DNA of 37,007 nucleotides from a virus: the IMG/VR virus record IMGVR_UViG_3300027722_000015, positions 1 through 37,007 of that record; one strand, given 5' to 3'. Of this stretch, positions 1 through 37,007 are shown piece after piece. The translations under genes were made by a program, and so were the position numbers. How positions within the stretch are numbered: the stretch's first letter is position 1; each line of letters opens with the position of its first letter. The notes beneath the pieces are model-generated. The model made no database searches. It saw only the letters and a list, made by a program, of their open reading frames with translations, and was not told the DNA's origin.

Positions 1-292
1 TGTTCTGAGTAACATAGATCTTGGACATGTTGGGTTTACTTCCATTAAAAGACATCACATTTATATAGAAATCTGATACCTCTGACATAAACAGACCTTG
101 TATATGTTCTACCTCATCTATATAATCCCCGGGTGCATGTTTCCACCTCTTAGTAATATAGTCAAAGGATACCCTGGCATGCTTAAAAATATCTATTCCA
201 AATAGAGGGAAGTCCTCTATAGGGTCTGGGAATATATAAGGATTATTCTTTAGAGTTACATGGTTCTTATCTACTCTTTCTGTAAGATTCAT
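1..292 (-). CDS. PVFG-family small protein, 3' end cut by the window
   Basis: The frame is open from an ATG at 292-290 to the window edge (97 codons, no stop). It carries the family signature in the form DPIEDFPLFGID near residue 25, after a longer N-terminal lead than its neighbours, and then an alternating hydrophobic/charged stretch that suggests beta strands. Its start overlaps the stop of the upstream gene by 4 bases, so the two are probably translationally coupled. It is the most downstream visible member of a run of five paralogues. Function unknown. Confidence 0.75.
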   Translation of the reverse strand, partial: MNLTERVDKNHVTLKNNPYIFPDPIEDFPLFGIDIFKHARVSFDYITKRWKHAPGDYIDEVEHIQGLFMSEVSDFYINVMSFNGSKPNMSKIYVTQN

Positions 293-510
293 AGTCTTCT
301 TATTGATAAACAGTCTTCTATACGAATTATGTTGAGCGGATCTTTGAAATAAAAGAACTGATCAGACCCCAGTTTTATTGACATGAAGATCCCCACAAAG
401 GGAGGATTCTCTCCCAAAGAGTTATCTCCAGATTTAAAAACAATAACTTTTTCTCTATCCTCAATATCCACACCAAATACTGGTTTATAATCAAGACTCT
501 CTTTTTCCAT
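289..510 (-). CDS. PVFG-family small protein (73 aa)
   Basis: Begins MEKESLDYKPVFGVDIED, the family hallmark: a short acidic lead, then P-V-F-G-hydrophobic-D. The rest looks like a small all-beta domain and ends in the basic IRRL-type terminus shared with several paralogues. It overlaps the upstream paralogue by 20 bases and the downstream one by 4, which fits one polycistronic transcript. No catalytic motif is visible. A small SH3-like barrel that binds protein or nucleic acid is an inference only. Confidence 0.85.
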   Translation of the reverse strand: MEKESLDYKPVFGVDIEDREKVIVFKSGDNSLGENPPFVGIFMSIKLGSDQFFYFKDPLNIIRIEDCLSIRRL

Positions 511-751
511 AGACCCAAGATTTACCTATATGATATACACCTATATTTCTTGACCTGTAGACTCTTCTGTTATGTGTTCTCATATCTGTAATTACTACAG
601 TTGTTTCAAGTCCCTTTTTATAAATATGATGAATCCTCCCTGTTACGAGACTGACACCATTTCCCACATGAACAAACTTCACAAAGTCTCCGGGTTCCGC
701 TTCTGCTCCAAATACTGGCTTTCTTTCTAGAGGTTCAAGTACCTCTTCCAT
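491..751 (-). CDS. PVFG-family small protein (86 aa)
   Basis: Starts with an acidic lead and then RKPVFGAEAEPGDFVKF. The pattern G-D/E-hydrophobic-V-x-F right after the motif recurs in most members and looks like the first strand of a barrel. A G-R-hydrophobic turn follows near residue 38, and the C-terminal half is basic. It overlaps both neighbours by about 20 bases. Function unknown; membership in the paralogous family is clear from sequence. Confidence 0.87.
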   Translation of the reverse strand: MEEVLEPLERKPVFGAEAEPGDFVKFVHVGNGVSLVTGRIHHIYKKGLETTVVITDMRTHNRRVYRSRNIGVYHIGKSWVYGKRES

Positions 752-971
752 ATACCCTCCTTAGTTTTGTGATCCGTGTTTTAGCAAAATGTTTCATACT
801 AGGAAAATCATGAGGATCTATCTCTATTATACCAAACTCAACTCTCAGAAAGTTCCCTCTATGAGAAGTTCTGCCGGCATGGCTTAGGTAGATAAACTCT
901 ATGACCTCTCCTTTTTCAAAATCCAGCTCAAATACTGGTCTGTTTTCAATAGGATCTTGGAGCTTATTCAC
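735..971 (-). CDS. PVFG-family small protein (78 aa)
   Basis: Carries DPIENRPVFELDFEKGEV at the N-terminus; glycine of the PVFG core is replaced by glutamate, one of the few deviations in the family. It ends in an ITKLRR-type basic stretch comparable to the FKILRR ends of paralogues at 6910 and 6487. It overlaps the upstream gene by 8 bases and the downstream gene by 17. Function unknown. Confidence 0.87.
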   Translation of the reverse strand: MNKLQDPIENRPVFELDFEKGEVIEFIYLSHAGRTSHRGNFLRVEFGIIEIDPHDFPSMKHFAKTRITKLRRVYGRGT

Positions 972-1230
972 TCTCTCTTTTTAAGTTTCTTATTCGAATC
1001 TTACTAAATTCATAGAGCCCTCCGGACAAGGCACTTCCTTCTTTTGTACTTACCAGCAAAGAGGAAGTTTTTACTTCATGTAACAATCCTACCCAAGGAT
1101 CATAACGACTTCTACCAGCAAAGGTCTCACTAAATGTGATTAACTCTCCCCATTCAAGATCACAACCAAATACATCTACTAATTCCAATGGTTCAACATC
1201 ATCAAATATTCTTACTTGGTGATAATTCAT
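964..1230 (-). CDS. PVFG-family small protein, divergent (88 aa)
   Basis: The signature is degenerate (LELVDVFGCDLEWGELITF) and sits at residues 15-33, behind a longer lead. The G-E-L-I-x-F step and the basic IRIRNLKR C-terminus keep it in the family. It follows the membrane protein gene with a 4-base stop/start overlap, so the PVFG cluster and the small membrane proteins upstream probably share a transcript. Function unknown. Confidence 0.85.
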   Translation of the reverse strand: MNYHQVRIFDDVEPLELVDVFGCDLEWGELITFSETFAGRSRYDPWVGLLHEVKTSSLLVSTKEGSALSGGLYEFSKIRIRNLKRESE

Positions 1231-1490
1231 TTTGCTGGAAAAGTAGTCACAGTAATGTTCTCAGCACAGACTTTCTGCCGGAGTCCAAGCATATTGACAA
1301 AATCCACACATCTCTCTGACTGAAAGATAATACTATCTGCAGTATACACATTCTGAGTCTGGTTATCATAAGCTTCAATCAGATAGAGTGAACTGGACTG
1401 ATACCCTTTTGTATCCAGTCTTATTGATAATGCTGCTACATATACTACACAGAGTAATGTTATGAATCCTATAATCAGTTTTCTTCTCAT
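1227..1490 (-). CDS. Small membrane-anchored or exported protein (87 aa)
   Basis: The N-terminus has the M-R-R-K charge cluster followed by about 17 hydrophobic residues (IIGFITLLCVVYVAAL), a signal anchor or signal peptide; the remaining 65 residues are polar and would lie outside the cytoplasmic membrane. Two cysteines (near residues 61 and 75) could form a disulfide. It is the last of three consecutive small membrane-type proteins (1640-1777, 1487-1630 and this one), each spaced or overlapped as in one operon. Function unknown; interference with the host envelope is only a guess. Confidence 0.8.
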   Translation of the reverse strand: MRRKLIIGFITLLCVVYVAALSIRLDTKGYQSSSLYLIEAYDNQTQNVYTADSIIFQSERCVDFVNMLGLRQKVCAENITVTTFPAK

Positions 1491-1630
1491 ATCTTCTTAG
1501 TTTTAAGTTTGTTATTCAGATCTCCCCAAGCTTTTGAGGATTGTTCTCCCCACCAGTATCTTATCCATCTGTATTTGAGAGGATGAAATAAGGGAAGGAA
1601 GAACCTTAAAATTCTCAAAGTTATCATCAT
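1487..1630 (-). CDS. Microprotein, 47 aa, hydrophobic/aromatic N-terminus
   Basis: A 48-codon frame from ATG at 1630-1628 (a second ATG follows at once) to TGA at 1489-1487. The stop overlaps the next gene's start as ATGA, the junction used throughout this arm. The product has an N-terminal stretch rich in Leu, Phe and Ile (residues 2-15), then Tyr/Trp-rich and basic segments. The upstream leader TAAAAACC resembles the leaders of other genes here. It is short, but position, overlap and leader support it. Function unknown. Confidence 0.6.
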   Translation of the reverse strand: MMITLRILRFFLPLFHPLKYRWIRYWWGEQSSKAWGDLNNKLKTKKI

Positions 1631-1639
1631 CTATGGTTT

Positions 1640-1777
1640 TTACATTGGTATGAATGAAGCTGCGTACACTACTACTAGCAGTATTAATAAGACTTTACAT
1701 TCTTGTAGTCCTAGTCTCCTTTTACCAATGCTATCAAATCTACTTGTAGGCATAGTCGACGCAGTGTGTTTCAACAT
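1640..1777 (-). CDS. Microprotein, 45 aa, single C-terminal membrane segment
   Basis: ATG at 1777-1775, TAA at 1642-1640. The first 28 residues are basic and polar. Residues 29-43 (VLLILLVVVYAASFI) form one membrane span reaching almost to the C-terminus, as in a tail-anchored protein. The next gene follows after 9 bases. An in-frame stop upstream and no other ATG decide the start. Such proteins in phages include holins and superinfection-exclusion factors, but nothing specific identifies this one. Confidence 0.6.
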   Translation of the reverse strand: MLKHTASTMPTSRFDSIGKRRLGLQECKVLLILLVVVYAASFIPM

Positions 1778-1821
1778 GCCGCCTTTGCTTCTTTCGTTGC
1801 AATTACTCTCCTTACATTACA

Positions 1822-1912
1822 AGCCGCCCCTTTAGAAGGCTAGAGATGATTTCATAATCCTCCAGGGCCGTCCCGCTACACACTTGAAGTTATCTTTGTG
1901 TATAGGAGGGAC
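1822..1912 (-). ncRNA. Short structured, gene-free segment (candidate RNA)
   Basis: Between the coiled-coil gene and the microprotein, three inverted repeats can be seen: 1870-1874 with 1908-1912 enclosing 1877-1882 with 1897-1902; 1848-1851 with 1856-1859; and 1822-1825 with 1838-1841. GC is above the surroundings. No frame longer than about 12 codons fits. The strand is taken from the flanking genes. It could be a leader or processing structure for the microprotein genes downstream. Confidence 0.35.
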
Positions 1913-1930
1913 ATTCCTTAGAGGTGTTTC

Positions 1931-2374
1931 TTATTTGAGCTTTGCCAGTTTCTGGGTAAGAAGAGCCATCCGGTCATCTTTGTCCATCAATTCTGTGTAC
2001 TCCTTCTTGATGGCAGTAAGCTCCTCAAGTCTTTCTTTGTTCTCAATAATGGCAATCCTGAGCTGGATATCCTGTTTGTAGTCATCCAGAGAGAATCCAT
2101 TTATCTTGAACTCAGGCACTGTTGTAAGTTCAAGGATCTGCTGAGATTCATCATAAGCTTTCTTCCGGGCAAGTACTGATGAGAACATCTTTATGAGCTC
2201 CATCACATTTGTCTCAGTCTCAATACTGTTGGAAAACCCATCCAGTTTACCTGAGGTCCTGTATACCTTGTCCTGAATATGCTTAAGTGCCTCAATCTTC
2301 TGATTGACAATCTCAATTCCTGATACAACACTTGTTACAGTCTGTACTCCTGTTTCTTCTTTTTTCTCTTGCAT
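1931..2374 (-). CDS. Coiled-coil protein of unknown function (147 aa)
   Basis: A Lys/Glu-rich protein with two predicted helical segments (about residues 20-75 and 100-147, the second strongly heptad-like, with repeated E-x-L-x-x-I/L spacing). No signal or membrane segment and no enzyme motif. Preceded by the leader AACTAAAACCAATAATAATC, an example of the A/C-rich leader found before many genes in this window. Probably oligomeric; function not recognised. Confidence 0.85.
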   Translation of the reverse strand: MQEKKEETGVQTVTSVVSGIEIVNQKIEALKHIQDKVYRTSGKLDGFSNSIETETNVMELIKMFSSVLARKKAYDESQQILELTTVPEFKINGFSLDDYKQDIQLRIAIIENKERLEELTAIKKEYTELMDKDDRMALLTQKLAKLK

Positions 2375-2400
2375 GATTATTATTGGTTTTAGTTATTGAT

Positions 2401-2652
2401 TTAGAAAATTGTGTATGTTTCTAGTTTTGGTGATTCTTCAAGAAGAGGTGCCCATTTCCCACCACTATAGATATATCCTGCACCAGCATCTATACGAAGA
2501 GGGTTCTTATCTAGAACTCGTACATCTCTAGATGTTGTAGTAATATTATGAGGACTTACATCAAGTACCCTCCCATGTCCATTCATATAATAATGTTTGG
2601 TACCTTTTGGGTATCTTCTCTGAGCTTCTTTTATTATCTCTTCTTCAGTCAT
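2401..2652 (-). CDS. YxIF-tail family protein, EARRRYP type (83 aa)
   Basis: Residues 1-20 (MTEEEIIKEAQRRYPKGTK) match the N-terminus of the paralogues at 2655, 2902 and 3178. The middle is beta-rich and variable with a Trp near residue 67 (GGKWAP). The C-terminus is L-E-T-Y-T-I-F. It is the last gene of a run of eight that share this end. Gene spacing is 2 bases. Function unknown; the tail looks like a docking peptide (inference). Confidence 0.87.
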   Translation of the reverse strand: MTEEEIIKEAQRRYPKGTKHYYMNGHGRVLDVSPHNITTTSRDVRVLDKNPLRIDAGAGYIYSGGKWAPLLEESPKLETYTIF

Positions 2653-2654
2653 AA

Positions 2655-2897
2655 TTAGAATATTTTGTATGATTCCACATCAGGGATTATCTTTGCCCAT
2701 TCTCCATTATTATAGATCCTGGCATTACATCCTGTATTTATTCTAAACCAGAGTTCACTGGTATTACCTGAACCTTGGCATCTGGTACTATCTATAATCT
2801 TACCAAAATACTGCCTGGGATTAAAAGTAGAGATTACAAAAACTCCTGTATTGTATCCTCTTGCATGTGCTTCCCTTATAAGTTCTTCTTTAGTCAT
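2655..2897 (-). CDS. YxIF-tail family protein, EARRRYP type (80 aa)
   Basis: The start is taken at ATG 2897-2895, giving MTKEELIREAHARGYNTG in line with its paralogues; a longer frame to 2942 would run into the upstream gene and lacks family similarity. The middle contains a W-A-K step after a G-E (NGEWAKI), as in the 2401 and 2902 products. It ends V-E-S-Y-K-I-F followed by TAA. Function unknown. Confidence 0.85.
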   Translation of the reverse strand: MTKEELIREAHARGYNTGVFVISTFNPRQYFGKIIDSTRCQGSGNTSELWFRINTGCNARIYNNGEWAKIIPDVESYKIF

Positions 2898-2901
2898 GAT
2901 C

Positions 2902-3174
2902 CTAGAATATTTGATATAATTCAAGTTTTGGTAGTTGAGCAACTTCAGAAATCACCGCCCATTGTTCTTTGTAATAAATTATCTCTGAGAAGTCATGTCC
3001 ATTCTTTGTCATATCACCACTGCTTTCCTGAATAGCAGAATCAGTCAAATAAAACCTTTCTGGATCATATACTGTACATATCCTATCTCTGGCAGGACCA
3101 AGATGAACTGGGAAATATTTAGTCCCAGCAGGATATCTCCTTCGGGCTTCTTCAAGTAATTGCTTTTCATCCAT
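2902..3174 (-). CDS. YxIF-tail family protein, EARRRYP type (90 aa)
   Basis: Starts MDEKQLLEEARRRYPAGTKY, the clearest form of the N-terminal helix shared by four neighbours. It has the conserved K-E-Q-W-A-V-I strand near residue 70 and the end L-E-L-Y-Q-I-F, closed by TAG instead of the usual TAA. It lies 3 bases after the upstream gene. Function unknown. Confidence 0.88.
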   Translation of the reverse strand: MDEKQLLEEARRRYPAGTKYFPVHLGPARDRICTVYDPERFYLTDSAIQESSGDMTKNGHDFSEIIYYKEQWAVISEVAQLPKLELYQIF

Positions 3175-3177
3175 GAC

Positions 3178-3423
3178 TTAAAAGATTTTGTAAGTTTCTA
3201 CTTTATCTTTATGACATACTTCAGCCCAAACCCTATTGCGATTACTATAAAGATTTGCAGTATCAATAACCCAAACTTCACCGTCCCTATCTATATAGAT
3301 CCTAGGCTCTCTCTTAGATGTGTATACTGAGGCTGATAATTTTCCACTAACCTGAACTGGTCTAAATCTGGTTCCTTCTGGAAACCTTCTTCTGGCCTCA
3401 TCTAATAATTCCTGTTGGTTCAT
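3178..3423 (-). CDS. YxIF-tail family protein, EARRRYP type (81 aa)
   Basis: Starts MNQQELLDEARRRFPEGT and continues F-R-P-V, as the 2902 product does with F-P-V. The middle is a short beta domain with I-Y-I-D, V-W-V-I-D and V-W-A-E-V strands. It ends V-E-T-Y-K-I-F, TAA. It closes the group of four EARRRYP-type paralogues; the next genes upstream keep the tail but not the N-terminal helix. Confidence 0.88.
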   Translation of the reverse strand: MNQQELLDEARRRFPEGTRFRPVQVSGKLSASVYTSKREPRIYIDRDGEVWVIDTANLYSNRNRVWAEVCHKDKVETYKIF

Positions 3424-3426
3424 AGT

Positions 3427-3747
3427 CTAAAAGATTTGATAGTTTTCTAATGGGGAAGAGATGTCTTGACTATCAGGTCTTGGTACTAACTTATTAGCTC
3501 TTATACAGAGCTCTAACCAGTACTTCTCTGAAACAGAAGCCAAGGTGATTTTTCTTTCCCCATAGTAAGGGGTACTTTTCTCAAAACAAAAGTCCTCTCC
3601 ACCTCTCATATTGCTTAGGCAGTATGAGTCTTCAAATCTGTTACGACCATCATGAGAACCAGAAAATCGAGTGATTGTATAAGTGGGATCTGTTTCATGA
3701 TTTATCCTATAAAACTCTCCTTTGATACAGTCTTTTGCATTTATCAT
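3427..3747 (-). CDS. YxIF-tail protein with a different N-terminal domain (106 aa)
   Basis: The N-terminus (MINAKDCIKGEFYRI) resembles that of the 4352 product (G-K/E-V/F-Y-x-I after a short lead) and differs from the EARRRYP type. Both also share an L-E-hydrophobic-C-x-R-A-x-K/R segment near the C-terminus (LELCIRANKL here, LEICERAGRF there). The tail is L-E-N-Y-Q-I-F, TAG. The same tail on a second domain type is why the tail stands out. Function unknown. Confidence 0.87.
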   Translation of the reverse strand: MINAKDCIKGEFYRINHETDPTYTITRFSGSHDGRNRFEDSYCLSNMRGGEDFCFEKSTPYYGERKITLASVSEKYWLELCIRANKLVPRPDSQDISSPLENYQIF

Positions 3748-3749
3748 GA

Positions 3750-3992
3750 TTAAAAGATTTTATAGGTTTCCATATGAATTTCTTGTGTTTCCTGAACCAG
3801 GATAAAATTATCAGGGTCCCATCCCATACTGCTGCCCACTTCTTCTCTTGTTCCTAGTACACATATCCTCACATTACCTATGTCCTCCTGATCATAAAGA
3901 ACTCCATATATATTTCCCCTAAGCATACCTCTATCCGACCTATCCGGTCCTTTGTGTCTTTTTATTACATCTCCTTTTTTGAATAGTCTCAT
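3750..3992 (-). CDS. YxIF-tail protein, KKGD barrel type (80 aa)
   Basis: Starts MRLFKKGDVIKRHKGP and has a glycine-hydrophobic-Y step about 28 residues in (GNIYGVLYD), which suggests a small SH3- or KOW-like barrel. It ends M-E-T-Y-K-I-F, TAA. It is closely related in layout to the 3996 product. It is the third domain type carrying the same terminal peptide. Function unknown. Confidence 0.87.
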   Translation of the reverse strand: MRLFKKGDVIKRHKGPDRSDRGMLRGNIYGVLYDQEDIGNVRICVLGTREEVGSSMGWDPDNFILVQETQEIHMETYKIF

Positions 3993-3995
3993 GGT

Positions 3996-4244
3996 TTAGA
4001 ATATTTTGTAGGTTTCCAAACAATTATACTTAGATTCTAGCTCAAAGTAAGATGCTTCCCAGCTGCCATTAGCTCTTCCTGTATTTATAATAGGAATCCC
4101 TGTAAGATCTTCTACTATTACATCACTAGCTGATATTTGGTCGAATCTCACAATATAAGTAACTCCTATAAACATTCCTTTTGAAGGATTAACATGACCC
4201 TGATGAACCCTAACAATACGATCTCCTTTCTTGAATATTGACAT
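3996..4244 (-). CDS. YxIF-tail protein, KKGD barrel type (82 aa)
   Basis: Starts MSIFKKGDRIVRVHQG, then G-M-F-I-G-V-T-Y, matching the 3750 product position by position. The C-terminal end is L-E-T-Y-K-I-F, TAA. A structured gene-free segment (4278-4324) separates it from the next member upstream, the only break in this otherwise tightly packed run. Function unknown. Confidence 0.87.
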   Translation of the reverse strand: MSIFKKGDRIVRVHQGHVNPSKGMFIGVTYIVRFDQISASDVIVEDLTGIPIINTGRANGSWEASYFELESKYNCLETYKIF

Positions 4245-4277
4245 AGTTCTTTGTTTTTAGTAAATAAAAGATAAAGT

Positions 4278-4324
4278 TCCGGGAGTGGTTTAAACTCTTC
4301 AACCAGACTCACACTGGTCCCGGA
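4278..4324 (-). ncRNA. Short hairpin element inside the YxIF-tail operon
   Basis: A perfect 7-bp closing repeat (4278-4284 with 4318-4324) encloses a hairpin stacked directly on it (4303-4306 with 4314-4317) and a self-complementary octamer (4288-4295). It occupies the only sizeable gap in the eight-gene run. It could be an mRNA processing or attenuation element. It is not a clear terminator, because no T-run follows on the - strand. Confidence 0.4.
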
Positions 4325-4351
4325 TCTTCTGCATAGGCATCTGTAATTTCT

Positions 4352-4648
4352 TTATATTGTGTACCTTTCTAATGACTCTACTGGATCAATAAATCTCCCA
4401 GCTCTTTCACATATTTCCAGTCTTTCAATTTCTCCCGGGGTAGCAAGTCTTATGGTAGTTACCTGATTTGGAGAACTTGATCCTTTTGTAGTAAAATCAG
4501 TAAACCGACCTGAAAGAGTTATACGTAAAAAAGTATCTTTATCTGGTGGGATGAATCTACTTATATATCCTTTCTTACCATTACCAAGATCAACATAAGG
4601 TATCTGATAATACACTTTTCCTGGTATTAGCTTATTATATGGGATCAT
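4352..4648 (-). CDS. YxIF-tail protein, tail lacking the final Phe (98 aa)
   Basis: The first gene of the run in transcription order. The N-terminus (MIPYNKLIPGKVYYQIP) and the L-E-I-C-E-R-A-G-R segment pair it with the 3427 product. It ends L-E-R-Y-T-I and then TAA where the others have Phe, so the tail is one residue short. Whether this is a degenerate member or a natural variant cannot be told from sequence. Function unknown. Confidence 0.86.
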   Translation of the reverse strand: MIPYNKLIPGKVYYQIPYVDLGNGKKGYISRFIPPDKDTFLRITLSGRFTDFTTKGSSSPNQVTTIRLATPGEIERLEICERAGRFIDPVESLERYTI

Positions 4649-4911
4649 ATCTCATCTTGTTTTGGACAGAAACATCCTTCCTCACATCCTATCTCCCGGC
4701 ATCTCCAAATACCTCCATCCTGTCTCTTTGCTACAAGAAGGATAGCTCCATGTATCTTACAAGCAGGATACTCTCCCGGGGCCAAAGGGAAGTACTGATT
4801 GAATACTTTCCCTTCAGTTACTGATCTTACCCCTATAAATCCAGGTTGGTACTTGTACCCAGGGGTTTGTTCTATATCCATAAGTACCCGAGACTTAATT
4901 GATTCTTCCAT
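4645..4911 (-). CDS. Small Cys-rich, probably zinc-binding protein (88 aa)
   Basis: The C-terminal third contains a C-x2-H and a cluster of four cysteines (ACKIHG at about 50-55; then WRCREIGCEEGCFC at about 69-82), spaced like a zinc ribbon. The N-terminal half is charged and beta-rich. It overlaps the start of the first YxIF-tail gene by 4 bases, so it heads that operon after the structured RNA region at 4941-5232. Nucleic-acid binding is plausible but inferred only from the metal-site pattern. Confidence 0.82.
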   Translation of the reverse strand: MEESIKSRVLMDIEQTPGYKYQPGFIGVRSVTEGKVFNQYFPLAPGEYPACKIHGAILLVAKRQDGGIWRCREIGCEEGCFCPKQDEI

Positions 4912-4940
4912 ACTACCAGTTTTTTAAATAAGTAAATATA

Positions 4941-5232
4941 CTCTTCCCAAATGCAGTTGCGGATCAGAAGTAAATCTTCACCGGCAGAGGCATTTGGTAA
5001 TGAACCCTTTATCCTTCTGACCAGGATTTCCGGTTAGCCCTGGACCCTTGGTACGCCCAACAGTCTATGTTGAACCCCTTACCTAAGACAAGATGGGAAG
5101 AGCAATTTCCTTATGATAGTCTGACTTCCACAGACAGCAGGCCTTAGTATCCTGGTATCATAAATAAGTTTTGGCAGCCAGGTCAGGACTGGTGCTTCCT
5201 GGATGACCTCTCAACAATGAGGATACTGCCAA
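4941..5232 (-). ncRNA. Structured RNA candidate of three multi-branched domains
   Basis: This is a 327-base stretch without a gene. Three successive domains are each closed by a perfect helix. Domain 1: 4941-4949 with 5094-5102 (9 bp), containing 4948-4954/4990-4996, 4967-4970/4976-4979, 5021-5025/5039-5043, 5047-5053/5080-5087 (one bulge) and 5058-5062/5068-5072. Domain 2: 5111-5118 with 5156-5163 (8 bp), containing 5119-5123/5131-5135 and 5138-5141/5151-5154. Domain 3: 5171-5177 with 5226-5232 (7 bp), containing 5180-5185/5204-5209 and 5207-5210/5219-5222. It is not a tRNA: no TTCRANY loop is present. The - strand is assumed from both flanking genes; a T-run at 5235-5240 would suit a + strand transcript instead. 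Not matched to a known RNA class. Confidence 0.6.
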
Positions 5233-5238
5233 TATTTT

Positions 5239-5664
5239 TTAACTATTAAGCCATCTTGTGTAACTGATGGATAAGAACCTCTCTGTTATTAATCTGGCAG
5301 TACTCTCCTCTTTAAAGTAGCAGCCACCCGGACGGCAAGAACCGTCACGATCGCAATACACAGCATACAGTACCCAGCCAGAGGCAGTTTTTCTAAACCA
5401 AGGATAATACTTGGGAGTATTATCAGTAAAATCTGCCTTCCAGATCCTGTAACCATTATCCAGATAGTTGGCAGCTTTTATAATAGCTCTGATCTCCTCA
5501 TCAGGTGAAGGTGAAACTTTTGGTTTCTCTTTCAGGATCTTAACTGCACTTTTATAAGAGATGAGACTATCCATTCCTTTATCATCCTTCTCAATTATCT
5601 TTCTGAGTGCTAGAGCTTCTGCATCCAGAGCATCCATACGTTTTAGTGTTTCTTTTCTGTTCAT
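5239..5664 (-). CDS. Conserved phage hypothetical protein (141 aa)
   Basis: A helical, charged N-terminal half (about residues 1-45) is followed by an A-A-N-Y-L-D-N-G-Y segment and a Trp/Tyr/Cys-rich C-terminal domain (W-F-R-K near 89; C-D-R-D-G-S-C-R-P-G-G-C near 103-114). The arrangement helix - NYLDNGY - aromatic domain recurs in phage hypothetical proteins as I remember them; no function is known to me. The three closely spaced cysteines could bind a metal. It has an AAAACCCAT-type leader. Confidence 0.87.
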   Translation of the reverse strand: MNRKETLKRMDALDAEALALRKIIEKDDKGMDSLISYKSAVKILKEKPKVSPSPDEEIRAIIKAANYLDNGYRIWKADFTDNTPKYYPWFRKTASGWVLYAVYCDRDGSCRPGGCYFKEESTARLITERFLSISYTRWLNS

Positions 5665-5677
5665 GTCTTATGGGTTT

Positions 5678-6250
5678 TTAAATGAGATTTAGTTTATCTA
5701 TAGCACTCTTCATATCATTATCTGTGAGTCCTGTCTCACTACTGGTTTTTATAAACCAAGGAGCCTGCTCTAAGAGCATATCTGCATCATCATCCAAAAT
5801 AATATAAACAAAGTCCTTTCCTAGTTTATTTGAGAACATCTTCTTGAATGATTGATCTTCTTTAAATTCCTTATAAAGATGATCTAATTCCGGATTAGCA
5901 TGCCAAGGGTAGACCAAATGTCTATCTATCCAGTGTTTTATCTCAACTCCCCGGGGAATAGGTAAAGAGCTTCCTTTCTTAGTCTCTGTATACCCATGGA
6001 CTGTGATTCCTATAATCTCATCCCAAAGATCCTGAGGGAAACCGTGTTTGTCAAACTGCTCTTTCATAAGAGTGGAGTCACTGCACCGCCAGGAGGATGA
6101 TACCACAATCTTGGCACCGGTCTGCTGGATTATATATTTTAACCTTTCCATACACAAGACATCAAACATATTGTAGGGAGGAATATTGACTACTCCATCT
6201 ATGTCCAAGAATATGATCTTTGCAGGGAGTCCTCCGGTTATTGTTTTCAT
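5678..6250 (-). CDS. HAD-superfamily phosphatase-like protein (190 aa)
   Basis: HAD signatures are in order: motif I FLDIDGVVN at 14-22 with the nucleophile Asp16 and acid/base Asp18; motif II VVSSSWR at 49-55; motif IV-like ILDDDADML at 151-159, which would bind magnesium. The V/I-V-S-S-S-W-R form is typical of the small phage HAD group related to the HAD domain of RNA-repair proteins (HAD_SAK-like). It probably removes phosphate from a nucleotide, nucleic-acid end or other small substrate in the cytoplasm; the substrate cannot be read from sequence. Length is normal for the group and all key residues are present. Confidence 0.92.
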   Translation of the reverse strand: MKTITGGLPAKIIFLDIDGVVNIPPYNMFDVLCMERLKYIIQQTGAKIVVSSSWRCSDSTLMKEQFDKHGFPQDLWDEIIGITVHGYTETKKGSSLPIPRGVEIKHWIDRHLVYPWHANPELDHLYKEFKEDQSFKKMFSNKLGKDFVYIILDDDADMLLEQAPWFIKTSSETGLTDNDMKSAIDKLNLI

Positions 6251-6268
6251 GACCTTGGTATTTGTAAT

Positions 6269-6490
6269 TTAATGATTTACAGGAATTATACCTCTGGGAA
6301 AGTAATGAAGGGAAGCTTCTACTCTTTCTTCTGAGTAATCAGTACCAAACTGCCCTCCAAAATACTCAAATGCGAGTTTTCTTCCTTCCTCATAGTCCTT
6401 ACACTGAATAGAAGCAATACAGTCTTTATCAAAGGTTTTGCCATTTACAGAATGAGTATGGATTTGTCCAAAGCTTATGTATAGTTTCAT
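6269..6490 (-). CDS. Conserved small phage protein (73 aa)
   Basis: Contains F-G-Q-I-H-T-H-S-V-N-G-K-T-F-D-K-D-C near the N-terminus, E-E-G-R-K-L-A-F-E-Y-F-G in the middle and H-Y-F-P-R-G near the end, a combination I recognise from small hypotheticals of many phages. Conserved His, Asp and Cys residues could form a metal site, but no biochemical role is known to me. Its start overlaps the stop of the PVFG-family gene upstream by 4 bases. Confidence 0.88.
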   Translation of the reverse strand: MKLYISFGQIHTHSVNGKTFDKDCIASIQCKDYEEGRKLAFEYFGGQFGTDYSEERVEASLHYFPRGIIPVNH

Positions 6491-6720
6491 GGTCTGATAA
6501 TTTTAAATTGGGTTATGTGTCTCTTTATGTATACAGTTATCCCTTCATCTGATGTATCCAGGCCTATATAGAAAGAAGTATTCTTGTCCAGTTGACCCGA
6601 AACAACCTGGTCATTATAACAAAACTGTACATATCTTGGAGGTTCCCAGTCTATTCCAAATACCGGACGATCTTCCAGGACCTCAGCATGTTTCTTTTTA
6701 CCCCAGAAATCCTCATCCAT
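6487..6720 (-). CDS. PVFG-family small protein (77 aa)
   Basis: VLEDRPVFGIDWEPPRYVQF at residues 14-33 is the family signature, followed by the strand-turn G-Q-hydrophobic and the C-terminal end ITQFKIIRP, nearly the same as ITNFKILRS in the 6910 product. It belongs to the second cluster of the family, interleaved with unrelated small genes. It overlaps both neighbours. Function unknown. Confidence 0.88.
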   Translation of the reverse strand: MDEDFWGKKKHAEVLEDRPVFGIDWEPPRYVQFCYNDQVVSGQLDKNTSFYIGLDTSDEGITVYIKRHITQFKIIRP

Positions 6721-6913
6721 AAGAACCTACCATATCAAGTCTCAGATTGCCTTGTACTATGGTTTCTTCCGGACTCTGTCCTTTAAGAGCACTGGGATAT
6801 AAATACACGGATTCTACTCCAAGTAATTGGACAGAACAGTACCGGGTTCCAAACTTACAATCTTTGTACATCTTCCCATTTGGGGCTATGTAGTACTTAG
6901 TTGGTTGGTTCAT
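6713..6913 (-). CDS. Hypothetical protein (66 aa)
   Basis: Starts MNQPTKYYIAPNGKMYKDC; the N-terminal half is Tyr- and Lys-rich with two cysteines (near 19 and 26). No PVFG signature, although it lies between two PVFG genes and overlaps both by 4 to 8 bases. The overlaps on both sides and the use of the main frame support a real gene. Function not recognised. Confidence 0.75.
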   Translation of the reverse strand: MNQPTKYYIAPNGKMYKDCKFGTRYCSVQLLGVESVYLYPSALKGQSPEETIVQGNLRLDMVGSYG

Positions 6914-7161
6914 GATCTTAGTATTTTAAAGTTGGTTATATGGTCTATATCAAACACCATCAGTCTTTTTTGATCTCTAACAAAACTATGATCTGTCACA
7001 AAAATGTACAAGTACTTTTGTGTCTTGTTGAAACCATTTATCTGTCCTGAAACAAATCTCTGATCGTGATAAAGATAAGTAAAAGCAACTTTCTCAGCTA
7101 TCTGAATATCAATTCCAAATACAGGATCTTTGTCCAGAGGTTCCTTTTTCATCTTCTCCAA
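6910..7161 (-). CDS. PVFG-family small protein (83 aa)
   Basis: The N-terminus EPLDKDPVFGIDIQIAEKVAF carries the signature with intact P-V-F-G-I-D. S-G-Q-I in mid-protein and ITNFKILRS at the end closely match the 6487 product, so the two are probably recent duplicates. It overlaps the 7149 paralogue by 13 bases. Function unknown. Confidence 0.88.
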   Translation of the reverse strand: MEKMKKEPLDKDPVFGIDIQIAEKVAFTYLYHDQRFVSGQINGFNKTQKYLYIFVTDHSFVRDQKRLMVFDIDHITNFKILRS

Positions 7162-7355
7162 ACTTCAAAATCAGAAACTATAGTAGCAGAACAACTTATA
7201 AGAGGACTTGCTGTATGTAGATACATATCTTTTTCATGATAATATTGAAAGGTTGCCTCACAGTATCCATGTCCTTTGATACGAAAGTTTATGAGTTCTC
7301 CTCTTTCAGCATCTATTCCGAATATAGATCTTTCCTCTAGTGGTTCCTTCTCCAT
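7149..7355 (-). CDS. PVFG-family small protein (68 aa)
   Basis: One of the shortest members. It starts MEKEPLEERSIFGIDAERGELINF, with Ser-Ile in place of Pro-Val in the core and the common G-E-L-I-N-F step after it. The C-terminus is shortened to FEVWRR. It overlaps the exported protein gene upstream by 19 bases. Function unknown. Confidence 0.86.
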   Translation of the reverse strand: MEKEPLEERSIFGIDAERGELINFRIKGHGYCEATFQYYHEKDMYLHTASPLISCSATIVSDFEVWRR

Positions 7356-7786
7356 CTTTGAGACAGCATCTTCTTAATTCGGGGCTCCAAAGAATTCCTG
7401 ATTGCTTTTGCAATCAAAGTTCGGATGTCTCTATTCTGAGCCCTTGAGTAAAGTCTGTCTACTGCATTAGCTATTTGCCGGGCAGATAAATTCTTTCTCT
7501 TGAGTATCTCTACCGGGTGGGTAATTTTGCCATAGTCTTGGTTCTTTAGTTTAAACCTCAAATATAAAGTATCACCTGACATGTGAGCAACCATCAGATC
7601 AGGGTTCTTGGAATTCTTACTGATCTCAGGAAACTCTTCTGGTAGATCTATTATATAGGTTGAATCGGTTACCTGGTTGTAGATCTTACCATTGGAATTC
7701 CACTCTCTATGCTCATATCCTGTCAAGTAACTTAGTATAATAACAAGCATAACACATGTGGATAAAAAGACATAAGGGATTTTCAT
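7337..7786 (-). CDS. Membrane-anchored or exported protein (149 aa)
   Basis: The N-terminus is MKIPYVFLSTCVMLVIILSY, a signal anchor (hydrophobic about residues 4-20; a Cys at 11 is too early for a typical lipobox). The middle is beta-rich; the last 50 residues are helical and very basic (R-K-N-L-S-A-R-Q, ending in R-W-R-R-N-H). The basic end suggests contact with acidic polymer or lipid head groups. The leader CTCTAAAAACCAACTCACT precedes the start. No family recognised. Confidence 0.85.
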   Translation of the reverse strand: MKIPYVFLSTCVMLVIILSYLTGYEHREWNSNGKIYNQVTDSTYIIDLPEEFPEISKNSKNPDLMVAHMSGDTLYLRFKLKNQDYGKITHPVEILKRKNLSARQIANAVDRLYSRAQNRDIRTLIAKAIRNSLEPRIKKMLSQRWRRNH

Positions 7787-7811
7787 AGTGAGTTGGTTTT
7801 TAGAGTTAGAC

Positions 7812-8243
7812 TTACAGAAGATTCAAAGCATGTTCTATTGCAATATTGAGTATTGCATATCGGTCACCGGCTCCCAGATCATCTGCAGGCCCAGGTTTTG
7901 GTTTTCCTACTTGCCAGATGAAAGCACGATAACAAGGAGTATTTACACTAGTATTTTCTCCCCATCCATCTATTATAAGTTCAATATAGATCCCTTTGGT
8001 TTCTAACCAGTCAAGAACCTGTTGGTAAAAGGGAGCAGAAATTACAGTTCTATGTGTATCTCTTATCCAGTTTGTACTTGAATTAGTATAAGTCCTCCAT
8101 TCACTATCAGTATCCTCATATTCAACACATTCCTGTTTATTATTAAGAAGATGGCCATTTACATACTCTGCTATACAAGGTTTATCAAAACCCTTTTTCT
8201 TAACTAAAAGAGCCAGCCTGTGTGGAATAAATAAATGTTTCAT
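7812..8243 (-). CDS. Conserved phage hypothetical protein (143 aa)
   Basis: Contains A-P-F-Y-Q-Q-V-L-D-W-L-E-T-K-G-I-Y-I-E near residues 69-87 and a W-G-E-N strand after it, a layout (APxYQQ-x-DW-hydrophobic-x-K) common in phage hypotheticals linked to Bacteroidetes; the C-terminal helix AILNIAIEHALNLL is also typical. No enzymatic motif. Transcribed just downstream of the synthetase-like gene. Function unknown. Confidence 0.88.
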   Translation of the reverse strand: MKHLFIPHRLALLVKKKGFDKPCIAEYVNGHLLNNKQECVEYEDTDSEWRTYTNSSTNWIRDTHRTVISAPFYQQVLDWLETKGIYIELIIDGWGENTSVNTPCYRAFIWQVGKPKPGPADDLGAGDRYAILNIAIEHALNLL

Positions 8244-8255
8244 GTTCTTAGTTTT

Positions 8256-8885
8256 TTAGAATAGTAAAGGTAATAATCTGTCAATTCCTAAAGCAAATCC
8301 AATCCCTCCATCATATTGTCCTCCACCACATACTTGTTTGGAGGACCCTAGAGAATCACAGATGATCTCAAAGCCCTTACCTTCCTTGTAATAGTCCAAG
8401 CCTCGGGTTACCTCATAGTTTATCTTGAATAGATCTAACTGGAAGCTTGTATCAAGTAGTCTCATTGCAGCTACATGTATTGCATCATACAAATCTGTAG
8501 GGTTAAGTATCTCAACTCCTAATTGTGTAAATTGTCTATATCTCCCAGCCTGGGGTTTTTCACCTCTAAAACACTCCTGGACATAAAACAACTTCACATT
8601 CTTCTGGTCCTTAAAGTAAGTACCTGCTAATTTCTGTATTACTGCAGTATATTCAGGTGCTAGGCACAAGCCCCGGTCTCCCCGGTCTTTAAAGTTGTAC
8701 ATAAGGTTATTGTTCTCTTCTCCTACTTTACCAGAAAAGGTTCCTTGGTGTTGTATAATAGGAACTGAGATCTCAGTAAATCCATCTCCGATTAAGAGAG
8801 CAACCATTCTTTGGATCATCTCTCTCTTTTTATTACCTAGAAGGATCCTGGTGCCTTTGTAGCATGTCTCTTTGATTTCTTTCAT
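8256..8885 (-). CDS. Miniature class II synthetase-like protein, HisRS/HisZ type (209 aa)
   Basis: The catalytic-core signatures of histidyl-tRNA synthetase are in order: a motif 1-like helix and strand at about 24-43 (G-D-G-F-T-E-I-S-V-P-I); G-E-E-N-N-N-L-M-Y and L-A-P-E-Y-T at 55-80; motif 2 CFRGEKPQAGRYRQFTQ at 105-121 with its Arg; the histidine-specific RGLDYY at 161-166; and GGGQYDG then GFALGIDRL (motif 3) at 187-204. Full HisRS is about 420 residues. Here the anticodon-binding domain is absent, the insertion domain is reduced, and the segment between GGxYDG and motif 3 is almost deleted. ATP and histidine binding could survive; charging normal tRNA-His is doubtful. HisZ, which lacks aminoacylation, is the alternative. 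It lies directly downstream of the long structured RNA at 8913-9512. Confidence 0.9.
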   Translation of the reverse strand: MKEIKETCYKGTRILLGNKKREMIQRMVALLIGDGFTEISVPIIQHQGTFSGKVGEENNNLMYNFKDRGDRGLCLAPEYTAVIQKLAGTYFKDQKNVKLFYVQECFRGEKPQAGRYRQFTQLGVEILNPTDLYDAIHVAAMRLLDTSFQLDLFKINYEVTRGLDYYKEGKGFEIICDSLGSSKQVCGGGQYDGGIGFALGIDRLLPLLF

Positions 8886-8912
8886 ACTTAATAATTTAAG
8901 TTAAAAACTCTG

Positions 8913-9512
8913 ATTAGGTTATCTACCCAGGCCAAACCTGGAAAACTCATATAAGTGTGAGTACAACTATCCATGTTACCACAGATATTTCTGTTTATCA
9001 CCAATAGATTCTTTATCTCAGAGCAAGCTCTTATAATAATCTTCTGTGCTTCTGCTGCAGTAGTTTAGAATGGGAACCCGGTATCTCAACCGGTATTTAT
9101 CATTCCACCACTTCTGGTTGCCTATGGTTAACCCTAAGACTTAAGGCTTTAACGGGTGTTTTAAGTCTTTTTGCATTGCTGCCCTACAGCAGAAGACACA
9201 GAAGATTTTGTACATTCCCAACAATCAAGGTTGTTTACACCCAGCTCTCCAGCTAGAGAGCACTACTGTGCTAATAAATAGTTGAGTCTTTTAGATTGTT
9301 GGGTATCTACATAAAAAGCTGCCGGTATTCCTTCAAGCATCAGGGTTCTTTTGAAACCACTGACATCGGGCCTGATCCACTGCCGGCTACATACCCAGTG
9401 GAGGAAATAAAAGATGACTGAGGGCATATGCCTGCTTTTTGCCCAGGTAATGACGCTTTTTCAATAGAAAAGACCATATCGTCTTTTGGTCTTGCAGTCC
9501 CTTTTCAGTCAT
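8913..9512 (-). ncRNA. Long array of structured RNA domains (about 600 nt)
   Basis: The 632 bases between 8886 and 9517 hold no convincing gene but are filled with nested inverted repeats. From the - strand 5' side: 9414-9420 with 9506-9512, enclosing 9422-9426/9440-9444 and 9468-9474/9481-9487; 9321-9325 with 9383-9387, enclosing 9339-9344/9371-9376 and 9344-9347/9355-9358; 9217-9226 with 9294-9303 (10 bp), enclosing 9244-9249/9256-9261; 9038-9057 with 9187-9207 (20 bp, one bulge), enclosing 9068-9072/9101-9105, 9107-9110/9115-9118 and 9136-9144/9161-9169; and a cloverleaf-like set 8927-8931/8937-8941, 8945-8949/8958-8962, 8981-8985/8990-8994 with weak ends near 8917-8922 and 8997-9002. No canonical T-loop, so not ordinary tRNAs. 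Strand is inferred from the neighbours. Confidence 0.65.
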
Positions 9513-9517
9513 ATATC

Positions 9518-9790
9518 TTAATGATTTGTTGCCCAGATGTGTGGACAAAGACCATGCCCTGGATATTCTCTCCAGGAAATTCTCTTTATAATCCAGAACC
9601 CTTCTGTCCATTCTTTTCCAGAACTTCCGGTCTTATCTCCCGGTTGAAAGGATTTAGTAATATACTTGGTTATATCACAAGCCCATACCTCATCTTCCTT
9701 ACTTGGAATCTGTGGAAAAGGCCAGTCTACCTCAAAGGTAGCAACATCCGAGGAAGAGTCCAGTTTTATAACTTTGAATATTATCTTCAT
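9518..9790 (-). CDS. Hypothetical protein (90 aa)
   Basis: MKIIFKVIKLDSSSDVATF, then W-P-F-P-Q-I-P and V-W-A-C-D-I-T-K-Y segments; Trp-rich (six) and beta-like throughout. The start lies 5 bases after the upstream stop and fits the operon spacing. Its stop is just before the first closing helix of the RNA array. A shifted frame (9387-9611) overlaps its 3' half but lies in the structured segment and has no start context. Function unknown. Confidence 0.75.
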   Translation of the reverse strand: MKIIFKVIKLDSSSDVATFEVDWPFPQIPSKEDEVWACDITKYITKSFQPGDKTGSSGKEWTEGFWIIKRISWREYPGHGLCPHIWATNH

Positions 9791-9795
9791 AGTAG

Positions 9796-10047
9796 TTAGG
9801 TATTAGTGAAGTTTTCAAGATCTAGTATGTAACTAACTATATACATCCTCTCATCAATATTCAGAGTCCGAGAATCTGTCCCTCCTATTAGTTTAGCTAC
9901 TACAAGGGATCTTTCTAACCCACTCTGAACCAGATGATTTATAAATGCAGTGTTACTCTTGTCAAGTTTTTCTTTTATCTCATGATCAAAAGGAACCTGG
10001 GTAGATGAAATAACCTTTCTCCAATAATTTAAGTCTTTCATGTTCAA
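9796..10047 (-). CDS. Hypothetical helical protein (83 aa)
   Basis: A short all-helical protein with L-N-Y-W-R-K-V-I near the start and an amphipathic helix at about 25-50; acidic at the end. Two ATGs lie two codons apart (10047 and 10041); the first overlaps the upstream stop by 4 bases and is preferred. No known motif; it could be a small DNA- or protein-binding factor, but nothing shows this. Confidence 0.8.
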   Translation of the reverse strand: MNMKDLNYWRKVISSTQVPFDHEIKEKLDKSNTAFINHLVQSGLERSLVVAKLIGGTDSRTLNIDERMYIVSYILDLENFTNT

Positions 10048-10472
10048 TAGTTTTGGGGGATTAGATACTCGAGTTTTTCATCTATATAAATCTTATAGTC
10101 CTGGTTACCATGAAGTTGGCATCCCTGGGATATTGTATAAGTCACTTTCTTACCTAATTTAGTAGAAAGCCGGTTTATCCAGGTTGTAATACTGAAAGAA
10201 AAGTCTTTAATCTTACATTCAGTCCGGACTATCTCAAAAGAACCTCGGGTATCAGTCTCCAGAGAGATTCTATTAGCCGAGGACCTTATACATTTGTACC
10301 AATTCCCACCGTATAATACCTTCTCCTCTTTTAGTCTATGAGCAGAGCACTCACTTTTCTGAGGTACCCGGAGTCTTCCTGTTTCCAGGAAGCACTCAGA
10401 ATACTGTTCACCTAATAAAGCTTTGAAAGTTGTATACATAGTTTCTTGGTTATTTGAGTTCTCCGGAGGCAT
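10044..10472 (-). CDS. Hypothetical protein (142 aa)
   Basis: A mixed alpha/beta protein with cysteines at about 27, 42, 61, 85 and 116 and a W-Y-K-C-I-R-S strand. The first 11 residues (MPPENSNNQET) may be dispensable, since a second ATG follows at codon 12, outside the 23-base overlap with the gene upstream. No signal peptide or membrane segment. No family recognised. Confidence 0.8.
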   Translation of the reverse strand: MPPENSNNQETMYTTFKALLGEQYSECFLETGRLRVPQKSECSAHRLKEEKVLYGGNWYKCIRSSANRISLETDTRGSFEIVRTECKIKDFSFSITTWINRLSTKLGKKVTYTISQGCQLHGNQDYKIYIDEKLEYLIPQNY

Positions 10473-10770
10473 GGATAACCTTTCCTTCCAGTATCATTTT
10501 GACAGGTACAAAATAGAAGGATATACAGTCTTTAGACTGGGTAGTGAGAGTTAAGAAGCTCTCATCCGGTATGAGTCCTTCAGGTATTTCCTGTATATAT
10601 TTTTGATCTTCTTCATCATCCTTGCCTTCTGCAGAACCTCCAATTTGATAAGTTTCATCATTAAACTTGTGGAAGAATACCCACCGGTCTTTTGTATTGA
10701 ACAGAAGAGAGAATATCCCATTAGGATGTTCCATTATCCGGTAACCGGTTACTTGCTTAGAGTTTTTCAT
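10450..10770 (-). CDS. Hypothetical protein (106 aa)
   Basis: Beta-rich N-terminal half with repeated hydrophobic pairs (Y-R-I-M, F-S-L-L-F, W-V-F-F-H), an acidic linker at about 50-58 (G-K-D-D-E-E-D) and a second beta segment. It overlaps the upstream gene by 4 bases. No known motif. Likely cytoplasmic. Confidence 0.82.
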   Translation of the reverse strand: MKNSKQVTGYRIMEHPNGIFSLLFNTKDRWVFFHKFNDETYQIGGSAEGKDDEEDQKYIQEIPEGLIPDESFLTLTTQSKDCISFYFVPVKMILEGKVIHASGELK

Positions 10771-11057
10771 GATTTAGTAAGTTTGTTTAGTTTCTTTTGA
10801 AGACTTTCCTGGAGTTTGCCCTGGAACTCATCTATATATGCTACTGCCTTCTCATAAGCAGTCCATGGATCCTTGTATGGGGTAACCAGGACACTACCAT
10901 GATGGTTATATCTTTTCTGAGATCCCCGGGAACCACTCATATGCCTGAGCAGGATATGTTTACCAGTTTGAGTAACATGAAAGATCTTGTACTGGGGCTG
11001 GGCCCCGGAAGTAACCTGGATCTTATACTCCTTGTAAAGGTGCTCTCTTATAATCAT
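10767..11057 (-). CDS. Hypothetical basic protein (96 aa)
   Basis: The N-terminal 60 residues look like a three- or four-stranded sheet (Y-K-I-Q-V-T, Y-K-I-F-H-V, H-I-L-L-R-H) with many Arg, His and Gly residues; the C-terminal third is an amphipathic helix ending in K-L-N-K-L-T-K-S. This is the strand-strand-strand-helix order of small nucleic-acid-binding domains, given here as a possibility only. Confidence 0.82.
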   Translation of the reverse strand: MIIREHLYKEYKIQVTSGAQPQYKIFHVTQTGKHILLRHMSGSRGSQKRYNHHGSVLVTPYKDPWTAYEKAVAYIDEFQGKLQESLQKKLNKLTKS

Positions 11058-11081
11058 AAGTAGTAGAGTTTAAGAGGTTAG

Positions 11082-11213
11082 TTATAAATGACCCAATCTA
11101 ATCATTTGAGCAATGTCCGGATCCACATCCTTAAGCAAGTTCTCCATAGCTGCTCTTATCCCATCATTCCACATTACCTCATCCCCGGTTTGTTCAGACC
11201 CCGGATCTCCCAC
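11082..11213 (-). CDS. Possible small protein (43 aa, GTG start)
   Basis: An open frame from GTG 11213-11211 to TAA 11084-11082, with an internal ATG at codon 14. The product is acidic with a plausible amphipathic helix (residues 19-38, with A-A-M-E-N-L-L and D-I-A-Q-M-I). It lies just upstream of the 10767 gene, where no other gene fits. The frame stays open further upstream without a standard start. Evidence is modest. Confidence 0.35.
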   Translation of the reverse strand: MGDPGSEQTGDEVMWNDGIRAAMENLLKDVDPDIAQMIRLGHL

Positions 11214-11287
11214 TATCTGAGACCTAAGAGATCTATACTTAATAAGTAATTGTATTATAGGTATAGAGTATTAAAGAAGTTAGTAAT

Positions 11288-11412
11288 AAGAAGGTGTGCT
11301 ATATACTGCGCCCAAAACCCATGATTTGAGTGGTTTTGGGGGTTTTGAGGAGTTAGAGGAAGGGGGAGAGGGAGGGTCTGCCCTCATATTCTCACCTTCT
11401 TTTCCCCCAAAA
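11288..11412 (-). ncRNA. Structured leader with two mutually exclusive pairings
   Basis: A closing helix 11288-11296 with 11393-11401 (9 bp, perfect) encloses two hairpins, 11311-11319/11332-11340 (9 bp, perfect) and 11372-11376/11381-11385 (5 bp, 4-base loop). In addition 11404-11412 is perfectly complementary over 9 bp to 11334-11342, which overlaps the first hairpin, so both cannot form at once. This is the layout of a switch or pseudoknot. It lies between the third PVFG cluster and the genes downstream. No T-run follows on the - strand, so simple attenuation is not evident. The segment also contains several G-runs on the + strand. Confidence 0.5.
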
Positions 11413-11442
11413 TGAAGGAATTTCCCGGTAAAACACCCAGAC

Positions 11443-11676
11443 TCACTCTATCTTCTTACTAGTTCTCCTTATATATACCAGTTCTGAGTAGGTGAAGTAT
11501 GCTGGATAAGCTACTGTGGTAGTATAATACTTATATATATCCACCACTATATCCTTATTATATAAGTGATTTACTCTTCCTTTATATAATCCGGTTATTA
11601 CTTTGATCTCAACCTCTTCTCCCGGGTCTATTCCTATACCAAATACAGGTTTAGTATCTATATCTTCTGATTTCAT
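11443..11676 (-). CDS. PVFG-family small protein (77 aa)
   Basis: MKSEDIDTKPVFGIGIDPGE is the family signature at residues 8-20, followed by the V-E-I-K-V strand, a G-R-V turn (KGRVNHLYNKD) and V-Y-I-R-R near the end. It shares the Y-N/G-K-D-I step with the 11679 product. It is the last gene of the third PVFG cluster. Function unknown. Confidence 0.88.
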   Translation of the reverse strand: MKSEDIDTKPVFGIGIDPGEEVEIKVITGLYKGRVNHLYNKDIVVDIYKYYTTTVAYPAYFTYSELVYIRRTSKKIE

Positions 11677-11678
11677 GG

Positions 11679-11906
11679 TTATAATCTCCTGATCTTAAGT
11701 AATTCATAATTAGTAAATAACCAGGCCTCCTTTACTTCCGGTCTATCCTGTAGTTTTACAAGTAAAGATATGTCCTTACCATAACATCTATATACACTTC
11801 CCCGGACTATCTTGTCTACTGTGGTTACTTGTACCTGGGTACGAAGTTCATACTCCATCCCGAAGACCGGTCTATCCTCAATGGGATCATTACCAAATGT
11901 TGTCAT
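11679..11906 (-). CDS. PVFG-family small protein (75 aa)
   Basis: NDPIEDRPVFGMEYELRTQV carries the signature; the central V-R-G-S-V-Y-R-C-Y-G-K-D-I and the terminal Y-E-L-L-K-I-R-R-L align with the 11443 product and with the IRRL end of the 289 product. The gap to the downstream gene is 2 bases and the overlap with the upstream gene is 4. Function unknown. Confidence 0.88.
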   Translation of the reverse strand: MTTFGNDPIEDRPVFGMEYELRTQVQVTTVDKIVRGSVYRCYGKDISLLVKLQDRPEVKEAWLFTNYELLKIRRL

Positions 11907-12145
11907 GGATCTATCCGGGTTATACTCCTTATATTCTCTATATCTATTCTTCTGCTACCTCCAAGGTTAGGAGGAATATCATAGAGTATCAAATAAGACT
12001 CTCTTATATAGTATATAATACCCTGGAGTTCTTCACCATAATGTATCTGGCTATCTCTTATCTGTATATCTACCATATCCCCTGGTCCATATCCTATACC
12101 AAAGATAGGGCCCAGGTCTATGTACTCATCTGAAAATGCATTCAT
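11903..12145 (-). CDS. PVFG-family small protein (80 aa)
   Basis: YIDLGPIFGIGYGPGDMVDI is a variant signature with Ile for Val and Gly for Asp. The rest follows the family plan (G-D-hydrophobic-V, a mid-protein strand I-I-Y-Y-I-R, an Ile-rich end). It is the first gene of the third cluster; upstream lies a 197-base gap with a terminator. Function unknown. Confidence 0.86.
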   Translation of the reverse strand: MNAFSDEYIDLGPIFGIGYGPGDMVDIQIRDSQIHYGEELQGIIYYIRESYLILYDIPPNLGGSRRIDIENIRSITRIDP

Positions 12146-12225
12146 ATCTTCTTGGTTATCAAGTTAAAACCGGTAGGTGTACCAGTGACATATCTACTCC
12201 AACATTTTTACTCTTACCCCAACTC

Positions 12226-12261
12226 ACAATGCAGGGTAGCCTTGTGTGGGAGCGCATTGTG
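12226..12261 (-). other. Hairpin in the 12146-12342 gap
   Basis: An 8-bp perfect inverted repeat (about 12226-12233 with 12254-12261, CACAATGC/GCATTGTG) lies between the terminator of the 12343 gene and the start of the third PVFG cluster. It may shape the leader of that cluster. No gene was found in the gap, and no clear promoter could be assigned. Confidence 0.35.
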
Positions 12262-12295
12262 TGTGGAGGGTTGCCAATGAGATACCAGGAAGAGG

Positions 12296-12319
12296 AAAAG
12301 GGAGAGGTTTTCCCCTCCC
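12296..12319 (-). terminator. Intrinsic terminator of the 12343-12729 gene
   Basis: On the - strand an 8-bp stem (12319-12312 with 12307-12300) has an AAAA loop and is followed directly by TTTT (12299-12296). The only non-Watson-Crick position is A-C on the + strand but G-U in the - strand RNA, which supports - strand use. It lies 24 bases beyond the stop codon. Confidence 0.65.
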
Positions 12320-12342
12320 CTTATTCCTTATGATCCAGGGTC

Positions 12343-12729
12343 TTACGACTTGGCCAGATCTGCAGGTGCTTCCACCGGCACTGATGCAGGAACACCTCCA
12401 CTGAACAGCTTTGCAGCTGCTGCATTGGCAATGGCCTGTCCCAGGTTACCACCGTACTGTGCAGCAAGGTTGGCCTGAGCATTGATTTCACTCATGTCTG
12501 CAATGTACCGACCTGCAGAAGTCTTCACAATTCCTGCTGATTTGCCAGCAAAACGGGTGGCGAAGAATAAAGGCTGACCCTTGTCATCTTCCCGGAGATT
12601 CTCTCCCTGATCTTTCTTGTACTCAGCAATCTCTGATTCTGAGCCGGACACTGCATAGACAAACACGTCATTTACATTGCCACTTGGGCTCCTTTTCTTG
12701 TAGGAGCTGCGCATTGTTCCTTTTAACAT
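12343..12729 (-). CDS. Conserved hypothetical protein with Ala-rich C-terminus (128 aa)
   Basis: The N-terminal half (R-S-S-Y-K-K, then V-F-V-Y-A-V-S-G near 22-29) is beta-like; the middle has D-D-K-G-Q-P-L-F-F-A-T-R; the C-terminal half is an Ala/Gln/Asn helix with A-N-L-A-A-Q-Y-G-G-N-L-G-Q-A-I-A-N-A. Base composition is richer in GC than its neighbours and it stands alone with its own leader (12730-12817) and terminator, which suggests separate, perhaps strong, expression. A single-stranded DNA-binding or scaffold-like role would fit but is not shown. Confidence 0.87.
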   Translation of the reverse strand: MLKGTMRSSYKKRSPSGNVNDVFVYAVSGSESEIAEYKKDQGENLREDDKGQPLFFATRFAGKSAGIVKTSAGRYIADMSEINAQANLAAQYGGNLGQAIANAAAAKLFSGGVPASVPVEAPADLAKS

Positions 12730-12816
12730 GACTTACAATTTTGAGTTAAACTACATATGCATTTTGCACATGCACTTCCTGTTCAGGGTTGCATATGGAG
12801 ATACTGGGCTCAAAAG

Positions 12817-12841
12817 AGAAAAGCTAGGATAGATCCTAGCT
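12817..12841 (-). terminator. Intrinsic terminator of the 12840-13541 operon
   Basis: A perfect 8-bp inverted repeat (12822-12829 with 12834-12841, 4-base loop) on the - strand is followed by TTTTC. It overlaps the TAG stop of the 12840 gene. It separates the three-gene operon upstream from the separately expressed 12343 gene. Confidence 0.7.
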
Positions 12842-13040
12842 AATTCTCTGATACTCTGTCTATTCCGGTCTCTACGAGAACCTGGACAATCTCAGTGCCT
12901 ACTATGGTAAGTCCATCATTGATGAGGATCTCAGGTTGTTTCTCTTTCATTCCCTGGATCCAGCCTCTGGCAAAAGCCACTGATGGCAAGATGTTCACCA
13001 TGTTATAACTATCTGAGAACCTTATTATTCCTATTATCAT
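12840..13040 (-). CDS. Hypothetical protein (66 aa)
   Basis: Alternating hydrophobic strands and a short helix (V-A-F-A-R-G-W-I-Q-G-M), then I-V-G-T-E-I-V-Q-V-L-V. No membrane span. The start overlaps the upstream stop by 4 bases. The stop lies within a terminator hairpin, so this is the last gene of its operon. Function unknown. Confidence 0.82.
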   Translation of the reverse strand: MIIGIIRFSDSYNMVNILPSVAFARGWIQGMKEKQPEILINDGLTIVGTEIVQVLVETGIDRVSEN

Positions 13041-13288
13041 AGCTTTGGTTTTTTATGGTTTCTAACTAGTCTTTCTGCATCATAGAAGAATTGACTCATT
13101 TGGTTAAAGGTGCCACCGAAGATAATATGTCCATTGGTTGTGAAGTGGATCATCATCTCCGGATATCTTCCTTTAAGTAAGTTTACTCCCGCATGAGCAT
13201 GTATACTAACCCTATACTTAATAGAGTAGTATGATCCTTGACTGGTTCTATGTCCCCAGCCTGGTAATTGTAATAGTCTCTCTATCAT
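13037..13288 (-). CDS. Hypothetical basic protein (83 aa)
   Basis: Contains W-G-H-R-T-S-Q-G-S-Y-Y-S-I near the N-terminus, M-M-I-H-F-T-T-N-G-H-I-I-F-G-G-T in the middle and an amphipathic end with R-L-V-R-N-H-K-K. The His- and Arg-rich beta composition could suit RNA or DNA binding. Overlaps the downstream gene by 4 bases. No family recognised. Confidence 0.83.
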   Translation of the reverse strand: MIERLLQLPGWGHRTSQGSYYSIKYRVSIHAHAGVNLLKGRYPEMMIHFTTNGHIIFGGTFNQMSQFFYDAERLVRNHKKPKL

Positions 13289-13317
13289 CTTATTAAGTGT
13301 TAAGGGTTAGTAAATAA

Positions 13318-13346
13318 GTACTGATGAGCTAAATGCTCACCAGTAC
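13318..13346 (-). terminator. Hairpin overlapping the stop of the 13329 gene
   Basis: 13318-13323 pairs with 13341-13346 and 13325-13329 with 13335-13339; the position between them is A-C on the + strand but G-U in the - strand RNA, giving a 12-bp stem there. It contains the TAG stop. The following T-run is weak (TTATTTAC), so it may act as a processing or stability hairpin instead of a full terminator. Confidence 0.45.
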
Positions 13347-13541
13347 ACCTGCAACCGGGTTCAGTTTATAGAACCTTGAGTTGATATCATCAAAGAAGGT
13401 ATTATCCTGCTCAGTCTCTTTCAATACTGATATAGGTATACCTTTAAGATTGTGGATCCGGGCCACTCTCTTTCTCATGTTACTGTACCTGAAGATCTTC
13501 ACTTTGTGAAGAATGCCTTCAATAATGCATGCTGCTATCAT
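13329..13541 (-). CDS. Hypothetical protein (70 aa), first gene of the left arm
   Basis: The most upstream - strand gene. MIAACIIEGILHKVKIFRYS is beta-like, the central part is basic (M-R-K-R-V-A-R-I-H-N), and the end is hydrophobic (V-A-G-V-L-V-S-I). The leader TAAACCAACTAACC lies just before the ATG. It is not clearly a membrane protein. Function unknown. Confidence 0.82.
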   Translation of the reverse strand: MIAACIIEGILHKVKIFRYSNMRKRVARIHNLKGIPISVLKETEQDNTFFDDINSRFYKLNPVAGVLVSI

Positions 13542-13559
13542 GGTTAGTTGGTTTAGGTT

Positions 13560-14110
13560 AAACTTTAATTTGGTTTAGGGTTGCTTTCACAGAACGTAAT
13601 GAGAAAGCTCTCGGGAGGAAACAGAACATTATTCTGTTTGGAGGTAAAGCACCAGGTTTAGAACCCGGTGCTTATCCAACAAGCAGCAATCAAGAGAACA
13701 TCAGCAATGACAGTGACAGGAAGAAGAGGCCTAGTGTGCTTCGTACCTTCGGTCCTTAGGACCTGGATGAGACATAGTGTTATCATATAGTTGCAGGTTA
13801 TTGGTTACTAGACTGTTACTCGAAAAGCAGCATGAGGAGGACGTAGCTAAGAGGACCTCATCCCTCTCACCCGCATCGGGTGTCCTTATAAGCTGCTTCT
13901 TGGGTGAAGGGATAAGCCCTATTCCCGGGGATACACTTTAGCTCAGGCCGTAATAGTAGGCATAGAGCTCATACTCTCTGTTATTCATGATAACTTTTGA
14001 TTTTAGTTCAGGGTTGAGATTCACATTCTGGGAAAGCATGAGAAGGAGCACAACAAATCTAAGTCTCTTCCCAGAGAGAAGACTTGTTCTGTGCCATGAA
14101 CTTTTTTCCT
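13560..14110 (-). ncRNA. Structured, gene-free divergence region
   Basis: The 732 bases between the two arms contain no convincing gene. Inverted repeats seen: 13619-13626/13632-13639 (8 bp); 13647-13658 with 13662-13673 (12 bp on the - strand, where the single A-C becomes G-U); 13751-13755/13759-13763; 13779-13786 with 13987-13994 (8 bp) enclosing a three-way junction closed by 13825-13831/13892-13898 with arms 13832-13837/13856-13861 and 13868-13872/13878-13882; and 14048-14052/14090-14094 with 14061-14066/14080-14085. This is the same nested style as at 4941-5232 and 8913-9512. The wobble favours - strand RNA; a T6 run at 14102-14107 would suit a + strand end. Confidence 0.5.
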
Positions 14111-14149
14111 CAAGGACCTAATAGATAAGATCCTGATCCAGAGAAGGCA

Positions 14150-14196
14150 GGGGGTAGGGCCGGTTGGGGGAGAGAGCGGGGGGTTTGCGGGTGGGG
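14150..14196 (+). other. G-quadruplex motif upstream of the right arm
   Basis: Six G-runs (14150-14154, 14157-14159, 14166-14170, 14178-14183, 14189-14191, 14193-14196) are separated by loops of 2, 6, 7, 5 and 1 bases on the + strand, in a genome that is otherwise AT-rich. It lies between the divergent arms, 78 bases before the first + strand gene. It may be an origin, packaging or transcription-control element. Beyond it, 14193-14198 can pair with the CTCCCC at about 14227-14232. Confidence 0.6.
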
Positions 14197-14273
14197 AGTA
14201 GTGACATTCTCTACTTCAGATAAAACCTCCCCTAGAATTTTGATATAAGGTTTATACCCCTTACCTTTAGAAG

Positions 14274-15092
14274 ATGGGGTATAAAAAAATTTCTGGGATA
14301 TACCTGATAAGAAATCTTCTGAATAGGAAGGTTTATGTAGGATCTTCTGTGAGCATAAAGAAACGGTGGCTTAATCATAGGAAGATACTAAAAGAAGGAC
14401 TTCACCATAATACTCATCTTCAGTCTTCCTGGAAGAAGTATAGAGAGAACCTCTTTGATTTTTCTATAGTGGAGCTGTGTTCCCAAGAGGAGTTTGTAGA
14501 TAAAGAAAGCTACTGGATAAGGTTTTATAAGTCTTTGGACCGGGCTCATGGTTATAATGCAGTGATCCCGGATTCTCCTAAAGTTTATGTTAAGAGAATT
14601 GTAAAAGCCAAAGCTCAGATACAGAAAGTTATAGTTTGTATAGAGATCAAAACCGGGGTTTTACAAAGAAGAACTCGTCTGGATATAGAAAAGGATTTGG
14701 GAATCCCTCCCAAACGTGTTGGAAGAGTTTTGGATTACTGGATTTCTTCTTCTAAAAAGTATCTAAAAAGAAGTTATAAAGGGTATCTTTTTATAAGAAG
14801 TGAAGAATACATTCCAGATTTTGATTATATAAACTATCACAAAAGTTCAAAGAAGAGAGTAAAATCAAACCCTCTCCCAAGATTAAAGAAGATATACAAG
14901 CCTGTATCTGAGTATAATATAAAAAGAATTCCTATAATAGCTCAGAATGTAGAAACTGGACAGGAACAAACCTTCCCGAGTATTGAGAATTGTATAAACT
15001 CTCTAAAGCTTCTTCCTAGAAGAGTATATGAGGCTCTTGCAAAGAACTTTAAGGTCCGGAGTCACAGAGGATTTTATTTTAGAAAAGCCTAA
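14274..15092 (+). CDS. GIY-YIG homing endonuclease (272 aa)
   Basis: The N-terminal GIY-YIG nuclease: GIYLI at 8-12, KVYVGSS at 19-25, the catalytic Arg in KKRWLNH near 31, an N-x-H-L-Q-S-S-W-K-K-Y segment at about 46-56 and the metal-binding Glu near 67. The C-terminal 170 residues are very basic with two short helix-turn-helix-like repeats (D-I-E-K-D-L-G-I-P-P-K-R near 138 and S-I-E-N-C-I-N-S near 240), the usual modular DNA-binding part. It cuts a specific DNA site to spread its own gene. First gene of the right arm; AT-rich like other mobile genes here. Confidence 0.93.
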   Translation: MGYKKISGIYLIRNLLNRKVYVGSSVSIKKRWLNHRKILKEGLHHNTHLQSSWKKYRENLFDFSIVELCSQEEFVDKESYWIRFYKSLDRAHGYNAVIPDSPKVYVKRIVKAKAQIQKVIVCIEIKTGVLQRRTRLDIEKDLGIPPKRVGRVLDYWISSSKKYLKRSYKGYLFIRSEEYIPDFDYINYHKSSKKRVKSNPLPRLKKIYKPVSEYNIKRIPIIAQNVETGQEQTFPSIENCINSLKLLPRRVYEALAKNFKVRSHRGFYFRKA

Positions 15093-15113
15093 GAATCGCT
15101 ATATTTGTCTTTT

Positions 15114-15305
15114 ATGACTGATATGACCCTTTCTGAGTTTATTACTCTTTCTACTGCCAGGGATAACTCAGACGGGTCCTGGTCTGTTGGTATTATCCTC
15201 TCTACCGGTCAGCCTAGTACTTTAACTATCCAGAACTGTTCCTCAGAGTTTGATGCCAAGGAGAGGTCTTTTCTTTACCTGAGGAGTTTGATATATAAGG
15301 AATAG
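15114..15305 (+). CDS. Hypothetical protein (63 aa)
   Basis: The ATG at 15114 is chosen; a TTG nine bases earlier would add three residues. The product is a small beta-rich polypeptide (S-W-S-V-G-I-I-L-S-T-G-Q, L-T-I-Q-N-C) ending in a helix with F-L-Y-L-R-S-L. No motif known. It lies between the endonuclease and the 15364 gene on the same strand. Confidence 0.65.
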   Translation: MTDMTLSEFITLSTARDNSDGSWSVGIILSTGQPSTLTIQNCSSEFDAKERSFLYLRSLIYKE

Positions 15306-15363
15306 TTTGTAGATTTGACTTGACCATCGAGCAATTAAGCCATGGTATTAATCTATCCAAACT

Positions 15364-15678
15364 ATGAAAAGCAGAATATCTATTGATGTTGATCAGGACA
15401 ACCAACCTATCATCAAGATTGATCATGTTCACTCAGCGGATGTGAGAGATAAATTAGTAAAGAAGTTCCTGGAAGCTTTTGGTACCATGTCTTCCTGGTG
15501 CAAAGTAGATTTTAATCCCATCTACCAAGACCCTTCCAGAGACTGGGATGTGAACACGGTACATATAAGGCCCATATCCCCGGCAGAGCTCCCTGAACAT
15601 ATTGCTGGTATGGCAGAGTCCGAGACTTTAAGACAAGATTTCTTTAAACTTCAAAACAATGAGTCTAAGAAAAAGTAA
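15364..15678 (+). CDS. Hypothetical protein (104 aa)
   Basis: The N-terminal beta-hairpin M-K-S-R-I-S-I-D-V-D with D-Q-D-N-Q-P-I-I-K-I-D, then a helix (V-R-D-K-L-V-K-K-F-L-E-A-F) and a strand carrying H-I-R-P-I-S. The end overlaps the start of a small gene by 20 bases. The beta-beta-helix plan is that of small adaptor proteins; function unknown. Confidence 0.82.
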   Translation: MKSRISIDVDQDNQPIIKIDHVHSADVRDKLVKKFLEAFGTMSSWCKVDFNPIYQDPSRDWDVNTVHIRPISPAELPEHIAGMAESETLRQDFFKLQNNESKKK

Positions 15679-15799
15679 GGGTAAGCCCCGGGATGTCCAG
15701 GTTAGGATCCAGAAACTGGAAAAGGAACTGGACAAGCTTTATGAGAAGAAGAGGAAAGATACTCTCATTGGGTTCCGGACCCCTGGGGATAATAGGTAA
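15659..15799 (+). CDS. Small basic coiled-coil protein (46 aa)
   Basis: ATG at 15659 overlaps the 3' end of the 15364 gene; TAA at 15797. The product begins M-S-L-R-K-S-K-G-K-P-R and continues as a Lys/Glu/Leu helix with heptad spacing (I-Q-K-L-E-K-E-L-D-K-L-Y), ending F-R-T-P-G-D-N-R. It fills the gap before the tail fibre gene, and its composition looks coding. It may be a small structural or assembly factor. Confidence 0.6.
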   Translation: MSLRKSKGKPRDVQVRIQKLEKELDKLYEKKRKDTLIGFRTPGDNR

Positions 15800-15829
15800 T
15801 TCCCTATTTATTTCTAACTTTGATCTTCC

Positions 15830-17215
15830 ATGGCTACATTCATATATACTAGGGTAACTTTCTCAGCACTTCTCTATCTTAACCAGTCTAATCAGGCTCT
15901 GGTTGGGACTAGATACATCACCCCTGATGAGTTTTTACATGAAGGTCAACCAGACGGTACTACTAAAAAGATTAGACAAGGTGCTGAGGCCTTTGTTGAG
16001 GATACTACATTAGATGCTCCCAGATCTTCTGTGGAGCCACCTGGACAAATACCTTTTTCTTATTCTAGTTCCGGGGTTGTTTCAAATCATATAGCTGGAG
16101 AGAATATCCCAGCAGGAAGAGTAGTCTCTCTTATAAATGGAAGAGTGTATCTATTCAATCCATCCAATACTAGTAACAGTTCCCGGGCAATAGGAGTATC
16201 CAAGGTTCTTGCTTGTAATGGTAAAAACTGTATTGTGATAAGAATGGGACAGCATATCTCAGCTACTAATCCTTTTACCACAAATTCTATTTACTATGCT
16301 ACAGCTTACGGAGTTCTATCAACTATCCCCGATCCTAATATAACTCTTGAGGTAGCAATAGCAAGAAATGATCATACTTTAGAAGTTGCTCTTAATTTTA
16401 CCCCAGCTCCTCTTGCTACTAACCTGGGTATATCAAATAGAACAGCTACTACTTTAGATATAACCAGTTCTACTGGCACAAGTGCCACTGTTCCAGAAGC
16501 TTCTATCACAGAAGCAGGTCTTTTAAATGCCTCAGATAAAATCCAACTCAACAACTTAGCAACAGATCTATCTTCCAAACTTGTTAAGGCATCTAATCTC
16601 TCAGATCTTACTAATGTATCAGATGCCAGAACTAATCTTGGTCTTGTAATAGGAACAGATGTACAGGCTTATGATCCCTCACTATCTTCAATAGCAGGAG
16701 TATCTTGGGTTCAGGGTGATGTTCCCTACTTCAGTGGAGTAGATACTGCAGCTGCTCTGGCTAAAGATACGGGAACATCCCGGTTTATAAAGAACTCCGG
16801 GGCAAGCAACAACCCGGCATGGGCACAACCTGCAACAACAGATCTTTCAGATGTAACCACATGGACCGATTATAGCGCAACATCGACTATATCCGGGTGG
16901 AGTTCTTTTACCACAAAGATACTCCGGTATCATGTAATGGGGAAAACTGTTATTTATTTTTGGTATATCTCGGGGACATCAAATTCCGTCAGTAAATCCT
17001 ACACAATAGCACAAATAGGAGTATCATTTGGAGGCGGTCAGAATGAAGCTGCAGGGTTTTCTGTTAATAATGGCACAACAAGTGCATCCGTAGGGTATCT
17101 CAATCTACCAGCCAATAGCAGTACAGCAAATGTGTACGCTACAGGAGCTGGGTCAAACTGGACAGGTTCCGGCACAGCAACATCTACTGGAGTGGTAACA
17201 CTGGGAATACAATAA
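15830..17215 (+). CDS. Tail fibre / adhesin-like protein (461 aa)
   Basis: The middle contains the phage fibre repeat N-L-S-D-L-T-N-V-S-D-A-R-T-N-L-G-L, then G-T-D-V-Q-A-Y-D-P and a D-V-P-Y-F-S-G-V-D-T-A-A-A-L-A step (about residues 255-305). The repeat is typical of fibre shafts in many phages. The C-terminal 120 residues are Ser/Thr/Gly-rich beta with a W-T-D-Y-S start and aromatic strands (V-I-Y-F-W-Y-I-S), probably the distal receptor-binding tip. The N-terminal 180 residues would attach to the virion. Probably contacts the host surface. It sits with other virion genes, before the lysis group. Confidence 0.85.
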   Translation: MATFIYTRVTFSALLYLNQSNQALVGTRYITPDEFLHEGQPDGTTKKIRQGAEAFVEDTTLDAPRSSVEPPGQIPFSYSSSGVVSNHIAGENIPAGRVVSLINGRVYLFNPSNTSNSSRAIGVSKVLACNGKNCIVIRMGQHISATNPFTTNSIYYATAYGVLSTIPDPNITLEVAIARNDHTLEVALNFTPAPLATNLGISNRTATTLDITSSTGTSATVPEASITEAGLLNASDKIQLNNLATDLSSKLVKASNLSDLTNVSDARTNLGLVIGTDVQAYDPSLSSIAGVSWVQGDVPYFSGVDTAAALAKDTGTSRFIKNSGASNNPAWAQPATTDLSDVTTWTDYSATSTISGWSSFTTKILRYHVMGKTVIYFWYISGTSNSVSKSYTIAQIGVSFGGGQNEAAGFSVNNGTTSASVGYLNLPANSSTANVYATGAGSNWTGSGTATSTGVVTLGIQ

Positions 17216-17235
17216 CATAATAAACCAAAAAAACT

Positions 17236-17799
17236 ATGAAAACATTTATTGGAACAGAAGTAACAGAAGTAATCCAAGCAGTTGCCGAGGATAAAATGCA
17301 AAAAATAACTATTCACAACCTTTCTATTATTGACCTGAATGTTGATGTGTGGATTGAAGACGAGCAAGGGGTAAAATCCTCCATTCGGGAACAGGGAGAA
17401 TCTGCTATCCATGCTGCCCGAGGACATGCCAACTATGAGTTCAGTATTAAGACAGGAGGGAAATTACTGGCAAAAGCGGAGAAGGAAGACTCTGTTATTA
17501 TTGAAATCATTGATTTTACAAAGGAAGAGTTGGAAATTAAGATTACTCAAATAGAAAAGAGGATTCAGGATAGGAAATTAGAGGGAATAAAAATGAGTAA
17601 AGAGATCAGTTCTCAAGTACAACAGTATGAAACAGGTATTCTTTTTCTGGAAGAAGATTACATAAAGAAGAAACAACAGCATCGGGATTCTATTGCTTCT
17701 CTTACAGCAAATAAGGTTAGTTTAGATAATTCAATCTTGGTAAATGAGGAGAATGATCTAAAAGAAATAGAAATGTACAGGTCTCAAATTAAACCTTGA
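17236..17799 (+). CDS. Virion-associated coiled-coil protein (187 aa)
   Basis: Residues 1-95 are a beta domain (V-D-V-W-I-E-D-E-Q-G near 36, F-S-I-K-T-G-G near 69); residues 96-187 are a long helix rich in Glu, Lys and Gln (E-L-E-I-K-I-T-Q-I-E-K-R-I). The AAACCAAAAAAACT leader precedes the start. Its position right after the tail fibre suggests a fibre chaperone or attachment protein; inference only. Confidence 0.82.
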   Translation: MKTFIGTEVTEVIQAVAEDKMQKITIHNLSIIDLNVDVWIEDEQGVKSSIREQGESAIHAARGHANYEFSIKTGGKLLAKAEKEDSVIIEIIDFTKEELEIKITQIEKRIQDRKLEGIKMSKEISSQVQQYETGILFLEEDYIKKKQQHRDSIASLTANKVSLDNSILVNEENDLKEIEMYRSQIKP

Positions 17800-17848
17800 G
17801 GAGATCCAATTTAATAGAAATATCCAAGTTTCTAGGAAATTATAAGAA

Positions 17849-17878
17849 AGTTTGCAGAAAAGACTTATATTTGCTATA
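17849..17878 (+). promoter_or_regulatory. Putative Bacteroidales-type promoter
   Basis: TATATTTG at 17866-17873 matches the Bacteroides -7 consensus TAnnTTTG exactly; a TTTG lies 12 bases upstream (17851-17854), closer than the usual 19-21. It stands in the 101-base gap before the 17901 gene. The other + strand gaps at about 27657, 35710 and 19298 hold similar TTG...TTTG/TATATTA sequences. Confidence 0.35.
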
Positions 17879-17900
17879 TTGTATGTAAAATCTATTTATC

Positions 17901-18806
17901 ATGGGACTAGAAAAGAATACCTACGGGGGCAAAGGAGATAGTGTCAGTTTCAAGATCAGGGTACTTAAACTTCTGGCTGCTATAGGAACCTCTGGGGGAG
18001 GAAGTGCCACAGAAGCTACTCTCTTACAGGTCTTAACTGCCCTTCAGAATATAGATATTAGTGTAGATAATATCGAGATTGATGCAGACCAGATCAATCT
18101 TAACACCGATACCCTGGAGGCCCTGATTGCTGCATCCAATGCCTTACTCACCACAATAGATACTTCCCTCAATAATATCGAGTCTGACTCTGCGGCTATC
18201 CTCTCTGGAATAACCGGGGTTGGGGGTACAAATTTCTTTCTTGCTTCTCTTGATGGTAATACAGTTTCTATTCTAACAGAGGTTACTGCTATTGATGCAG
18301 GCATAAATGGAGTAGGAGGGGTTATTGACAAGTTAAGCACAGCAAACATTTCTCTTAGTGTATTAGATGATTGGGATGAAAGTGACCGGGCAAAGGTGAA
18401 TCTTATTGTAGGACAAGTAGGTGTTGCAGGAGGAACAGGGGTAGATGCAGCAAATGTTATAAGAGTATCATTAGCAACAGACGTGCCTTTGCCGGCATTT
18501 GCATCAGGTACAGAAACCCCTACTGCTTCTATTGCAACAGATAGTACTGGTTCTCCTGTGACAGCCGGGAAAAAAGCAGTAATATTTACTACCGATGCAA
18601 CTTTTGCTGGCACTATATTAGGAGTTGCGAGAAATCCAAATACTTCTTATCCCTTTGAGGTTACAAATCCTGGTGCTACTCTTGCTGCAATTGCTTATAC
18701 TGTAACTGCAGGAAGTATGACTATTGATGTACAAGTTTAATTTTCTGGAACAATAAATCCAGAAGGGCTTACATCTATCACAGTAGCATTTGCAACTACT
18801 AAGTAA
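17901..18806 (+). CDS. Virion structural protein, with in-frame TAA 21 codons before the end
   Basis: The main frame (17901-18740, 279 aa) starts MGLEKNTYGGKGDSVSFKIR, has an Ile/Asp-rich helical region (D-I-S-V-D-N-I-E-I-D-A-D-Q-I, about 52-100), and ends in an Ala/Thr-rich beta domain resembling a virion decoration or fibre head. After TAA at 18738-18740 the same frame continues for 21 codons, starting FSGTINPEGLTSITVAF and ending T-T-K before TAA 18804-18806. This tail reads like the final strands of the same domain. The TAA could be a recent nonsense change, a low-level readthrough site or a sequence error. The conservative product ends at 18740. Confidence 0.75.
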
Positions 18807-18870
18807 TTATAACAGCCCAAATACTAACAGACGAAGATAAGATACGCCGGTCATTTATAAAACCATAACT

Positions 18871-19155
18871 ATGCTACTATTCACAGTTACAATCACATGG
18901 GAGGCCGTTGCTGGGGTAATTGGCCTTGCTACATTCATCTGGGCTGTATTACGATATGTAAACGGCAAAGACAAGAATATTGCTGACCTAAAAGAGAGTT
19001 CTGCTCTTGTAGCAATAAACAGTCTGCGAGATGCCTTCAAGAAACTTTCAGATGAATTTGCCGAGAGGGACAGACAGATTATTATTTTGATGGAACAGCA
19101 TAACCAGCACCGTAAGGAGATTGATCTGATCTGGAAGAAACTTGAACATGAATAA
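18871..19155 (+). CDS. Membrane-anchored coiled-coil protein, holin/spanin-like (94 aa)
   Basis: One hydrophobic span at about residues 5-29 (W-E-A-V-A-G-V-I-G-L-A-T-F-I-W-A-V-L) is followed by a charged helix with heptads to the C-terminus. This is the layout of single-span phage holins and inner-membrane spanins. The lysin gene lies 458 bases downstream on the same strand, so a role in lysis is likely. No sequence proves which type it is. Confidence 0.8.
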   Translation: MLLFTVTITWEAVAGVIGLATFIWAVLRYVNGKDKNIADLKESSALVAINSLRDAFKKLSDEFAERDRQIIILMEQHNQHRKEIDLIWKKLEHE

Positions 19156-19237
19156 CACCCTCCCCTATCTACTCAACTTGTCCGAACCCAAAGATCACTT
19201 TCTCAAGAAGACTTCCAGGTTTAGAAAGAAGTCCTAA
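19148..19237 (+). CDS. Possible microprotein (29 aa)
   Basis: The ATG overlaps the end of the membrane protein gene, and the TAA is at 19235-19237. The product begins MNNTLPYLLNLSEPKDHFLK and ends in a basic stretch R-F-R-K-K-S. The overlap is of the type used by the real genes here, but the length gives little support. It could be noise. Confidence 0.3.
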   Translation: MNNTLPYLLNLSEPKDHFLKKTSRFRKKS

Positions 19238-19285
19238 CTTTATTAATCTCTGTATCAAGAGATTATCTATCATCTTCTCAATTAT

Positions 19286-19320
19286 CTTCAAGTAAACTTT
19301 GTAGGGTTAAACTTTTGATG
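19286..19320 (+). promoter_or_regulatory. Weak putative promoter before 19356
   Basis: TTTG at 19298-19301 and AACTTTTG at 19310-19317 lie in the 118-base gap before the 19356 gene and recall the TTG...TTTG pairs at 17851 and 27657. The match to TAnnTTTG is incomplete. Confidence 0.2.
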
Positions 19321-19355
19321 TATCTTAGCATCAGAAATTTAAACCTTAAACCAAC

Positions 19356-19616
19356 ATGGAAGAAACCAAAGCATCTGACCCCCAACCCACTCCTGAACAG
19401 ATTAAAGAACACAGAGAACTCATGGGAAAATTCTATGAGGAAAACATCCCATTTTTAGAAAAGCAGAGTAAGTATGAAACCCTGCTTGCTGATATTCAGG
19501 AAGCAAGAGTAAGAAGAATGCATATGACTATTCAGCAAGCTCAGTTACAAGGGAATCAACCTACCAAATCAGGAGCAGAAACTCCAGTAAGAACTTTAAA
19601 AAAGGAAGAGAAATGA
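19356..19616 (+). CDS. Small helical protein of the lysis group (86 aa)
   Basis: Charged and wholly helical: acidic N-terminus, E-Q-I-K-E-H-R-E-L-M-G-K-F, then a Gln-rich helix (T-I-Q-Q-A-Q-L-Q-G-N-Q) and a basic end. The leader TTAAACCAAC is just before ATG. Its stop overlaps the lysin start (ATGA), so translation of the two is probably coupled. Function unknown; a lysis regulator or virion helper are both possible. Confidence 0.8.
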   Translation: MEETKASDPQPTPEQIKEHRELMGKFYEENIPFLEKQSKYETLLADIQEARVRRMHMTIQQAQLQGNQPTKSGAETPVRTLKKEEK

Positions 19617-20239
19617 GTAAGTACCTTTTTATATTTGATCCAGGGCATGGTGGTCTTATCAATGGTAAGTATGTAACACCAGGCAAGAGAAGTCCTAAAT
19701 TTGATAATGGGTCAGTTCTATATGAAGGGGTCAACAATAGAGAAATAGTTAAAAGGCTCTTAACTGTTTGTAAATCTGAGGGAATTGATGCCCTGGATAT
19801 TACCAATGGGTCCAATGATGATGTTTCTCTTAGCAAAAGGGTTTCTAAAGCCAACAGTCTGCACCGGGAGAAAAGTTCTATCTATATCTCTATCCATTCG
19901 GATGCTGCTGGGGATGGGATATCCTGGCATCAAGCAAGTGGTATATCTGTGTATACATCACCGGGACAGACTAAGTCTGATATCTTTGCTTCTCTGGTTA
20001 TAGATGAACTAGAGAGGAACTTTGGATCTACAGTAAGGTGGAGAAAGGATACCACAGATTCAGATGAGGACAAGGAAGAAAACTTTTATGTCCTTAAAGA
20101 GACCATTATGCCTGCCATTTTAGGAGAGTTTGGATTTCATACAAACAAAGAAGAAGCTACTAAGATGCTCACAGATGAATGGAAGGGCAAGGTGGTAAAT
20201 AGTATAGTATCTGCCATAAGGCAGTGGGAAAAGTTATAG
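19613..20239 (+). CDS. N-acetylmuramoyl-L-alanine amidase, Amidase_3 (208 aa)
   Basis: Cleaves the bond between N-acetylmuramic acid and L-alanine of peptidoglycan; here the endolysin for release of progeny. Zinc ligands are visible in the family order: His12 in DPGHGG, Glu38 in YEGVNNREI, His95 in SIHSDA; the catalytic Glu172 is in L-G-E-F-G-F-H-T-N. The domain fills the whole protein with no cell-wall-binding module and no signal peptide, so a holin-like partner is expected; the 18871 product is the candidate. Confidence 0.95.
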   Translation: MSKYLFIFDPGHGGLINGKYVTPGKRSPKFDNGSVLYEGVNNREIVKRLLTVCKSEGIDALDITNGSNDDVSLSKRVSKANSLHREKSSIYISIHSDAAGDGISWHQASGISVYTSPGQTKSDIFASLVIDELERNFGSTVRWRKDTTDSDEDKEENFYVLKETIMPAILGEFGFHTNKEEATKMLTDEWKGKVVNSIVSAIRQWEKL

Positions 20240-20262
20240 TACGTCAGTCATAATAAACCAAC

Positions 20263-20634
20263 ATGGCAATTGTAAATCTTGTACAAAAGAGGATGAGAAT
20301 GCCCTTATGGGACATTGTCAGGTATCAAATCATGCACTATTGTTATTTGAACAAACTTTGTGTAATTGACTCAGACCTTGATCTTTTAACCCTTCTTGCT
20401 TGTGTAGGAGAATCAGAGCTTTCCAAATTCTGTATTCTGGCCTCAGATAAAGGTATATTTACAGATCCCCAGACTGTCCGGAACAGACTGGCAAAGGCAG
20501 AGAAAAGAAGTCTTGTTATAAAACAAGGAAGAAATCGCAAGAAGATATACATCAATCCAGAGTTCAAAGTTCAGGCAACAGGTAATGTAATGTTAGATCT
20601 AAAGATAGCAAGTCTTGATACCAAAGAAAACTAA
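20263..20634 (+). CDS. Winged-helix-like DNA-binding protein (123 aa)
   Basis: Helices at about 13-55, then D-P-Q-T-V-R-N-R-L-A-K-A-E-K as a recognition helix (68-81) and a wing-like hairpin L-V-I-K-Q-G-R-N-R-K-K-I-Y-I-N-P (84-99), the pattern of winged-helix proteins. It lies directly before the IHF-like gene and the packaging genes, and its end overlaps the IHF-like gene by 20 bases. It could bind viral DNA in packaging or regulation (inference). Leader AATAAACCAAC. Confidence 0.82.
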   Translation: MAIVNLVQKRMRMPLWDIVRYQIMHYCYLNKLCVIDSDLDLLTLLACVGESELSKFCILASDKGIFTDPQTVRNRLAKAEKRSLVIKQGRNRKKIYINPEFKVQATGNVMLDLKIASLDTKEN

Positions 20635-21022
20635 GGAGTTCATTCCAGAGGTAGCAAAGGATTTGGATCTTGAGGAATCTTTTGTAAGAAATGTAGTAGA
20701 TTTCTGGTGGGAAGACCTTAGAAAAGCCCTTTCTGATCTAAGGCATATCCGGATAAACATTCCTAGTTTTGGTACCTTCCAGGTAAGATACAAGAAACTA
20801 GAAGATATAAAGATGAAGTATGAGAAGATGATTACAAATCAGAGCATTACTACTTTTTCAGGTCATGCTATAAAAAAGAGACAACAGAAGATACTTGATG
20901 ATGTAAACAGGACTTTGGAACTTTATCAACAAGAATTCAAAAGAAGAGAACTACATAAAGAGAAAAGATATGGACCTAAAAAAGATATGGCAAAACCGGG
21001 AGAAGATCCTGGAAGGGATTAA
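20615..21022 (+). CDS. IHF/HU-like DNA-binding protein (135 aa, TTG start)
   Basis: I-N-I-P-S-F-G-T-F-Q-V-R-Y at residues 47-59 is the IHF/HU signature around the start of the DNA-bending arm; helices before it form the dimer body, and a second helical part (about 85-125) extends past the normal 90-100 residues. The only in-frame start that keeps the fold is TTG at 20615, inside the upstream gene. IHF-like genes near the terminase are a known trait of crAss-like phages. It probably bends viral DNA for packaging or transcription. Confidence 0.88.
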   Translation: MIPKKTKEFIPEVAKDLDLEESFVRNVVDFWWEDLRKALSDLRHIRINIPSFGTFQVRYKKLEDIKMKYEKMITNQSITTFSGHAIKKRQQKILDDVNRTLELYQQEFKRRELHKEKRYGPKKDMAKPGEDPGRD

Positions 21023-21284
21023 GAACTCTCTCTTCACTAAGGAACATATAGAACTTGTGGCAGAGGGTAGACTGGGGATGTGTAAGGTTTGTGAACATCT
21101 CGATAAGAAAGGAGAATCCTGTCAGGTTCCCGGTACTAATCCTTGTTGCAAGTTATGCGGATGTTCTCTCCATTTAAAGACCAGGTCTCTTTCCTCAGGA
21201 TGTGATGATAAAAGATGGTATCCTGTGCTTACACAGAGAGAAGAAGATATTCTAAATGAGAGGTTAGGAATAAAACCAGAATAG
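20970..21284 (+). CDS. Small zinc-binding protein (104 aa)
   Basis: The cysteine pattern C38-x2-C41, C51, C59-C60, C63, C65 and C78, with K-T-R near 70 and a C-D-D-K-R-W-Y close, matches a phage family of small zinc proteins similar to DUF6171. The N-terminal 30 residues are a helix. It overlaps the IHF-like gene by 53 bases and stops 1 base before the nuclease gene. It may be a cofactor of packaging or of the nuclease; role unknown. Confidence 0.88.
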   Translation: MDLKKIWQNREKILEGIKNSLFTKEHIELVAEGRLGMCKVCEHLDKKGESCQVPGTNPCCKLCGCSLHLKTRSLSSGCDDKRWYPVLTQREEDILNERLGIKPE

Positions 21285-21285
21285 T

Positions 21286-22131
21286 ATGGCCGTTATCTTT
21301 AAGGCAGAGAATCACATCTATGAGAGTCTGGACCCTTCCAATAATATAACCTGGATAGGGGCTACTACATTAGTATCTCATTTTAAAAAACCCTTTGATC
21401 CGGATAAGACCGCTTTGAAGTCCTCTCAGAACAGTAGATCAAAGTGGCATGGGATACCTCCAGAGGAGATAAAAAAGATTTGGAACAAAGAAACAAAAAG
21501 AGCAATAGATCTGGGAACCTGGTATCATGAACAAAGAGAACTGGATATAACGAATCATGAAACTATAGAAAGAGATGGGGAAGTCTTATCTATAATAAAA
21601 CCTATAATTAAGGATGGTATAAAATATGCTCCGGATCAGAAACTTATTCAGGCCCTTTACCCAGAACATTTTGTATACTTAAAGTCTGCAGGTATTTGTG
21701 GACAGGCCGATAGGGTAGAGGTAGTAAAGAACCATGTACACATCTACGACTACAAGACAAATAAGGAGATAAAGACTGAAAGCTACAGAGACTGGGAAGG
21801 GATTTCTCAGAAGATGCTTCCTCCATTCTCTCATATTGAAGACTGCAATTATCAGCACTATGCTCTTCAACTTAGTCTTTATATGTTTATGATAATGAAG
21901 CACAATCCCTGGTTTATTCCTGGGAAACTTGTTCTTCACCATGTCACATTTGAGGAGAACGGTAAGGATAAATTTGGTAATCCGGTTACCAGATTAGATT
22001 CAGAAGGAAGTCCTATAGTAAAACAGGTAATTCCTTATGAACTTCCTTACTATAAGGATGAGGTAAGGCAGATGATAAAATGGCTTCATGAGAACCGGGA
22101 TAAAATTAAACCTAAGAAATTGATAGCATGA
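21286..22131 (+). CDS. PD-(D/E)XK nuclease, RecB/Cas4-like (281 aa)
   Basis: Motifs in order: the leading helix G-T-W-Y-H-E with His81; G-I-C-G-Q-A-D-R-V with Asp142; Y-D-Y-K-T-N-K with Asp155 and Lys157; and the Q-L-S-L-Y helix at 195-199. These are the active-site features of the PD-(D/E)XK family, which cuts DNA with metal. It stands between the zinc protein and the terminase genes, as in crAss-like phages, and probably trims or degrades DNA. TGA overlaps the next ATG (ATGA). Confidence 0.92.
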   Translation: MAVIFKAENHIYESLDPSNNITWIGATTLVSHFKKPFDPDKTALKSSQNSRSKWHGIPPEEIKKIWNKETKRAIDLGTWYHEQRELDITNHETIERDGEVLSIIKPIIKDGIKYAPDQKLIQALYPEHFVYLKSAGICGQADRVEVVKNHVHIYDYKTNKEIKTESYRDWEGISQKMLPPFSHIEDCNYQHYALQLSLYMFMIMKHNPWFIPGKLVLHHVTFEENGKDKFGNPVTRLDSEGSPIVKQVIPYELPYYKDEVRQMIKWLHENRDKIKPKKLIA

Positions 22132-22649
22132 TAGTCAGATTATTTGATATACAGAATGATAAAGTAGTTCCCACGGAGCATTGCTACACTTTGAGGTTCT
22201 TGAAAGATATTATGGATAAGTTTCCCGAACACCATCTAAAAATGTATCAGTATCTTTTCTATATGACTTGTCCGGATCCTGATTTGAATCCCTTTTTCAA
22301 TTATCCCGAGAATGAGAAAGAAGAAGTCATTCTACAACAGATCCAAGCAGACTTCTCGACAGATGAAGAACTTCTAGAAGAAGCCCTTAAGTTATGTGAT
22401 GATTTGTATACCACTCCTACCTATAGATCTTTTCTGGGAGCTAAATCAATGCTGGATAAGATAAATACTTACTTAAGAGATACTACAATTAATGGCAATA
22501 GTAAAGATGGTAATGGTGCTTTTATTTTAAGAGCTATGAAAGATCTTACTGAGATGAGGATGACTTATAAAAGTGCCGAGAGAGACCTTGCTGAGGAACA
22601 GAAGACTGAAGTACGAGGACAGCAGAGGCTATCGTATGATCAGAAATGA
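22128..22649 (+). CDS. Helical protein before terL, small-terminase candidate (173 aa)
   Basis: All-helical and acidic, with D-P-D-L-N-P-F-F near 51-58, a coiled segment at about 85-120, and a charged C-terminal helix (K-S-A-E-R-D-L-A-E-E-Q). It overlaps the terL start by 4 bases, the classic place of the small terminase subunit, but no helix-turn-helix is evident, so the role is inferred from position. It could also be a packaging chaperone. Confidence 0.85.
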   Translation: MIVRLFDIQNDKVVPTEHCYTLRFLKDIMDKFPEHHLKMYQYLFYMTCPDPDLNPFFNYPENEKEEVILQQIQADFSTDEELLEEALKLCDDLYTTPTYRSFLGAKSMLDKINTYLRDTTINGNSKDGNGAFILRAMKDLTEMRMTYKSAERDLAEEQKTEVRGQQRLSYDQK

Positions 22650-24841
22650 ATGCCGAACCTTTCATAACTATCCCTACTTGGGAATCTGGAAAGTGGACTT
22701 CTACATCTTTTCCAACAAGAGATCACTTCAAAGACTTTTGCATACCTCTTTTTAAAGAACCCGGTAAATATAAGTTTGATGAGACTTCTTTAGAGTTCAA
22801 TTCTCAAGCTCATGTTTTTAGAAAACAAGGATTTTTCTGTGCTTCTCCAAAGGATACCCGGGATTATAAGAATTATTGGGATGATCAGAAGAGCAAATGC
22901 AGAAAGGGAGCAATATTCAAAAGTGGTAAAGAAACCTGGTATATTCCCAGGGATTACTACATGTGGATTAACTTCCTGAAGATTTATGACAAGGCTAACA
23001 ACAAGTTTGACTTTCCTGGAATAAGAGATGTCCAGTATCATCTGGCTCTTTATGAATTATTAGCAGAGCTTCACTACAAGCATGCTGCTATAGTTAAGAA
23101 GAGGCAATGTGCAATATCTTATTTTCATTGTGCAAAACTAGTAAACCAGATATGGTTTGAGGAAGGGGTTTCTCTAAAGATGGGAGCTTCTCTAAAGGAT
23201 TATATAAATGAGAAGGGCACTTGGAAATTTCTTGATGAATACAAAGCTTTTCTCAATGAGCATACTGCATGGTATAGGCCTATGAACCCGGGGAAACCTC
23301 TAAGTTGGAAGCAGGTAATTAAGGTAAGAAAAGGGGCCCGGGATACAGAGGTAGGAGAGAAGGGAACTATTCAAGGAATGTCTTTTGAAAAGGATCCTGC
23401 AACGGGGGTTGGTGGAGCCTGCAAAGTTTTCTTCCATGAGGAATCTGGTATTGCACCTAAGATGGATATCACTTATGGATACATAGGTCCTGCTATGAAA
23501 GATGGTGATATAACCACAGGGATATTTATAGCAGCAGGTTCGGTAGGTGATTTGGATCAATGTCTCCCCTTGAAGAATCTGGTATTGTATCCGGATGCCA
23601 ATGATATTTATGCAGTAGACAGTACACTTATTGATGATAAACTTACTCCAGGCAGAACCGGTCTTTTCATTCCGGAACAATGGTCCAGACCGCCTTATAT
23701 AGATCAGTTCGGAAACTCTGATGTGGAAGAAGCTCTCAGATCTCTGGATATTCAATTTGCTCAGTGGAAGAAAGATCTATCTCCAGAACAGTACCAGTTA
23801 AAAGTCTCACAACATCCCAGAAATCTAGAGGAGGCTTTTGCATTCAGAAAGACTTCTCCTTTCCCTGCCCATATTCTTCTTGCTCAACAAAGAAGAATAC
23901 AAGACAAGGAATATTCGTATGAGTTTCTAGAACTTAGAAGAAGTGAGACAGGTCCTCTCGAAGCTATAGAAAGCAGCAAACTTCCAATATCAGAATTTCC
24001 CTTATCAAAGGTTTCTGATAACAAAGAGGGGGTGCTTGTTGTATGGGAAAGACCGGTAAATAATCCTCAATTTGGTATGTATTATGCCAGTATAGATCCA
24101 ATTGGGGAGGGAAAGACTACAACATCAGATTCTCTCTGTTCAATACAAATTCTGAAGAATGCAGTAGAGGTTACCAAGATAGATACTGCCGAGACTAAAA
24201 CCCATATAGAACATGAGAAGCTAGTGGCTTCCTGGTGTGGGAGATTTGATGATATTAATATTACCCATGAGAGACTTTCTATGATTCTTGAGTGGTATAA
24301 TGCCTGGGCTGTTGTGGAGAACAACATCTCTCTATTTATTCAGTATATGATCTCTAAGAGAAGACAAAGATACCTGGTACCCAAAGACCAGATCCTGTTC
24401 TTGAAAGACTTGGGTGCAAATAACAATGTCTATCAGGAGTACGGATGGAAGAATACCGGTACTCTATTCAAAACTCATTTGTTGAGTTATGCTATAGAAT
24501 ATATCAGAGAGCAGTTAGATATTGAAACCAAACCAGATGGGGAAATTGTCCGTATAAAATATGGAGTAGAAAGAATACCAGATCCTATGCTTATAAAGGA
24601 GATGCTTTCCTATGTAGAAGGACTGAACGTGGACAGACTAGTTTCCTTTGCTGCCCTGGTGGCCTTTGTTAGGATACAACAGTCCAACCGGGGGTACATT
24701 AAGAGGGTAGAGGATACTCAGAATTTGCACAAATCAGATAATTTCCGTAAATTGACCCCGAGTCCTTTTAGACATATAGGAAAAGGAAATCACAGAAGTA
24801 GCATGAGACCACCAAGATCACCTTATAAAAATCTGAAATAG
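22646..24841 (+). CDS. terL: Terminase large subunit (731 aa)
   Basis: The motor and nuclease that packages DNA through the portal. ATPase part: a degenerate Walker A region (V-K-K-R-Q-C-A-I-S-Y-F, 150-160), Walker B-like K-V-F-F-H-E-E at 260-266, and coupling-motif-like A-A-G-S-V-G-D near 296-302. RNase H-like nuclease part: Asp484 in Y-Y-A-S-I-D-P, Glu558 in A-V-V-E-N-N, and Asp663 in N-V-D-R-L-V-S-F-A-A. The unusual Walker A without a clear G-K-T/S is the main oddity. It ends with TAG, directly followed by the portal ATG. Confidence 0.95.
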   Translation: MNAEPFITIPTWESGKWTSTSFPTRDHFKDFCIPLFKEPGKYKFDETSLEFNSQAHVFRKQGFFCASPKDTRDYKNYWDDQKSKCRKGAIFKSGKETWYIPRDYYMWINFLKIYDKANNKFDFPGIRDVQYHLALYELLAELHYKHAAIVKKRQCAISYFHCAKLVNQIWFEEGVSLKMGASLKDYINEKGTWKFLDEYKAFLNEHTAWYRPMNPGKPLSWKQVIKVRKGARDTEVGEKGTIQGMSFEKDPATGVGGACKVFFHEESGIAPKMDITYGYIGPAMKDGDITTGIFIAAGSVGDLDQCLPLKNLVLYPDANDIYAVDSTLIDDKLTPGRTGLFIPEQWSRPPYIDQFGNSDVEEALRSLDIQFAQWKKDLSPEQYQLKVSQHPRNLEEAFAFRKTSPFPAHILLAQQRRIQDKEYSYEFLELRRSETGPLEAIESSKLPISEFPLSKVSDNKEGVLVVWERPVNNPQFGMYYASIDPIGEGKTTTSDSLCSIQILKNAVEVTKIDTAETKTHIEHEKLVASWCGRFDDINITHERLSMILEWYNAWAVVENNISLFIQYMISKRRQRYLVPKDQILFLKDLGANNNVYQEYGWKNTGTLFKTHLLSYAIEYIREQLDIETKPDGEIVRIKYGVERIPDPMLIKEMLSYVEGLNVDRLVSFAALVAFVRIQQSNRGYIKRVEDTQNLHKSDNFRKLTPSPFRHIGKGNHRSSMRPPRSPYKNLK

Positions 24842-27622
24842 ATGGAAGTATTGTCGGCCATGGACCTCAAAAAAGGTAAGAAAGCCAAACATAATTATAT
24901 GGGCACTCTTACCCAACCACTTCAGTTTCTCCCCAGAGAAGAAAAAGATGAGGATTGGTTTTGTCACAACGCAGATTGGTTAGAATGGCAGGGAATCAAG
25001 CAGTTACAGAGAAATGCCAGGAGATTACTCAAGAACTATAAACTTGCCAAGGGAGTTATAGATAAGACTGATTATATAGTTGAGGAGGATAATGAGTACC
25101 GAGATATAGTAGAGGCTCTTACTGAGGCCGATCAAGGGGCCCTGGAACTTAAGTTCTATCCCATCATACCCAATGTTATAAATGTTCTGACAGCAGAGTT
25201 TGCTAAGAGAAATAGTAAGGTCACATACAGAGCCGTAGATGATTACTCTTATAATGAACTCATGGAGCAGAAGAGGTCTCAGATTGAGAAGAATCTTCTG
25301 GATGAAGCTCAGAGAAAGCTCATGACTAATCTCATCTCTGCAGGATATGATCCAGAATCTCCTGAGGCTCAACAGATTATGCAACCTCAAGCTTTAAAGT
25401 CTCTTCCTGAAATAGAAGGATTCTTCAGAAAAAGTTACAGAAGTTTAGTTGAACAATGGGCCAGCCACCAGCACGAGGTCGATGAGGAGAGGTTTAAGAT
25501 GGATGAGCTGGAAGAAAGAGCCTTCAGAGACTCTTTAATTGGTGACCGGGAATTCTGGCACTTCCATATGATGGAAGATGATTATGACATTGAACTTTGG
25601 AATCCGCTTTTGACTTTCTATCACAAATCTCCCGACATAAGATATATATCTCAAGGAAATTATGTTGGCAAGATAGACATGATGTCTATAGCAGATGTGA
25701 TAGACAAGTATGGTTATCTTATGACAGAGGAACAACTCGAGTCTTTGGAGGCCATATATCCTACCAGAGCTGCTGCTTATACCATAGGAGGTATGCAAAA
25801 TGATGGATCTTACTATGATGCAACTAAATCTCATGAGTGGAATACAAACATGCCATCTCTGGCCTATAGGCAATTCACTTCTGTATTTGGTGACCATCTG
25901 AGTAATGGGGGAGATATTGTAAACCTAATTCTAAACCAATCTGAGGATTTTTCTGATCTTGGATCTACCTATTTGCTTAGGGTAAGTACCTGTTACTGGA
26001 AATCCCAAAGAAAGCTGGGTCACTTAACCAAAGTGACAGAAGCAGGAGAAGTTATTACTGATATAGTAGATGAGACTTACAAGGTTACCGATAAACCTAT
26101 ATATGATACATCACTATTCAAGAACAAAACCAGGGATAATATAGTGTTTGGAGAGCACATAGACTGGATATGGATAAATGAGGTTCTTGGAGTAGTAAAG
26201 ATTGGTCCTAATTTCCCAAGTCTATGGGGGATGAACAATGCAGGAGGAATAAATCCCATGTACATAGGCATACAACAAAACAAACCGGGTAGGATCCGGT
26301 TTCAGTTCAAGGGAGATAATACTCTTTATGGATGCAAACTTCCTGTAGAGGGGGCTGTATTCTCTGATAGAAATACACAGTCTACAGCACTTGTAGATTT
26401 AATGAAGCCTTTTCAGATAGGATATAATATTGTAAATAACCAGATAGCAGATATTCTTGTTGATGAACTAGGTACTGTGATAGTTCTTGATCAGAATGCT
26501 CTTCCCAGACATTCTATGGGAGAGGATTGGGGTAAGCACAATTTTGCTAAGGCTTATGTGGCAATGAAGAACTTTCAGATGCTTCCCTTAGATACAAGTA
26601 TCACAAATACAGAAAATGCTACGAACTTCCAGCATTTTCAAAAACTTGACCTGGAACAAACAAACCGACTATTGTCCCGGGTACAACTTGCAAATTACTT
26701 CAAGACACAAGCATTTGAAAATATAGGCATTACACCTCAGAGACTAGGTCAACAGATTGGTCAGACAGATACAGCCAAAGGAATAGAACAGGCTGTAGCC
26801 GGATCTTATGCTCAGACAGAAATGTACTTCATTCAGCATTCAGATTATTTGATGCCTAGAGTACACCAAATGAGAACTGACCTGGCACAGTTCTATAATT
26901 CATATAAACCTTCCTTAAGACTTCAGTATATAACTTCTGCAGACGAGAAGATGAACTTTGAGATAAACGGCAAGGAGCTCTTACTCCGGGATCTTAATAT
27001 CTTTTCTACTACTCGCACTAATCATAGGGCAGTAATGGAAGAGCTCAAAAGACTCATGATGAATAACAATACAACAGGGGCTTCCATATATGACCTTGGT
27101 AAAATCATGCAGGGGACCTCTCTTTCTGAGATTAACAATGTGCTTAAGGAATCTGAGTTTAAAACAGAGTCCCGGATTAGAGCTGATAGGGAATCTGCTG
27201 AGAAGCTCAAACAGATGGAAATCCAAGCTGCAGAAAAAGAGAAAGTGCTGGAGAGAGATCATGAAGCTTCTGAAGCAGAGAAGAATAGAAGGAAGGACCT
27301 ATTGGTTGCTGAGATCAGGGCTGCCGGTTATGGAGCTATGCAGGATATAAATGAAAATCAGACCAGTGACTATCTGGATGCTCTTTCTCAGATAAAAGGC
27401 TCAGAAGAATACCAGGAACAGATTGGTTTACAGAGAGAGAAGAGTACTCAGAAAGCACAGGAAGTTAAGGACAAGTTACAAGTCGAGAGAGAGAAGATTT
27501 CTGCAGGTTTGCAGATGAAAGATATGGATGTACAAATAGCCCGGGAAAATCAGACGAGTGCAGAAATCCAGGCCCGGAATAAACTTAAGGAGAGTAAGAA
27601 TAATAAGAAGAAAAAATCTTAG
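24842..27622 (+). CDS. Portal protein (926 aa)
   Basis: Directly after terL, with the first ATG adjacent to the terL stop. It is long for a portal but within what I recall of crAss-like phages. N-terminal region with W-F-C-H-N-A-D-W and Y-K-L-A-K-G; the centre has F-Q-I-G-Y-N-I-V-N-N-Q and Q-R-L-G-Q-Q-I-G-Q-T-D-T-A-K-G (about 635-650), a segment like the inner crown of portals; the last 150 residues are a highly charged coiled coil. It would form the dodecameric ring at one head vertex for DNA entry and exit. Assignment rests on position and these features. Confidence 0.9.
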   Translation: MEVLSAMDLKKGKKAKHNYMGTLTQPLQFLPREEKDEDWFCHNADWLEWQGIKQLQRNARRLLKNYKLAKGVIDKTDYIVEEDNEYRDIVEALTEADQGALELKFYPIIPNVINVLTAEFAKRNSKVTYRAVDDYSYNELMEQKRSQIEKNLLDEAQRKLMTNLISAGYDPESPEAQQIMQPQALKSLPEIEGFFRKSYRSLVEQWASHQHEVDEERFKMDELEERAFRDSLIGDREFWHFHMMEDDYDIELWNPLLTFYHKSPDIRYISQGNYVGKIDMMSIADVIDKYGYLMTEEQLESLEAIYPTRAAAYTIGGMQNDGSYYDATKSHEWNTNMPSLAYRQFTSVFGDHLSNGGDIVNLILNQSEDFSDLGSTYLLRVSTCYWKSQRKLGHLTKVTEAGEVITDIVDETYKVTDKPIYDTSLFKNKTRDNIVFGEHIDWIWINEVLGVVKIGPNFPSLWGMNNAGGINPMYIGIQQNKPGRIRFQFKGDNTLYGCKLPVEGAVFSDRNTQSTALVDLMKPFQIGYNIVNNQIADILVDELGTVIVLDQNALPRHSMGEDWGKHNFAKAYVAMKNFQMLPLDTSITNTENATNFQHFQKLDLEQTNRLLSRVQLANYFKTQAFENIGITPQRLGQQIGQTDTAKGIEQAVAGSYAQTEMYFIQHSDYLMPRVHQMRTDLAQFYNSYKPSLRLQYITSADEKMNFEINGKELLLRDLNIFSTTRTNHRAVMEELKRLMMNNNTTGASIYDLGKIMQGTSLSEINNVLKESEFKTESRIRADRESAEKLKQMEIQAAEKEKVLERDHEASEAEKNRRKDLLVAEIRAAGYGAMQDINENQTSDYLDALSQIKGSEEYQEQIGLQREKSTQKAQEVKDKLQVEREKISAGLQMKDMDVQIARENQTSAEIQARNKLKESKNNKKKKS

Positions 27623-27656
27623 CCAAATACTGCACTTTTTGTATAGCTAAGTCAAA

Positions 27657-27695
27657 CTTGTGAGGTTTAATCCCGTATTTTTGTGTATATTACAG
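27657..27695 (+). promoter_or_regulatory. Putative Bacteroidales-type promoter before the capsid genes
   Basis: TATTTTTG at 27676-27683 fits the -7 consensus TAnnTTTG exactly; CTTG ends at 27660, and TTTTTG stands at about 27636-27641. It is followed by TGTATATTACAG and then two AAACCAAC copies before the ATG at 27720. It would drive the scaffold, capsid and fibre genes. Confidence 0.4.
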
Positions 27696-27719
27696 TATTG
27701 AAACCAACAAACCAACAAT

Positions 27720-28961
27720 ATGAGTACAGAATCAACCACAGTTACCCAGGTTGAAGTAGACCTGGATAAAGAGTTTGGACAACCTGGAGCAGAGAGTGTA
27801 ATGGTTCCAGAAAAGAAAGATGAGAAGCCTAGTTTCTTTTCTTCTGGTCCAAAAGCAGATATGAAGTTCCTTGACACAACTGGTAAAGAAGAAGAGGGGA
27901 AAGAAGACAATGAGGAAGAAGGAGCAACTTCTACCACCGGTACAGGAAAAGAAGAAGATGCAGAGGTTACTGCTGCAGGAGTTGTGGCACAGACCAAGGA
28001 TGATGATGATGAGGAAGGAGCCGGTAAGATCAAATTCGATAAGCCTACTCTTGAAGGATTCTTTTCAAAACTTATAGAGAAGAAAGCTCTGATGCCTTTT
28101 GATGATGAGAAAGCTCTGAAGGACTACACGATCAAAGATTATTATGAACTTGTAGATGCTAACTTCCAGGAAAAAGAGAAGACTCTCAGAGAAGAAGTTT
28201 CTGCAGATCTCTTCGATTCATTGCCAGAAGAACTCCAATATGCTGCTAAATATGTGGCAGACGGAGGAAGAGACATGAAAGGTCTTTTCAGAGCTCTTGC
28301 AGAAGTTCAGGAAGTCCAAGAATTGGACCCAACGAATGAACCAGATCAAGAGAAGATTGCAAGACAATACTTGAAATCTACCAACTTTGGATCTGAAGAA
28401 GAAATTGATGAGGAAATAAGTTCCTGGAAAGATCTTAAAAAGCTTGCTCAGAAAGCCCAACAGTTTAAACCAAAGTTGGACAAGATGAAAGAGGATGTTG
28501 TAGGTAGGAAACTTGCAATAGAAGAGGGAAAGAGAAAGCAAAGAGCCGAGGCTGCACAGAAATATACAGATAATGTATATAGTGTTCTGGAACCAGGGGA
28601 TTTGAATGGTATTAAACTTGATAAGAAAACACAAGGTATGTTATATGCAGGACTTGTACAGCCCAATTATCCTTCTGCTTCGGGAAGACCTACAAATATG
28701 CTAGGTCATCTTCTAGAGAAGTATCAGTGGGTTGAACCAAATCATGGATTAATTGCAGAAGCTTTGTGGTTACTTGCAGATCCTGATGGATACAAGGCTA
28801 AAATCAAAGAAGCAGGAACAAAACTTGCTACTGAGAAAACCGTAAGACAACTTAAGTCCGAGGAGGGAAGAAGAAATTCAGGAGGAAATGGACAAGAAGA
28901 GGGAGAAAACAATAAAAGAACCGGGAAGATTGCAAGACCTGGTAATTTTTTCAAGAGATAA
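27720..28961 (+). CDS. Scaffold-like acidic protein (413 aa)
   Basis: The first 100 residues are disordered and acidic (stretches of E-E-G-K-E-D-N-E-E-E and D-D-D-D-E-E); the middle is helical with E-E-I-D-E-E-I-S-S-W-K-D; a long helix spans about 240-290; the end is Gly/Asn/Lys-rich, finishing with P-G-N-F-F-K-R. No protease motif is visible. Its place between portal and major capsid, with acidic and helical composition, is that of a capsid scaffold that is absent from the mature head or remains as internal protein. Two AAACCAAC leaders. Confidence 0.85.
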   Translation: MSTESTTVTQVEVDLDKEFGQPGAESVMVPEKKDEKPSFFSSGPKADMKFLDTTGKEEEGKEDNEEEGATSTTGTGKEEDAEVTAAGVVAQTKDDDDEEGAGKIKFDKPTLEGFFSKLIEKKALMPFDDEKALKDYTIKDYYELVDANFQEKEKTLREEVSADLFDSLPEELQYAAKYVADGGRDMKGLFRALAEVQEVQELDPTNEPDQEKIARQYLKSTNFGSEEEIDEEISSWKDLKKLAQKAQQFKPKLDKMKEDVVGRKLAIEEGKRKQRAEAAQKYTDNVYSVLEPGDLNGIKLDKKTQGMLYAGLVQPNYPSASGRPTNMLGHLLEKYQWVEPNHGLIAEALWLLADPDGYKAKIKEAGTKLATEKTVRQLKSEEGRRNSGGNGQEEGENNKRTGKIARPGNFFKR

Positions 28962-29566
28962 TGAGTTACTATATTTACCGACACATTAGACCAGACAAAA
29001 ATGAGGTTTTTTACATAGGATTAGGAAAGTCTAGGACAAAGAGAGCCTGGGAAACTAGAAGCAGAACAAATCTTTGGAATAGAATTGTTAACAAGAATCA
29101 AGGCAAATTCCAGGTACAAATCTTGATGATGGATGTAGACTTTATAACAGCAGCAGAAAAAGAAAAAGAGTTCATTGCCTTGTATGGCAGAAAGTCAGAT
29201 AATACAGGAACTCTTGTAAATTTCCAAGTAGGTGGAGAAAATCATTCAGGGTGGAAAATGCCTGAGGAAAAGAAAGAAAGATTAAGAATCAGATGGCTTG
29301 GAAACAAGATAAACTTAGGAAGGGTTTGGACTAAAGAACAGAAGGACAAGATTTCTGTAGCAAGAAAGGGAAAAATAGGACCAAACAAGGGAAGAATTTG
29401 GAACCAAGAAGTTAGAGAAAAGATGAGTTTAGGACATGTAGGAAATTTATCACATTCAGGAAAAACCTGGATAAATAATGGAGAGAACTCAACTCTAATA
29501 TTCAAGAGTACTCCTGTACCAGAAGGATGGGAAACAGGAAGAATAAGATGGAAGAACAATAAATAA
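28961..29566 (+). CDS. GIY-YIG homing endonuclease with NUMOD-like repeats (201 aa)
   Basis: N-terminal nuclease: Y-Y-I-Y-R-H, V-F-Y-I-G-L-G at 16-22, Arg near 28, a Glu in E-K-E-F-I-A-L-Y near 68. Then two NUMOD3-type repeats (G-R-V-W-T-K-E-Q-K-D-K-I-S-V-A and G-R-I-W-N-Q-E-V-R-E-K-M-S) and a C-terminal W-I-N-N-G ... G-W-x-x-G-R domain, the usual DNA-recognition part of such enzymes. It starts in the stop of the scaffold gene (TAATG) and lies before the capsid gene, a favoured homing spot. Probably selfish. Confidence 0.93.
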   Translation: MSYYIYRHIRPDKNEVFYIGLGKSRTKRAWETRSRTNLWNRIVNKNQGKFQVQILMMDVDFITAAEKEKEFIALYGRKSDNTGTLVNFQVGGENHSGWKMPEEKKERLRIRWLGNKINLGRVWTKEQKDKISVARKGKIGPNKGRIWNQEVREKMSLGHVGNLSHSGKTWINNGENSTLIFKSTPVPEGWETGRIRWKNNK

Positions 29567-29595
29567 TTAATATAAACAACTAAAAAAACAAGAAA

Positions 29596-31212
29596 ATGGC
29601 AACTCCGGTACTGAATAATGGGATTTTCATGCGTGATACAAGCTATCAGGCATCTTCCCATATTGACTCCTATCACCTGGTGAATATGTTGAAGAATGCA
29701 GAACCTATGGACTTAGGACCAGTTGACATCTGGGCCATGGCTCAAAAAGTTGAAATGCCTCTTTATCAACTATCCAGTTTTGGTGGGAAAAATGTCATCA
29801 TGGTCCAAAATGCCCGTGGTGAGTATAAATGGCAGACTCCTGTTTCTCAGGATCTTCCTTACATAATTGAGGACATCGAGCCTACAAACACAACCAAAGG
29901 TCAGGATGGTACAACCTGGAAGATAAAACTCAACACTCGTGAGTTTGGTCATGGGGATATCATCACTTATGACAAGTATAATGGTTGTGAGCTCTATGTT
30001 ACTGCAGATGATATCCTGCCCATGGGTGATGGCTTCATCTACACAGTTCAGTTAGTAAACAATGACAACTACAAGTTTCTGGACAACAAGTACTTGGCTT
30101 GTGGAACCAAATTCTTCCGTAAGGGCTCTGCTCGTGGAGAGTATGGTGAGAGGTTCTCTGATATTCAGACTGGTGCAGGTTTCCGTGAATACTACAATTT
30201 TGTAGGTGGAGCAGAAGCACACGTGCACTATAGTATATCTTCTCGTGCAGATCTTATGATCAAAGGAGGACTTAATGCAGATGGTACGGTACCTGTAACT
30301 GAGATCTGGAGAAACTTTGACAAAACCATGGATCCATCCATTACTTCCCTGGAAGATATGGTGAAGAAAATGGGGCCTGGTGCAGTCAAGAATGCTATGA
30401 AAAATGGTAGTCTTGGTCGCAGTTTCTTAACTCAGATGGAGGCTAAGCACCTGACCAAGGTAGCAATGGACATCGAAACCTACTTAATGTGGGGACATGG
30501 TGGAAGGATCAAACAAGATGGTCCAGATGACATGCGCCTATCTGTAGGTCTATGGAAACAGTTAGATAACTCTTTCAAGAGGATCTACAATAAATCTGGG
30601 TTCAGCTTAGAACTTTTCCGTGCAGAAATCTTCAATTTTTACAATGGCAAGATTGAGTTCAAAGGACCCGATCCTAAGAGACAATTGGTTGTACAAACAG
30701 GCATGGGAGGAATGAGGTTGGTGAATGAGGCCATCAAGAGAGAAGCAGTAAACTCCGGTCTGGTTATCCAGGCAGCAGATATTGGGGCAATCACTAACAA
30801 GGGAATGAACCTTGGATTTGGATTCTCCTATACAAGCTACATCATCCCATTCCTGGCAAACGTGCAGTTTGTACTGAATCCTGCCTTTGATAATGTACAC
30901 ACCAATGATATTGAGAACCCCATCATAGATGGATTCCCATTATCATCTTATAGCTTCATTATCTTTGACATCACTGAGAATACCAATGACAACATCTTCT
31001 TACTGAAACTCTCCTGGGATAATGCCCTGAAGTGGTTCTATCAAAATGGAACTATGGATTATAAAGGCTCTACCCAAGGATTTCAGTCATCTGGACAGTT
31101 CAATGGTTACCGTGTGATGATGACTCAGACAATGCCTGCTATCTGGGTAAAGGACCCAACTAAGGTGTTGAAGATTGTAATGAGGAACCCAATCACTGGT
31201 GGTTCGTTCTAA
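29596..31212 (+). CDS. Major capsid protein (538 aa)
   Basis: The head shell protein, expected to have an HK97 fold. The start M-A-T-P-V-L-N-N-G-I-F-M-R-D-T-S-Y fits the crAss-like major capsid type, as do size and position behind portal and scaffold genes. Alternating alpha/beta with many Gly and Phe; C-terminal part with T-M-D-Y-K-G-S and a final basic strand. Leader is A-rich (AACTAAAAAAACAAGAAA), without the ACC motif. Its codons use GGT, CGT and CTG more than the neighbours, as expected for a highly expressed gene. Confidence 0.9.
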   Translation: MATPVLNNGIFMRDTSYQASSHIDSYHLVNMLKNAEPMDLGPVDIWAMAQKVEMPLYQLSSFGGKNVIMVQNARGEYKWQTPVSQDLPYIIEDIEPTNTTKGQDGTTWKIKLNTREFGHGDIITYDKYNGCELYVTADDILPMGDGFIYTVQLVNNDNYKFLDNKYLACGTKFFRKGSARGEYGERFSDIQTGAGFREYYNFVGGAEAHVHYSISSRADLMIKGGLNADGTVPVTEIWRNFDKTMDPSITSLEDMVKKMGPGAVKNAMKNGSLGRSFLTQMEAKHLTKVAMDIETYLMWGHGGRIKQDGPDDMRLSVGLWKQLDNSFKRIYNKSGFSLELFRAEIFNFYNGKIEFKGPDPKRQLVVQTGMGGMRLVNEAIKREAVNSGLVIQAADIGAITNKGMNLGFGFSYTSYIIPFLANVQFVLNPAFDNVHTNDIENPIIDGFPLSSYSFIIFDITENTNDNIFLLKLSWDNALKWFYQNGTMDYKGSTQGFQSSGQFNGYRVMMTQTMPAIWVKDPTKVLKIVMRNPITGGSF

Positions 31213-31235
31213 AACTATCTGATTATCAGATAGTT
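31213..31235. other. Hairpin just after the capsid gene
   Basis: 9-bp perfect stem 31213-31221 with 31227-31235 and a 5-base loop, 1 base past the capsid stop. No T-run follows. It may protect the 3' end of the capsid mRNA or mark a processing site. Confidence 0.5.
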
Positions 31236-31255
31236 AGATTAGACTTAGAAACAAT

Positions 31256-31286
31256 AACTGGGATCCGGATATACTGGGTCCCAGTT
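31256..31286 (+). terminator. Terminator-like hairpin between capsid and small fibre gene
   Basis: Stem 31256-31263 with 31279-31286 (8 bp) and a 15-base loop, followed by TTCTAC, a weak T-run. With the hairpin before it, this could reduce transcription from the capsid gene into the fibre genes. Strength unknown. Confidence 0.4.
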
Positions 31287-31311
31287 TCTACAACCAAAAA
31301 ATATTTGTAAA

Positions 31312-31533
31312 ATGGACACATTCAAACCTCAATCTCCTGATCCTTTCTTACAAAAGGATGAGGATATGTCACTAGCCAAGTTTGGGCATCTTAATGCCAT
31401 CTTCTCTGATGGGGAAGGAGCACCCACATCTACTCCTAAAAAGATAGGATTTTTCTATACAGATACCCTAAACAAAAAGCTTTATGTAGCTACCGGCACA
31501 GCAGCTTCAACAGACTGGACAATACTTAACTAG
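31312..31533 (+). CDS. Small head-associated protein (73 aa)
   Basis: P-Q-S-P-D-P-F at 6-12 and M-S-L-A-K-F-G-H-L-N-A-I at 19-30 correspond to P-Q-S-D-D-P-F and M-Y-L-I-R-L-G-H-F-R-A-L in the next product, so both share an N-terminal domain. The remainder (K-I-G-F-F-Y-T-D-T, K-L-Y-V-A-T-G) is a short beta module seen in phage fibre proteins. Probably a small capsid-attached protein. Confidence 0.82.
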   Translation: MDTFKPQSPDPFLQKDEDMSLAKFGHLNAIFSDGEGAPTSTPKKIGFFYTDTLNKKLYVATGTAASTDWTILN

Positions 31534-31540
31534 ATTTACT

Positions 31541-33010
31541 ATGTCACATTTCACCCCTCCTGATATAACCAAGCTCCGGCCCCAGTCTGATGATCCTTTC
31601 ATCTTTAATGAGGAAGCTATGTATCTAATAAGGCTTGGTCATTTCCGGGCTCTTATTAAGAAACTTGAGACGGATCCCTTTCCGGTAGTAGCAGATCAGT
31701 TGACAATTATCGGGGATGGTACTATTGGTAGCCCTCTCATAGCAGTTGCAGCAGCTCCGGCACTTCCCAGAAATGCGGTTCATGTAGACCCGGTATTCGG
31801 CAATGATGCTACAGGGCTTACTCATAGATTTGACAGGCCTTTCAAATCTATGAAGGCAGCAGAAGCAGTTTCAGTTGCAGGAGATACTCTTATTATGGGT
31901 CCTGGAACATACTCTGGTGTAGATAATGCTTTACTAGGACAGCCTGGAAGAAATTATCTATTCATGGATGGAGCTGTTTCCAGCAATGCTACAGGGACTG
32001 CTACATTTACTGATCTGGCTCTTGTCGGTGGAGAGACCTTCTCTGTATCAGGCTGGGGAGAGTTCATATCAAACAGTTATATCTGTTTTGTTGGGAATTC
32101 GGCTATCAACACAGTTTATTTTACTTCAAAGAAGACAAAGATAACTGCTGGGGATAATGGGTTCTATGCCACCAATAGTGGAATAGTATTTCTATCTTTT
32201 ACTGAAGGAGAACATGCAGGTGCTAATAACAATGAACCTTTTGTATGGGCCGAGGATACTGCTGGAGGGGCTTCTGTAATACATCTCAATGCAAAAAAAT
32301 TATATCGGTCAACCCCTAACAGTGGACCCTTGGTAAGGATCTCGGCAAATACTACAGCTTGTAGAGTATATACAACAGTAGATGAGATGACTAATACCGA
32401 GGCTTTTGCCAATGTTATTGAGATGGTTGACGGAGGATACATGGAAGTGAATGGCAGAATAACCTTTGGATCAGGAAGAGGAGTTTTGGTATCCAACGAT
32501 TTAGGAGGGGCTGGTAAACTTATAGTCAATGGATCCATTCATTCTGATGATCCGAATTTTGGATCAATAGAGATTTCTACTTCAAATATAGAGGTAATCT
32601 CCAATGCTTTTATAACAGGATATGGAACTATAACAGCAAGTGTGGATCAGATCACTTTAAGAATACTTAAGGATGTGATAGTAGATACTGCACCTCTTGT
32701 TGGTCCGGGCCGTTCTGTTATAACTATCGGTGATACTGACACCACGTTATACACTTATAACTGTACAATTCAAAATCTTCTTAATGAGGACAATGCTCAT
32801 ACTATAAATCTTGGAGGAGGAAATTCTACATTCATTTGTTCCGGGACTACTTTACTTGTAAATCCTGCTAATCTAAACACATTTAGTATTTTTACAGCAG
32901 CTCTTACAACATATGTAGGAAAAGCAATGTACACAAATAGGGGATTACATGCTGATGTAACAAATCTACTCCCTACAGGAATTGAGATAATTGATTCATT
33001 AATAGAATAA
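31541..33010 (+). CDS. Head fibre with probable beta-helix (489 aa)
   Basis: N-terminal anchor with P-Q-S-D-D-P-F at 14-20 shared with the 31312 product. Then D-P-V-F-G-N-D-A-T-G and R-P-F-K-S-M-K-A-A-E-A-V (about 83-110), typical of the start of a right-handed parallel beta-helix of the pectate-lyase type; about 350 residues of Gly/Asn/Thr/Val strands follow. Such proteins form trimeric fibres and may bind or cut host polysaccharide. No catalytic residues can be named. It stands 7 bases after the 31312 gene. Confidence 0.88.
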   Translation: MSHFTPPDITKLRPQSDDPFIFNEEAMYLIRLGHFRALIKKLETDPFPVVADQLTIIGDGTIGSPLIAVAAAPALPRNAVHVDPVFGNDATGLTHRFDRPFKSMKAAEAVSVAGDTLIMGPGTYSGVDNALLGQPGRNYLFMDGAVSSNATGTATFTDLALVGGETFSVSGWGEFISNSYICFVGNSAINTVYFTSKKTKITAGDNGFYATNSGIVFLSFTEGEHAGANNNEPFVWAEDTAGGASVIHLNAKKLYRSTPNSGPLVRISANTTACRVYTTVDEMTNTEAFANVIEMVDGGYMEVNGRITFGSGRGVLVSNDLGGAGKLIVNGSIHSDDPNFGSIEISTSNIEVISNAFITGYGTITASVDQITLRILKDVIVDTAPLVGPGRSVITIGDTDTTLYTYNCTIQNLLNEDNAHTINLGGGNSTFICSGTTLLVNPANLNTFSIFTAALTTYVGKAMYTNRGLHADVTNLLPTGIEIIDSLIE

Positions 33011-33020
33011 AACATTTACT

Positions 33021-33407
33021 ATGGCATTTGCATCAAATGATAGAAAAGGACCAGTTCAAGGTGAGGGCATCATTGAATATAGTTTTGATGATGATACCCC
33101 TAGGGTTATCTTCTCTGTATCTTTAGAGGAAAATGAAATGGCTGTAGTCTCTCTACAAAATATGGTAGCAAATGATGACTTATCAATAGGATCTCAAGCT
33201 TTAGTAGAGACAACAATACTCAGACCAAATTTCACAGGAGATATAGAACTTGGTATAGGTAACGTCAACGGTAATGACTTTGGAGTTACCCAGGCAACAG
33301 GAGTAAATATAGGAACACAGAGCTTTGAAGTACAATTAACAGGAGTGGCTGCAACCCCAGTGACAGGTAAATTACATTATAAATTTATCAAGAGACCTGC
33401 AATATAG
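33021..33407 (+). CDS. Head decoration-like protein (128 aa)
   Basis: Beta-rich throughout, acidic near the N-terminus (S-F-D-D-D-T-P) and ending in Y-K-F-I-K-R-P. Gly/Asn/Val content and length resemble a capsid decoration or fibre-attachment domain. It lies 10 bases after the head fibre gene. No recognised family; virion location is inferred from position. Confidence 0.82.
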   Translation: MAFASNDRKGPVQGEGIIEYSFDDDTPRVIFSVSLEENEMAVVSLQNMVANDDLSIGSQALVETTILRPNFTGDIELGIGNVNGNDFGVTQATGVNIGTQSFEVQLTGVAATPVTGKLHYKFIKRPAI

Positions 33408-33441
33408 ATCTATAAGATAAACCAACCAAAAACCAACAAAT

Positions 33442-34452
33442 ATGAGTGTAACAATTGTAGAAACACCCACCCTAAAGGCTACGACCATTGCGGTGAGACC
33501 CTATGTTGATGAAGCAATTCACAACATGGGACTTGAAAAGTATAAAATGGCCCTGTATGATGGGGTCCTGCATGAAGAATATCTTGCATGCATTGAGATG
33601 AATGGGGTAAAGAGGTATGTCACAGGTCTGAATGAGTTTGCACCAGAGATTAAGCTCCTTCCCAAAGAACAAAGAGAAGCCAAAAGCAGACAGATCAGAG
33701 AGATGGTTGCAGAACTTGAGAAAGAACTTGCTGCCAACATCCTGGATGTAGAAGACAAAGAATTCTGGAATAAGGTAAAACTCCTCAGACCAGATAATTC
33801 TGAGTTCTGGGATAAGATCAATATGAGATGTGGTAATGAACCGGTTTTTCTGGATCCTGTAAAGAGTCCGTATGACCGAATTAAACTATGTGCTATTGAA
33901 GTAGGAGGATTTGATATGATCTCCAAGAGCTATGACGAAGCTCGGAAAAAAGCAGTACCCCCTAAGTTTTACTTAGACAAATTAGAGGCTACCATCTCAA
34001 CCAGAATGGAGATCACAAAACTCAGGAATAGTGCAGTTGCAGAACTTGAGAAGCTCTTTGCTAAGAATATGAGTAAGCTTTTCTACATTGCCAAAGTAGT
34101 AGATGCTAATAGTATTCAATACAAAAGAAGGACTCCAAACGATGTTATCTATGAAAATTTAGATAGGTACATCAGAGGAGAAGGTGCTGAGAAAAGTAAG
34201 ACAAGAGCTATAAATACCTTCCTGGAAGCAACAAAGATGGATATGGAAACCTTGAAGATCCGTGCAATTATTAAGGATTCAACTTATCTGAAGCTAGTCC
34301 ATCTGAAAGGAGATGGTATGATTTACCATTTGGCTTCTAGCACTATGATGGGAAGAAACCCATCAGAACTTACAGAGTTTTTAAAGAACCCCTTGAATGA
34401 GAAGGAGTTAGCAAAACTCACAAGTGATGTAGAGAAATTCTGGAATGAGTAA
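33442..34452 (+). CDS. Conserved virion-region protein, alpha-helical (336 aa)
   Basis: An N-terminal part with beta features (L-A-C-I-E-M-N-G-V-K-R-Y-V) precedes a long helical protein (E-L-E-K-E-L-A-A-N-I near 92; A-V-A-E-L-E-K-L-F near 198). It lies in the head-gene block with the ACCAACCAAAAACCAAC leader. No enzyme motif. It might be a capsid accessory or an internal head protein carried with the DNA. Function not recognised. Confidence 0.85.
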   Translation: MSVTIVETPTLKATTIAVRPYVDEAIHNMGLEKYKMALYDGVLHEEYLACIEMNGVKRYVTGLNEFAPEIKLLPKEQREAKSRQIREMVAELEKELAANILDVEDKEFWNKVKLLRPDNSEFWDKINMRCGNEPVFLDPVKSPYDRIKLCAIEVGGFDMISKSYDEARKKAVPPKFYLDKLEATISTRMEITKLRNSAVAELEKLFAKNMSKLFYIAKVVDANSIQYKRRTPNDVIYENLDRYIRGEGAEKSKTRAINTFLEATKMDMETLKIRAIIKDSTYLKLVHLKGDGMIYHLASSTMMGRNPSELTEFLKNPLNEKELAKLTSDVEKFWNE

Positions 34453-35002
34453 ATTGGTAGAAATAAAAAACTATAAGGAGACTAGAAAAGCATATTATAG
34501 GAATAATAAGGAGAAGATAGATAATCAAAGTAAGAAATATGCTCTTCTTCACCCAGAGTTAATAAAACAAAACTCCAGAAGGTGGTATGAAAAAAACAAA
34601 GAGTACATTAAAGAAAAGATGCAGGTAGTTAAGGAAAGTCCTGACTTTAAGAAAAAAAGAAGCAGTTATAATAAGAAGTACAGAGAGGGTAGTAAAGTTA
34701 GACTAAGGAAGTACTACATAGAAAACAGGGATAAGATATTAACTCGTACCAGAAACTATACATACAAGAGAAATTTTGGGATTACAATAGAAGAGTATGA
34801 TCGGATGTTGAAGGATCAAAATCAAAGTTGTGGTATATGCAAGATTTCAGAGAAGAAGTGGAGAAAGAGATTTTCTGTAGATCATTGTCATAAGACTGGA
34901 AAAGTAAGAGGGTTGTTATGTGGGAAGTGCAATAGTGTATTGGGGTTTGTATCAGACAGTACAGAAATACTATCAAATTGTATAAATTACTTGAATAAGT
35001 AA
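34445..35002 (+). CDS. Endonuclease VII-like (HNH) homing endonuclease (185 aa)
   Basis: F-G-I-T-I-E-E-Y-D-R-M-L at 111-122 and four zinc cysteines C129-x2-C132 and C159-x2-C162 frame the catalytic V-D-H-C-H at 145-149 and G-x-V-R-G-L-L-C, the beta-beta-alpha-metal fold of endonuclease VII. The N-terminal 100 residues are extremely basic and helical, an unusual DNA-binding extension. It overlaps the preceding gene by 8 bases. As a free-standing nuclease between structural genes it is probably mobile; a host-DNA or junction-resolving role is the alternative. Confidence 0.92.
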   Translation: MSKLVEIKNYKETRKAYYRNNKEKIDNQSKKYALLHPELIKQNSRRWYEKNKEYIKEKMQVVKESPDFKKKRSSYNKKYREGSKVRLRKYYIENRDKILTRTRNYTYKRNFGITIEEYDRMLKDQNQSCGICKISEKKWRKRFSVDHCHKTGKVRGLLCGKCNSVLGFVSDSTEILSNCINYLNK

Positions 35003-35003
35003 A

Positions 35004-35705
35004 ATGAATAATACCATATTACAGCTCAAGATAAAAGAGAGATTAAATAAATTGGACAGTCAAGATTATGATAATCTTACTTGTTGGCAGATGGTTGAAG
35101 CCTTCAACAAAGCTCAGGTAGAGTGGTGTAGACGGCAGTTACATGGCCAGAATATCTTTAAGGAGGGGGATGAGCAGTCCACAAGAAGGATAGATGATTT
35201 ACAAGTTCTTTTGCTTGGAGCGGCTCTTGGAGGAACTACCAAGAAGCTTTTCCATGAAGCCAATATCCCGAATGATTATCTTCAGTGGAAGAGAGTTTCT
35301 GCCCAGGCTACAGATGATTGTTGTGAGACACCCAGAAGAATGGTGATATATCTGGCAGAGGAAGGAAACCTGGATATTCTTCTTAGAGACAAGGAGAAGC
35401 AACCAAGTTTTGAGTGGGCCGAGACATTTGCTACTATGAAAGATGGGAAGATCTTTATACATACTGATGGGAAGTTTACTATAAGTTCTCCTTCTCTTGT
35501 GTATTATAGACAACCTGTCCGAATTCAGATCACTGGATGCACGGACCCTTTTACAAATACTGTTCCTCTAGTAGATGTTGAGTCCGAGTTTAAGGATGAT
35601 ATCGTGGAACTTATGATAGATGAGGCCGTATCAGTCCTTGCGGGAGACATAGAATCTATGAATCAATATGCCAGGGAACAACAAAATACTGAGAAAAACA
35701 ACTAA
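35004..35705 (+). CDS. Head-tail connector (ring) protein candidate (233 aa)
   Basis: Helical N-terminal half with M-V-E-A-F-N-K-A-Q-V-E-W-C-R-R-Q near 31-46 and a beta part near 125-185 (L-V-Y-Y-R-Q-P-V-R-I). The end has E-L-M-I-D-E-A-V-S-V-L-A-G-D-I-E, a helix typical of gp4/gp6-type connector proteins. Position after the capsid and fibre genes agrees. It would bind below the portal to hold the tail. Assignment is by position and general features. Confidence 0.78.
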   Translation: MNNTILQLKIKERLNKLDSQDYDNLTCWQMVEAFNKAQVEWCRRQLHGQNIFKEGDEQSTRRIDDLQVLLLGAALGGTTKKLFHEANIPNDYLQWKRVSAQATDDCCETPRRMVIYLAEEGNLDILLRDKEKQPSFEWAETFATMKDGKIFIHTDGKFTISSPSLVYYRQPVRIQITGCTDPFTNTVPLVDVESEFKDDIVELMIDEAVSVLAGDIESMNQYAREQQNTEKNN

Positions 35706-35709
35706 TCTC

Positions 35710-35745
35710 TTGCAGAAGATAGTAAGATTTTGTATATTAGTGAAT
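35710..35745 (+). promoter_or_regulatory. Weak putative promoter before the last gene
   Basis: TTG at 35710-35712, AGATTTTG at 35725-35732 and TATATTAG right after it recall the 17851 and 27657 sites; the TTGCAGAA at 35710 also occurs at 17852. It stands in the 75-base gap between two virion genes. Consensus match is incomplete. Confidence 0.25.
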
Positions 35746-35780
35746 AATTAACTGTTTGTATAATCTAAAACCTAAAAAAC

Positions 35781-37007
35781 ATGGCTTATTTTAATCATGC
35801 CTTTAAGAAGATCTTTATTGGCACTCATGCCAGTCAAGCATCTGTCCCCGGTGTCAGCAAGGGTGTTGACGAGGGGTATCTCCTTGACTCTGGAGTCCCT
35901 ACTGTGGATTTCATTGACACTGCTGCTCCCAATGCCTTAGGTATTGGGGTATTTGGTCTGGTAGATCCTACCAATTACCAATCAGTAAATGCAGCCTCTG
36001 CTGCTTTAACTGGTGGTCAGCCTTTGCTCTTAGTGAGCACAGCTCTCTATGCCAATGACAAAATTGGTCCTTTTCATGGAGGTTATCAAGAGACTAACAA
36101 GTCCAAGATGATTAACCCAAAGTATGTAAGGGCTTTCTACAGGGTAGATCCTTGCTTACCACAGAACATTGTGATCAACATAGGGAATACTCCCTATACA
36201 TCCGGACTGAGTCCTTCTGATCCAAAGTGTTGTTTTGAATTCCTTTGCGATCAGACCTATTACCTCAGAATTGATGTAAAAGGTTCTCCTGCACTAAGGT
36301 TTTTAAACCACCAGGATTATCGCACAATTGATTTCTATACAGGATGTTGCCCAGTAGATGGAACACCTTCTGTTGTGAACTCAACAAATGTGATGATTGG
36401 ATGGGCAAATTTCATCATCAATGATCCTTACCTGAAGGACTTCATTTTCCCTGTTGTTTATGGAGAAGATGGCAACATCTATTATCCTCCAGGAACCCCA
36501 GGAGCAGCACTGACTTGGGACATTTATGACCAGACAACCGCTCATACTGCAGATACATGTGCAGGTCTGATTCTCTATGGAGCTTATGTGGATACCCGGT
36601 TTGGAGATTGCTCGTTCCAGGTAACTGACTTCTTTGAAAAAGAGCCAGTTAAAATCCTTGCTTCCATGGTAGACTATACAGGAGATCCTTGTGTTTTTGA
36701 AGGAATCTGTGTAATTGAAGAGTGCTGTGGCCGTCAAGGAATGGGCTTTGGAGAAACTGTTCTCAGAGACCTCATCCTGGCAGAGAGATACTTACAGAAT
36801 GCATTCCACAGTGATATCCGGATCAGGGAGATCACTCAAGGAGATGATCTGTTCAATGTAATTACAAGGACTGCACAGTATTACAGGTATTTCATCCTAC
36901 ACTCTGTACCAAGGTTCAACAACCCAACCGGTGTATTTGACAATGACCAGTATCTTCTGGAAATTATCACAAATGCACCAAGTGTTCAATTTGAGACTGA
37001 TATCCAG
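35781..37007 (+). CDS. Large virion protein, 3' end cut by the window (409+ aa)
   Basis: Open from ATG 35781 to the window end (409 codons, no stop). Starts M-A-Y-F-N-H-A-F-K-K-I-F-I-G-T-H and has an S-V-P-G-V-S-K-G-V-D-E-G-Y-L segment, then alpha/beta domains with paired cysteines (K-C-C-F-E-F-L-C; G-C-C-P-V; I-E-E-C-C-G-R). Leader AAAACCTAAAAAAC. Codon use is like that of the capsid gene, which suggests an abundant virion protein. In crAss-like phages large tail or auxiliary structural proteins lie here; no closer assignment can be made. Confidence 0.82.
   Translation, partial: MAYFNHAFKKIFIGTHASQASVPGVSKGVDEGYLLDSGVPTVDFIDTAAPNALGIGVFGLVDPTNYQSVNAASAALTGGQPLLLVSTALYANDKIGPFHGGYQETNKSKMINPKYVRAFYRVDPCLPQNIVINIGNTPYTSGLSPSDPKCCFEFLCDQTYYLRIDVKGSPALRFLNHQDYRTIDFYTGCCPVDGTPSVVNSTNVMIGWANFIINDPYLKDFIFPVVYGEDGNIYYPPGTPGAALTWDIYDQTTAHTADTCAGLILYGAYVDTRFGDCSFQVTDFFEKEPVKILASMVDYTGDPCVFEGICVIEECCGRQGMGFGETVLRDLILAERYLQNAFHSDIRIREITQGDDLFNVITRTAQYYRYFILHSVPRFNNPTGVFDNDQYLLEIITNAPSVQFETDIQ

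What the first reader, a model, noticed from the sequence alone, without database searches (positions are those of the whole stretch)
2401..4648. Eight consecutive proteins of different domain types share one C-terminal peptide (E-x-Y-K/Q/T-I-F)
Three distinct N-terminal domain types (EARRRYP helix, KKGD barrel, GxxYxI type) all end in E-T/S/L/N/R-Y-K/Q/T-I-F. Codons for the shared residues vary at silent positions (TAC or TAT; ATC, ATA or ATT; TTT or TTC; TAA or TAG), so the peptide, not the DNA, appears to be conserved. This looks like a terminal docking or sorting tag read by one common partner, comparable in principle to the C-terminal tail of SSB; for example a host enzyme, a virion component or a phage polymerase. 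A dedicated set of tagged adaptors is, as far as I know, undescribed.
Basis: partly seen in the sequence, partly recalled or inferred. Interest (0 to 1): 0.85.

Follow-up and report, generated by a model that had tools for sequence, protein, structure and literature searches.

The report
Phage mini-proteins sharing one tail tag
In one crAss-like phage, seven small neighbouring genes of three different protein types all end in the same short peptide (E-x-Y-x-I-F), which looks like a common docking tag, but nothing yet shows what it docks to and no second phage with the tag was found.

Summary
Seven consecutive minus-strand genes (2401-4244) end exactly in E-x-Y-[KQT]-I-F; the eighth (4352-4648) ends ERYTI, lacking only the Phe. 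In the 126.6-kb parent contig the stop-terminated tail occurs at these seven places and nowhere else; a degenerate copy without a stop (ELYLLF, 4262-4279) lies in the gap beside the eighth gene. The genes fall into three types (RYP x4, KKGD x2, GxxYxI x2) with no detectable profile similarity once the tail is removed. Relatives of the RYP domain exist without the tail. In the E, Y, I, F codons, first and second bases never vary while third bases differ in 46% of comparisons, so the peptide is what is conserved. A translation-start explanation fails for the two genes whose tail is not beside a start codon. The tag was not found in 50 related contigs, and pattern scans of IMG/VR and GTDB gave only chance-like hits: it is known from one contig. 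Best reading: a C-terminal docking or targeting peptide on a mosaic set of probably early mini-proteins, in principle like the shared termini of T4 internal proteins or of T4 gp43/gp55/gp33. A beta-clamp-like partner is only a lead: the defining Gln is absent.

The parts
2401..2652 (-). RYP-type protein, 83 aa, tail LETYTIF; 26 nt before the next start
2655..2897 (-). RYP-type protein, 80 aa (ATG start), tail VESYKIF; 2 nt before the next ATG
2902..3174 (-). RYP-type protein, 90 aa, tail LELYQIF; 4 nt before the next ATG
3178..3423 (-). RYP-type protein, 81 aa, tail VETYKIF; 3 nt before the next ATG; model: helix plus six strands, tail unplaced
3427..3747 (-). GxxYxI-type protein, 106 aa, tail LENYQIF; 3 nt before the next ATG
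3750..3992 (-). KKGD-type protein, 80 aa, tail METYKIF; 2 nt before the next ATG; residues 1-70 match phrog_4317
3996..4244 (-). KKGD-type protein, 82 aa, tail LETYKIF; 3 nt before the next ATG
4262..4279 (-). Degenerate tail copy E-L-Y-L-L-F without a stop codon, in the 107-nt gap between genes 4352 and 3996; possible relic of a lost tailed gene
   Evidence: chance 0.00075 in a shuffled gap
4352..4648 (-). GxxYxI-type protein, 98 aa, tail LERYTI lacking the Phe codon (ATA TAA where the others have Ile-Phe-stop)

Best explanation
The E-x-Y-x-I-F peptide is a C-terminal short linear motif, a docking or targeting tag, added after the folded domain of a mosaic set of small and probably early, host-facing phage proteins. 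Each protein's domain would supply its own activity, while the exposed C-terminal Tyr, Ile and Phe, helped by the free carboxylate, bring all of them to one common partner. Shown: the tail's recurrence, its position outside the domain (for RYP, and by profile match for KKGD), and constraint on the peptide rather than the DNA. Inferred: that the tail binds something, that there is one partner, and that the genes act early. The partner is unknown.
For: Seven exact tails on three domain types and none elsewhere in 126 kb. In the E, Y, I, F codons, bases 1 and 2 never differ and base 3 differs in 46% of pairwise comparisons. Tail-less profiles are unrelated. RYP domains in L020 and in Cellulophaga phages Calle_1 and phi38:1 end without the tail. 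The linker between domain and tail varies by several residues, and the tail has pLDDT below 50. The genes lie on the minus strand together with the replication genes, about 8-10 kb from the upstream end of that block and opposite to the structural genes; in Crassvirales, blocks of short unknown genes are suspected to be defence-related (PMC10136315). Principle known from T4: interchangeable C-terminal clamp motifs of gp43, gp55 and gp33 (PMC2988020), and internal proteins sharing only a targeting sequence (PMC3012670).
Against: No second phage carries the tag, so there is no between-phage dN/dS and no co-occurring partner. No partner was found. Structure support is thin: RYP model pLDDT 66, KKGD model 43 and uninformative. 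One gene lacks the Phe, so the last residue may be dispensable there. Six of the eight tails end 2-4 nt before the next ATG, so some DNA-level constraint may be mixed in.
Confidence: 0.5

Rival explanations
1. Cassette exchange: tail and gene junction are a shared boundary at which gene bodies are swapped by recombination. The tail is common because it is the retained end of one ancestral gene and has no binding role.
For: Tandem array of interspersed types (B-C-C-B-A-A-A-A); three neighbouring genes of three types share the ATC TTT haplotype; a degenerate tail without a gene body in the gap; 4352 differs by one missing codon.
Against: If only the junction mattered, first and second codon positions should drift as much as third positions; they do not (0 versus 46%). 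The clustering of silent haplotypes along the array is not significant (my runs count, about 0.2).
Confidence: 0.22
2. The tail is the last strand of a common small-barrel fold shared by all three types, which have diverged beyond sequence detection.
For: All are 80-106 aa; the two that were modelled are mostly strand; the poor KKGD model draws a strand at 76-81; shallow profiles cannot exclude remote homology.
Against: Tail-less relatives of the RYP domain; the phrog_4317 match ends before the tail; variable linker length; tail pLDDT below 50 in the RYP model.
Confidence: 0.12
3. Translation signal: the tail DNA is conserved because it is the initiation region of the next gene in the operon.
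For: Six tails lie 2-4 nt before the next ATG. Minus-strand small genes of this phage are A-rich at -14 to -11, and the AAA/CAA plus ATH codons fall there.
Against: The tail of 2401 is 26 nt and that of 4352 is 107 nt from the next start, yet both are kept, the latter without its Phe. Upstream regions of the other genes score at most 9.7 bits against the tail profile (shuffled control 8.1), whereas the four tail-preceded starts in that scan score 21-28, partly by construction. Third bases vary while E, Y, I, F do not.
Confidence: 0.06
4. C-terminal degron or protease tag: the hydrophobic end controls the lifetime of the proteins.
For: Nonpolar C-termini are recognised by some bacterial proteases (established knowledge, not tested here).
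Confidence: 0.06

Closest known systems
T4 internal proteins (IPI and relatives) with a common capsid targeting sequence
   Same: Highly diverse small phage proteins that share only a short targeting peptide (PMC3012670).
   Different: The T4 proteins are capsid cargo. The genes here lie with the replication block, opposite to the structural genes; there is no virion evidence.
C-terminal sliding-clamp motifs of T4 gp43, gp55 and gp33
   Same: Three different proteins with highly similar, interchangeable hydrophobic and acidic C-termini binding one partner (PMC2988020).
   Different: No sliding-clamp gene was identified among the replication proteins searched (not exhaustive), and the motif differs.
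Bacterial beta-clamp binding motif, Q-phi-x-[L/M]-[F/L]
   Same: C-terminal, spacing hydrophobic-x-[I/L]-F. The phage's own polymerase ends NQLTLF and six relatives' end QLKLF. Of 203 C-termini, five tails rank 2-6 in similarity to it.
   Different: The defining Gln is absent (T/S/L/N/R there) and position 4 is Ile, not Leu/Met (definition: PMC11139829).
SSB C-terminal tail
   Same: A C-terminal peptide ending in Phe used as a docking site, in principle.
   Different: No acidic run and no Pro-Phe end; carried by many proteins rather than one (SSB features from general knowledge).

Membership tests
Bacterial beta-clamp binding motif (CBM) | Gln at position 1 of Q-phi-x-[L/M]-[F/L] | tested here: not met
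   Residue is T,S,L,T,N,T,T,R in the eight tails; definition
Bacterial beta-clamp binding motif (CBM) | Leu or Met at position 4 and Phe/Leu at the end | tested here: not met
   Ile at position 4 in all; final Phe in seven of eight
T4-like internal proteins with capsid targeting sequence | Short targeting peptide shared by otherwise diverse small proteins | tested here: met
   here at the C-terminus; targeting itself not tested
T4-like internal proteins with capsid targeting sequence | Packaged in the head and injected | not testable with these tools
   Gene position argues against late expression, but there are no virion data
SSB-type C-terminal tail | Acidic stretch ending in Pro-Phe | tested here: not met
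   Tails end [LVM]-E-x-Y-x-I-F
Crassvirales-type phage (host genome) | crAss-like gene layout with portal, major capsid and terminase | tested here: met
   phrog_6547, phrog_11589, phrog_6681 and large polyproteins in opposed blocks; no phylogeny was made, so family-level placement is inference

The most novel reading that the evidence does not exclude
The phage runs a dedicated tag system: a fast-changing set of small effectors delivered to one partner by a private C-terminal peptide. The 10 or more PVFG-type proteins nearby may carry a related motif (hydrophobic-[E/D]-x-x-x-[I/V]-F) at their N-termini, so over 17 proteins would address the same partner.
Probability: 0.1. Interest if true: 0.8.

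Novelty: new variant of a known kind. Interest (0 to 1): 0.5.

Why it matters
Blocks of short unknown genes are a puzzle of crAss-like phages. A shared tag gives a direct handle: one synthetic peptide could reveal the partner of seven unknown proteins at once, and a new tag would be a useful marker for finding effector sets in other phages.

Tried and rejected
Searching for the tag elsewhere: RYP protein and alignment scans of IMG/VR gave only the parent contig and one tail-less relative. A two-tail pattern in IMG/VR and GTDB genomes gave no in-frame tandem tails outside this phage. In 50 related contigs there were 2 matches against 3 for the reversed control. Phage-database searches with the cluster DNA and three tail proteins gave nothing significant. 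Foldseek with the RYP model had no hit better than E 0.1 in the viral library or 1.1 in PDB. Outer-membrane beta-signal rejected: Tyr is at -4, not -3 as in that signal (from general knowledge), and no signal peptide is apparent by eye. Beta-clamp motif rejected as a membership claim (no Gln). A link between the tail and the N-terminal PVFG motif: SPLENYQIF ranks 4 of 36,337 windows with the PVFG profile but most other tails rank 60-142, suggestive only. Paper searches turned up no earlier description of this tail; they were few and narrow.

Full report
What is there. The window is a 37,007-bp record identical to positions 76,540-113,546 of IMG/VR contig IMGVR_UViG_3300009157_000001, 126,634 bp. 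That contig has a portal, major capsid and terminase of phage families, very large polyproteins, a DNA polymerase, primase, DnaB-like helicase and Sak4-like protein, the layout of a crAss-like phage. Its genes form a plus-strand block, a long minus-strand block holding replication genes and many short genes, and a plus-strand structural block. The finding lies in the short-gene part of the minus-strand block, about 8-10 kb from its upstream end.

Check of the observation. Seven consecutive genes end in E-x-Y-[KQT]-I-F, and the eighth ends ERYTI. The eighth lacks exactly the Phe codon. In 126 kb the stop-terminated DNA form of the tail is found at these seven places only; the reversed control pattern gives none. 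A six-frame scan for a hydrophobic residue or Pro followed by E-x-Y-x-[ILV]-F finds eight of its nine distinct places in this cluster; one of the eight is an unterminated E-L-Y-L-L-F at 4262-4279 in the 107-nt gap (0.00075 in shuffles of that gap), perhaps the relic of another tailed gene.

Three domain types. RYP (2401, 2655, 2902, 3178), KKGD (3750, 3996) and GxxYxI (3427, 4352) each align within the type at about 30-40% identity. With the tails cut off, profile comparison finds nothing between types (the profiles are shallow, so very remote homology is not excluded). Outside this phage the RYP domain occurs as an internal domain of larger proteins: once in L020, and in repeated copies in Cellulophaga phages Calle_1 and phi38:1. 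Most of those copies end at K-W-[AG]-[ED]-hydrophobic or similar, followed by other sequence without the tail. The KKGD match to phrog_4317 stops at residue 70 of 80. The RYP model (pLDDT 66) is a helix plus six strands with the last seven residues below 50; the KKGD model is too poor to use. So, at least for the RYP type and probably for KKGD, the tail is an addition to the domain.

Peptide or DNA. In the four invariant residues the first and second codon bases are identical in all seven genes, while the third base differs in 46% of comparisons; the stop codon varies too. Counting sites, including the stop codon, all 4 variable sites of 15 are third positions (chance about 0.004 by my count). 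The residue x varies at all three bases. The main DNA-level rival is translation initiation: six tails end 2-4 nt before the next ATG, and the small minus-strand genes of this phage are A-rich at -14 to -11, where the K/Q/T and I codons fall. But the tails of 2401 and 4352 are not next to a start and are kept (the latter without its Phe), and other genes start without anything like the tail upstream.

Distribution. The major capsid protein has many relatives at 83-86% identity, yet in 50 related contigs the tail is at chance level, 41 of them show no RYP domain except L020, and six large relatives show no shared C-terminal peptide of this kind. Scans of IMG/VR and of GTDB genomes for one or two tails gave no second cluster. 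The feature is therefore known from one phage contig.

How it most likely works. I take the tail to be a C-terminal docking or targeting motif that brings a turnover-prone set of mini-proteins to one partner (0.5). The best-known precedents in kind are in T4: internal proteins that share only a targeting sequence (PMC3012670), and gp43, gp55 and gp33, whose similar C-termini are interchangeable sliding-clamp motifs (PMC2988020). One lead on the partner: this phage's DNA polymerase ends in NQLTLF and its relatives' in QLKLF, textbook beta-clamp motifs, and five of the tails are the next most similar C-termini in the genome. The tails lack the Gln and the Leu/Met that define that motif (PMC11139829), so they are not filed as clamp motifs; I put a clamp partner at about 0.1. 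Recombinational cassette exchange probably shaped the array and remains the main rival to a binding role.

Limits. One contig, no strain data, no complex prediction, no expression data. Early expression is inferred from gene order and from what is known of Crassvirales transcription (PMC10136315).

Noticed in passing
window 289-510, 491-751, 735-971, 964-1230, 6487-6720, 6910-7152, 7149-7355, 11443-11676, 11679-11906, 11903-12145 (all -): A second private family of small proteins, with an N-terminal motif P-[LI]-[ED]-x-x-P-[VI]-F-G; a strict pattern scan of IMG/VR found it only in this contig. The motif faintly resembles the C-terminal tail.
   Followed up: partly
parent contig 33690-35603 (outside the window; L013:13690-15603): The phage DNA polymerase ends NQLTLF and its homologues in six related phages end QLKLF, canonical beta-clamp binding motifs, suggesting use of the host sliding clamp.
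   Followed up: partly
window 8256-8885 (-): A 209-aa histidyl-tRNA-synthetase-like catalytic core (Pfam PF13393, E 2e-18), much shorter than a full synthetase.
   Followed up: no
window 5678-6250 (-): A HAD-superfamily protein of the HAD_SAK_2 family, named for RNA repair proteins (PF18143, E 1e-23).
   Followed up: no
upstream regions of minus-strand small genes, parent contig 76-89 kb: A-rich at -14 to -11 (about 65% A at each position), probably the translation initiation element of this phage.
   Followed up: partly
window 14274-15092 (+): A GIY-YIG nuclease-domain gene (PF01541) at the junction between the minus-strand and plus-strand blocks.
   Followed up: no
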